Assembly: GCA_004154925.1 (NCBI GenBank)
Contig: QJNS01000005.1
Coordinates: 434,001-498,000 of the forward strand
DNA from: Monosporascus cannonballus
Taxonomy: Eukaryota; Ascomycota; Sordariomycetes; Xylariales
DNA: 64,000 bases
Direction of reading: 5' to 3'
Shown: piece after piece, positions 1-64,000 of the stretch
How the letters are laid out: every line of letters begins with the position of its first letter
Numbering within the stretch: position 1 is the stretch's first letter
Notes under the pieces: generated by a model
What the model was told of the DNA's origin: nothing
Databases searched by the model: none
What the model saw: only the letters and a program-made list of their open reading frames with translations
Made by a program: the position numbers and the translations under genes

Positions 1-286
1 AATATTGGTTTATATTAATAATTACTACTAATATATAGCCTATATTGTTTTAATAACAATTAATTAATAAATATATATACGACTTAAACGAATAAAACTT
101 TCAATTATTAGATATAAGAGATATCAGTTACGTTATTATATATAGTTAATTGCGTACGTTTTCGTAACGCGTACCACTTTTGTATAGCTTAGCAACGGAG
201 TATATATGTTCCGATCAGAAGGTGACCTTTCCGTATTTGATGTGCTATAGCACACCTGGCTAGCTGATAGGACCTTTGTCGATATA
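1..286. other. AT-rich RIP-degraded DNA, no gene
   Basis: No coding frame or recognisable element is visible. The stretch is AT-rich with some less mutated sequence at about 160-285, including a short palindrome (GTGCTATAGCAC) near 240. It ends where the outer terminus of element T begins. Confidence 0.6.
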
Positions 287-1525
287 ACTTATCTCAGCTA
301 GCTCAGGCCTCCTTAGCTCGTTTTTTCAATTTCTTCAAAGTTACTCAAGTACTGCTCCATAACGCAAAATATTAACCAATTAAATCTCAAATCCCTGTAA
401 CGAGCTAATAAGGCTTAAATTATAATTACGTAAAAATGGTTTCGTTTAATATATTTACTTTTCAAAAAAACGAAAATTCGTAATAATTTAATAACAAAAC
501 GTTTTTTTATTAATATATATATATATACCGTTATTTTTATTATAATTTATTATTTATATTATTTTCATTTTAATTAAAGTTTATTTAATATTTTTAAACG
601 TAATATGTGTAATAATTATAATCCGAATTTATTATATTATTATTTTCGTTTTTAAAATACGATACATTTAAATTGTTTTAATTTGATTAGGTTACTTTTT
701 TCAAATAATATATATATATATATATATATATTAAATTTTTAATATTTAAAAACTTTATTAGTAATCATGTTTTTTATAACGATTTAAGCCAAATTATTAA
801 TTCGACCGTTTGGATTAACCGATTAATTAATATTTTTTAAAAGAAATATTCAAAAAGTTATTAATATATAAAAAGTAATAAGATTTTTTGATTTTGGCTA
901 ATTAAGACCTTATTATATATAAATAGTATAATATATTATACGGAAAATTTGTAATTTTTATAAAAAGGTTTAAATTTCGTTATTTGTCGAAAAAGATATT
1001 ATTCGAAATTGAAATAATCTATATTATTTTACATAAAAATCAATATTTCATAAAAATATTTATTTTTAATTAAATTAAATTTTCAAATTAAATAATTATA
1101 TACTTTAAAAATAATAATCGTATAATACGAAACAAAAATAAAACGGTTTTACACTAATAACAATTCGGATATTTTTATATATTTTCTTAGTATATTTTTA
1201 ATTATTATAATTCAAATTATTTCCAATATTAACAGCAATTATTTAGCTTATTTATTAGGTAAATACATATTATTTTCGGATTTATTACAGAAAAATATTA
1301 ATATATTAAAAACGTTAAATATTTATAAAAGTTATTATATATTAAATAAAAATATAATTCGATTAATAAAAATGTTAAAATAATTATATTAATTCCTTTA
1401 TAATTATATAGATTTAATTAAAATAGGTTATATTTTATAATTAGGTATAATAAGGTAATATTATATTTTAATACGATAAATTTAATATATAAAATTATGT
1501 TCGTAATATAACGTTTTGATATAAT

Positions 1526-1893
1526 TGTGACGGCTAGGCTAATTATCCAATTATTAAACCTAAGTCGACGAGTTTATATTGGCAGAAGTATCATGAGAAT
1601 TTAAGTAATAAATACAGTAATTTGTCACGTTTCGTAATACCAAGAATATTTTAGGTAACGAATTATTATTACAAACTAAAGCTATTTAAACTATGGAAAT
1701 AATAAGCGTATATATCTTCATAAGTTAATTAAATCGTTATTAGATCTTGACGTTATTAAAGATTTAATGCTATTGGATTCGGTTAGTTCTATATAAATTT
1801 ATTTAAATCTTAATACCAAAAAAAATCCAAATTACGTAACTCTTTTTGTGGGTCCGACCGTTTTCGTAACCGATCTTGGGTTGAGTTGTAATA
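1526..1893 (-). repeat. 3' LTR of retrotransposon A
   Basis: 368 bp, direct repeat of 7880-8247. It is flanked on the outside by ATAAT (1521-1525) and on the inside by a C/T-rich tract (about 1894-1915), which is the polypurine tract on the element's own strand. Confidence 0.88.
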
Positions 1894-4800
1894 CGATCTC
1901 CCCTTTTTTAAAATCTTTGCCCTTAAAGATTTTCCTTCCTAGTAAATCATTTTCCTTTACCATAGCAGATCGTATTACTAACCGTAGGCCTTGTAATTAT
2001 CCTAATTAAAGAAAAAACCTAGATTCCCTGGCTGCTTATAATATCAAATTTGGTTTTGAAATTATTCCGTATACGTCTTATTTCGAAAATAGTACAAAAT
2101 ATTAAATAATTAAAGAAATTCGTTATTATAGCGAATATATTAAGAACCGTCGTCATTACGATAGTTCTAACGTTTTAATCGATTCCTTGCGTTGTATTAG
2201 GAAAGAAAAAAATCGTTTAAATCGCGAAAAAGTTATTATTAAAAAGACGTTTTTACGCCTTTAGTAAAAAATTAAAAAAGGATTTAATACGCAAATAACG
2301 TAATATCGATAAGACCATTAATCGCCTTTTTCGTTTTCGTCGTCAAAAAAAGTTTCTTTACGCCAAAGGAATTAAAATTATTAATTACGGATTTTAGTTA
2401 ATAAATAAGCTGGATAAGCAAAAACGTACGGAAGCCGAAACTCCATTTCCCGTACCATCCCTTACTTCTCTTAATTAATCTATTCTTAATAACCTTAATT
2501 AGGGAGCTCTTCTTAATGATTCCGTCGTTATTGGTAAAAGTTCTTTAACAGGCGCTAGGCGCCAATAAAGTTCTTAACTAACTTCTAGGTATTTTCAAAA
2601 TCCGGATACTTTTTCCACTTAATTAGGTACTAAATAAATCCGTTTTATTTCCGCATATCGAATATTTTTTCCATTTCGTATATTCGTTCGTTTTTTACTT
2701 TTATATCATCTTGTACCGTATACACCTTAATAATATCTACTACTAACTTAAATAAAAAAAACATAAAAAATTAAATAGAATTTAACTTTTAATTAAAATT
2801 CCAATTCGTAATTATTTTTTAAGATTTTCTTAGTGATTTTATATGGACCGATATATTTAAAATCGAATTTTTTGCTGGGTCATTGTATCTAAATGTTTTT
2901 TGTAACGAGAAAAACCATTTTTCTTTTTTCAAAAATTAATTCCTTTAACCTTTTCTAATTATAATACTTACTTATTTAATTTTGTACAAATTCCAATTCT
3001 AATTTTCTTTCCTAATATAACTATCGTAATTATTTTAATATAAGAATTACTTTAACATTAATTAAACTCTTATTACGTACTTTTTTATAAACTTTTAGAA
3101 TAAAACCAAAATTTACGTTCGCAAATATTATCTTAATACTTTCGTAATAACTAATATTATAAACTAACTAAATAATCGGTAACTTTTCAACCTAATTATT
3201 CTGTTCGTAATTAATATAATATCGTAAAAAAGTTTCCAAGATTTAATTTATTTATTTTATTTATCCATTTATTTATAATCTGAATGCGCTGGATAACTTA
3301 TAATTTAAGCCGATTTATGCCATTAGGCCTTGCCAAAATTTAAATACAAATATCGATCCTTTATTTAATATAATTTCCATTAATAATCCGTATATACTAA
3401 AAATATGTCTAAAAAAATATATGCCAATTATTCGGCATTTATATCCTTATAATATAGTAGAAAATAGGATAATTTCGTAAATCGGTCGACGATTACGAAA
3501 ATATTATCGTAATATATTCCCGTAACTGGATTTTTTAACATAAAAAGTGTAATAATAAAATCGAATATAACTAAATATTATAATCGCTTTGTAATTAATA
3601 ATAACTGTAATTTTCTATATGGTTTTTATTATCAAATCTTTACTCTGGCGCAAATATTATATTGCCATATAATTTTTTATACCGTTAATTTATTTCTAGG
3701 AAAAAAAATATATACGTTAAAATCGTTTTAAGGTTTTATAAATCTCTAAATATCCATATAATTAATATTCGTATATTTCTCGTACTAAATCCTTCTAGTA
3801 TTCTTTTAAAACTTATATTTTATACATTTTTTATTTTTTTGGAAAATTATCGTTATATTACTAAATTCTCTAATATATATCGAAAGGTACTACCCGAATC
3901 GTCGCAATTTATCGTAAACGTAAATATTTTTCTATAATAATATCAAAAATCGTATAACTAACTTTGACCAATTTCTTTTTAAGGTCTAATCGCCTACTTA
4001 AAACGTCTGCTTTACTATTTTCTAATCTTTTTTTATAAATAATAACGAAATCAAAATTCGCCAATTCCTCCGCATAACGAAATTATCGTCTTATAAACTC
4101 CCTAGTCGTAATAAATCGGGTAAAATTTTGATAATCTGTATAAACCTTAACCTGGTACAAACTTCCCTTTAAAAAATACCTGAACTTTCGAAATACCATA
4201 ATAATAACCATAAATTTCTTATCTAAAATACCGTAATTAAGCTCGGCTTTTTTTAATTTATACGAAAAAATGCAATAAAATATAATTTACCTTAATTATT
4301 TCGTTATCCGATTATTACGTCTAACGCGTAATCCGAAATATCGGTTTTTAATTTAACGGAGCGGTTTAAATTATACATAATTAATATTAATTCGTTAATA
4401 ATTATATCTTTAATATCCTAAAATGCTTTTTTTGTATTTAGCGTTTATTTAAATTCTTTTTTTTCTTCGTAAAATTTATTAAAAATATAATTATCTTACT
4501 AAAGTTTCGAATAAATTTTTTATAATAATTAACGAATCCAAAAAATGCCTATACCTCCTTAATCATATTTGGCGTCTGCCATTCTATAACTGCAGCGATT
4601 TTCTTAAAGTCTATTATAATATATCTTGAAGTAATAATATATCCCAGATATTCCATTTTTTATATATAGAACTAACTTTTTTTTACGTTAACAAATAATC
4701 TTGCGTTTTATAAAACTTAAAAAATCTTATGAACGTATTTTACGTATATTTCTTCTGTTTTCGAAAAGATAAAAATATCGTCGAAATAGCAAACGACAAA

Positions 4801-7800
4801 AATATCGAGGTATTTTCGTAGCACATAATTAATTATTTATTAAAAGGTTATTAATACGTTCGTAAATCTTATTAATATAATTAAATATTTAAATAATCCG
4901 TACTTTATTTTAAAGGCTATTTTCTATTTGTATCCTTTTTTAATTTTAATAAGGTTTTATTTATTTTTAAATTCGAATGCTATAAATTATTTAGTTCTAT
5001 AAAATCGGTTTTTTATTTCCGTAATCAAAAGTAATAATATTTAATCCTTAATAATAACGTCGTTTAATTATCGGTAATTAACTATAAATCGTAATTTCTT
5101 ATTCTTTTTAAATACGAAAAATATAAAGTTTTTTGTTAATAACTTCGAAAATCGAATCCATTTTTTTTGTAACCTATTTTTAAAGTATTCTCTGAAAATG
5201 CATAACTCATCTTTATTAAGGTTATAAATGGGGTAAAACTTTATCGAAAATCCTTCCTTAAGGATTATTTTATAATCCTATTCGCTATATTCTAGTAATT
5301 TCATATCCAATTTCTTTTTAAAAAGCTGTTCGTATTTATAGTATTATGGTAATATATTAATTAAACTTTCTAATTTCTTAAACTATTATTTTTATTATTC
5401 CAGATTGTTATTTAGTTGCTTTAGTTTTACTTCAATAATAATAATAATACATCTTATTTTTCTTTAATACCCGTTTTCTTTTTTAAATTTTATTCTTTTA
5501 GGTAATAAAGTATTTATCGTATTTTTATACCTGTATTTATCGTTATCATCGATCGAATATTAAGATTTTAATTTTATCTTTTTTTATTTGTTAATAAGGA
5601 ATAAAATAAATTTTACCTGGCCAATTCCGCCGTTAATCAAAATTCCGTATTGGCGTATTTATGGTAATCTTAAGATCATATCGTAATTCTCGAATAAAAC
5701 GATGTCGAAATCAACCGTTTAGTATTATTTTTAAATAAAAATCTCAAGATAATTAATTTCGCGTATAATTTTTCTGTTATCGTAAGCGAATTCTTAACTT
5801 TCGGTATTCGTCACTATATAAGGTTTTAACTTATATTTCCATAATAATCTAAATTTATTAACTATATTCGGTATAATATAATTTCCGCCCAGAGTTCCGT
5901 AACTCATTATTACGATATATTAATATGTTTCGATTTACATATCCAAAGTAATAAGGTCGTTAACGTCTCCTATTATCGCGTTTAAAACCTTTCTTAAGAG
6001 TTCCCTTTAATTTTTCTAGGTTTCGTTATTTTACGGCTTTTTTATAAATAACCTTTTTTTTAACTTTTATTCGAATCGGTCGAACTTTGCTTATATTTCT
6101 TCGTTTAACGCGTTAAGCTGTTATATTTATCGTTATTATCGGCGTATTATTCCTTCGAGCTATATTAATTATTTCTGATTTTTTTACAGTTTTTTTTCTT
6201 ATCGAATAAATTATTTTTTTATATTTACGATTATATCCTATTATGCGTTATTATGGTTATTATTTTAAAGACTTTCTATAAATTGAAATATTTTTTCCTT
6301 AATAATTTTTTTTTCATAAAAATTTATAGTAAATATTAATTAAAAATAAAAATCCGTAATAATTTTCTGATAATGTTTTTTTATTATACGCTAAATTAAC
6401 TTTCTTTCCGTTTAGTAATTATATTATTTATAATAACAAAAAGGGTTTTCCTATGGGCATTATTTTTTTTCGAATTAACTTTTTGTTTCGGCTAATTACT
6501 AAACATCTTCTGAGGTTATGGTTCGAAACTATTAATACCATTATTCGTTATTCTTATTATGCCCGGTTCGATTTGGAAAATCGAATCCCTTATAATATAT
6601 ACGGGTAATTCATACGTAAATATATTATTTCTATTTTTCGTAATCGGGGCATTCTTATTGTCGACAATACATGGCGTACATTTTGCTATATCGATCGGGT
6701 ATTCCGAGACAAACCTTTTCTGTCCAACTCTGATATTTACGTAATTATTCTTATAATGCCTTTTACTATATTCGCGTTACCTATTAAGCCAGCTTTTTGG
6801 CTTTTCGCATTTTTATCGGATTTTTTATCGTAATAATTCTTATTGGACTTTTTGCTTAAAGTTTAATACATACTTAGTTTAGATCATATTAATGGCTTTA
6901 TTATCGTTTTTTTGGTTATTCCTGGACTATCCCTTCGGTACAGGGATCCAGTTATTTTATCGTAATTTCTTAGGTTTTTTGTACTTATAAATCTTATGTC
7001 CCATTTTGCTATAATTAAAGCACTTAATCTGGTTCTAATTTTGTCTATGGGTAACGCCGTGTTTCATAAGTTCCAACGCTATTCTATAAGAAATAAAAAA
7101 TGTATCTCGTTTTTTTTCCTGATTGGACTTATATCCCAAACGTAAGGCATATTATCCTTTTTTTTCTTATTGTTTTTCAAACTGTTAATTGTTAATTTTA
7201 ATTATCTTTGCAATATACCGGTCTAAGGTAATCAATTATTCGATCCGAATAATTTTATCCTTTATATAATCCTTTAATCCTTTATAAAATATGTTAATAA
7301 AGGTATCGGCTTCGTTATTTTCCCATCCTGCCTTAACTGCAAAACTTTTAAAGGTTACGGCGTACTTAGACGCAGATTTTTTTGGTCGGAATTATAAAAA
7401 TTGTTAAACCGCTAATCGTTTTTTATCCGGATTGCCGAAATTATCGTACATTTTGTTTTCGAAATTGGTATAAATTAAAAAGATTTCGTTAATAAAATCC
7501 TTTTATTTGCTTTTTTTACTTCCAAAAACTTTTTCATAATAGGCTTAAATTAATTAACCGTATTTTCTATTAGGTATATTCCTATTATTAAAACTATATC
7601 AGCTAGGTTATTAAGATTTAAAAAGTGAAAGTAAATTTATACCTAAATTAAAAAGGTTTGAGGGTTACCTTTTTCATCGTAAGGTTCTGGTTTTTTCGGC
7701 TTCATACGAACGAAAAAAGGTTAAGCGGGCGTAACCCTAAATTGTCGAACTTCTTTTTCCAATTCCCGAATTCGAACCTAAAACTGCTAAATAAAGGTTT

Positions 7801-7879
7801 TCTAAGTACTGGTCAATATTTTAACAATATTGAATATTGTTTAAAATCTAACGGTATTATTAAATAAAAGTTTGTAACG

Positions 7880-8247
7880 TATAACGGCTAAACTAATTAA
7901 CTAATTATTAAACCTAAGTCGACGGGTTTATATTAGCAGAAGTATCGTAGGAATCTAAGCAATAAATACAATAACTTATTACGTTTCGTAATACCAAAAA
8001 TATTTTAAGTAACGAATTATTATTATAAACTGAAATTATCTAAATTATAGAAATAATAAGCGTATATATCATTATAAATTAATTAGATCGTCATTGTATT
8101 TTGACGTTATTAAAGATCTAATGCTATTAGATTCGGTTGGTTTTGTATGGATTTATTTGGATTTTGATATCAAAAGAGATCCAAATCACGTAACTCTTTT
8201 TGTGAGTCCAACCGTTTTCGTGGCCGATCTTGGGTTGGGTCGTAACA
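7880..8247 (-). repeat. 5' LTR of retrotransposon A
   Basis: 368 bp, the partner of 1526-1893, followed by the target duplication ATAAT (8248-8252). On the minus strand it begins TGTTACGACCCAACCC. It is the better preserved of the two LTRs. The short open frame at 8094-8306 is LTR sequence read by chance. Confidence 0.88.
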
Positions 8248-8303
8248 ATAATACCGTTATGCGGAATATTATTATTTTTTTATTCGTTATTATAACCGTA
8301 TTT

Positions 8304-11300
8304 TGAAAAGAAAATTAAAATAATTTCTATTCCGGCCTAATTATTATTATAAAATTAAAGATTTTTATAAAACGTTATAATAATTTCTAATATTATTTAA
8401 TATTTTTTGAGAATTTTTAAAATATAGTATTAGGGCTTTACTTTTTATTTTTATTAATATATTTTATAAATATAATATTTAAAAACATTCCGGTTTTTTT
8501 AAATTAAAATATATTCCGTGTAATAAACGCCGTTTAATTTTGTTAAATATAGTAAACGAAAATAAAAATATTATTAACGATATTTATAACGTTTATTAAC
8601 AGTTTTTTTCAAATATATTTAAATTTTTTTAAAAAAAAATAATAGTTTTCGAAACGTTTATATTATATTATATGTATTTATTAGCTCGATAATATACCCG
8701 AAGCGTATAAAATATAAATAATTTTAAAAGCAAATTATTAATTTTTAAATAAAATAACATAATTATAATAAATATTATCGAAATTCTATTTTCTCGAAGT
8801 TTTTATTTTTTATATATATAATATTCGTATATTTATATTATTTTTGTGAGAATTACGTATCCGATACGAATTATTTGTAATAAAAGTATTTAACGTATAT
8901 AGAATTTCCCGGAATACCTTAATCGAAAACTCCTTTTTAAAAGCCGAACATGTCCAATTTATAAAATATATATATTTTCGATTAATTATTGCCAAATTTG
9001 AATATATTGCATATAACGCATTTCTAAATATTTTGATCGTACCGGATAAATAAGAGAAGTATTACGGGGTCCTAATTAAAATAAGTTAATAAATAAAGAT
9101 TTTTCCGACGAAAACTGTTTATTATTATTTAATAATAATACGTTACTTCATAATATAAATAGTTTAACGGATAGTTTATAAGTATTTTATTTTTAATTCG
9201 AAAATATAATTTATTTATATTAATTTTTAGATGGCATAATTTTAAACAAAACGTACCGAATAAAATTTTTTATCGGATAATTATAAAACTAAAAATATTT
9301 TTAATATGGCCGATATTTTATAAGGTAATAAATTTTTTAACCTTATTAAAAATAATAACTAACCATTAATCGGTATTAGTTTTTTAATAAAAAGTTTAAA
9401 AATTATTATTGTTTTTTTTTAGAAAAACCTAAGTTTATTTATATTTTTTGTAAATTATATAATATAATAACGTTAATTATATTTGGCGGGTTATACCGAT
9501 ATTATTATTTTCTATAAGGCCGGTTAATTTAGTTATAATAAAAAATATGTTATATCGATTAAATATTATGTTTTATAATATCAAATTCCATATTTATTAA
9601 TTTAATTTTAATATTAATTTTGATTCCGATAAAATATAAGGAAAATATATAAAACATATTTAATCAAAAAAGCAAATATTATAATCTGTAACTAGTTAAA
9701 GAATTCTGCCGGTCGAAAAATAATATATATAACGTTAATATTATTTTTTTTCTGAAATTCATTTTTAATTAGGTATCGTATATTTTTATAATGCAAAATT
9801 TATGCCCGTTATATTTTTTAGAAAATAAGCGTTACGTTATTTACGATTTTTGTAATAAAAATTTTAAATACGTTTATTTTTTATTTCGGAGTTTCGGGTT
9901 TATTAAAAGATATTTATTTTAAATTAAAAAAATGGCTAAGATTCCGAAAATATTTTGACTGTAAGTTATAAAGTTGTAAAAATTAAGTTTATCGATTTTA
10001 ATAATACCGTATTTATTATTAACGACGTAAATAAGCTTCATTAATTAAATACGGCAAAAAACGAGGAGTAATTTATGAATAATTTTAATATAATTACTTA
10101 GAAACTTTTTAATACCGCATTTGTTAAAAATAATTTGATTTCTAATAACCGTAATATTTCGCATACGAAAAAAGGCTATAATTTTATGGTACAAATTGTC
10201 GATAATTTATTATTATTTTTGTTATTATCGAATAAATAAAATAAGAATTTATTAAACGAAAATGAACCGTTAATATAACTTTTTATCATTTTATTATTTA
10301 ATATTTTTTATAAATAATAAAATATTTATATCGTAATTTTAATATTTATATTATTTTACTATTGACGTAATTTTAATTAACTAACTTCGAAATTATTTTA
10401 TATATTACCGTAATAACTTAAGTATTATATTAACGTAAATTATTTATTTCCGATAATAAAATTGCAAACAGAAAAATAATATTTTACCATACGATACGTA
10501 ATATAATTATTAACGAAATTAATATAAATAATTAAATTTATAATTTACGTAATTTTAATTCATTATATTTTATTTAAACGTTTTATTTTTTACAAGATTA
10601 TATAAAAATATTATATTATTTATATTTTAAATATAACGTATGATTTCGGGTTGATTTATATATTTCGTTTATAATTAATTTATTAATTAATGTTTTTAAG
10701 TATTTTTTAAGATTTCTTTCGTTTATTTTGTTTTACGCGGTATTAAAATTTATGTATTAATAACTTTTTTTATATTTTCGAGTTCTAAAATTTTGTTCGT
10801 TTTAAGCGTAATATTTACCTTTAAACTCTTTTAAAAACTTTTATTTAAATTATATAATAATACCGAATAATTGAGAATTACGCATAAATATTTTTACCGT
10901 ATTTTTATGTGTAATTTGTATATTTATTACCCGTATAATTCCGTAAATTACAATATTTATAAAATAATTATATAGTATATTTTTCTTAATTAGGCGGCCC
11001 GGTTAAAAAGTTAAAAATCTTTTTTATATCTTTTATATAATACGTATTTATATATTTTTTGATTATTTTAAACAAATCGTAATTAATTAAAAACTCGTAA
11101 TTAATTTGAAAATTTAAAGATTTATAAGATTAATATAATTCGTTATACTATAAATCTTAGTTTGTCATTTATTATTATTAAAAATGTTTTTAATTATATT
11201 ATTAATATTTAATATTTATATAAATGCCGTATTTTTTCGTAATAAAAACTTTTATTTATAATATAAAGTTTTTAATATTACTAAATTTACAAATTTGTAA

Positions 11301-14300
11301 TAATGGTAAATTTGTTTTAATTAATATATATTTACATTAATATTAAAATATAAGGCATATATCTTTTTCCAATTTTCCGCCGTATTAATATAACTTTATA
11401 ATATATACTTAATATTTGGAATCGGTTATATATAACATATATTTTCTGTAAAAAATATTTTGTATTTTAAGATAATTAAATATTATTTGATTAATACGAA
11501 AATGCCCTAATAGGGATTATGTGATTAATTTCGCCTTATTGCAGATTATTTTAGTACCGGTTCCGGTTATTTTTTGGTTAAGGATCTTATTATCCGTTTT
11601 TAAGATTATTTCTTAAAGGCAGATTATTTTTATTTTAATATTTATTCCGGTTATCTTTTAGTTCGAAATTTTATTACTTACTTTTACAGTAATTTTTAAG
11701 GTCAAATTATTTTTCAGAAGTAAATTATTTTTCGGGGATAAACTATTTTTCAAAAATATTATTAACAAATCTAATTTTTTTAATTTGGCGAATAAAAGTT
11801 TCTAAATTTATTCGGAATATATTATCGGAAATTATAACAGAAATTGCTACTATTGTATCAGCAAAAAGTATATTTATTTTTATAATATTATAAAATATAT
11901 AAAGGTATATATTATATTACGGATTTCGGATATTAAATAAAAAAACTGATTAATCATTATTACATCGTAAATAACGTTATTTTATATATTAAAATATAAT
12001 AAATATTTTGAATTATAAAACAGTATAATTAAATAAATAATATTAATTATAAATTAAATAATTGGAATAATTATATTTAAAATATATTGAATTAAAATAA
12101 TTTTATAAATTATAATTAGAAGTATATAATAAAGTATAAAATTCATATAATTTGTATATAATTATTATAGTTTTTTTATATATTTTTATTTCGTTATATA
12201 AGATCATATTAATTTTTTTATTTGTATGTAATAATCTATTTAAATTTAATATTTTATATATTTATAATTACAAAATCTAAAAAGTTATATATATTTTTAT
12301 CAGAATTATATATATTATTTTAAAATAGTTTTATAATTTATTAATTATTTATAAATTGTGTTCGGATATCATAAATCTCTATATTTTCCTTATTTATATT
12401 AATAATATATTCGGTAATTATATATTATACGAACTTTATTTTATTCATTATATTTTTTTATTTTTTATTCATATTTTTAGTTTTAGTTAAGCCGAATTTA
12501 TATTTGTAAATTTATAATATTATTTAATTGTTTAATTATAATTATTTATTTATATATATTTATTATCATGTAATTATTATAATAATATTATTATTATTTA
12601 ATAAAATCAAATACGGTAATTATATTCGAAAAATATATAACAATTTAATAAAAAATTAAAATATATATAAACATCGTAATAACGATAGGTTGATTTTCGA
12701 TGCGAATTACATTAATTACGGCGTTAGTTTCCGTACTTTATTTTGTATTATATATACCGTTTTTTAAATTTTGTTCCAATTTATAAAATAGATTTTCTTT
12801 ACGTTAAACAATTATTTAATAAAATCCTAATATTATATATTAAGAAACGTAAACGATTTATTATTATATATATATTAACGCATATTTTATTTACAATAAT
12901 TTCAGTGTAATAGTTAAATAAATTTTTCAAAATTTCGATTGTATATATATAACTTATAAAAAGTGAATAAAAAATGTATTTATATATTTTAATAATTTTC
13001 ACAGTTCGTTTCCATTAAATTTGGAAAAGGGTATTAAATAATACATAGTATTATTCGTTTTTTTTCGAATACTAAAAAATAACAATAATATTATCTATAC
13101 GGATAATACGGATTATTAAATTATAAGCTTTTAAAACCGCGAAATAAATATTTCTTATAATACAGATTTAATTAGCATATTCTTTTTAAAAAACCGTGTA
13201 ATTCGAGCCGTTAATCGTGTTCGGGAATTTATAATCCAGAATAATTTACATAATATAAATAATATTAAAGATATAGTAATTTTGTGATTTTAATTAAAAG
13301 AAATAAAAAATTGCGATATATCTTATAATATATATTATGTATACGTTATTTTTATAATATTAAACGAAAAGAAATTCGTAATTATATCTAATTAATTACC
13401 AAGTAAATAACTTTATATAAAAATTGAACGTTTAGGTATTACGACATATTTGATATTAATATTAAGAATTTCGGCGGTTACTCAGAATATCCGATTATTA
13501 TTATATTTATATGGGATTTTAATATAATGGAATTTTTAAAACTAACTGGGAAAAAAATAAAGGAATCCTTAAAACCAATTAGAGACCTCATTATGTTAAC
13601 AAAAAAACGCGGTAAGGAGAAAAAAGCTAAATCCGGCGGTCGACTTGTATTAAAGAAATTAAAATATTTTAAATAGAAAAAAAGAATAATTATTAAAATT
13701 TTTAAAAAAAAAATAATAAAATATACGGACGGTTTCGAAAAATATTAATCTTAATTATAAAAAGAGAAGGTTATAAAGCGTAATTAATAAGGATTTATTA
13801 TATACCCGAATTTTTAAACATTTCGAATTAATATTTGAAAAAGAAAGAAACGCCAAAATAATTATACTAATAACGAAAAAATAACTTTCTTAATATTGGC
13901 GAAACGTTATCCATATTATTTTTGACCCGTATAATTAATTTCTTAATTTAATTATTTAACCCGAATCACAGTATTTTAAAAGTTAAAAAAGATAAAAATA
14001 TTTTAAAAGCTAATAAAATAAGCTTAAAGAAAAAAACCGAAAAATAGGATTTAAACAATTTTAGTTCGGTATTGTAAATCAAATACTATAAATTAAAAAA
14101 TTATTTTATTAATAATTATAATATTTTATAATTCGAATTACGCAATATAAACATTTTATTAATTTTTTAATTAAAAATATTTCTTATATATTTATTATAA
14201 TATATAATTAATCCGAATTAAAACGAGTACATATTTCGTATACAGTTTGACGAATTAAAAAATAATAAATTTAATAAATATATAATATATTAATAATTTT

Positions 14301-16179
14301 AATTAATATTATATAAATATTTATAATTTTTGCGTTTTACGACCCTAACGTTATATCGAAACCGAACGTATTTTTTGTTATCGGTTTTAATTAAAACCGG
14401 CAAAATTTCGTTTTTTACTTTGTAACGTAATATCGCAATGATTCTTTAATTTGTTATTAATATTATTACCTAAAATATACCGTTTGTTTTTAATATATAA
14501 TTCCTTAATTTCGATAAAAATTATTATTTTAATTTCTTTTTTCAATATATTATTTATTGTATTGGGCTATAAATTATTATATTTTGATATCGTTAGCGAT
14601 TCCGGTAATAATATAAAAATAAACGAATTATACGAATATAAATAAGGTAACGAAAACGGGGTTAAAAGGTTAACAATATTTAAAAAAATAATAAATGTTA
14701 CGTTAACGTTATAAATAAAAGAAATAAGATAAATTCCTAATTAAAATTATTTAATACGTTACGAAGTACGCGTATAAATATAAGTATCGTTATAATCGAA
14801 ATTATACTTCCAAATTGCGAAAATATATAAAATATATATTAATTTAATATTTAAACTGCTGGAATTATCGTTAAACCGTTAATTATTAATTTAAACCGAA
14901 TAACCGTATACCATATATTTTAAATAAAATAAATCGTAATTTAAAATAGCTTTGTAATTTTTTCTAATATTTATCGAATTTTTAACGTAATAACAGTTCG
15001 TAATCTATATAAATCGGTTTATGGCATAAAGATATAATACTATTATTTCCGATGAAACGAATTTCGTTATTTATAAAAGATTAATTATACTTTTTATAAA
15101 ATCGAAATTATAATTTTTGTATATATAATATATAATATAAAAAATAAAGGGGTTTTTAAAATATCCTATTATTATTATTTATCGAAACCGGAAACCGCTT
15201 TAATTAATTCGGTTATATTTTAAATTAAATATAAATCTTTAATTTCGTTTAATTTATTTATAATTTTATTAATCAAAAACCGTTCAAAGTTAAAAAAAAT
15301 ATGTATTTTGCTTTTTTATCGTTAAACGGAAATAATCGTATAAGAAATAATTCATTTATCCGTTATTTATATCAGAATTGTATTATTTTTTAAATAATCG
15401 CTTTTATCGAACCGGCTTTTAATTACTTTTATGAAAATATTTTCAAATTTATAAATTTGAATATATGAAAAAAATTAAACGTATATATATTATAACGAAA
15501 TTTAACCGGCATTAAATTATTACGACTTTTTTAAATATAATAACTTCGTTTTTTTAAATATGCTAAAATTATCTTACGTAGATATTTGCTGTTAAATTAT
15601 GCGTATTATTAAAGCCTTAATTTTACCCGGTATTATAGGTTAAAATTATTTTATTTCGAAAATTTACGAATAATATTTTGGCCGGTAAAAGGTTAAAATT
15701 AAAATTCGATATTTATTTTATTTTCATTAAGATTATTGGCAATACATTACGTATTATATTTTTATTATCCGAATCCGTTATATTACTTTTTATTATAATC
15801 TATACATTTTTATAAATAATACGAGTTTTAATTTGTCGAGTTTAAATTATTCTTATTATTTTAATTTTATATTTATCAAATAGTTCATAAAATATAAATA
15901 ATATAATCTATTTATAAGTAATTATATTTATTTATTTTTAAGTATAAATTATTTAACCGAATTATTATTCGAAAGTTTGAATTAATAAAGCTAATCAAAT
16001 GTTTTATTATATTATTCGATTAATATATAAAATATTTATGTTTCGTTTAAACATAATAATACACATAATAATATAAATAACATTACTCGATTATTTTAAA
16101 TTAATATATATATAAATTTAATCCTTATAATATATTTTGAAATCATAAAATTTAATAATTTTTTATAACTTTTAATAAA
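8304..16179. mobile_element. Second nested insertion in transposon T, unclassified
   Basis: The match between the two T copies stops at about 8303 and resumes at 16,180. The short sequence TATTT(T) occurs at both edges (8299-8304 and 16,180-16,186), which fits a target duplication. The insert is about 7.9 kb, extremely AT-rich, and has no long open frame. I found no convincing terminal direct or inverted repeats, so it may be a LINE ending in an A-rich tail (TTTAATAAA at the right edge) or a composite of several relics. Around 15,030-15,160 on the plus strand a degraded reading (ISDETNFVIY) resembles the DDE region of Tc1/mariner transposases, but this is weak. Confidence 0.55.
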
Positions 16180-17689
16180 TATTTTTAATTTATTATAATC
16201 CGAATTAATTAATTACGAATATTTATAATTTTTATCTTGTTGTTAATATAAATAATAATTTTGATAATAAAATATAAATTATTAAATAAAATTAAAAAAG
16301 GTATTTTTTAATAATCCAAATATATTAATTATTAAAAAATTTAAATACCCATAATTTCAAAACTAAGTTTTAGGTATAAGGAAAATAATAATATTAATTT
16401 CGAAACGAGTAATATTAAAATATCGGATTTCCGTTTTATAATTAAATTTACTTAAGTTGCCGATTTAACGAAAACAGTTATATTTCGTAATTCCTTTTTT
16501 TATAATATGACTAATAATTAGTATATATATAAAGTAATATATATTAATAAAGAAAAATAAAACGTAAATTTTAAATATTAGTATATTTAAAATACAAAGT
16601 TTTTAATTTTAATAATAAATATATTTCGTCGATAATAAATAAATTATATTATTATTCGAAAATAAATTCTAATATAATAATATAAAATTAATTGTTCGAT
16701 ATTTATTCAAACTTAAAAATAATATAATTATATTATTCGGCAATCATATAGTTAAATATTTTTAAATTAAGGTTTTTTATATTTATAAATATTAAAATAA
16801 AAATAAAATATTTAATTATTAATATAAATACTTATTAATGTTTTATTAATTTAATTAATAATATAATTTGAATAATAATATAATTAATTATTAACGAAAG
16901 AAATATTATATTTCCCGAAAACCAAAATATATATTATATCGATTTATGTTTTTCTTAAAGTACAGCTTTATCCGTTAAATATAACGCCTAATATAAGGCG
17001 AATAAATCGACAGCATAAAATTTTTATAAGGTTATCGGCCATATATATAATATTGGCATATAATTTAATTACGTTTATATCGACAAAGAATCGGTAAAAA
17101 TATTAAATAAAAATAAATATTTTATTTTAAAACTTAAATATTCGAAAATTTTGAATATTTCAAATTTTTAAATACATTATCCGTATTTATTACAGTCGAT
17201 TTTAAACCTTATATATTATTATTTTAGTTTACGAAGTTATATTATTATCGTATTAGCTTAAAAAAATTAAAAAGTTATAATATTTATTAATCGACATTTT
17301 AAGATATTTTTTATTATAAAAATATTTATTTTATATTAATTAAAATTATTACTATTTTAAAAAAATAAAATGTTTAATTTTGCATTAAAGTATATAAGTT
17401 AAAATATTAGGAATTTCGTAATTAATAAATATTGCCAAAATTAATATTAATAATTTTTGCGAATTTATATAGGAACACATTAAACAGAACAAAAAAATCA
17501 TAATTTATTATTCGGCCTTATTTTAGAAGTTTTGTTATTTTTGTAAGTATTATTTTTAAAGGAGTTTAACTGATACATTAGACCTTTGACAAATATTTCT
17601 TGATCAAAAGCTATAGCTGTGGCTACGGCTGCTGCGCCGCAGGCGCAGCTACAACCTCCAAGTAGGGTCCTGATCAAGATGAGATAAAC

Positions 17690-19973
17690 TCTATAGCTAT
17701 TCTAGAAGCCGTCTGTCCTAGATAGTATTTGCAGGCTTTAACTTTAAAATTCTGGCAAACTGGATAATTTTCGTACTTTGAGATATCGTTTTGGATCTAA
17801 ATAATTATAGCAATAATAAATTTTAGCTGGAAAAAAATCGAACTAACTTTTTTTTTCTCCTTTTTTATCTTACTGTCAGTTTCCTATTTAATTATTTTAA
17901 CTTTCTTTTAGAGTTAAAAAAAATTCCCCCTTTTCTAAAGTTTCTTTTAGCGAAAAAACGGCATTCGCTTTTAAAATATCTCTTTTTATCACAGTTAAAA
18001 CATTTTACCTTAAATTTATCTTTTTTAAATTTCTTTAAAGCGGAATTTACTTCCTTTTAAAGCTTGTCTTTATTTTTTTAATTCAATAACTAAAACTCTT
18101 GTCGTTATTTCGTTTGCCGATTCTTTTTTTCTTAAAGTACCGATCAAAAACACGTCGGTCGGCAATAATAACCTTATCGGTATATTTTGCAAAGGATTTA
18201 AGTTTTAATTCCTTATATATATTATCTTTAATTAAAAGCTTTAAAGTATAGTAATAAAGGTAAAATAACGCGCTTTTTAACAAATTTAACATAATAGTTA
18301 AACGGTTAAACTTAATAGTATATTGGGCAGCTAACTTGGTTTGGTAAAAAAATAAAATTACTTAATAATATCCTACTTTTCACCAAGATTCTCAAACAAA
18401 ACCCCTATATATTTTTCAAAGTAACCGTATTCGCTAAAAATATAATTAATAAAATCTGAAGTTTTCTTTAAATATCTTTCAAAATAATCCGTTAAAATAA
18501 GTTCGAACTATTAACGGACTCGTTCGGTCAATAACTAAAAAATAACTATTATCTTTTAATAATTCTCCGTTAAAAAACTTTTATAAAATTTAAAGTAAAG
18601 TCTAGCCTAAACTAAAAAACCATCAAGATTTTCTGATCCATTATAAGGTTTGAAAAAAGTTAATTTATAACCCTTAATATTTGGCATTCCGTAATAACTA
18701 AAAAGTGGAACTATTTCTTTCCGTATCTAATTCGTACTAAATAATAATAAAATTGAAACTTTTTCTTATAATCGCTTTATACCAAATAAAAATGGTCGAA
18801 ACCCGCTTTTTTGGCTTCGTCTATTAGCGAATCCGAATTAAAAAAAAAACTGGCTTCTTTTTTTTTACAAGTCGAACATTTTCTTATTTCAAACTTTGAA
18901 CCTTTTGGGCTAAAAAATCCAATCTTTCTTCCGTAATAAGTTCTTTTTCTTTCCTTTTATAACCTCGGCTTTATATTCTTCTTTAACTTTTTTCTCAGCT
19001 ATCTTCTTTTTTAACTTCTTTTTTAGACCTCGATAATATCCTTAAGAACCGGAATAAGTTATTATTTGAGCTACGAAAATAACGAGCTTTTTTGCAATCG
19101 AATAATAAAAGGAATTATGTTATTAATTAATTTAAAAAAATTTAATAAAAGACAAATTATTAAATCTAATTAATAACATTTTATTAGCTATTCACAGAAA
19201 TCGTATATGCTATTTATGTTCTAAACGTTATCTTATATTATCGTTTGTATTAAATTTAAGAAAACTTATATCTTAATTTGCAGGTAATAATAAAGCGAAA
19301 AATAATTTCATAATTTATTCGTTAAAAAGATTTAAAAAATATTTTAATTAAAAAATAGTACAATTACGTTTTAATTAAAAGCTTAAATTAATAGTTAAGA
19401 AACGAAAACTAATTAAGTATTATTTATATAAAAAATTAATTTATTATATATCCCAACTTTTTAAAAAAAGTACGTCGTGGATTTATAGAATTAATGTAGT
19501 CTATGTAATCTGGTTTTAGATCACTTAAATTATCTAAATCAATTAGATCATCTCAAGAACCAAGCGTTCTTGTCCGGGGTTTAGCCGTAACAGGTTTACG
19601 TTAAGCCTTAAAGGTTGATTTCTTGGAAACAGCAACCTCTGTTCCTGTAATAGTTAATTAATTTAAGTTTGTTTTTTAAATGTATTAAAAACCGCGTGAC
19701 GGAATAGTAGGCGTAACAAAGTAATGTTTTACTTTATAAAATTAATAATTTTTAAAGATGTATATAATAATATATAAAACAAAACGAAAAATTTATAACT
19801 TAATATTAGGTCTTATTTTTAAGATTTATTAATTTTATAAAACTTTTTTTAAAGGTTTAGCCGATATATCTAACCCTTGCAGCAACTTCTTGATCAAAAG
19901 CGCTAGCTACGGCTGCGTTTACGGCGCAGCCCCAACCTCAAAAATGGGGACTGATTTTATTAAGATACAATAC
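17690..19973. repeat. Degraded repeat between the two T copies
   Basis: Single-copy within the window apart from about 19,790-19,962, which repeats the inner end of T in the same orientation as the left copy and lies head to head with the right copy. About 17,850-19,030 read on the minus strand is lysine-rich with many stops. It includes an open stretch at 18,083-18,292 and a K/E-rich segment near 18,900-19,030, suggestive of a decayed transposase or gag tail. I do not recognise the family. Confidence 0.45.
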
Positions 19974-22900
19974 GCTTGCCTCATCGTAATCAGGACCCCA
20001 TTTTGGAGGTTGTGGCTACGCCTGCGGCGCAGCAGCCGTAGCCATAGCTATAGCTTTTGATCAAGAAATATCTGTTAGGGGTCCAATATATCAACTAAAT
20101 TCCTTTAAAAATAATACCCACAAAAATAATAAAACCTTTAAAATAAAGCTTAATAGCAAATTATGATTTTTTCGTTCCGTTTAATACGTTCTTATACAAA
20201 TTCGCAAAAATTATTAATATTAATTTTGGCAATATATATTAATTACGAAACTCTTAATATTTTTGTGAGAATACAGCCCCTATGAGGATAAGGCTGGTAG
20301 CCGACCAGCCACCGACCAGCCACCGACCCACTCACTAGTATAAATCCACCATCTGGCAGCTAGTGGGAAACGCCAGATGGAAGTAACCTAATACACTTAC
20401 TTCTTGGAATCTGCTTTACGATTGGTTGGAGATCACCTCACCCAGCTCACAGCTATCCATTATCTTACAATTTTAACTTATATAATTTAACGTAAAATTG
20501 AAATCTTTATTTTCTAATATAATAATAATTTTAATTAATACGAAATAAAGATTATTATAGTAAAAAAATAACCCAAAATCTCGATTAGTACATACTTTAA
20601 CCCTTTATTTCCTTTAGGCCAATACGATAACATTATAACTTTATAAGCCAAAATAATAATATAAAGGTTTAAGATCGTCCGTAATAAGCCCCGAAATATA
20701 TTTTTTTTCTTAATTAACCAAATACAGGTAATATATTTAAAGGTTTAAACTAAATATTTTAAACCTTTAAATACTTAACCTTTTAAAACGAAATATTTAT
20801 TTTTATCCGATATCTTTACCGGTTTTTTGCCAATATAAACGTAATTAATTTATATACTAATATTATGTATACGGTTAATAACCTTACGGAAACCCTGCGC
20901 TATCGGTTTGTTCGCTTTATATTAGGGCGCTATATTTGGCGGATAAGGCCGTATTCTATAAAAAAACAGATTAATATAATACATAATCTGGTTTTTGGAA
21001 AACTTAAATTTTTTTTATTATTAAAACAAATTTCGGAAAATCCTTAATTATTTAAGCTTTTTCTTTAATAATTAACTTAAATATTATCTAGATTATATTA
21101 TTAATTAAGCTAATAAAAAATAACGAATTTCTATGTTAATAATTTTATATTTTGTTTTTATTTTAATATTCGCAAATACGAAAAAGTTTAATTTAAAGAT
21201 ATTCGATTATAAAACTGCCGAATAATATAACTATATTATTTTTAATCCTAAATAAATATCGAACTATTAGTTTTAAATTATCATATTAAATCTTATTTTT
21301 AAATAACGATATGATTTAATTATTATCGACGAAATATATTTGTTATAGGAATAAAAAACCTTCCGGCCTAAATATACCAATATTCGTAACTTACGTTTTA
21401 TTCTTTTTGCCTATATATATTAGTTTGTATATATAATAATTACTAATAATATTATAAACAAAAAGATTGCAAAATATAACGGCTTTTATCAAATCGGCGG
21501 CCTAACTAAATATAGCTATAAAGCGGAGGTCCGGCGTTTTAATATTAATCGTTCCGAAATCGACATTGCTGTCTTCCCCATATCCAGAGGCTAACGTTCG
21601 AATTAAGGGTACTTAAATTTCTTAATAATTAATGTATCCGAACTATCAAGTAATATCCCTCGAATCCAGCTTAATAGCTTACGTTCTATCATTAAGATTA
21701 TTATTTATATTAATAACAGGGCGAAAACCATAGATATCTGTAACCACTTAATTAGGACCATGGTGAACCGGGGGTACGGCTATAATAACGGGTAAGGGCG
21801 GTAATAATATTCCGTATAACGGTACCGTATCGAAACGTAATATTACGAACATAATTTTAAACATTAAAATTATCGTACTAAAATACGATATCGCCTTATT
21901 ATACTTAATTATAAACCGTGATTTGTCCTAATTATAATTATATTATTATAAAAGAATTAATATGGTTATTTTAAGTTTTTTAATTAACCGAATTATATCT
22001 TTATTTAACATATAATAACTTTTATAAATACCTAACCTCTTTAATATATTAATATTATTCCGTAATAAACTCGAAAATAATAAAAACCTGCCTAATCAAT
22101 AAGACAAATAATTATTGTTAATTTTGGAAATTATTTTAATTATAATAATTAAAATCATAAAAAAAATATAAAAATATCCGGATCGTTATTATTATAAAAC
22201 CGTTTCGTTTTCCGTTTCGTATTATACGATTGCCATTTTTTTCTTAAATATATAATTACCTGGTTTAAAAATTTACTCTAATTAAAAGTAAACGCTTTTA
22301 TAAAGCGTTAACTTTTGTCTAAAACGGTATGGATTACGTTAACTTTAAGTAATAACTTCTTCGATAAGCGGCGGAATCCAGGCTCCTTTGTAAAAATTAT
22401 AAACTCCCTATATAATATATTATAATATTTATATATAACGAGATTTTAATTAATACGAACTAGAAATTTTTGCTAACTTTCGCATATTAACAGCCGTTCG
22501 CATATTTGTTTTTTTTAATACGTTAATTAATCGGTTAATCCAAACGGTCGAACTAATAATTCGGCCTAAATCGTCGCAAAAACTCAATTACGGATAAAAT
22601 TTTTAAACGTTATATTAATTTTTTTATATTAATGCCAAAAATTTAAGATATACGTACGTATATTCTGTTCTAAGGGCGTAGCCCGGTAAAACTAAAAGAA
22701 TTCGGATTTATCGTATTTTAAAAAGGGAAATAATAACGTAACGGATTTGGGCTGCAACTATTATACGCGTTAAGGTTTAAAAATGGCAAATAAATCCTAA
22801 TCAGAATTATCGTAATATTAATAATAAGCTATAATTAAGATAATCGTATATATATATATATATAATTACAGAAATATATTATTATTAAATTGTTACGGAT

Positions 22901-23091
22901 TTTTGTTTTTTTCAAAAAAATAAATATATTAAACGAAGCCGTTTTTACGCAACTATAACTTAGGCCTCGCTGGCTCGTTACGGGAATTTGGGATTTGATT
23001 GGTTAATATTTAACGTTATAGAGCGGTACTTGAGTGACTTTGAAGAAATTGAGAAAACGAGCTAGGGAGGCCTGAGCTAGCTGAGGTAAGC
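19974..23091 (+). mobile_element. DNA transposon T, right copy (best preserved)
   Basis: Inverted relative to 287-17,689, and matched in direct orientation by 63,041-64,000. It is about 2.9 kb without the solo LTR. The left terminus GCTTGCCTCATCGTAATCAG and the right terminus (reverse complement GCTTACCTCAGCTAGCTCAG) are similar inverted repeats. Flanking AATA on both sides is a tentative target duplication. The plus strand holds a degraded coding region: 20,865-21,047 is open, and about 21,400-21,760 still reads as protein with few stops (for example KYSYKAEVRRFNINRSEID). I do not recognise it. GC content is visibly higher here than in the left copy. Confidence 0.75.
20264..20469 (+). mobile_element. 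Solo LTR of retrotransposon family B
   Basis: 206 bp starting TGTGAGAATACAGCCCC and ending TTATCTTACA, with a perfect target duplication ATTTT (20,259-20,263 and 20,470-20,474). The pre-insertion site is preserved in the third T copy near 63,330, which confirms both edges. It matches the LTRs at 54,402 and 61,694 but carries far fewer C-to-T changes. It contains a TATA-like TATAAATCC. Confidence 0.92.
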
Positions 23092-23437
23092 AATAAAGGG
23101 CTTACTTAAGCTGCTACCCGTGTTATTTAAACGACAAATAGATGATGTATTTTCCTATACAAATTCTATAGGCTTCTACATACTAGCTTCATAAGGTAGG
23201 TGGTGGGTTGAGTAGAGAAACTAACATTAATTACCTCTGCGTATTGTAATCCCAGATCAGGGACCCCTGCAGGGGTCTGCTGTCCCAAAAGTGGGTCTGC
23301 TTAAGCACCTCAGCCCAGGCTCAGCCCACCTCAGCCTGAACTCCGGCTCCCTCAGCCGTAGCTGAGCACCAGCTCAGCTCTGGAAACGGAAATGGATTTT
23401 GGTGAGCTTGAGTTTCGTGTCCGAGTATATTGGTATT
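23092..23437. other. Island border, no gene
   Basis: Composition switches from AT-rich to balanced exactly at the outer terminus of T. The stretch contains a perfect 16-bp palindrome GACCCCTGCAGGGGTC (23,262-23,277) and short CTCAGCC-rich repeats at about 23,308-23,375. No coding frame is supported. Confidence 0.6.
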
Positions 23438-23677
23438 TGTCAGACCCAGCTGAAGTCGATCAAACAGCCAAACCTTGGCTTAGTTTGATCACCTCCTGAA
23501 ACGAGGCTACTTTATGCACCCACGGTATCTTTTCCTCTTAGCTACAGTTGTATTTACATGTATAAAAGGAGGGTTCGTTACCCTCACCTTCTAGCTAGGA
23601 CCTTCTAGAGGTCAGGCAACCTTTAATACACTTCTTCTTCAGTTATATGCTTCTGTGTGTGATGTCAGGGTTTCATA
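23438..23677 (+). mobile_element. LTR-like repeat L, left copy (solo LTR)
   Basis: About 240 bp beginning TGTCAGACCCAGCTG and ending GGGTTTCATA, flanked by GTATT on both sides (23,433-23,437 and 23,678-23,682). It is repeated in inverted orientation at 48,496-48,736, and the homology stops at the same base on both sides. It contains a TATA box (TGTATAAAAGGAGGG) in the middle. The size, TG start and 5-bp duplication fit a solo LTR. The open frame that starts inside it (23,647-23,973) probably has no function. Confidence 0.72.
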
Positions 23678-24093
23678 GTATTCAAGAAGAAATGAATCAG
23701 CGAAAAAACAAATATTTCGCTACTAGTTCCCCCCCTTCAAACCTAGGACAGAAGAAAAAGGACAGATCCTCGGCAGTAAGAAGTCATCATATGATTGCCC
23801 GAATAAGATACATACTCAGCGGAGGAACTCAAAGAGTTTCACATACCAACGTAGTTATTTCACTCTGGCATAGTAACTTCAATGCACAAGACTTTGACAG
23901 CATCCACCGGTTAGATATGGCCTCTAACAGTGTAATCACGTTGTGTAGTGCTTTGGGTGGTAACTTAGCGTAAGGACTAGGATGCTTACGCAGGCCAAAC
24001 ATACGTAAGTAACACAGATCTCTACGTCTAAGTGCAAAACCAAGCATACCCTGGTTGCGTTGCATTTCTTCTATCATGTTTTAAGCCAATGAA

Positions 24094-24138
<45 letters not shown>

Positions 24139-24502
24139 TGGTGCAACTGAGTTCATTGGAAGCGCCATTCGCATCCATTACTGAGGAATGGGACGTAGAC
24201 TACTTGTCGCAGGTATAATTCCCACCAAGAACGCGTCTACCGCCCCCTATTAGTCTATAGGTTTTATGTATTCAATGCTTCGATAGGAAGCTTTTCGGTT
24301 CTTCTCTACGGGGACTAATCACTACCAACCCTTTTGTTGACCCCATAATATCCTTAGGGGCTCTCCGTGCAACCGTCGAAAGGTTTATGTCCTAGACTGC
24401 GGGGTTGAGGAGACCCCGATGTAGAAAGAGGAAAGGGGGGTGCGACTACTGTGCTTCGGCAATAATACCGCCATCGAGCCCATGCCCGTCGAAGTATGAG
24501 GC
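23678..24502. other. Gene-free stretch with a 40-bp poly(T) tract
   Basis: No gene is supported. A minus-strand open frame at 23,829-24,077 (82 codons) has no recognisable domain. At 24,096-24,135 lies an uninterrupted run of 40 T residues, flanked by CCAATGAA on the left and TTCATTGG on the right, an inverted pair. The rest is presumed to be 3' flank of the lyase pseudogene. Confidence 0.5.
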
Positions 24503-26024
24503 CTAAGAAAGCATCTTCTCGATGGCATCGATCTGGGCGAGCACTGAGCTGCGGCTCGTGCCACCTTGTGCAGACCTTCTCTAAACGCTCTTCTCAAAGT
24601 CAAAGACCTGCGCGATATCGGCCTCGAAAAGCGGCGAGATCTGTTTGAGATCCTCGAGGCCTACCTCGGCGATCGACACGCCGAGCTCCTCAGCCTTCCG
24701 GACTACAGCGCCGGCGATGTGATGTGTCTGCCGGAAAGGTACGCCCTTGAGAACCAGATAGTCTGCGACGTCGGTGGCAAGCATGTCGGCCGTCAAAGCA
24801 GCCTTCATCTTGTCCCCGTGGATCTTTAGAGAGCTGACGACGCCCGATGTGATCGTCAGGCAGTGAGAGACCGTCTTGACGCAGTCGAGGAGGGGCTCGA
24901 CTGATTCTTGGAGGTCCTTGTTGTATGAAATGGGCAGACTCTTGAGCGTGGAGAGAAAACCAGAGGCCTGTTCTCACCCCAGACTGTCCGGGTTCTTCTT
25001 CTGCGGCATAAGACTGCTACCGGTGCTGTAAGCATCGGCGACTTGAACGAAACCGAACTCGGCGGTCGAGAAGAGGATCAGATCCTCGGCAAGACGACTA
25101 AGGTGAGCCATCAACAGACTTGCCCACTGCAGGATTTCAACAACGAAATCCCTGTCAGCTACGGCCGCAAGACTGTTGGGATGAACGGACGTGAAACCAA
25201 GATCCTTGGCAAGGAATTCTCGGTCGATGCCGAAGGGGTTTCCAGCCAGCGCACCCACACCCAATGGGCAGGTTGCAACACCCCGCCCCTGAATACCCTC
25301 TAACCGCTGAAGATCGCCTATGAGGAACGCCGCGTGGCCGAGGAGTCAGTGTGAGAATCGGACGGGCTGTGCGCGCTGCAGGTGGGTATACCCGGGCATC
25401 AGGACCGGCAGAGTGTCTTTCGCCTTTGCGGCAGAGACCCGGAGGAGGGATTTCAATAGTACGGCCAGTTCCGCAAGCTGTTCCCGGGCCCAGAGTCGCA
25501 TATCAGTAGCGACTTGGTCGTTGCGGGAGCGTCCAGTATGGAGCTTGCCAGCAACCTGCGCGCCAATCAGCTCTGAGAGACGGCGCTCATTGGCAGTATG
25601 AATATCCTGCGATCAACGTCAGCAGCCACGTCAACAGCCTAGTCAAGAAGTCCCAAATCGACGTACCTCGTCAGCCTTGGGATCAATGAGGAACGTCCCC
25701 TGATCCCATTCCTTCTCCACCTTCTCGAAGCCAGATATGATCTGGTTCAGCTCGTCTTCGGTGATGAGGTTGAGCTTCTGGAGGCCTCTGGCATAGGTGA
25801 TAGAGCCCTGGATATCGGCCTTGCACATCGCCTTGTCAAACGACAGCGACTCGTTGAACTTGAACATAAGATCATCGATCGCCTCTGTCGCACATATGGG
25901 CAGCGGGGCCGTAGTCGTCAGCGAAGAAGTACACGACAAGAATCAAGCTTTAAATGATCACGGAGTTCTTATTACCGGTGAAGCGCCCGCCCCAGAGGAG
26001 GGTCTTTGCCGTGGATTCGGACAT
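24503..26024 (-). pseudogene. ARG4: Argininosuccinate lyase, decayed copy
   Basis: Argininosuccinate lyase splits argininosuccinate into arginine and fumarate in the last step of arginine synthesis. Three exons are visible: 25,976-26,024, 25,667-25,884 and 24,503-25,606, with introns 25,885-25,975 and 25,607-25,666 that keep proper GT-AG ends. The frame would give about 456 residues, close to the family length. Signatures present include [30 protein letters not shown] and the fumarase-superfamily loop [12 protein letters not shown]. Lesions: TGA in place of the conserved Trp of FSHWLLGH (near 25,345); loss of roughly 12 codons after PDSL together with a TGA (near 24,973); and TAG after FDFEKSV (near 24,569). 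All three stops are in the same frame. Because the introns remain, this is a decayed genomic duplicate rather than a retrocopy. A working copy is expected elsewhere in the genome. Confidence 0.9.
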
Positions 26025-26571
26025 TCTGACTGAGATAGAGGGACTGCGATGCTTCAATTGGAATATGCGTGGATGTGTCTGGTTGAGCAACAACCAGTAC
26101 AACACACCTGCATATATACCTACCCAAGGTATATTCACGATAATTTGTCATTAGAATGTTTTAGAAGCGGGGCCGACGCCGGTATCGCGGGGTCTGTGTG
26201 CCCCACATTTACCTAAGCGAGATAGACCCCCCTTTTCCACCGATGCAATGCCACTCGACGTCTTTTCAGAACCTCTTGCCCCTATTTGAGAGAGCGTATG
26301 CAAACCACACAGCAAGAGGTTGGGGGGTCATGGCGGTAAATATAGCGCGATCGAAAATAACCTGTATCCAATATACCCTAAAACAATTACCTACGTTTCG
26401 TAGCTTCCCAGCTCGCCCTCAGATTCCTCCGTTACTCACGGCCTAGTAAGGAACCGGGCCTCGAGCTTAGGGAATCTACCGAGCCCAAGAACTCCAGCTC
26501 GGAACTCCTCCACGCTGCCAGACTACAAAACCTGCTTCTTCAACCAGTCCTAACTGACCAGCCATCTTACC
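26025..26571. other. Gene-free upstream region of the lyase pseudogene
   Basis: This is the former promoter side of the lyase relic, facing the end of the next minus-strand ORF. The two plus-strand open frames here (25,954-26,154 and 26,198-26,446) show no domain or conserved pattern, and I do not support them. Confidence 0.5.
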
Positions 26572-26799
26572 TTATCCCAGCACCTTGAGGTGCCTATCAA
26601 GCTCAGCAACACGGCTACGGGGGATGCACGGCATACCGTCGATCGAAGGGTCCAGAAGCTCCTGACAGATGCAGCTCAGGCAGCGGAGAGGCACCGGTAA
26701 CGTCTCTGCGAGGACGAGCCCGTCGCTGCCGGTGCGCTTGTGGACCATCTCCAGGCCGTGGCCGCAGCTGAACTGCTCCTTTGTGATGAAGGTAGGCAT
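26572..26799 (-). CDS. Small Cys-containing hypothetical protein (75 aa)
   Basis: Uninterrupted ORF from ATG at 26,799 to TAA. The protein has two cysteine groupings, SCGHG near the start and CLSCICQELL in the middle, separated by about 28 residues. This spacing could bind zinc, but no known domain is matched. There is no signal peptide. It could be one exon of a longer gene, although no flanking exon is evident. It reads more protein-like than the overlapping plus-strand frame at 26,669-26,887. Function unknown. Confidence 0.45.
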   Translation of the reverse strand: MPTFITKEQFSCGHGLEMVHKRTGSDGLVLAETLPVPLRCLSCICQELLDPSIDGMPCIPRSRVAELDRHLKVLG

Positions 26800-27800
26800 G
26801 ATGTGGTCGATATCTGTCGTGTCTGGGAAAGTAAAGCGAATGACTGGTAGTGAGCGACTGGAGTTCGAAGGGTCTCAGACTCTGTGAACCCTTGAGGTGT
26901 CTCGGGAGTGGCCGGGAGATTCTGTTCGGATCATCAGAGAACGTCTAGGGGTTTATGTATGATTCTCGCCCCCACTTCTACAAGGTGCCTTCTCTAGATC
27001 TCTTTGGTCGGTTAACAAGTATATGTCGGCCCAGACTTTGAATGAAACAAGAGCATCGAGGTAGTTCCCTCTACCATGGGATAATGGCGTTGAACAGCCT
27101 AACAATTGGCCATAGGACTAGCTAAATATTAATACCGGTGTAGTAATGACGTTTGACGCAGCTAATAGGCTTTTAAGATCTGAGGTCGGGTAAATGGAAT
27201 AGATCGGACGGTTTGGATAATGTATGGCGTAGACAAGCCTCGAAGGCACATTGTCCCGACGTCCTTTGGAGGACGCTTAGGGTCTTGAGCTCCCTTGGAG
27301 GACATCTTGGCTTGCTGATAGTACGGTCGCTATTTTTAGATAAGGTTGACACTTTCCCTTTAACTCCTATAGTTACTTCCTCGGGTGGAATATCACAGCT
27401 GTGACGTTGACAACTCGGTCATGTCGAATTAGAAGGGGCGATTGCTCGGTGGCTGTCCCTAGCAGCGCCGCTTACCATTTCGCGTTCGATATCCCTCTCA
27501 ACATCCGTCCTCATATGCCGTGTAAACAAGCCAACTTGCACTACATTCCGTTTGTAGTGTCAGTTCGAGTTACTCTGATACACTTCTATCTTGGAGGATC
27601 GTGCATATATCCTTCGCTACAATGTCGGGTCACGAGAATTTCTTTGCAACCACCCATGCCTTTATTGCAATAATATATGGTTCCAGGTTGGTCCAACCGT
27701 TCACACGTGGTAGGTCTCCGGATCGGCATACATTCCGTGTACACTACTGCAGTTTGCGCAAAATGGATGCTAACTACTCGCAGAGGAGAGGATCAGGTGC
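26800..27800. other. Gene-free stretch
   Basis: Only short overlapping open frames without family resemblance. Composition is intermediate. No repeats were noticed. Confidence 0.45.
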
Positions 27801-28115
27801 TTGAGTTTTGTCGTATCCAATTGTTTCGAGGCGGCATTCCGAAGAGTCGAGCAAAATCTGCTGCCCGAAGCCCAACGGGACCTTGAGGAGAGAGTCCATG
27901 AGGCATGGAAAGCGTTTTCCGCATACGTGTTGTACCGTATCCTCTTTCCCGATCAATGCTTCCCGGCTGGCATGACGCAGGTGGGCTTCCGGACTCTCTT
28001 ATATCCCTCTTGTGGCCAGGCCGAACGGCAGATAGCCCTGGTGTGGAACAACCCTAGGGGTTCCGGATTTCCAGGCGAGCCTTGGCATCCCATACTACCT
28101 CTCGAGCTCTTCTAA
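27801..28115 (+). CDS. Hypothetical ORF fragment (104 aa), doubtful
   Basis: The frame includes an amphipathic stretch (EQNLLPEAQRDLEERVHEAW) that looks like real protein, followed by an aromatic-rich tail. There is no conserved domain, and no partner exons could be placed. It may be a leftover of a longer gene, since the sequences on both sides carry stops in all frames. Function unknown. Confidence 0.25.
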   Translation: MSFVVSNCFEAAFRRVEQNLLPEAQRDLEERVHEAWKAFSAYVLYRILFPDQCFPAGMTQVGFRTLLYPSCGQAERQIALVWNNPRGSGFPGEPWHPILPLELF

Positions 28116-28963
28116 GCGCAGCAAGTACTTACTCTCGCTTCGCGGCGCTAGGGCCAGATAGACGACGAAAACGCCCGGTTCCAGAATGCTAGACAGGTGT
28201 TATTGCAAGCACTCACCCGTGTGTTGTAAGTTGGACACAGGTAGCCAACCTATGTGAGCACTGAGAACTAATTTACATGAAAAGCAATTCACGCGGTTTG
28301 CCAACATTCTAAATATGACGGTGCACTTAAACTATAAGGATGCCTCGAATTTGAACCACGATTCGAATCGCGACCACGCTTTGGATTGAGAAGATGCTTC
28401 GGGATAGAATGGGAACTCGAAAGGAACGATGATCCAGATCAGAACGATTGCCCGGTCTCCGGAACCGCTTGAGTTCGGTCTTGTGGGCTATTCCGCTGAC
28501 ATTTGAATATTGATAGACAGCGATATCTGCCGAAACCACGGGGTTATATTGTACTCTTCTACCGGAAACACTGCGGCATAAACAGAGGATCGGAGAAGTT
28601 GTTCAATACAGCACGGCTTTCATGTAACACTAGAATAGCGTTCGTCGGTATGGATTGGATTCCAGCGCATGCTTTTACACGTTTGTGCTCGAAAAGGTTC
28701 CATAGAAGGGTGACTTTTGAGCTTGGAGTCTTGGCAAGTCCAAGATAAAACGCCTCAGAGATATCGCTGTTGTGGTCTTGCATCCTAGATAGACGTGCTG
28801 GGCCTATGGACTGACTGTAGAAACGTCGAGATTCGACATCCGGAGATGTGGCTGTCTTGAGGCTCCCAGTGATGAAACTAGTTGGCTTTTGTCCGCACGC
28901 CAACTCCAGCGGATCAAAACTCTTGAATGGGCTCGGATCCAGTGGAGTTGACTACGGAGTGTC
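28116..28963. other. Gene-free stretch
   Basis: Several overlapping open frames on both strands (for example 28,559-28,903 minus), none with a recognisable domain. I see no gene here. Confidence 0.45.
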
Positions 28964-29111
28964 ACAGGGATCACTGCGACAAAACCCAAAAATCATGAAT
29001 AGGTACACGCCCGGGTATATTTAACCGAAGTTTTAATAAATTAAGCAGAAATTCGAAGTTTTCTTAAGCATAAATATGCGTTAAACAAGATAATCGAGTA
29101 GATTTAATTGA

Positions 29112-29174
29112 CTAACTGACCTAACTGACCTAACTGACCTAACTGACCTAACTGATCTAACTGATCTAACTGAT
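29112..29174. repeat. Minisatellite, 9-bp unit x7
   Basis: Seven head-to-tail copies of CTAACTGAY without gaps, the first four ending in C and the last three in T. It lies inside the 667-bp TIR element. Confidence 0.95.
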
Positions 29175-29191
29175 CTGACCTAGTTAACCTT

Positions 29192-29275
29192 ATCGTCGAC
29201 CTGACCTTATTATCGACCTAGCCTTATCGTCGACCTGATCTCATCGTCGACCTGAACTTATCGTCGACTTTGTTC
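29192..29275. repeat. Imperfect tandem repeat, TCGTCGACCTGA unit
   Basis: About four to five imperfect copies of a 17-21-bp unit containing TTATCGTCGACCTGA, following directly on the 9-bp array inside the same TIR element. Confidence 0.75.
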
Positions 29276-29630
29276 TTAGAGCTTGGAAGCTCAGAGGCGC
29301 ATACGTATAGGTCTGTCTCTTGGACCTTTGTCAATTTGTATGGCGCGTATGAGACCTAGTAATGTCTTAGAACTTTGGAAACCTTAGTCCCTAACCTGAT
29401 CTTATTGCCGATCTTATCGCCAATATGAACTGGTTTTCTTAACTTAACTGATTTAACCTAGTTAAATATAAAACGATTTTTACTGTTTTGAAAACATTAA
29501 ATTGCTTAAATAATTGTGTATTTATATATATGCATCGTAAGTTAATGGCCTAATTGCATTGAGTAAATATAATATACATACAGTGGGGTAGCTCTACTAA
29601 AAATTTGGGTTTTGTCGCAGTGATCCCTGT

Positions 29631-29959
29631 GCTGCACCCTAGTTGACCCCCTGTAAGACCTAGCGGTTTGGGCGAAGCGCCTCCACCAAAAAGGCGATTA
29701 CCGATTCAACGGGAACACCGTGATGCGCAACCCACTTAATCGTTACACATAACAACCTGCAGGCTGACAGGCTGATGTAAACACCAATATCGACCCGAGT
29801 CATTTGTTCTCAATGCATGTTAGAGTTCGTCAGCTATTGCGTGCCTAAACGCGAGGGATTTAAAAGAGCACCAGGCCTTCGTTCTGCCGCTTCTCCCTTG
29901 TGGAAAACTCTGTATCCCAGGCTCACTACACCCCGAGATCACTACTCCTATTTCTCGCG
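29631..29959. promoter_or_regulatory. Upstream region of the MFS gene
   Basis: 329 bp between the TIR element and the MFS start codon, balanced composition. No TATA box is obvious. A pyrimidine-rich stretch (about 29,930-29,955) precedes the ATG, as is common for fungal start regions. The 667-bp element therefore sits within the likely promoter. Confidence 0.4.
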
Positions 29960-31525
29960 ATGGCCAATGGCTCTCAGAAGCTGGCTACAAGCCATGAGGG
30001 TGAGCACCGCACGGTAAACGAGGCGACGCCCCTTCTGGCGGCATCGCCCGTGGTACCGGAGGCAGATTCAGACGTTGCGGAAGCCACCGCGGCAGCAGCG
30101 CCTCTACTGCCGACAACAACAACACCAGCAAAGCCAGCGGAAGAAGAAGACAAGCCCTTACCGAAGCGCCAGATCTTCCTGCTGTGCTACGCGCGTCTCG
30201 TGGAGCCCATAGCCTTCTTCTCCATCTTTCCCTACATCAACCAGATGGTGCAGGAGAACGGGCAGCTGCCCGACACAGACGTCGGCTTCTACAGCGGCCT
30301 CATCGAGTCCCTGTTCAGCCTCACCCAGATGATCGTCATGATGTTCTGGGGCCGCGCCGCCGACCGCGTGGGCCGCAGGCCGGTTCTCGTGTTCTCGCTG
30401 GTCGGCGTGTCCATCGCGACGTCACTTTTCGGACTCGCGCGGTCCGTCTGACAGATGATCCTGTTCCGCTGCATCGCCGGCGTCTTCGCAGGCACCATCG
30501 TCACGATCCGGACCATGATCAGCGAGCACAGCACGCCCAAGACCCAGGCCCGCAGCTTCAGCTGGTTCGCGTTCGCCGGAAGCCTCGGCATCTCCGTCGG
30601 GCCGCTGATCGGCGGCTCTCTGGCCGACCCCGCTGGCCAGTACCCCTGGGCGTTCGGCGGCGTGCGGTTCTTCGAGGAGTACCCCTACGCACTGTCCAGC
30701 ATCGTCGTCGGCTGCGTTGGGCTGACGGCCGTGGTGACGAGCGCGCTGTTCGTCGAGGAGACGCTGCCGGAGGAACTGAAGCGTAAGAGGGCCGGTCGCG
30801 GTACTGGCTGTGACGATGAAGCAGGTGACGACACGTCCACGAAGCCCAAGCCCCATTCGACGTGGGAGCTCCTCAAGACCTCGGGTGTCGCCATTGTGCT
30901 CTACAACTACGGACACGTGATGCTGCTCGCGTTCGCGTACACGGCCGTGGTGCCGATGTTCTGGTTCACGCCCCCGGAGCTCGGCGGGCTCGGCTTCTCA
31001 CCACCGCAGATCTCGCTGTTCATGGGGCTCACGGGCCTCTCGCAGGCCATCTGGCTACTCGTCGTCTTCCCCCCACTGCAGCACCGCCTAGGCACCAACG
31101 GGGTAATGCGTGCCTGCGGCGTCGCCTACCCGTTCTTCATGGCCGTCATGCCGCTCGTCAACTCTCTCTTGCGCCAGGGCACCCCGGCTGCGCAGACGAC
31201 CTTCTGGGTCCTCGTGCCCGTCTGCCTCATCCTGGGCCCGGGGGTCAGCATGGCCTTCACGGCCGCCCAGCTTGCGCTGAACGACGTCTCGCCGTCGCCC
31301 GAGAGCCTGAGCACTCTCAACGCGCTGGCGCTGACGGGTACAAGCGCCCTGCGGTCGTTTTCGCCCGCGCTGTTCACGAGCCTGTTCGCCATAGGTGCGA
31401 GATCCCAGTTCCTCTGGGGCTACCTTATCTGGGTTATCTTGACAGTCTTAGCGCTGGGCTTCACCATCTCGGCGAGGTACTTGCCTGCGGCCAGCGAGAA
31501 GAAGTCGGAGGATGGGCATGATTAA
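29960..31525 (+). pseudogene. Major facilitator superfamily transporter with one internal stop
   Basis: A single uninterrupted frame of 521 codons apart from one TGA at 30,449-30,451 (codon 164), where the family has Trp (..LARSV-stop-QMILFRCIAG). The protein has a hydrophilic N-terminal tail of about 75 residues and then the MFS N-half. That half carries the loop motif GRAADRVGRRPVL between TM2 and TM3 and the segment RCIAGVFAGTIVTIRTMISE after the stop. A charged central loop (about residues 275-300) and a C-half of six predicted membrane segments follow. It resembles the fungal YCR023C/ZRT-like drug-proton antiporter group; substrate unknown. The C-terminal half stays fully open, so the mutation looks recent. 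Stop-codon readthrough or a sequencing error would leave it functional. GC is high at third positions. Confidence 0.85.
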
Positions 31526-33713
31526 GGGGAGGTTGGGGGATGAGGTACTGTGACTATATCTGCAATAGCTAAAAATATGGGAATATAATAATGGAGGCTT
31601 GGATTGATACCTGACCATCCCATTACAAATATACCTGATCGCTCGCTTTTAAATGCGGCCGCGACGGGATACGGCATTATTATGGCCAGAGCCTGCCTGG
31701 GTAGGCATTGGTCAACGAGCTTCCGCCCGTTACTATGCGAGCCCAGCAGCCACACCAGTACCTCATCGAAGTGCCCGAGACATATGCTTTGTCGCACCGG
31801 GTGGTTATGAGCATGCTCCCCGGCCTATCGTGAAGTCGCCGGCGGCATGCGAGACCTTTGTCGATTTCATGGCCAGTTCTCCCTCATCGACCTTTTTCGG
31901 ATCTACCGCCATATGCATGCCGACCCTTCAACCACCAATAAGGAACCCGACGCCTCTAAGCTGAAAGACCTGACGGTCACCGTATTCCGCCCTCAGGCTC
32001 GTATACCAACCCGGCCATGGCACGGAAATTCAGGATGGGGGTAGTGTTGTAGACCACAGACCAGGTGCGTTTTGATTTCACGAGAATGACCACGACGGGG
32101 ACAGTATGGCTAGTGGCAGTACGGTTAATGGTGATGACGGGGACGTTTCTGTACAGGGAGTATGGGCTATGTTACTAGGTCTGTACCTGTTGCTGCACCT
32201 GTCCCCATGTCTATATCCGCCCCTACCTGTACTGAGCCCGCTGCCAGCTCTACTAGCGCCAGTGTCGGCATCAGTGCCGGTCCTGGTGCCAGACATGGAA
32301 AGCCCAAGCGAAAGGAGCCGGAACCTCGTCGGTGCGGTGGCGGCCGAATTGACAGTCATAGTCCGGACGGACTTGACCCCAGGAGGAGACGCCTCGGATT
32401 AATCGTCCCAGTACCAAACACCGTCGTATCTGCTACTCCTTCTCTTTTGCTGCCTACTCGCGCCTGCCTGAAACAGCAACGACAACAGCAACGACAACAG
32501 CGACCGGTCTGGGAACCCATCTCTGGGACGTCTCGCAGGGATGCTAAAAGTCCCCGCCACCCTTAGAAGGCAAAGGAATCGAGACGGAGTTTAAATTCGC
32601 CGCCTAAAATGTACCGGGAGCGACGCACCGGCTTTCAATCTGCCCTGTGTACGTTCGGGCCATACCTCCTTTCTGTACGTAAAATTCCAAGTTCCTGGTC
32701 ATTTTCGGTGACCTGCACTTGCGACTGGTTGAGCTATAGGTATCATATGACGTCGATGAAGATTCCAGTAATGTCTACGCAGTTGAGTACTATGACCTGG
32801 TAGAGTGTGCTCTGAAGCAAGATCTGATCACCACTCTATTCGCCAGCACCGTTGCCGAGGTATATATGTGCCCGTGCCTAATAGGCCATCCATAACCGAC
32901 CTCGACGACATCACCGATACCAACCATGATGATACTGTTGATAGCGATACTTCCAACTAGACAGCAGTCTTATTACGAATCCTCTTCTGCAGCTGCAGCA
33001 GCTACCGCTTTTTACGTGCTGTTTTCTGCGCATCAATGATTATACAGGCCTCGCTGGTAATGCGGCCCTAACGCCGACGCCCTCGAGCGCGGCCGCGCTG
33101 AGGCTGAGGCAAAGAAAAGGGCTTCCAGGTCACAGCTTCCCATTAATCACACCTACCACTGCACCATCACCGTCAGGGTGCGCCGCATCGCCGACGAGCT
33201 TGTCGTGCCTCGCACCCCGGTACCGCTAGGGCCCTCCCATCTCAAGAACCGCGCCGAGCTTTGGGAACCATGGGTGGTCAACCAAGTACAATGAGCTAGT
33301 TATCGGCTTCATGGGACCCATGAAGATGTTAGTTGCGCTGGGAATTGGCTCTTTGCGTTGGTATAAAATCAAAATGGCCCGGATTACGGTCTTGTTATAA
33401 GCTTCGGAGGCACGGCGGACAAGATTAGCTCAAGTTGTGTATATGTACTAGGAATCTATATATCGGAGCTGTCTGTACTCGTCAGGGCTTTAAATGCCGA
33501 TCTAGATCTACATTACAGGACAATATACGAAGTAGATATTCAACTGGGTATCATATTGGTTTTCATCCAACTGCACTAGGGGTCTACTCTGGCTACGCCA
33601 TTGCTACAGCTAACCCGGGCTGGAACCATAGGTCTGTACGGTTTCTATCACGCAAGTGTTCGACAACTTTACGCGATGCTACCTGTAGGCCTATGCAACC
33701 TCCAAGAACTCGA
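31526..33713. other. 2.2-kb gene-poor stretch with coding remnants
   Basis: No intact gene. Fragments read like decayed coding sequence. About 32,885-32,960 gives an acidic tail (DDITDTNHDDTVDSDTSN). About 33,085-33,290 gives an open stretch containing TITVRVRRIADELVVPRTP and ending at a stop near 33,293. A CAA/CAG-rich run (glutamine-like) lies at 32,475-32,505. None can be assigned to a family. Confidence 0.4.
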
Positions 33714-35318
33714 TCAGTCCCTGTTCCGGTTGCTTAACCATCTCTTGACAATGAACTCCCTGATCTTGTATCGCTTCACTATCGTCGACACGTCCAGTTC
33801 TTCCCCAAAAGGCGGCGGTATATCCACGTAAATGAGTACCAGAGTTTTGAGGGCCGTGGCCTGTACACGATTGATGCTGTGCAGCCAGTGCCACGCTCTC
33901 TGCGGTGGTTGTCGGCCCTGCCACCCGGGATCCGTGTATGCTGGCATCACAATCAGAGCGAATTCCGCATGGGAAAACACCGGCCCGCGGTTGTACAAGA
34001 GCCAGTCTACACCGAACTTGATACCGGGCCTCACGACCCAGCCAAGGGAGCGAAAATGATGGTACACCACGTAATGAATCAAGAAGGGGTCATCCGGCTG
34101 CAGCCCCGTCATGCGTGGCGGGAAATAGGAGTTCTGTCGGAAAAGTTTCAACAGGTCCTGCACGGTGAGTAGAGTCTGGGAGCCAGGGTCGCGGACGGAC
34201 AGAGCACCAAGCGCGAACACTAGATAGAACGCTTCTTCCGGCATAAGCTGCAGGTGCTCTTTGTCCACGATGTCCGTAGTAGCTATCTCCGAGCTATCTT
34301 TGGACGAAGTCTGCCCTGAGACAAGGGCGGCTAGTGCTGCGTCCGAAGGTCCCGAAAGAAGAGGGTTACCGTTGGCAGCAGCATAATCGTGGACTTCACC
34401 ATTCGGCAACAGCCCGGGAGCAGGGCTTGGGGGGTCGGACAACAAGAACGTCGCGGATTGGACGCTGGGGCAGAACCGTACACTCTTCCTCCTCTTAACG
34501 CACTCTTGGGGGTCTTCAGACAGGGGGTTGGAGAATGTCGCTGAAAGGTCATTTACCGGCGTCTGTGGGCGCGAGGTATCGCCATTTAGGAGAGGGAACG
34601 GCACAAACCCTGCCTCGCCGGCTGATGAGATGCCGCTTGTATTGGCCGGGGTTAGAGCACCGTTCACCAGCGCTGATGCATTCGGCAGAGAATTTGGCAA
34701 GGACAGCAGTTCCAAGGGACCAACAGGAGCGACCCAGGCCTCTTGCTGTTTCGTCCTCTCAATCGCCTCCTGTTCTTTTCTCGCGCGGTCCCATTTCATC
34801 AACTTGCGCTCTTCCCTGCGCTTGTTGGTGAACTCTTCCGCCACATGGTCGGCGCGCTTCCCTCTCCGGGCTTGCTCGCGTTTGAACCAATTAGGCTCAC
34901 TTCGGCTGAAGGCACCTTTCCCGAAAAATCCCTGCTCCCAAAGCGCTCGTATAGATTCCGCCTCCCTTATATGGACGGACCTGGTTTCCGGGGACCATAC
35001 GCCCTGATAGACGGTCGAGGGTTCCGAGACAGGTGGGAAGACAACCTGGGCCAACCATGTGTACAGAACATGGAAGAGCGACAGGGGATTGCTCGGGTAG
35101 AACGTGGGTAATGGGTATGTGCGAATCGGCACAGGCAGAGCATAGAGCTGGTGGATGGACGGTCCCCTCGGAGTCGTCGTATGACGCACGGCTTCGGACT
35201 TCACGCCCAGCTGCATCTTCGAACTAGAAGCTGCCCCCGCTGTCGTTCCAGCCGTGCCTCGTGATGCATCGTGCTGTGGTGTGGGAAACAAGGTAGATGA
35301 GTTTGTAGAATCTGCCAT
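33714..35318 (-). CDS. SEN2: tRNA-splicing endonuclease catalytic subunit Sen2
   Basis: 534 residues, single exon. Sen2 is a catalytic subunit of the heterotetrameric endonuclease that removes introns from pre-tRNA, cutting the 5' splice site. The N-terminal half contains the fungal Sen2 features: a Pro-rich start (LPVPIRTYPLPTFYPSNPLS), a basic coiled segment (about 150-215, KREQARRGKRADHVAEEF) and a low-complexity linker. The C-terminal nuclease domain (about 360-534) has the expected triad: Tyr442 in WLLYNRGP, His450 in FSHAEFA and Lys491 in LKTLVLIYVD. The frame is intact with no lesions. It is convergent with the MFS pseudogene and divergent from the glucosyltransferase gene 1.5 kb away. 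An essential housekeeping gene inside this island shows the island is not purely accessory. Confidence 0.95.
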   Translation of the reverse strand: MADSTNSSTLFPTPQHDASRGTAGTTAGAASSSKMQLGVKSEAVRHTTTPRGPSIHQLYALPVPIRTYPLPTFYPSNPLSLFHVLYTWLAQVVFPPVSEPSTVYQGVWSPETRSVHIREAESIRALWEQGFFGKGAFSRSEPNWFKREQARRGKRADHVAEEFTNKRREERKLMKWDRARKEQEAIERTKQQEAWVAPVGPLELLSLPNSLPNASALVNGALTPANTSGISSAGEAGFVPFPLLNGDTSRPQTPVNDLSATFSNPLSEDPQECVKRRKSVRFCPSVQSATFLLSDPPSPAPGLLPNGEVHDYAAANGNPLLSGPSDAALAALVSGQTSSKDSSEIATTDIVDKEHLQLMPEEAFYLVFALGALSVRDPGSQTLLTVQDLLKLFRQNSYFPPRMTGLQPDDPFLIHYVVYHHFRSLGWVVRPGIKFGVDWLLYNRGPVFSHAEFALIVMPAYTDPGWQGRQPPQRAWHWLHSINRVQATALKTLVLIYVDIPPPFGEELDVSTIVKRYKIREFIVKRWLSNRNRD

Positions 35319-36877
35319 AGTGTCTTTACATCATCCCGGCCTACTTTGGTCACAGTCAGTCGACGAGCCGACCAAACCGAGCTTGAAAGAGCTCAGGAAT
35401 GCTCCAGGAAAAATAATGACAAGTTTGCAATCGCTCAGATACCGTTGTAGTCTATAATTGGACACTCATCGAGAGTATTTCGTCTCTAAGCTCCGAATAA
35501 AGTCTGTCATCACCACGATCTAACTCGGAGGGTAGAAGGCAGCTTTGCCTGTAACCCTCGGAGTTGTGCAAGTCTGGGGAGAAGGAAAGGCAAACGATGG
35601 GAAACTCACGGGATTGAAGGGTATTCTAATAGACCAGTTAACCAGGCCATCCGGCGTGTCTAACAATAAGTAAGCTTGATGAATCTCGAGTTATACTCAG
35701 GTAAAATGACCTGAACATGAAATATGCGTAGGTGTAGGCATAAGTAAGCGACAGCACAATCAAGAGGTGTCTGCAAAAAAGTTGTGGAGAGGAAAATTCG
35801 CTAGCTCCGGAAGATCTATTCACTCCGGGTTGCCGGCGGACGGAGGGGCAGTGGGGATAGTTATGGAACCGATTTCACCCAATCCGGGTTGAAACCGATC
35901 TGTACGAAGCACTTCGCATAGGTACTTACTTACACGCCGACTCTGATGCCTTAAGCGCAAGGCCGCGACATGGATGTACCTAGGTACTTCTACCTCGCAT
36001 CTCACAGTAGGGTTATGTAAGCAGTAAGCGGTAAGCGGCAAACGGTAAACGGTGCACAAGGTAACCCCCGACTTCCGTAGCAGTACGCCGGGACAGTCAT
36101 AGCGGAAATTAGATTACAGTAATCCTGCTACATACAAGATGGAGGGCATGTGCATATAAGTCCATACAAGCTTGTACCTGGGCTCAAAATCTCTTTGGAT
36201 GCGATATACGGAGGTTGTTGGCGTGCACTTGCGTGTTATCATGGAAAGTTACTGGTCTCTGGCTACCGTACATAAAAGCAATCAGAGAAGTGATTCATCA
36301 ATTCTTGAATCTAGTGGACCTAGTTGGAAAAACAATCCCATGGTACGAAGAAATTTGCTGTAGCCCTTTTCGTACTTCGTATCCTGTCGTAAAACCCCTG
36401 ACCAAAAGAGAGATCAACAAATCCGGCGGGTTATCATCATCGCGTCAAATCGCGTTAAATCTAAACGACGCCCGCCTAATAACGCCCCAGTGTTATCGCC
36501 TATAGTCTTTGAGATAATTGGACCCCTCGGACTTTGTTGGGCCTTGGATGAGATGACGATGTCAATGTCGAAATTCCCTTTCAGACCCTCCTAAGCTGAG
36601 GCCTCCCTCCACATTGGCCGATTAAGATTGTACAGTACACATCCTGGAGTCTGCTCTTAGTTATAGGTTACAGTCTCTCTTCCTCTGGGCTTATATTTAG
36701 CCGCTTCCCACGGCGTCGGGACTGCTCCTCTGTCCGTATCAATAAGGGCTCTCCCTCTCTCTTTTCTATGGCCCCCTTGTTACGTTGGACGACGGTGGTG
36801 ACAAGTTTCTCTTTCCATCTCGTTTTTGGCGACTTCGATCTGGTGTGGATAGGTCAAAGACAGCCGTGGTTACACTG
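35319..36877. other. Intergenic region between SEN2 and the glucosyltransferase gene
   Basis: Divergent promoter region of 1.56 kb. No gene recognised. The last 200 bp before the glucosyltransferase start are pyrimidine-rich (TCTCTCTTCC and CTCTCCCTCTC runs at 36,670-36,770), typical of a fungal core promoter or 5' UTR. Confidence 0.5.
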
Positions 36878-38551
36878 ATGGTCCCTGTCGTCGAAGCGCT
36901 GGCCTATCTGGCGCTTGTATGGGGGTTCGTTGTTGTGTCGGTCCAATGCATTGGAATCTATCAGATGTATGCTACACGCCTATCTACTTCTCTACTTGTT
37001 GGCGCAGTTCTTGGTCTGTAAACTGACTCTGATAGTTTCCGGTCCTTCTCCTCGACCCCCAAGGGCCCCATCTCGCCAGACTTGCACAAGGATGAGGTCC
37101 CCCATATCACCGTCATCCGCCCCGCCAAAGGGCTAGAACCCGGCCTATACGAATGCCTGGCCTCCACCTTCCACCAGCAATATCCCAGGGAAAAGCTGAC
37201 CGTCTACTTCTGCGTGTCGTCCAAGGAAGACCCGGCATACCCCACCCTGCGGAGGCTTGTCGATGACTTCCCCGGTTTTGACGCCAAGGTCTACGTCGAG
37301 GCCGAAGACCCGTTCCTGTACGGCGATGGCGGTGATGCGGACAACGTCGGCCCCAATCCCAAGATCCGAAATATGAGCAGCGCATACAGGGAAACGAAAG
37401 GAGACGTCGTATGGATCATCGACTGCAACGTATGGGTCGGCAAGGGCGTGGCCGGGCGCATGGTCGACATGCTTTATGGTTACGGTCCGGACGGCACGAA
37501 GAGGAAGCCTTTCAAGTTCGTTCATCAGCTCCCGTTGGTTGTAGATACCGTCTCTTCCATGAGCCGTACCAATTCCGAGGGGCAGTCCCTTCTGTCGGGG
37601 ATGTCTGTTACCGGCGGCTCTGACACCCAGGGGACGGTCGACGTACCTTCGTCCATCTGGTCGCGCTCTTGGGCCCACGGCGGAGGCCGTCTGGAAGAGA
37701 TGTTCATGGCCACCACCCACGCTAAGTTCTACGGTGCTATCAATACCGTTTGCATAGCACCCTGCATCGTGGGGAAGAGCAATATGTTCCGCAAGTCGCA
37801 TCTGGATCAGGTGACCGACGCCGAGCGTAACCCTCTCCTGAGCGGAAGAGCAGCTTCGCTTCCCAAGGGCATCGATCACTTCTCGTCGTTCATGTGCGAG
37901 GACCACATCATCGGGGAACTCCTCTGGCGGTCCGACTTCCCCGGATTTGCGAACCACGGTTTGGTATGGGGCGATCTAGCGGTGCAGCCGATGGCCGGCA
38001 TGTCCCTGTCTGCCTACGTAGCGCGCCGCGTGCGGTGGCTACGCGCCAGGAAGTGGACCGTCCTCCTCGCGACCCTCGTCGAACACGGCGTCGAGTCGCT
38101 GGTCTGCTGTTTCTACATCTCCTTCGGGCTTACCACCGTCCCCTGGTTTCACGAGACGTTCGGGCTCCGGCAGACATGGTCCGCCCTCTGGCTCTGTTGG
38201 CTGTGCTGCGTCACGCTCTGGATGCTGGTGGATCGTCGCGTGTTCATCAAGTTGCACACAGGGCAGAGCATCGAGGTCGACGAAGATACGCCGCCCTTCG
38301 CCCGGGGCTCGCTGCGTGGCGGCGCGGAGAAGCGTCCGTTCGGTCAGTGGTTCCTCGCGTGGCTGGGGAGGGAGTGTCTGGCCCTCCCGGTGTGGACGTG
38401 GGCCGTCCTGCTGGGCACCACGGTCAAGTGGAGAGGCAAAGAATTCCGCGTTAGGGCCGATATGAGTGTTGTTGCGATAGACGCGGATAGGAGCCAGTCT
38501 GGCCCTAAAGGAGCGGCACATACGGCGCCGTCGACCGGAAAGATAGATTAG
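36878..38551 (+). CDS. GCS1: Ceramide glucosyltransferase (GT21)
   Basis: Transfers glucose from UDP-glucose to ceramide, the first step of neutral glycosphingolipid synthesis at Golgi or ER membranes. Two exons, 36,878-36,966 and 37,036-38,551, encode 534 residues. The 69-bp intron has GTATGC, a CTGAC branch site and a TAG end, and joining restores a continuous frame. There is an N-terminal membrane anchor (about 5-29), then TVIRPAKGLEP, then the GT21 acidic motifs: D95 (KEDP), D159 in WIIDCNVW and D319 in MCEDHIIGELLW. The (R/Q)xxRW motif RRVRW lies at 360-364. C-terminal membrane segments follow at about 375-430 and 470-490. I start at the ATG at 36,878 because the frame upstream lacks an earlier ATG. 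Intact, with no sign of decay. Confidence 0.95.
36967..37035 (+). other. Intron of the ceramide glucosyltransferase gene
   Basis: 69 bp, GT at 36,967 and AG at 37,035, branch-site-like CTGAC 13 bp before the end. It removes an in-frame TAA that closes the first exon frame at 37,021. Confidence 0.85.
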
Positions 38552-39893
38552 ATGATACCCCAGCTGTATATATTTGCATTATAATGAGAGCAGTACATTC
38601 GACTGTGGTGTAACCAGTGGATACTGGTGGAGCTTGTTCGCCGTACCCCTATCATGAACTACTAGCGAGTCGTTGCCGTTAATTGGTTGTCAACGCTCGG
38701 AGCCAGTAACTACTAGCCTCTCACCTCACCTAATGAATAGACCCAGCAATAAATACGGATTTCCACCAAAACGCATGACATGTTAAAACTAATGATAAAC
38801 TAATACATACTACAGAGTTGAAGCTGTATTAGGTCAAAGACATTAATTCACTATGTTAGGCCTTATCCAATTATAGTGATTAATACTAAAGGAATAGCTA
38901 ACATAATTTTGAATTAACCAAAGGCAGTTTAAAGATAAGACGGGTTGGAAAAGGTGTTACGACCGGCGCATGTAGGATCTGGTAGCCTAAGGGGTTAATG
39001 TCTAGGCCCACGCCCCGAGATAATCCAGGGCTGCATTTGCTCCATTATCTGATAGATGAGATGATTGATGCTGGGAGGTTCGACGAGGACCCTTGCCTGA
39101 GCATGCTGATATATGAAGATGGTCAACTAGAAGACATACAGAGACATCCGAGATAGGTGGGCACGATAATGCCTGGAGGAATTCTTCACTCTTAGTGTCC
39201 TCTTTCTGGGCTCTGCCGCCGGGCTTTGAGCTATCTCTGCCATTGTCCACCGCCCTCAAGACTTATTGCCTTGGGGAAGCGGCAAGGTTAGACTGCTGCA
39301 TGTGTAGCCTCCAGTGGTGTGATGAGAAATGCGGCTATTGCATCGCAGTGCTCATCGCATTCTGTCAGTTAGGCCAAACCTGCGATCCATCACCTAATGC
39401 TAGGTACTCATAAATACCTTCTTGAGCAATTTCTTGGCGTGTGCCACAAAACTTTACATTGGCTACATTGTGCGCCACCGTCGCCGTTAACTGGACGCCA
39501 GTACCCTGATATGCAAAATCGCATTGATTGCGGGCCTCAGTCACGCCCCGAAAACATAGCCGCGTTAGCACCAGTACGTTAGAGAATGCAGCCGACGTAC
39601 CGTCATGTCAGCTGTGGCACTTTTGTCCACGTGGGAGCATCACGTTCTTTCGCGGATGGCCTAGAATCTATTACATCACTCGCCTATGGAAAATGGCAGA
39701 ATGCGCAGGATATGCATGTTGTCGGCTCTGGAATCAGCCGCAGCTGAACGAGTCGGCCAGCACAGTCTGCTTCAAAATCGTGGTCGCGCCCAGAAATATC
39801 AGCCTGCGTCAGATTAGTGCTAATCGGACAGATATCATATTGCAGACTCGGTTGCGCGAGCGACAGAGAGTATGAGAGATCAGGAGCGACAAC
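38552..39893. other. Intergenic region upstream of the HET gene
   Basis: 1.3 kb without a supported gene. A locally AT-rich patch lies at 38,760-38,930. Small open frames on both strands (39,002-39,259 minus; 39,528-39,875 plus) show no family resemblance. Confidence 0.45.
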
Positions 39894-41894
39894 ATGGCTG
39901 CAACCTCGCACTCAACCTACCCGAGCCAGCTCTCAATCTACCCGAGCCAGCTGCCGGCAGGATACATTCGCCTTCTCACCATCCTTCCTCGTGCGGCTAG
40001 CAACAGCCCGTATTTGAACCTGGAATTGAGGATTGTGGCTCTGTCGCCAGAGGCTGGACGCCGACCCAGCTATTTGGCCCTCTCCTATGTCTGGGGTCCA
40101 CCAGATCAGGAAAAGAAGCTAGTGTACGTTAATGGCTGTCCGTTCGCCGTCGGGAGGAACCTGGAGAGCGCTCTCCTCCATCTACAAGATAAGATTCTTC
40201 TGCCGATATGGATCGACGCGATATGTATCAACCAGGTCGACGACAGTGAGAAAAGTGCGCAGGTGGCTCAGATGGGAACAGTCTACAGCTCGGCACAAGA
40301 GACCATCATATGGCTTCAAGAGGGCACTCCGGAGACGGACAACCTTTTCTCGCAGATGGAGGACGTGGGCACCCAGGCGATCCATGCTGGGATATGGAAT
40401 CTGGAGCCCAACGACATGAAGATCTGGCCTAACGTTGACTTTCAAAAATCTCATATCAGGAATGCACTTCAACGCCTCATGGACACGATCAGAAAAGGTC
40501 GGCAGTTTCCCATGACTGCCCTAGTGGACTTCTCTTATCGACCGTGGTTCCGAAGAGCGTGGATCGTCCAGGAGCTGTCTCGCCCCACCCAGTACAGATT
40601 CATGTGTGGACACAGGGCCGTTTCCGGGGACGTCTTTATCGCGGCCTTTTTCTTCTGCGTGCTCTGGTTCGCCAACGAGCTGGCGCCCTTGGCCACCTCG
40701 GGGGTCTCCAAGCTCATTGGCGCTGGCAAGGCCCTATGGAGGAACCCTCCGATGATAGGCGGTGCGTTTCAGAGAATCATCAACGAGCAGCAGTTCATGA
40801 TCAGCCCTCGTGCTGCGACCACCCTTGGGACTCGCAGAAAGGTCCGGTACGGGGCCGGGTTGACGTTGATGCAGGCGCTGGTGAATGCATTCACCTTGAC
40901 GTCGGATGGGCCGCTCGAAGCTTCGGTGCCCAAGGACAAGGTGTATGCTTTCCTCGGCGTTGCCAGAGACAGTCAAGAGCTCGGAATCCAGCCAGACTAC
41001 AGTGATCATGTCACTTATCAGCACGTCTATACCCAAGTAGCAGGTGCACTTATTCGGGCAGGTCGTTTGGACATCCTTGGACTTTGCAGAGTCGGCTATT
41101 TAAGGACCGAACCTTACTCTAAAGTCGCCCGGGACCCCGCACTGCCGTCTTGGGTGCCAGACTGGAACAGACCAATCGTAACGGCCTGGAGCCAGTGTTT
41201 TGAAGATGGGATTTATCACGCTTCAAGAAACATGCCACGTATCAATGCAGCTCCGACTGTATTGATTACGCCGCCCCTAGCAGCGACTCTCAGACTCAAG
41301 GCAATGTTCCTCGGAACAGTGTCCCAGCTTGGATCCGCGTGGACACCACAGTGGGAGAAGGAATTCGACTACGCCGCGGCACAGTTGTTGTTCCAGGAAG
41401 TAGAGCAGTTCCTCTCACAGAGCGTCAGTATCAGGGTCTACACAGACCAGCAGCGCAGCGAGGGGCCGTGGCGGATCCCCATCGGCGACAAGGAGGTCAA
41501 CCCGCTCGGCATAACCGCCCGAGCAACCACCCGGTCGTACAATGAGTACTTGGAGCTGAAGCATTTCATGGCGTCTTTGCAGCAGCAGGGGAAGGGGCAA
41601 GTAATAACATTCCTGACAAGCATACGCGGTCTCTGGGCCTCGTATATGAGCAATATGAAGGACATGTGGGATGCGCGGCCGTGCGTGACCGGTTACGGCC
41701 ATGTTGGATTGTGTCCGCTGGAGACCCGTGTACACGATGAGATATGGTTACCCGTTGGGGCGCACGTGCCATACATATTTCGCAAGACGAGCACGAGTGA
41801 TTGGCGTCTTGTTGGGGAGGCATTCCTGTACGGTGTAATGGATGGGGAGCTCAGTTGTATTGAGCAGGACCTCTATGAACTGAATGTCGTATGA
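39894..41894 (+). CDS. HET-domain (heterokaryon incompatibility) protein
   Basis: 666 residues, single exon, intact. HET domains trigger cell death when genetically different fungal cells fuse, and they act in the cytoplasm. The HET core covers about residues 58-230: YLALSYVWG (60-68), LPIWIDAICINQVDDSEKS (103-121), QMGTVYSSAQETIIWL (126-141), and PWFRRAWIVQELSRPTQ with the MCG motif near 205-230. The C-terminal part (about 330-666) is family-specific without repeats. A short N-terminal duplication (YPSQLSIYPSQLP, residues 9-21) is visible at the DNA level. The start codon at 39,894 is the first ATG in frame. An NLR-like and second HET remnant lies just downstream on the opposite strand, so this is a nonself-recognition neighbourhood. 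Confidence 0.93.
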   Translation: MAATSHSTYPSQLSIYPSQLPAGYIRLLTILPRAASNSPYLNLELRIVALSPEAGRRPSYLALSYVWGPPDQEKKLVYVNGCPFAVGRNLESALLHLQDKILLPIWIDAICINQVDDSEKSAQVAQMGTVYSSAQETIIWLQEGTPETDNLFSQMEDVGTQAIHAGIWNLEPNDMKIWPNVDFQKSHIRNALQRLMDTIRKGRQFPMTALVDFSYRPWFRRAWIVQELSRPTQYRFMCGHRAVSGDVFIAAFFFCVLWFANELAPLATSGVSKLIGAGKALWRNPPMIGGAFQRIINEQQFMISPRAATTLGTRRKVRYGAGLTLMQALVNAFTLTSDGPLEASVPKDKVYAFLGVARDSQELGIQPDYSDHVTYQHVYTQVAGALIRAGRLDILGLCRVGYLRTEPYSKVARDPALPSWVPDWNRPIVTAWSQCFEDGIYHASRNMPRINAAPTVLITPPLAATLRLKAMFLGTVSQLGSAWTPQWEKEFDYAAAQLLFQEVEQFLSQSVSIRVYTDQQRSEGPWRIPIGDKEVNPLGITARATTRSYNEYLELKHFMASLQQQGKGQVITFLTSIRGLWASYMSNMKDMWDARPCVTGYGHVGLCPLETRVHDEIWLPVGAHVPYIFRKTSTSDWRLVGEAFLYGVMDGELSCIEQDLYELNVV

Positions 41895-42360
41895 GGGAGG
41901 CTTTAGCTATGCAGTCTCCTGAAAGACCTGAAAGGAACTTTGCCTTTCTCGATTCGAAGTGGATCTCTTTTTATACAGAGGAGCGATATTGTGGTGCCTC
42001 GTTGAGCTGAGCTTCCAATAAATGTCGAAGATGACGAGTCGTATTGTTCCCACCAGCACATGGATCGCGGTCGAAAAGGAAAGATGATAGCACACGCCCT
42101 TATGCTTGGACACAGGCCGGGTGGCCGTAACGGGCGGTTTTGCAGCCCAATCGGAAGCATACAGACTCCCCGGGACCCCCCCCCCCGGGCACTCCCCTTT
42201 GTAATGCTGGAATATCGCAGCTTCCATCCTGAGGAGTGCAGAACAAATCGATCCAGACGTATCCGATGTTGAGTCGATCTAGTTGGTAGGGCAAGTCTCG
42301 AACATCCCAATGACCGTTTTGCGGGACCCGCCAGGGTATACCTGGGATGTCCAACTCTGA
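41895..42360 (-). pseudogene. HET-domain fragment (second HET gene remnant)
   Basis: The minus-strand frame at 42,100-42,354 reads PWRVPQNGHWDVRDLPYQLD and then RLNIGYVWIDLFCTPQDGS. This is the HET signature that usually leads to a cysteine or threonine, IPQD and the next helix. The expected continuation, EAAIFQH, appears in a different frame (about 42,205-42,228), so a frameshift or small deletion lies between. Downstream homology is lost near an 11-bp C run (42,176-42,186). No start codon or N-terminal part precedes it; the fragment abuts the hydrolase-like remnant at about 42,360. It is not related at close range to the intact HET gene 0.2 kb away. Confidence 0.7.
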
Positions 42361-42867
42361 CCGGGTCCGTCCCTGACCCCAGGTATGACTAGTGCAGACA
42401 TTGTCGGAACAAGTCTTGCCTTGGGCAGAACCGCTGGCAGCATGTCAGCGTCTTTCAGCCAGTGAACGGGCGGGCGTTTTCCGGTCTTGTCTTGCCAGGT
42501 CCATGGCCAATCCACGTTGGTGCCGAGGCCGTTAACGGCAACAATACTGACGATATGTAAGAGTAGGGCTAAGTTTATGGAGAGGGGCAGACGTACTCGA
42601 TCTCGGCACTGCCGGCGGAGGCATCTGCTGGGCTAGGGTAGAGACCTTCGAGGTGTTGTCGGCTGCGGGACTCCTGCATCTAGGTCAATACGGATATTAC
42701 TCTGTTGGTTCGGCAAGTTTACCAGGTTCTTGTCAGCAAGAGACGGCGATTGTAGGATCTGTCGGCTGCGGGGTACGGCGCACCTTTCGCCGTTTGTGGC
42801 TGTTCTTCTGGCCCCATGCGTAGGTGGCGAATGCGAGGAGAGCGGCGATTAGGGGGATGAATCTCAT
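42279..42867 (-). pseudogene. N-terminal part of an NLR-type protein (alpha/beta-hydrolase-like domain), truncated
   Basis: Three exons can be modelled (42,745-42,867, 42,597-42,672 and 42,279-42,546) with introns 42,673-42,744 and 42,547-42,596; the second intron has a good GTACGT..CAG. Joined in frame they encode a hydrophobic N-terminus (MRFIPLIAALLAFATYAWG), a basic linker, then DIVAVNGLGTNVDWPWTWQD and WLKDADMLPAVLPKARL. This pattern opens the hydrolase-like N-terminal domains of many fungal NLR (NACHT/NB-ARC) proteins, with the GxG turn. Similarity stops after PKARL. The rest of the last exon overlaps the HET fragment in another frame, so the nucleotide-binding and repeat parts are missing. 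Best read as a deletion-fused remnant; a short working protein is less likely. Confidence 0.6.
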
Positions 42868-43400
42868 GGCGAGATATGGCCGTCGCTGCCGCCGCCACAA
42901 AACGCACGCAAGTTCGAGCACTCGGACGTTGGGGACTGGTGGGAGCCTCTGGGAACGCGCGACAGGTATCGTGAGGGGAACGCGACGGGGGCCGGAGACG
43001 CGGACCGTGGGTGACCGTCAATTATTGTACCGAAGCTACGGGCTGTCTCAGAACCATGACTGGCCGACGAAGAGTAAGTCGGCATGCTGTGTCCTGGGCT
43101 ACATAGGCAATTCACAGCCAGGTGCCTAGGACTGCGACTCCAACGCGCACACACTAGACTGCCTAAAGTCACCGATTGCAGTTTTGGACGATTATCCCTG
43201 TGTGGTCAATCCCAGCCCTCCCCTTCGGCATCGACACCCTCGGACCGCACCGAGCAGTTGCTGTCACTTCGTGCCAGCATTCTACATGGCTCTCCAGACC
43301 CCGCCACACTGTCCCGTAGGCCAGCATCCTAACTGTGCTCCGAAGTGCCTCCAGACTTCTAACACGCGAACGGCAGTTCCCAACCGAAGTGCTGGGAAAT
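42868..43400. other. Gene-free stretch
   Basis: No supported gene. Overlapping open frames on both strands have low-complexity Arg/Pro/Ser content typical of non-coding GC-rich DNA. Confidence 0.45.
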
Positions 43401-44150
43401 GGGAATGATGATACAGACCCCTTGCAGCCTCCTATCACTGCTGCGAGCTTGTGGGGAAGAAAGAAGCGCCGCATCGTCGCTAATACTGTTAACTGCGTGG
43501 AGGACTTCCTTCACACGGAACTATCCCTGCGACACCTAGGCGAGATGCTCCCGCATCTATGGTTTGCCGGCTCAAAGCATCCCGCGACGCAGCTGCATTT
43601 CCAGGTCGCTATGGCCGAGAGGTTGTCGTCGCCGACCGCATGGACCTGCACCTCCTCTGGGACAATAAGGGGAGGATCTTCGTTAACCCCATTCCGAGGT
43701 TCCATGGCGGTGCAACCTGAACTGTCCTGATAACTGCGATTGTGCAAATGGCGGAGCTGCTACAAGCGGCGCCAGCGCCGGTGGAAGGAGTTAGTCAGGG
43801 ATCGAGAGGCACGACCCGAGAAAAATCCACCCACGTTTCCTGCACGCCGAACCCCGCCTATCTCGCATCTCCCTCCCCTCGACCATACCTGCGCGGCTGG
43901 TGTAGCCACGGCAGCCTCTTCCGTGACAAACCTTGCCTGGATTACCACCGCCACCGTCTTCATCACCTTGGTGCTGACGACAATGCAAGTTGGCATCGCC
44001 ACGGAGAGGCTCCGGGCAACGCCGACTTCCAGCGGGCGTCGTACGGCTCACCTTTTTTGCCATCCTCGGGCCTATGTGCACATTCGGCCTGATGGTGCTG
44101 GGCTCGCTGTTTCATCTCGTCGAGGATCTGCTCGTGGCTGCTCTTAGTTG
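43401..44150 (+). pseudogene. Frameshifted relic of a fungal membrane-protein family
   Basis: Two parts belong together. The first (about 43,435-43,700) reads NTVNCVEDFLHTELSLRHLG and PHLWFAGSKHPATQLHFQV. After a frameshift near 43,605 it continues as REVVVADRMDLHLLW and GRIFVNPIPRF. The second (about 43,920-44,150) reads AWITTATVFITLVLTTMQVG, then after two frame changes DFQRASYG and FFAILGPMCTFGLMVLGSLF, ending at a stop near 44,150. Ascomycete genomes have a large uncharacterised family with an HTELS..HLW..G..PLH..LHL.W..RIF.KP.P pattern and C-terminal membrane segments, and I infer membership from memory of that pattern. The middle of the protein is missing. Function unknown even in intact members. 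Confidence 0.6.
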
Positions 44151-46345
44151 AGACGGTGCAACCGCCGGGCGTTCAGCACGTCGCTGTGTAGGGTCAAATC
44201 CGCGAGCCGCGGTTTAGGCCACCTCTCTGGCGTCGCGCACAAACTGTTCCGTAAGCGGCTCTGTCCCGAAAGTGGGAGTTACAGTCTCCTTCACACTTCA
44301 TTTTAAATTTTCAAAGGGTTGTTTTAGCGCCCAGGTTAGGAGGGCGTGTTGGTGTAAAATCGATGAGAATTCAGGCTAAATTTCATGAACGGTAACGTTA
44401 GGGGCAGGAAGGATGTCCTGCTCACTAGAAGTCACGGTTTGGGTGCCTAGTAATTAAGAGGGAGTAGGTACATATGTACTCCTGGGCCACTTGTTTCTCC
44501 TTTCATAGTGTTCTTGGGGGCCAACGAGAATCATGATGTCCGTCACAGGAAGGACTTTCTCATTCCCTTCGCATCCTCTTGACGACTGCGACTAGGATTA
44601 CTGGCAAAATGGGGATCTGAACAAAATCGAAGCAAATGGATAAGAGAGGACGGCACGGTATAAGGAGGGCAGCTTCGAAGGGGCAAATCAAAAAGGGGTA
44701 GGTGTATGGGGGCTGTAAAAAGACAAAAAACATACAACACCGGGTATTCAATGTTCCCCACCGACCGAACTATTAGGTACTCCGAAGCGGGTTTCATTTC
44801 GGAACTCAGAAGTATGGCTTCACAAGTTCCCTGGCCATGTTCCGGGGCCAGGCACTTCACTGTGAAAGGAGATGACAAGTTGCAAGGACTACATATTGCC
44901 ATCATGAGCACAAGCTCTGGAGTACATGGCTTTGCGACTATTACGGCTGTCCGTTGGACGGGCACATGAAGGCAGCCGTCCGAGGAACGAGCGGTGCCGG
45001 ACTAGACGACTTGCGCCGTGCCCGTATCCTCTGCTGGGGCTATAATGCGGACACGCATGTTAGTTCTCGTGTGAGCTGCCACTATCTATACGGCCCATGC
45101 GCGGACTCACATACAGCCTCACTTTCGTAGCATAGTAGCCTCTCAAACATAGGCGTAAGGGGTCGACTGTATTCCATCCTTAGGGAAATCAAACGATCAA
45201 GTGCTTGATGTGCCTATCTACTATTAGTTCCCTATGAGCCTGACACTCGGAATTGTCTGACAGCTACTCTGTCTTTTGATATTCTGCGACCGGTCTTTCG
45301 CTGCCTCGGATTTAGTCGTGGCAGCTTGCACCATCGATATGTTTCGACTTGGGACCGCGCGAACGCCATGGAACTTCCTGATTCAACTTGTAAATCGTTC
45401 CCGTCTCCAACTTCGCCCTCAACGGCTTTCCGAGCCTGCTCTCTTTCAGTCGCATGCTGCACCGAGAACTCGTATCTTTCGTAAGAATTCCCGGGTCTTG
45501 TGAGATCTCAACACTTTTAACCCAGAAGCTCCTGCCATGCATTGTCGTGATCTGGCTTTAGGCGCTCGATAGACCTGGTATACCGGTGCAACCACCAGTA
45601 CTCAAAGTTGACGTAGTCGATCTGTGTCGTGATCTTGTCTTACTGCTTGGTCTTCGTTCAGCTGGAACGGTCGAGCGAAATCGTGCTGGAGCTTGGGTCC
45701 GCGCCGCGATGCTAGCGTCCGTGCGTACTGTCCAGGTTAAAGGATATGAGCAAGGTGTTAAGTCCTTGGTTCAAGCCTTGTTAAATCCTGCGGTTATTGG
45801 TACTATCTACAGATGTATTATTCCTTAAGTCGTCTAACACAGGTGGTACTTTATCTAGTCCGAGGAATCACCTCGAGGCAATGCTTTTAAAATAGACCCC
45901 TGGATCAGCATGGTTCCCGAATCTGGTCCTCAATCCACTGCTGGTTGCTACGTGATTGACAATTCGCTTCTTCTGCAAGCCATCCACGTTCTGATTCTGC
46001 GTCTTGCTCTGCATGTTTACTCGCCAACTTGCTGAGAAAGTATCCCCCCCCGTCCCCCCTTCCCCTTTGCCCCGTTTTAGCTGGTCGATAACAGGAGCGA
46101 AGCTAGGTTCCGTGCTAGATAAGTATCGAGAAGTCAGGAAGCGGTTTGCAACAAAGACGTGTGAGACGCTCCCCGGCTGGTATTTCTGCTCCCCTTCTGG
46201 TTGCTCCCGGCTTTGTGCTTTTTGCCTAACCTTGATATTGCTGACCACTCGATAGGATATGATAATTCAGTACCTCCTTGCTCCGAAATCGCTGAATTTC
46301 TCTATGACCCTATCCTTGCGAACACAGTACGTGGCGCTCTCAACT
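44151..46345. other. 2.2-kb stretch without a supported gene
   Basis: Small overlapping open frames only, for example 44,543-44,965 (minus) and 45,586-45,828 (plus). None shows a domain, signal peptide or plausible splice partners. A C-run (about 46,045-46,060) lies just before the end of the ankyrin-WD40 gene. Confidence 0.45.
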
Positions 46346-48526
46346 TCACCAGCCCCTTCCAGTTTTCTCTTCAGCTCCCGGCTGGATAACATGATATTTC
46401 CAGATCCTGGAAGTCATGTCACGAGAGCCAGTGGCGAATGATCCGCCCATAGGGTTCGGCGAGACGGAGATCACACTGCTCTTGTGGCCTTCAAGCCTGA
46501 GCAGGGGGACACCAGTGCGAGGATCCCAGAATTGAACGCAGCAGTCCCCGGAGCCGGAGATGATCCAGGCACCATTGGGAGTGACAGCGACGGAGGTAAC
46601 AAAATCCTGCTTTGAATATTAGCTACGGCCTTAGACAAACTTTGTAAAAATAATGACGTACTCTGTGGCCTTCAAAAGTCTTGATGTTGCCCTTAGCAGA
46701 CGGCCGAGAATTAGGAGTACCGCCACGAGGAGGTATAAGCTCCCACGTCTTGATGGTTTTGTCCAAGCTGCCGCTGACAAGGTCCCTGCCGTTGGGTGCA
46801 AAAGCGACGGAGTAGACGCCCTCGCGGTGACCCTCCGCACCTCCCAGAATCTTGACAAGATCTCCAGTTTGGATTTCCCAAACGCGGAGCTTATTGTCGA
46901 ACACGCTAGCCGCCACATACTTACTATCGGGGAACATAGCGACAGTGGTCACGCCGTGCTCGACGCTCAGGACCCGGAAGAGCTGGCCTGTTTCAAAGTC
47001 CCAGAGACGAACAGTGCGGTCGTGACTACCAGATGCAATGGTTCGGCCATCGCGAGCGAATTCAACAGAGTGGATGTCTTGCTCATGGCCGGAGAAAGTG
47101 TTTCGAATGGTTCGGCTAGCAATATCCCAAACCTGGCAGAATGATTAGCAAAGTGACCTCTTAGACCGATGGAGGGCTAGTCAGGTACTCTGATCAACCT
47201 ATCTTCACCCGTGGCAAGGTACTTGCCGTCAGGACTGAAGCACACACTTCGGATATAGCCGCGTATACTAGGGCCGACTGAATCGGCCCCAAGTACGCAG
47301 AGCTTCTCGCCTGTCGCCACGTCGTATATTTGAGCAGAGCCATTGCGGCCGGTCGCTACATATTTTCCATCAGCACTGAAGCGCACATTGAAAACTACAC
47401 TGTTGTGGTTAAGGGTGTGGACGAGCTCAACATCAAGAACGCGGCGGTGACGATTGAAAATGACGAAGTAGTTATCCGTAACTTTCTTTTGGTGCGGTGG
47501 AAGGCGATCGACCTCGAGATCGGCAAGATATATACCATCCAGAATCGCGAAGATCAAATCTGGGTCGACTCTGCTAGTGGCAAACAGAATGTTGACTATT
47601 TCCTCGTGCCCTCCGCGGGCTGCGATGTGTATTGGGGCGTCGCCGGACTCATTCTTCGAATCGGGATCGACCTTTCCAGTAGCAAGCAGAATGTTAACTA
47701 TTTCTTCGTCCCCTTCGTAGGCTGCGCTGCGTAATAGAGTTTCGCCTTCGACTCTGCCAGTAGCAAGCAGAACGTTGGCTACTGCCTGGTGTCCTCCCCG
47801 GACTGCGCTGTATAATGGTGTTTCGCCCGATTTATTTTTAAAATTGGGGTCGATTCTGCCAGTAGCAAGCAAAACGCTGACTACTTCCTGTTGTTCTCCC
47901 CGGACTGCGCCGTGTAATGGCGATTCGTCCGATTTATTCTTTAAATCTGGGTCGACTTCGCCAGTCGTCAGCAGCAACTTTAATATCGCCACATCTCCAT
48001 TTGCCGCCGCAATATGGAGTAGAGGGTTGACATTATTTTTCTCAGCATCAACCCACCCACATACGGCAAACAAACTAGTATCCCCAGCGGCACCAGAGCT
48101 TTGATTATAGCGGGACAGCAGATACTTCAGTATCTCCACCGCTCCGCTCTGCACGGCTGTTACGACGTAATACTTGAGAACGTAGACTGGTAGGCCCGAA
48201 AGAGTGAGCTTGCCTGCTGTTTCCACGAGTATAGGGAAGAGATCAGAATCTCGCCGCTTAATTGCTTCCCCAAGCGCTGTTATATCTTTGGATTTGATAA
48301 CGGAGGGGTTCATATGAGCCCCGTTTCGAATCAAATACTGACAAACCAAAACATGGCCATTTCTAATAGCCAGAACTAGTGGCGTCAATTGTCCTTTGGG
48401 CAGGGTAATTATATTCACGTCAATTCCCTGACGGACGAAGGCTTTTACTGCATCAAGGTCACCTCCGGCACATGCAGTGAAGATATCTGTCTTCTTATGA
48501 AACCCCGACATCACACACAGAAGCAT
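46346..48526 (-). CDS. Chimeric ankyrin-repeat / RCO-1 (TUP1)-type WD40 protein
   Basis: Three exons, 47,189-48,526, 46,662-47,132 and 46,346-46,606, with introns of 56 and 55 bp (GTACCT..CCAG, GTACGT..GCAG). Joined frame 690 codons, no lesions. Residues 12-322 are ankyrin repeats, the last five nearly identical 34-residue units (one of 27). Residues 336-368 are the linker found in RCO-1/TUP1 ([27 protein letters not shown]). Residues 369 to about 680 form the seven-bladed TUP1 propeller, with [52 protein letters not shown] and VQFWDPRTG. The usual N-terminal tetramer and Ssn6-binding region of the co-repressor is absent, replaced by ankyrin. I infer a regulator or effector that borrows the TUP1 protein-binding surface. 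The first ten codons ([10 protein letters not shown]) lie inside LTR-like repeat L; Met6 is an alternative start. Confidence 0.88.
47574..48070 (-). repeat. Coding tandem array, 102-bp ankyrin units
   Basis: Unit boundaries (the sequence CCAGTAGCAAGCA and variants) recur at 47,574, 47,676, 47,757, 47,859 and 47,961. The spacings are 102, 81, 102 and 102 bp, all multiples of three. The units are much more alike than ordinary ankyrin repeats, for example [20 protein letters not shown] against [20 protein letters not shown]. Confidence 0.85.
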
Positions 48527-48736
48527 ATAACTGAAGAAAGGTGTATTTAACAGGTTGCCTGACCTCTAGAAGATCCTAGCTAGAATGTGAGGGTAGCGAA
48601 CCCTCCTTTTGTACACGTAAATACAACTGTAGCTAAGAGGAAAAGATACCGGGGGTGCATAAAGTAGCCTCGTTTCAGTAGGTGATCAAACTAAGCCAAG
48701 GCTTAGCTGTTTGATCGACTTCAGCTGGGTCTGACA
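48496..48736 (-). promoter_or_regulatory. LTR-like repeat L, right copy; likely promoter of the ankyrin-WD40 gene
   Basis: Reverse complement of 23,438-23,677 over its full length, with few differences. On the minus strand it begins TGTCAGACCCAGCTG and ends GGTTTCATA, 30 bp into the ankyrin-WD40 reading frame. The TATA-like site of the left copy reads TGTACAAAAGGAGGG here. The flanks (AAAGA and CTTCT) do not form a target duplication, which suggests a rearrangement after insertion. The orientation is right for an LTR-driven transcript. Confidence 0.65.
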
Positions 48737-50259
48737 AAAGACCTTCACCAAGGAGGAGTTTCCAGACTGGACATACTACATCCCAAGGAGAGGGTCGAGC
48801 CCGTGTGGGAGTTGTTCTGCGTGCGGCTCGTTGAGCACTTTCCCGTCATTTCTCCGCGTGGTTCTCGGGAAGGTATTCAAGGCTGCTTTTGCTCCGCCGG
48901 ATGATGAGTCGAGGGAGGTCATTCTTGGGTGAAAGCTTGGCGAGCTCCTTGAATATGATTGCTAGTCAACCGGCAATCACCGTAGGAATCACCTGATAAA
49001 GGTCTACTAAGCTAAGAGCCTGTCAGTTGCCTCCAGTTTTGGATGTCAAGATGGCGAGATAGGGAGGAACGAACCTAATAAAATGGAAGTAGGTGAGCAA
49101 AATACGAGAACTCGACGGGATCCCGAGTTTTCCGCGTTATATGGCCGTATATGCTAGGTTGCGATCCTATTTTACTTGTTAGAGGTACGCAGTAAAGCGG
49201 GCTATGCCTTGGGAGGACCGTTCCTCGGAGACGGAGATGGACCCGGGGAACTGAACTCAGACACATCATTATGCTATATTCAGATCTCAGGCGAAGAGGC
49301 TGGTGTGGAGTGCAAAGACTGTGCACAAGGTGTGGCAAGCCCATGTGGCCTGGATGTGTTGTTGCTGTTAAACCCTGACGGCCGTACAAAACCGCAGGGA
49401 GCTTGCGCCAGCTGCTACTATAACGAAGCGAGTCACCCTTCTACTTCGAGAGGGCGTCGAATATGACTGAAGAGATTGCCGGACGGTGTAGATAAGTCCG
49501 GACAGGATCGAGAGGAACCGCTCACTGGGAAACAATGAATTTCCTTTCCCGCTTCGTCTGTCGAGGGGACCGTCTGACCTTCTGTTATCGAGGCGCGGCG
49601 GGCAGCCTCAGCGGACCGACGTCCCCGTCTTAATACCCGATGTAGAGGGGATCACGGAGTTAGAGAGCTCACGCATAAGCAGGACGTCATATTCGTCGAA
49701 TTATCCGTGACGACCGGCGATTGGACTCCGAGAATTCTCGTCGTGATGCGGTTTTGGACGAAGCTATTTTTAGCAGAAGTTGTTGCAGCTACTTACCCGT
49801 CCGGGAGGTGTCTCTGGGGAAAAGTATAGTCTCCCTTGCAGTGTCGTTCCTCGGTTTCTCGCCGAAGCATGCTATAACTATTCTAACTCCGCTGTCCCGG
49901 CCTCCAGAAGCGTTGCTCGTATAATGATGAGTTCCTTACAGTGCCACTAACCCTGGGCGGTTGGACGAAACGCACGGAATGAAGTTTATGGGAATAATAG
50001 AATGTCAGGACGAAAGTGATATACCAGTCATGAATCCGGTGTTTGCACGACAAGGGAACAGGAGTCACTGTACGAGAACCAGCGACCACAATGCCCTTGT
50101 GCGTATTAGAATAAGTGGTATTGTCAGTGAACAATGAGGTTGTGACTCTCTTCACCCACATGTCATTACTTTGAGTTTTCCCAAATTCTACAAGAGCGCG
50201 GTCTAGGCCCTTTCTCCTTCCACAATGTCCTTCTTAGCCGGCAGGATTTCGCTATTAGG
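48737..50259. other. Gene-poor stretch with a possible coding remnant
   Basis: About 48,740-48,925 (plus) reads like eroded protein (TKEEFPDWTYYIP, then in another frame VEPVWELFCVRLVEHFP), but I cannot name it. The remainder, including open frames 49,075-49,466 and 49,883-50,161, shows nothing recognisable. Confidence 0.4.
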
Positions 50260-50820
50260 TTGGAGCCATCCAGAGTTGCTAAGCACTTGGGGTGTTATGG
50301 TGTTGTCGTTACGCCCATATCGTGCTTGCCGGTCAAGGAGATATCCCCCTTCACCATGGAACACGATTCCGGTAGCGAGAAGGAGGCCTCGTTAAGCAAG
50401 ACCTGGTTCGAGCGCTTTGGAAAGTGCATTCCAGATGGGGGTACCGCCCTCAAGGAAAGCCAGAGGCAGGGCAAGAAGCCTGTCGAGAGCAGCAAGCGCT
50501 GCGGTGTAATCTTTGACGCAGCGTCGAGTCAGACATCCGCTCCTTACCCGGAGTCAAAAGGCGAGTGGGGATCCTTCATCAACATCCTCCGTTTCGTGAC
50601 ACAGCCCTGTGAGCATCTCACCCCCCAAGAAGAGCGATCGGCTGCCGAGAGAGTCTACTCTCGACTAAAGTTAGAAGGGAGGCTTGAAGGTCTAAAGGAG
50701 CTCGGGGAAATCCCCACCGAAGAGTTCCACTACTTGTACTCCGTCATCGACAATGAAGTTGCAAACCTCGATAAGGCCCAACATGAGGCAGGCAAGAAGA
50801 TAGATGAGCTTGAGCTCTAA
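50260..50820 (+). CDS. Hypothetical protein (186 aa, or 154 aa from an internal Met)
   Basis: Uninterrupted ORF ending TAA. From Met33 (MEHDSGSEKEASLSKTWFER) the sequence is hydrophilic, with a charged helical C-terminal half (about residues 120-186, including RVYSRLKLEGRLEGLKELGE and KAQHEAGKKIDELEL) likely to form helices. There is no signal peptide or membrane segment and no domain I recognise. The internal Met at 50,356 may be the true start, since residues 1-32 look like 5' UTR read-through. The length and consistent codon pattern make it more credible than nearby ORFs. Confidence 0.5.
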   Translation: MEPSRVAKHLGCYGVVVTPISCLPVKEISPFTMEHDSGSEKEASLSKTWFERFGKCIPDGGTALKESQRQGKKPVESSKRCGVIFDAASSQTSAPYPESKGEWGSFINILRFVTQPCEHLTPQEERSAAERVYSRLKLEGRLEGLKELGEIPTEEFHYLYSVIDNEVANLDKAQHEAGKKIDELEL

Positions 50821-51806
50821 AGGCCCGACAGAAAGGGCTCATCTAACGGATGTAGGGCGGCATGACCCCATTACTTCCCCTTTCGAGTGGCTGGGCAATG
50901 TCTCCTGTAGTATCTGGTCTTAAGCGGGTTAGCTAGAGGATTTAAATGTTGGCTAGATTTATCCTCAATATATATTGCAATGTTCCATTTTTCCCCCATA
51001 CCTATTGACTGCTGTTTCCTTGATTCCTGGTTAGTGCTCTCTTATGATCTATGAGTTATTGGGAGAGTCGCCCTAACCAAAACTATTTTGCATAGAGCCT
51101 GACAGGTTAAAAGGCAATGGGCAGACTCGGGCAGGCTTGTCGACAGAGTAGCGCTAAAACCCGGTTTTAACGCTCAACCTGTTCCGTAAGCTCAAATACA
51201 ACAACCTACGATGGTCAGAAGCAGCATAGTTTCATGCTGGATATGGGCTTTATATCAGGGCATACATTATCCTGGCACGCCACATATACCCATCACAGAA
51301 ATAGATGTAAGCTGGGGGGGGGCCACAACCTGATATATATGCAGGCTTACAAAGGGCTCTTGGCTCTACACGCGAAGTCTTGAAACATACAACCACCTAT
51401 ATGTCGCATCTTCTTCCACTTCAGGCTGCAGGGCTGAGGAAAACGACCTAATCGAAAACACGCCAAGCTTCCGGACTTCCCGGTTTGAGCACCGTCAAAG
51501 TTAAAATGTGTATTAAAGAATCAAGCATCCTTGCAGTATGTCTAGGTGGCTTACAACCATTCAACAGCCCTACCAATGAAAAGCCACCTCCGCCTATCCT
51601 TGCCTAAATGGCTACCCCGAGAAGCGGAGACGCAGCTCTTCCTGGAGATAGCTCATTCAGGAGGATCGGAAATGGCGGAAGAACTCGCATCTCGCTGGCG
51701 CCACGAGGGATGCAATACCATTAAAACCACGTAGCTTCCCCAACCCCTCAGGGCAGAGTATTCTGCATCCTTCTAGGACTGTTGATGAGGCGGGAAAGAG
51801 ATCACG
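50821..51806. other. Intergenic region upstream of the oxidoreductase gene
   Basis: About 1 kb. A short open frame (51,546-51,734) has no recognisable features. A G-run (51,316-51,323) and AT-rich patches (51,325-51,345) are present. The last part should hold the oxidoreductase promoter, but no clear TATA box stands out. Confidence 0.45.
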
Positions 51807-54065
51807 ATGGCTTGGAATGGCAGTATCCTAAGTCTGGGCCTGCTTCCGCTCCTTAGCGGAGCCGTCCCATCATTTCATCAGCTTGTCCCCCGAACATGGA
51901 ATGGCAAGGACTATGCCTGTAAATGTTACGTGGGCGACGAGTGCTGGCCGGGCGAGAGCTCCTGGGCCGAACTGAATTCCACGGTGGGAGGGAATCTCAT
52001 CGTGAACATGCCTCCCGGGGCCCCTTGCTACGAGGTATTTCCCCCTCAGCGGAACAAGCATGTGGTCATTGGCTAAATATGTGTTGTCCGTAGACGTTTG
52101 AGGGTCCGTTGGGTACCGTATCGGCTTATGACGCCGCCGCATGCGCGGAAATCACTGCGAATTTCATGAGCCAATATTGGACGTTAGTCGCCCGTGACCA
52201 TACACGCCATGCTAACCCCAAACTGACTCCCAGCGTTCAGAGTCGAACAAGCAGCGGCGCTGCTGTGGACATACTTCACGAACGACACGTGCCGTCCAAC
52301 CCAGAACCCTACCGGCTCCTGCACCCTGGGATACTATGGCGTTTATGTCATCAAGGCCCAGACAAAGGAACACGTCAAGGCGGGAGTCGACTTTGCGCGG
52401 GAGAACAACTTGCGCCTGGTCATCAGGAACACCGGCCATGATTTCATCGGACGAAGCACCGGCTGGGGTGCGTTGGTGATTAACACGCACAGCTTCCAAG
52501 ATGTGGAGTTCACAGACCAGTATACCGGACCCGGCGGCTACGCGGGAGGCGCCGTCACCATAGGAGCAGGAGTGGAAGGCCGGGCCTTGCTCGCGGAGTC
52601 CCATGCGCAAGATCCCCCAGTCCAGGTTATGACAGGAGAGTGCCCAGTAAGTCCAAGCGGGCAGTCGAGTGGCAGCTAGCGGCTAATGAGATTTCAGACG
52701 GTGGGTGTAGCTGGCGGCCTTGTCCAAGGAGGTGAGTATTTGAGGTTGCTTAATCCCTTCTCTGATTTGCCTGAGACCCAATTCAGCCAAATACTCACAC
52801 CTTGTGCCCGTCGCTTGAGCCTGGGGGCCTCTCTCGGAGTACACGAGTGCACGCAAACGCCCCTAGTCCTCCAGGAGCCCCCTGTGCTCGAAGGCTCATA
52901 TACCAAAGACATGCTAATCCTAGTCGCATGATTTAGGTGGGCATGGCCCGTTGACACCTCTGCACGGGATGGTAGCCGATACCGCTCTCTCGTTTGAGGT
53001 CGTGACAGCTTCGGGCGAGATTCTGACCGCCAACTGCGACGAGAACCCAGATCTGTTCTGGGCCTTGAAGGGAGGTGGCCCGGGAGCTTTTGCCGTTGTC
53101 CTCTCGGTAACGCTCAAAACATTCCCGGAACAGAAATCTGCCGGGGTCATCGTCAACATAAACTCGACACTGACGCAGAACGAGACGCTCTTCTGGGAAG
53201 GGGTGAGGTCGTTCCATAAATACACCAATGACTTCGTAGGTGCCGGACTTTACGTCTACTTCGAGCTTATGGCGATGCGGTTGCATATTCAGCCTTTTGT
53301 CGGCGTCGGGAAGACCCTTGCGGAGATGCAAGACATTCTGAAGCCGATGTTCGACGAGTTCGATGCCCGCGGCGTACCGTATGACACTGCCGGCAAGGAA
53401 TTTGACACTCTACGGGATCTGTACATCGACCTATTCGAAGATGAGGGAGCCGGTGGATCGGCTCTCACCGGCGGGTGGTTGTTCACCCATCAAGATGTAG
53501 CAGAGAACAACGACGAAATCATCGAAGCGTTCAAGACGGTGATATCGCCCCGCGAAGACCTGGCCGGCCAGGGAGGCATCATCGGCCATCTGTGGGATGC
53601 CGGTCACAGCACCCCGGTGTCAAACAGCGCGACGCATCCGAGATTCAGAAACGCCACCGACTTCTCCATCTCCATTCTCCCGGTACCGGTCGGCGCGAGC
53701 TGGGAGCAGAAGGAGGACTTGCAGAATGTTCTCACTAACGTCCAAGACGAGGCGATGAGGAAGGCCGGCCCGAACGGCTGTGCCTATGTCAACGAGGTAA
53801 GCGTTCGCTCCCTAAAGTCTCGCTCGTTGTCTCTTCCCTCCTTTCTCGGCCCTGCTTTATCTCTTGACCCCGACTTACCAGACCGTCCCAGGGCGACCCG
53901 TTCCAACCGGACTGGCAAGATCACTTCTGGGGCTCGGAATATCCGGAACTACTGAGGATAAAGAAGGAATGGGATCCTGAAGGGGTCTTTTACACAGTCT
54001 CGACACCGGGAACCGAAGACTGGGAGGTTATTGAGTATGGTACCCGACTCTGCCGTAAGGTTTGA
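51807..54065 (+). CDS. Secreted FAD-linked oxidoreductase (berberine-bridge-enzyme type)
   Basis: Six exons: 51,807-52,034, 52,094-52,182, 52,241-52,646, 52,698-52,731, 52,937-53,796 and 53,892-54,065. They join in frame to 596 residues; all five introns have GT-AG ends (59, 58, 51, 205 and 95 bp). A signal peptide covers about 1-20. CKCYVGDECWP follows, then the FAD-binding PCMH domain with RNTGHDFIGRSTGWG (His172) and TGECPTVGVAGGLVQGGGHG (Cys240), the two residues that bind FAD covalently in this family. The berberine-bridge C-terminus is DHFWGSEYPELLRIKKEWDP and then GVFY. Such enzymes oxidise sugars or secondary metabolites with oxygen. No metabolite cluster is visible around it, so the substrate is unknown. 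Intact. The stop codon is 11 bp before a transposon terminus. Confidence 0.92.
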
Positions 54066-54401
54066 AGGCGCAGGCGCTGGTCAAATTAAATGGCGCACCC
54101 AACCGCCCCACCATCTAAAATTCCATATAATATATACATAAATCGACATGCAATAAGGGTTATTATATACGACTTTATGAATATAAAGCTTTATTAATAC
54201 GTATTATAATAACTTTAGCCGTTAATTTAATAAGTTATGCGTTATTCTTCGCTATTAATAAAATTCTTTTATCGTTATACAATAGATATAAATATAGCCT
54301 TCTGCTGCCCCTTATTTATTATGTCTAATCCTTTTCCAGCTAACCTTATAAGCTTCCGCGTATTAATATAAGGGTTGTTCGCGATATAGAACTTAACCTT
54401 C

Positions 54402-54608
54402 TATAAGAATATAGCCCCTATAAGGATGAGACTAGTAGCTAACCAGCTATCGATCAGTCACTAACTCACTTACTAATATAAATCCACCATCTGGCAGCTA
54501 GTGGGAAACGCCAGATAGAAGTAACCTAATACATTTATTTCTTGGAATCTGCTTTATAACTGGCCGGAAATTACCTTATCCCAGTTTATAACTATCTATT
54601 ATTTTATA
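54402..54608 (+). repeat. 5' LTR of retrotransposon B
   Basis: 207 bp, aligned end to end with the solo LTR at 20,264-20,469. The TG start has become TA by RIP. It keeps the central ATCTGGCAGCTAGTGGGAAA segment unchanged. Confidence 0.9.
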
Positions 54609-57600
54609 ATTTTTCTATTTTTATTATAAAAAATAACGCGATAATTATTAAAAATAAAGCTCGCCGATTGTAAAACGAACTTAAGTTATTAATCAAAAAG
54701 ATTACCGATCGGAACTTAATTAATAAACGATTAATTACGATACGGAAATAGGCGAAAAATTTATAACGAAACTTTAATAAATAAAAGATCATGGTTTCCG
54801 AGGTTTCGAATTACCTTATATATATAATAAGGATATATTCCGATAACCGTTAATTAAATGGTCTGAAAACGGATGTAATAAAATAACCGCATTCCGAAAT
54901 TAAAGCAAAAAAGGTAAAACTTTTTAATAATAATCAGATGTTGAAAATTATCCGTTAATAAAATAAATAATATTCGAAATTATTCCGATAATTAGCCGAA
55001 AACAAATAATAATATAAATTAAAAAAATTTAATTTTATAAATTAATTACGATATTATCGCAAAAGCTTAAAAGCAATAAATAAGTACCGTATTATAATTA
55101 TTCGAAGTTTTCTAAACGTACGTCGATTAAAAAGAAAATTAAATAAAAGCTGTTACGAAAATTTACGCCAAAAAACCAGGACGAAATGCGTTTACTTATA
55201 TCTAATAGGCCGTAGGCTATATAAACGTTTTTATTACGAACGTTTAGCAATTATACCGTATTATACTTAATTATTTTAATTATAAAAAAATTAATAATAA
55301 AAGATTTATAGATTTTCATTCAGAAAAATTATATAAATCCTGATTTTTTCGATAAGAAATATAAGGAACAATTTATAGAATTATAATAACGATCCGATTA
55401 ATTGCCGTCAAATTTTTACGTTAAATAAAAATTTCTAATTAATAAAATAAAATTTCGGACATTTTTAATTCGGAAAACGATCGAGATAATAAGTATTTTA
55501 TTTTTAATTACTTTTACAAATTAATATTAAAGTTACGAAATACCTTATTATAAAAAACGTTAAATTAAAACGAACTAATAATATAGCAAATAAGATAAAA
55601 CGTTATTAAAACGTTTGGAAAAAGGCGAAAAAAAACTAATTATTTTTCACTACAGGTATTAATAAAGATAAAAAATCTTATTTTAAAGCTTTCGGAAAAA
55701 TATTTCTAAAGTAAATTAAAGGTATTATATAAAAATAATAAGGACCGCAGATATTTTTATATTCGAAAGATAAATAATTGTCGATTTAATTTCGAACGAA
55801 AAAAATCCGTACGATTTAATATCTTTAATTTTTATAAGGGTTTATTTAAATATTATAATTATAAAAAGCCAAGCTATAAAAACGTAAATTATAAAATTAA
55901 AAAAGATACGAAAACTTTGTTATCCCGATTATACGGAAACTAATTTTCGAAAACCGTATAAAACGTTATAATATATAACGATAAACTAAATTAATCTTTA
56001 AACGAAAACCTAAAAAGGAGCTAGAATAAGCGTATATATTTAGTTTATTTCGGCTAATAATTGCAAAACGGTTAAAATAAAGCCGCCTGTTAAAAAAAGT
56101 ACTTATTAAAAAAATTCGAGTGATATAATAATATAAATAAATATAAATATCAAAATATAGATAAATACGAAAAGTAAAAAGTTAATGAAAAATTTTAATT
56201 TTTAAGTAATTTTCGTAAATATTCCGATCCTTATTAGCGTTAACGACGCATATATCAAATATTATAGGGCTTACGAAATTTCTATTAACATAATAAATAT
56301 TAAAAGGAACGAACGAAAATTTAAGTAAATTTATTTTGCAATACGCCGCGATCAGAAATCGCCCGATCTTCTATTATTTAAACCAAAAATAACTAAATTA
56401 AACGTTTTATTAAATATAACTATATATTAATAATTATATAAATTATTAAAAAAGGTTAATAGGTAAGAAATGATAAATTTAACGTTTTCCAATAAGTAAA
56501 TTTATACCGTTAATTTAATAAACCTAGCCGAAAAATTAGATATTCCGCAATTCGAAAAACAGCAGGAATAAAGAATAACCGATTTTTTTATATATTTAAA
56601 ATTTTTTTGGCAAATATATTCTAAAATAGCAGCGAAAAAAATACCTTAACAGTTAAGAGCAAAACATATAATAAACCTGATTCCAGAGAAAACGTCCTTA
56701 TTCGGCTTAATATATCGTATTTCGGAAACCTAAAAAAATATTTAAAAAAATATATCCGAAAAAACTTAAAAACAGGCCGAATATATTATTCGAAACGGAC
56801 GCAAAAGTATTAATATTATTCGTACTTAAAAAGGACGACAATTTTCGATTATGCGTGAATTATAAAAGGTTAAATCTGATAATGATAAAAAATCAATATT
56901 TTTAATTTTTAATTTTAAAAATAATATATCGTCTAAGATTAACTAAGGTATTTTCGAAAATTAATCTTAAAGACATTTATTACCGTATTAAGATTAAAAA
57001 AGACAATTAGTAAAAAACCGCTTTCTAAACGCGGTATAAATAATTTAAATATACGGTTATATTATTTAGACTTATTAACGCGCTATTTATATTCCAAGCT
57101 TATATTAATAACGTATTAACTGGATTAATTAATTATACATATATAATATATCTAAATAATATAATTAGTTATTCTCAAAATAAAAAAATATTCAAAGTAT
57201 TTTTAGTTAATTTATAAATAGTTATTATAATATTAACTATTTATTAAAAAGTTTATATGCGAATTGTTTTTTTTAAAAAAATAAAGTTTTTAAGATTTAT
57301 AATTAATATCGATAATTTAAAGATAGATCGCCAACGAGTCGATAATATTAAAATATAATTAAAACTAAAATTAATTTATAATATTTAAATATTTTTGTGA
57401 TTTGCAAATTTTTATCGGAAATTTATCGTTTATTGCTTACGTATTATCGAACTTATTATTAAATTTTTGAAAAGGGCGTAAATCAAAGGTAAAACAATAG
57501 AATTCCGATTACTCGAAAAAGTTAAAAAAGCGTTCCGAAATTTAAAAAATACCTTTTAATCGGCAATTATTTTTCGATATTAGGATAACGCCAAAAATAT

Positions 57601-60600
57601 TAAGGTTAAAATAAAGGTCTCGATAAAAGCTATATTAAGAATATTTTATAAAAATACAAAAAACATTAACGCCTACTTACATACTAATTGCAAAAACTAA
57701 GTTCAATCGAAAAACGGTAAATTAAAAACTAATAAAAATTATTAGCAATTATAAAAAATCTAGAATATTAGTAATAATATCTTAAGAGTACGAAAAAAGG
57801 TTTTCTAATACTTACCGATTATATAACGTTAAAAAATATAATAAAGGCGCCGGCGCATAACTTTAAAAAAAGGTTAACTCGATAAGTTTACTACCTTACA
57901 CAATTTGATTTTAAGATCTAATATTAACCGAGCGTTGTTAGCTCTGCGGATAAGTTATTTAGATATTCGGATTATATATTAAGGGAAATTGTATATAAGA
58001 ATGTAATTTCTACGTTATTTAAAAAATTCGAACTTGAGAATAATATGCCAGAAAACGTACGAAAAACGGTCGTAAATATATAACGCGACTGAAAGTATTA
58101 TAAAAAGGCAAAAGACCTTATAAAAACAATATACAATTCGTTTGTTATAAAATTCCCAGACAGATTTCAGATAACGGAAGCTTAAGTAATTACTATCCGC
58201 GTAAAAAAACGGAAAATCTTCGCTATACGATTACAATAAACTTTCGAAAAAAAGGAAAGCAAGGAATTATATATCTGCCGAACCTATCGTTTTGTAAAAT
58301 AAGTAAGAGTACGACGCTAACCACAAGACCAAAAGATCAGCAATTTCAAACTCTAATTAGAGTTTGGGCACCCAAATTCACCTTATAAGGACTAGCTATG
58401 CATATTATCACATGTTTACGAACAATAATACAAGCACGAATCATAATAATAATACGATTAACGGTTAAAAAATAACAACCGCAAACTACAACCGCACTAC
58501 AATTGGACTCCAAAGAATCTGGGAAGGACAAAACTAATACTAAAGCTATTATTTATAACCAATACGTCTTACGTTCCTTAACGAAAAGACTGGCCAAAAA
58601 CGAAACGGTACTATAGCTCAAAGTTTCCCGATAATTTTACGATCACATTCGAAAATTGCAAATTAAAAACTTAAATATTATAAAGTTAATACGAATAACT
58701 AAACGCCAAGCTGGAATAAAAAAAGATATTTCCTGGACTTAAATAAGATTTTATATTATCGGAATAAATTCGTAATTTCGTCGTAAAACGCTTTACGAAA
58801 ATAACTAATTAACTAGCACTATAATAATTTAAAGACAAAATATATAAGATGTATCCGTACGTTAAAATTAATAACTAAAAGGTTTCATTAAGAAAATATA
58901 ACGAACGATATTCGAAAATATATTAAATAATATCGGAACTGCTAATATATAATAAAACTACATTATAAACCATACGAACAATTACAGCTTTTGTCGTTAT
59001 CTAAATAATTTTTTCAAAAAGTTTCGTTAAATTTTATTACGAGATTTCCTAAAAGCCTAGATTTAAACGGGCTAAAGTACGACGTAATTCTAGTAATCGT
59101 TAACCGTTTTACGAAATTAAAATTATTTATCCTTACGGTTAAAACATTCACCGTAACCGAATTAACTTAATTGCTTTATAATAAAGCGGAATATAAATTC
59201 GACATATCTGCTAATTTTATTAACGATAAAAACAAATTACTAACGAATTAATTTTAGACGAAATTTTACGAAAAACGAAAAATAAAATAACGAATATCGA
59301 CCGCTTATTATCCGTAAACCAATAAGTAAATAGAATATATTTATTAGATTTTAAAATATTATTTTCGCAATTGCGTTAATATATATCAAAATAATTAGAT
59401 AAAATTATTCCGAAATACGGAATATATATATAAAAATACGCGAAATACTTTTACCGGCCGCTTTTTATTTAAAACTTTATATAAATATTATTTAAAAATA
59501 ATAAAATACTTTTTATAAAATTTTAAAAGATAAATATAAAAAATTAAAAAATGCTTCAAAAATGGCCGTTATTCGTCGAACAATATACGAATATTAAAAA
59601 GAAATAACGACAGCCTAAAAGAATATTATAATTAATACCATAAGCTTATAAAATTTAAATTAAGATAATAAATAAATATATTAATTAAAAACTTTAAATT
59701 TAAAAATAAAGAATTTGTACTTATTTATATCCGGATTATAAATAAAAAGCAAATAAGTTTCTAAATCTATAAATAAACCCTTTTTACCAAATATTAACAG
59801 ATATATAATATATTTTTATTATCTTTATTAAAACAGTAACATAATTAGAAATCGAATAATATTTAAATAACGTTATCGGATTTAATAAAGAAATAAGAAT
59901 AATAGGTAATAAAGAATATTATCTGTTACCGAGATAACCGAAAGCAACGTAAATATTTAATCAAATAAAAAAGCTAACTCGTTAAATATAATACGTAAAA
60001 ACCCCGAAAGCATTTCGAATACGCGTTGAAGATATTATAATATTATAAAAAAAGTTAAATACGTATATAAAAAATACAACGACTTAAAAACCGCAACATA
60101 ATAATAACTCGATCGGAAATTTATTAAATAATTATTAAAATTATAAAATATAATTTTAAGTAAAATTAAAATATTAATATTAAAATGTTACTTAATTATG
60201 TAATTATTTTTAAATTTTTAACAAATACTTACCTTATTAGATACCGGTTAAAAACTTATAAAAATATATAAAAATCGCATATTTATCTAGAAAATAAAAT
60301 TTCGCATTTAATTATTAAATCTATATATTAATTAGTCTCTAATATACGTATTAAAAAATTAATACAGAAATATCGGAAAACAATTAGAAAATATACGACA
60401 GCAAAAAATAAACATATTTATTAAATTTAATAAGCGTAAAACCCGGAAAAAACTTAAAAACATTTTATTTCTTACGAAAGATAAGGCCGAAATAACCGGA
60501 ATACAATTTATTATTAATCGGAAATAAGGCGCCGTTCTTAAAAAGCTTAACGTACTTAAGTTTAATAATAATTTTATTAAGTAAAACCGCTTTTAATTAT

Positions 60601-61693
60601 TATTATTAATAAGAATTAAAATTTCGTTAAAACATCGAAAGATAAACAGGAAATATTCGTGAATAAAAAATATAACAATATAACAACTTTCGAAAATCGC
60701 TTTACTTATAAAGGTATTTTAAATTTGCGCCTAATTAAAAATTAATTGAAAAATAATAAAAATAATATCATAATATTTATAAAAATGATTTAAATTTATA
60801 AACCTATACAAGGTCATTAAGACTAGATTTTCACAGTTATAACGAACAATCTGAAATCGATTTTCGTTATATTCAAAAAACGATATTTTTAATAATAGCC
60901 GTATTAAAGGCGAATTGAGTTTTGCGAAAAACGTTAAGTCGACGACCGATCGTAATTACGTCGAAACATTCGTACTAAATATTAGTAATACGAATATTCT
61001 CGAATTCGTCGATTAATTCCTAATTATCAGTACTAAATTAAAAAACCGTTTAAGCGGTACCTTTAAAAACGATCGAAATTTGAACAAAAATTAAATAACG
61101 ATTTTAATAATATTAAAAATAATTATTTACCGTACGAAAAATCTTGTAATAATAATTAATTACAACGTAATTTAAGGCGTCCAAAACTTAAACGTAAATT
61201 ATATGGTAATCGAAATAACATTATATTACGTAAAAATAATACGGCTTATTGTTTTCCGTAGTACGACTAATATTTATTTTATTATCGATATTAAAAAATA
61301 ATATTATAAAACCTTATTCGTTATTAATTTTATAATATTATTTTTTTAGAACTTTTTACAGAAATGAAAATATGACAAACGGAAATAATACGTAAAATAA
61401 ACCGAAAAGGCGAAATAAAAATAAAAAAACGAAAAACCGAACGAAATACGTGCGCAAAAAAAAATAAAAATATAAACGCGAAAAGGAAAAGAAAAAAAGA
61501 TAAATAAAATAAGGTTAAAAAACGGATTATAATAAAATATTAAGCAGAATATAATTAATTACGTAATATAGTACGTATAAATTATTACGGTACTAATTTA
61601 TAACATAATAAAACAGTATATTATCGACAAATATACGTAATTAGATTAATAATATTATTATTAAAAATTTTTAACTCAAAAAAGAGAAATAAC

Positions 61694-61900
61694 TATAAAA
61701 ATATAACTTTTATAAGAATAAGGCTGGTAGCGGACCAGTTGTCGATCAGCCACCGATTTACTTATTAATATAAATCTATTATCTAGTAGCTAATAGGAAA
61801 TACTAGATACAAGTAATCTAATATATTTACTTTTTAGAATCTGCTTTACGACTGGTCGGAGATCATCTCACCCTAGCTCACAGCTATCTATTATCTTACA
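61694..61900 (+). repeat. 3' LTR of retrotransposon B
   Basis: 207 bp, ending CAGCTATCTATTATCTTACA, followed by the RIP-changed duplication TCTTT. It differs from the 5' LTR mainly at C-to-T and G-to-A positions, with different sites hit in each. Confidence 0.9.
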
Positions 61901-63040
61901 TCTTTTTAATAATGCTTTCAATCGGGTTCGTTTCGAAATTATTATAATTTTCGAAATATAACTTAAATTATTATCCTGCTATATAATTCAATCCGTACGG
62001 CCGTGATAAAGTACTGCGAAAATTATCGTCTATTTTATGATCTCGATATATTTTGCCGAAATTATTGTACGGTAAAAGTCTTTAATTTTATATTAAAAAA
62101 GAATAATCGCTAGCTATTCGTATTATTTAATCTTATAACGTAATAAGCCTTTTATTTGTAATATTTTAAAAAAAAATTCGTAATAAAATATTTATGAAGA
62201 ACGTACTTTTACCAGCGTTATCCTCGATTTATGGTAAAGTTAAATTCAGTTGCGGTCTATTACGTCTTATAATTCTTAACCTTTTTTCCAATCTTATTTT
62301 TACCTTTTTTCTTAAAGCCGAAATATATTTTATTTTCGAAAACGAATTTCGCCAAAAAATTTAAGTTCTTTTAATAACTACCGGTTAACCTGTTAAATTT
62401 GTTCCACTCGGTCTTTTTCTAATAAAACTACTAAACTTAGACTTTTTCGTTCCGAAATAAATATAAATTTTTAACGGCTGAGAAGCCCTTTTAAAAATAT
62501 TTATAAAATATTAAAATTCGTTCTAGGCCTTTTCGCAAAAACTTATTACCTTAGCCGGTAATTATACGAGTGATAATATTTATTTTGATGAAAATAATTA
62601 ATAAATGTAACTTATATTTTGTCGAATTTACGTTTTTTTTCGACTTAAAACAATATATCAGAAATATCCTTCTTCCTTTAACGCCTATCTGTAATCTTGA
62701 AAATGTCGAATATCCTAAAGATTTCGCGATTTAGAGCGCCGACATCGAAAATGTTATTAAGCTTTTTGGCCCCCTTAATCTCGGCTTTAGCTATATTATT
62801 AACAGTATTTATTATTACTTAAAAACGAAAAATGAATTAAAAAGATAAGGTGGAAAATATTTACCATAATCGCGACATATCGTTTTTTATAATAATGTAA
62901 AAAGATTAAATAATTCTTATCGATATTGTTAGATTATAAAGGTTTGAAATTATAATAATTTAGATGAGTTTGGAGGCTAGTTAGAGTAGTGCGCCATTTA
63001 TTTTAACTAGTACATAAAGGCGGCACGGTCTATTCTACAG

Positions 63041-64000
63041 GTTGTCTCATCGTGATCAGGACCCTATTTTAGAGGTTGTAGCTGCGCCTACGGCGCAGCA
63101 ATCATAACCATAGCTATAGTTTTTAATCAAGAAATATCTGTTAGAAATCTAATATATCAGCTAAATTTCTTTAAGAATAATATTTATAAAAATAACAAAA
63201 TCTCCAAAATAAGGCATAATAATAAATTAAGCTTTTTTCGTTTCATATAATACATTTTTATATAAATTTGCAAAAATTAATATTATTAATTTTAATAATA
63301 TATATTAATTACGAAATTTATAATATTTTAATTTATGTATTTTATTATACAATTAAACGTTTTATTTTTTAATATAATACTAATCTTAATTAATATAAAA
63401 TAAAAATTACTATAATAAATATAATCTAAAGTTTCGATTAATATATATTATAACCTTTTATCTTTTTAAGCCAATACGATAATAATATAATTTTATAAGC
63501 CAAAATAATAATATATAAAATTTAAAATGATTTGTAATAAATTTCGAAATACATTTTTTTCTAAATTAACCAAATACAGATAATATATTCGAAAATTTAA
63601 AATAAATATTTTAAATTCTTAAACATTTAGTTTTTTAAAACAAAATATTTATTTTTATTCGATATTTGTATTGGTTTTTTGTCAATATAAACATAATTAA
63701 CCTATATATTAACATTATATATATAACTGATAATTTTACGAAATATTTATGCCATTAATTTATTTATTTTATATTAAACGTTATATTTAACGGATAAGTC
63801 CATATTTTAAGAAACAAATCAGTTAATATAATATATAATCTGGTTTTCGGAAAATATAATATTTTTTAATTATTAACATAAATTTCGGAAAATCCTTAAT
63901 TATTTGATATTTTAACAATACATTTAATTATTATTTATATGATATTATTAATTAAGTTAACAGAAAAATAATAAATTTATATATTAATAATTCTATATTT
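63041..64000 (+). mobile_element. DNA transposon T, third copy (cut by window end)
   Basis: Starts with TTGTCTCATCGTGATCAGGA, the counterpart of 19,976 onward, and runs parallel to 19,974-21,160 without the solo LTR. It supplies the empty-site sequence for that LTR near 63,330. Heavily RIP-mutated. The remaining part of the element should lie beyond 64,000. Confidence 0.8.

Follow-up and report, generated by a model that had tools for sequence, protein, structure and literature searches.

An ankyrin–RCO-1 propeller gene of Monosporascus is probably the sensor half of a fungal NLR

Introduction

In plant NLRs, integrated decoys are firmly established; for fungi they have so far been proposed only. 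The integrated domains carried by plant NLRs include the HMA domain of Pik-1 (PMC8294853), and for fungi it has been suggested that unusual NLR domains might be decoys (PMC5658179). CHK-2-like kinase domains in NLRs of the Sordariales have been described as putative integrated decoys in a survey that treats WD40 as a canonical C-terminal repeat, and whose main text names neither TUP1 nor rco-1 (PMC12258605). When WD40 is counted as an ordinary NLR repeat, a captured housekeeping propeller would be missed by such a survey.

Two further systems bear on the gene described here. In the NWD genes of Podospora, positive selection has been reported at WD40 codons 7, 9, 25 and 27, located on the top face of the propeller (PMC1805685, Paoletti et al.). 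In TUP1-type propellers, R1-2, R1 and D-1 are described as top-face hotspots, seven of which in Tup11 are essential for Fep1 binding as measured by calorimetry (PMC3419727). The Neurospora RCO-1 co-repressor is reported to be needed for hyphal fusion (PMC3068686). We found no earlier description of an NLR-TUP1 fusion among the papers listed in our literature searches.

Results

An open ankyrin-propeller gene with rco-1 introns

The window, meaning the whole 64,000-nucleotide stretch of contig QJNS01000005.1 that was analysed, carries on its minus strand a 684-codon gene of three exons (48511-46346), the joined frame of which has no internal stop. The protein on record is DL766_009005 of Monosporascus sp. 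MC13-8B (MC13 in the fusion comparisons below), an isolate listed as M. cannonballus from melon (PMC7407469). Its cluster row comprises one member sequence and three contigs, and the annotated model, of 618 aa, begins at M67 of the 684-residue frame. The sequence-only reading had placed the end of the gene at 48526, where there is indeed an in-frame ATG, but one lying five codons upstream of the start used here (48511); the open three-exon frame that it described was borne out.

All features of the gene lie on the minus strand. Exon 1 (47189..48511, 441 codons) encodes the ankyrin repeats, an RCO-1-type linker, blade 1 and the greater part of blade 2; exon 2 (46662..47132, 157 codons) completes blade 2 and runs as far as the beginning of blade 6, and exon 3 (46346..46606, 86 codons plus stop) supplies blades 6-7 and a C-terminal tail common to the mg162 and 5C6A proteins discussed below. 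Introns 1 (47133..47188, 56 bases) and 2 (46607..46661, 55 bases) both run GT..AG, and their removal leaves the clean junctions LIR/VWD and GHR/DF. A separate rco-1, which had been proposed as a check, is present in the same genome on contig C240, with introns at positions equal to both of those in the window gene. The ankyrin region (47558..48493, about residues 7-318) starts at what is the zinc-finger/ankyrin boundary in the CRB-9-2 relative, and the linker and seven-blade propeller (46394..47527, about residues 329-669) enclose both introns and hold 28 top-face positions; the junction between the two parts lies inside one uninterrupted exon. Pfam likewise gives ankyrin repeats followed by WD40 repeats, and NCBIfam gives generic repeat matches, all under cut-offs. 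Blade 2 of the fusion has lost one codon in its b-c turn.

As for the surroundings, a 672-aa frame with a HET domain (PF06985, 7.5e-30) is found at 39876-41894 on the plus strand, HET being the heterokaryon incompatibility domain; this frame and the fusion gene face each other tail to tail across about 4.5 kb. The gene island (46-62% GC, 24001-54000) is flanked by AT-rich blocks of 17-28% GC at 1-22000 and 54001-64000, resembling RIP-affected isochores.

The propeller is of the RCO-1/TUP1 type

Among the matches listed (best 120 of 3252), those from outside Monosporascus that come closest to the WD40 part are RCO-1/TUP1 proteins and basidiomycete TUP1-type propellers. Both the TUP1-type linker and the seven-blade propeller are present in the fusion, and its blades, which are diverged from one another, each align one to one with an RCO-1 blade. 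The AlphaFold model of the 618-aa protein (mean pLDDT 87.6) shows helix pairs followed by a strand-rich propeller, and the PDB structure it matches best is 1erj, through all three of its Tup1 chains (47% identity, TM 0.89-0.90 on target). The TUP1/RCO-1 identity assigned by the sequence-only reading was thus upheld by the best listed matches and the best fold, which also rule out ordinary NLR-type WD40 repeats. The same reading held that the part of TUP1 that tetramerises and binds Ssn6 is missing, and this too agrees with our search, since at E 0.1 no Tup_N was found within fusion residues 1-353 and the domain was detected (4.1e-18) in the N-terminus of the Monosporascus GIB2 RCO-1.

Compared with rco-1 of the same genome over 342 codons, the window propeller has a dN of 0.24 and a dS of 1.5-1.8, which is saturated, and identities at codon positions 1-3 are 77, 83 and 45%. 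With dN well below dS, the fold was retained while the face was altered. Tandem TUP1-type propellers were also seen in basidiomycete proteins (Astraeus, Gymnopilus; records P0003, P0004, P0006-P0008), and in Marasmius P0007 a protein kinase lies ahead of two such propellers.

Relatives of the gene are NACHT-type NLRs

Besides the gene itself, two of the proteins listed in the first search (best 120 of 3252) match both the ankyrin and the propeller parts, namely DL771_010412 of isolate 5C6A (P0002, 99% of the query) and DL764_002385 of M. ibericus (P0005, 71% of the query). Two more relatives, mg162 DL768_003106 (P0122, 1549 aa) and CRB-9-2 DL770_008288 (928 aa, without a propeller), came to light when residues 1-330 of the 5C6A protein served as the query. 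The mg162 protein is an NLR, with DUF7708 (9e-12), NPHP3_N (2.4e-33), a P-loop GMPGAGKT and the motif LIVLDGLDEC, and its precomputed domains are NACHT PF05729 and PF22939, which we take to be a winged-helix domain. After the NACHT come ankyrin repeats and then the RCO-1 linker with its seven blades, and the protein ends in the C-terminal tail also found in the window gene. The fused layout, which had been proposed for a search in other species, is present in three other isolates' records (5C6A, M. ibericus and mg162), and on this ground an assembly join is rejected.

Among the Monosporascus fusions, a full-length NLR with an unbroken NACHT is on record only for mg162. The 5C6A model begins downstream of the NACHT and reads through a stretch matching intron 1 of the window gene. 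For M. ibericus, PF24883 and PF22939 are among the precomputed domains of the record, but its model skips from GMPGAG past most of the NACHT, covers blades 2-5 only, without blade 1, and stops in blade 5; the linker is missing from both models. Since both look mis-predicted, these proteins may be more complete than their records. In the CRB-9-2 protein, two zinc-finger-like motifs lie just ahead of the ankyrin repeats, and homology to the window protein begins directly after them. Across 23 ankyrin units of 34 aa, taken from four proteins of Monosporascus, variability is highest at positions 19, 16, 8 and 20.

NACHT/NPHP3_N was not found in the window gene. The upstream stretch (48512..49500, minus strand), scanned for a remnant of the NLR half, gave only chance-level matches, and one ankyrin alignment with P0125 extends 17 codons beyond the ATG of the window gene. 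A genome search with the whole of P0122 scored 30 of 282 candidates and was repeated with the NLR half alone (53 matches; 56 of 66 candidates scored), and no close copy of this half turned up elsewhere in the genome; the strongest matches were 36% identical over 271 residues and 48% over 129, with five stops each, compared with 76-89% identity between the NLR halves of the Monosporascus records over aligned stretches. Taken together, the NLR architecture of the mg162 protein and the absence of a close copy of its NLR half from the searched genome indicate that the window gene corresponds to the 3' half of an NLR gene.

Two other regions of the genome, on contigs C129 (10926-13850) and C614 (169233-171110), show scattered exon-like matches of 30-48% identity across the whole DUF7708-NACHT half; several have internal stops, and they are paralogous NLR genes, possibly broken. 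Phaeosphaeriaceae and Glonium belong to the Dothideomycetes, and the Monosporascus NLR half is 69-70% identical to NLRs of Phaeosphaeriaceae sp. PMI808 and Glonium stellatum in a comparison of the records P0122, P0125 and P0127. On these identities, a transfer of the NLR half between fungal classes is possible.

A second capture in Gaeumannomyces

The mg162 propeller was searched against proteins of about 850-2700 aa only. Among the matches listed (best 120 of 4150), one row other than mg162 exceeds 51% identity, that of Gaeumannomyces hyphopodioides RB595_005026 (P0294; 1391 aa, a cluster of five sequences), with 68% identity to the mg162 propeller. This protein carries DUF7708 (4.9e-8), NPHP3_N (1.9e-35), the motif GPPGWGKS and two zinc-finger-like motifs, and its C-terminal part, as read from the protein record only, consists of the Pro-rich middle of RCO-1, the linker and the blades, with no ankyrin repeats between. 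Its NLR half is just 21-24% identical to those of mg162, P0125, P0127 and P0134 over long alignments. Its propeller is identical to that of G. tritici RCO-1 at 313 of 346 positions, compared with 62-72% identity between the Monosporascus fusions and Monosporascus RCO-1 (a range for which the 5C6A intron read-through was not masked).

In a propeller tree of 102 of the 111 hits P0009-P0119, five fusions and one outgroup, RB595_005026 groups with rco-1 of Magnaporthiopsis and Gaeumannomyces (Magnaporthales) with a support of 100, and the AU test on 41 rows rejected a topology in which the Monosporascus and Gaeumannomyces propellers go back to one capture (p = 0.004). An independent acquisition of the RCO-1 propeller by the G. 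hyphopodioides NLR is thus well supported by these sequence comparisons. For the source of the Monosporascus propeller, the AU confidence set contains the fungus's own rco-1 (p 0.32), Xylariales (0.31) and Leotiomycetes (0.23); when rooted on a basidiomycete, the tree gives the Monosporascus fusions a long branch that falls outside every RCO-1, a placement that we do not trust. The matches listed imply at least two NLR-RCO-1 captures, and more fusions may rank lower among the 4150.

Constraint on the docking face is reversed in the Monosporascus fusions

To compare the top (docking) face, the Podospora and Tup11 numberings were both mapped on RCO-1 by residue identity and spacing, with positions 7, 9, 25 and 27 of each blade taken as hot sites (28 sites). 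The comparison used nine RCO-1s, hand-picked for class coverage, and the four Monosporascus fusions, with the 5C6A intron-1 read-through masked in the tree and in the divergence, site-class and docking-residue counts. The seven Tup11 residues all fall at positions 7, 9 or 25 and are invariant in the nine RCO-1s. They are replaced at three of seven in the window copy, two of seven in mg162, two of six readable ones in 5C6A, none of four in M. ibericus and one of seven in Gaeumannomyces.

Over the 36 RCO-1 pairs, only 16 of 1008 hot-site cells differ versus 1294 of 9929 at other sites. Between fusions, the differences at hot versus other sites are 16/28 versus 52/276 for MC13-mg162 (p 2.7e-5), 13/25 versus 62/241 for MC13-5C6A (p 0.007), 9/25 versus 50/242 for mg162-5C6A (p 0.071), 10/16 versus 41/155 for MC13-ibericus (p 0.005) and 10/16 versus 37/156 for mg162-ibericus (p 0.002), p values that are rough because the pairs share branches. 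Among positions 5-33, the three most variable in the fusions are 25, 27 and 9, with 7 ranking lower, and only four of 23,751 four-position sets, the set 7, 9, 25 and 27 included, reach its mean variability. That set is not exceptionally conserved in RCO-1 among all sets (fraction 0.25).

The hot sites also vary more than the other site classes counted. In the four fusions, 21 of 28 hot sites vary, versus nine of 35 sites in the bottom a-b loop (p 1e-4) and 45 of 102 strand-d/linker sites (p 0.003); the corresponding counts in the nine RCO-1s are 2/28, 14/35 and 50/102. As a control, eight basidiomycete TUP1 propellers, drawn from four of five proteins (P0006 yielded none), gave a mean divergence of 0.33 at the hot sites and in the bottom loop alike, and of 0.23 at the remaining positions. 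These site counts show a reversal of constraint on the docking face between RCO-1 and the Monosporascus fusions.

Measured against RCO-1 itself, the excess at hot sites falls short of significance for MC13 (12/28 versus 81/275, p 0.11), mg162 (p 0.14), 5C6A (p 0.66), M. ibericus (p 0.34) and Gaeumannomyces (4/28 versus 26/273, p 0.30), and the Gaeumannomyces excess emerges only against the RCO-1 background (4/30 changes versus 16/1310, p 8e-4). Changes common to all fusions fall at none of 28 hot sites and at 16 of 276 others, a difference that is likewise not significant (p 0.20). One reading, unproven, is that the docking face was first preserved and diversified later. At position 9 of blade 3, MC13 and mg162 have exchanged Tyr for His, and Gaeumannomyces has separately undergone the same change.

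Discussion

The window gene is probably the sensor half of a fungal NLR, one into which a copy of the RCO-1/TUP1 propeller was taken as C-terminal recognition domain. The records give good support to its anatomy and to both captures, and the putative sensor role of the propeller has support at the amino-acid level. By analogy with NLR biology, the ankyrin array and propeller would sense a ligand, and in the full-length relatives sensing would free the NACHT ATPase so that the DUF7708 N-terminal part could act. The propeller may at first have been bait for an RCO-1 binder, its face diversifying afterwards as in HET-E. In the window lineage, the DUF7708-NACHT-WHD-zinc-finger part would then have gone, leaving an open ankyrin-propeller protein. 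A domain of a non-NLR host protein does lie inside an NLR in mg162 and RB595_005026, and the window copy is without a NACHT. The suggestion in the sequence-only reading that the propeller serves as a decoy in NLR-type recognition holds in part: among the relatives is a complete NACHT NLR, and the top face differs strongly from one fusion to another.

What the window copy does at present is a narrower question. A remnant is plausible, at something short of an even chance; a split sensor paired with a separate executor is weighed about equally with it, and other roles take the rest. The HET-domain frame about 4.5 kb off would be a possible candidate for that executor, by its position only. In a broader and tentative proposal, RCO-1/TUP1 would be a recurrent target of an intracellular attacker of fungi (a virus, mycoparasite or endosymbiont), DUF7708-NACHT-zinc-finger NLRs would have taken up its propeller on at least two occasions to serve as an integrated decoy, the face would be in an arms race, and one sensor would have split from its NACHT executor. 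Our literature search gave no pointer to RCO-1 as an effector target.

The alternative that survives best, and which we still regard as rather unlikely, is relaxed constraint, in which a captured propeller, free of its repression role, lets its face drift, the window gene being a fragment of a broken NLR in the course of decay. The lack of a NACHT and of a close NLR-half copy in the genome, the shortened blade 2, the similarly incomplete look of the M. ibericus and 5C6A records and the non-significant hot-site excess over RCO-1 itself would all fit such decay. Against it stand the 684 open codons with both splice sites intact, an overall dN far under dS, and the lack of the pattern in the diverged basidiomycete propellers. 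Relaxation alone, moreover, would not predict a top face more variable than both the strand-d/linker sites and the bottom loop, and this counts against it.

It was also proposed earlier that the protein competes with the co-repressor. A competitor of RCO-1 would bind the same DNA-bound partners and dampen repression, and the retained Tup1-like fold and linker, the missing Tup_N and the four of seven Fep1-binding residues still in place are what it might be expected to look like. The case is weakened by the replacement in the window copy of the other three, which the nine RCO-1s never vary; the face also varies between species and the relatives are NLRs, and we consider competition very improbable. 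We judge it very improbable, too, that the propeller is an output module bringing an activated NLR to the transcription partners of RCO-1 and so reprogramming genes: C-terminal RCO-1 propellers in two independent NLRs would suit this role, but it would need a preserved docking face, and 21 of 28 sites of that face vary. An assembly or gene-prediction artefact, or read-through of neighbours, can be dismissed despite the errors in the relatives' gene models, given a domain order found in four isolates and independently in Gaeumannomyces, and a junction within a single unbroken exon of the window gene.

If the sensor reading is true, the RCO-1 co-repressor becomes a concrete candidate for a guarded target of fungal immunity, and the two independent captures, with the reversed constraint on the face, offer defined baits for what fungal NLRs detect.

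Comparison with known systems

Among described systems, Pik-1 shares with the fusion a domain that stems from a non-NLR host protein and forms the most variable part of the NLR; the present case differs in being fungal, in using a co-repressor propeller and in having a window copy without the NACHT half. The CHK-2-like case, as far as it is described, is similar in that the C-terminal domain of a fungal NACHT NLR comes from a core single-copy gene, whereas here the domain is a WD40 propeller, not a kinase, and was taken at least twice.

The reported variation of the Podospora HET-D/HET-E NWD genes falls, as here, at WD40 positions 7, 9, 25 and 27 of the top face. Their repeats, however, are described as near-identical units under concerted evolution, in contrast to the seven diverged blades of the fusion, which keep the RCO-1 order and introns. 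S. pombe Tup11/Tup12 are a described example of duplicated TUP1 propellers with functional divergence, but both are full co-repressors with no ankyrin or NACHT fusion in that account (PMC2882346). With the RCO-1/TUP1 co-repressor itself, the fusion has in common the linker, the seven blades, two intron positions and the Tup1 fold, and it departs from it in lacking Tup_N, in carrying ankyrin repeats in front and in an unconserved docking face, which differs from that of Monosporascus RCO-1 at 12 of 28 positions.
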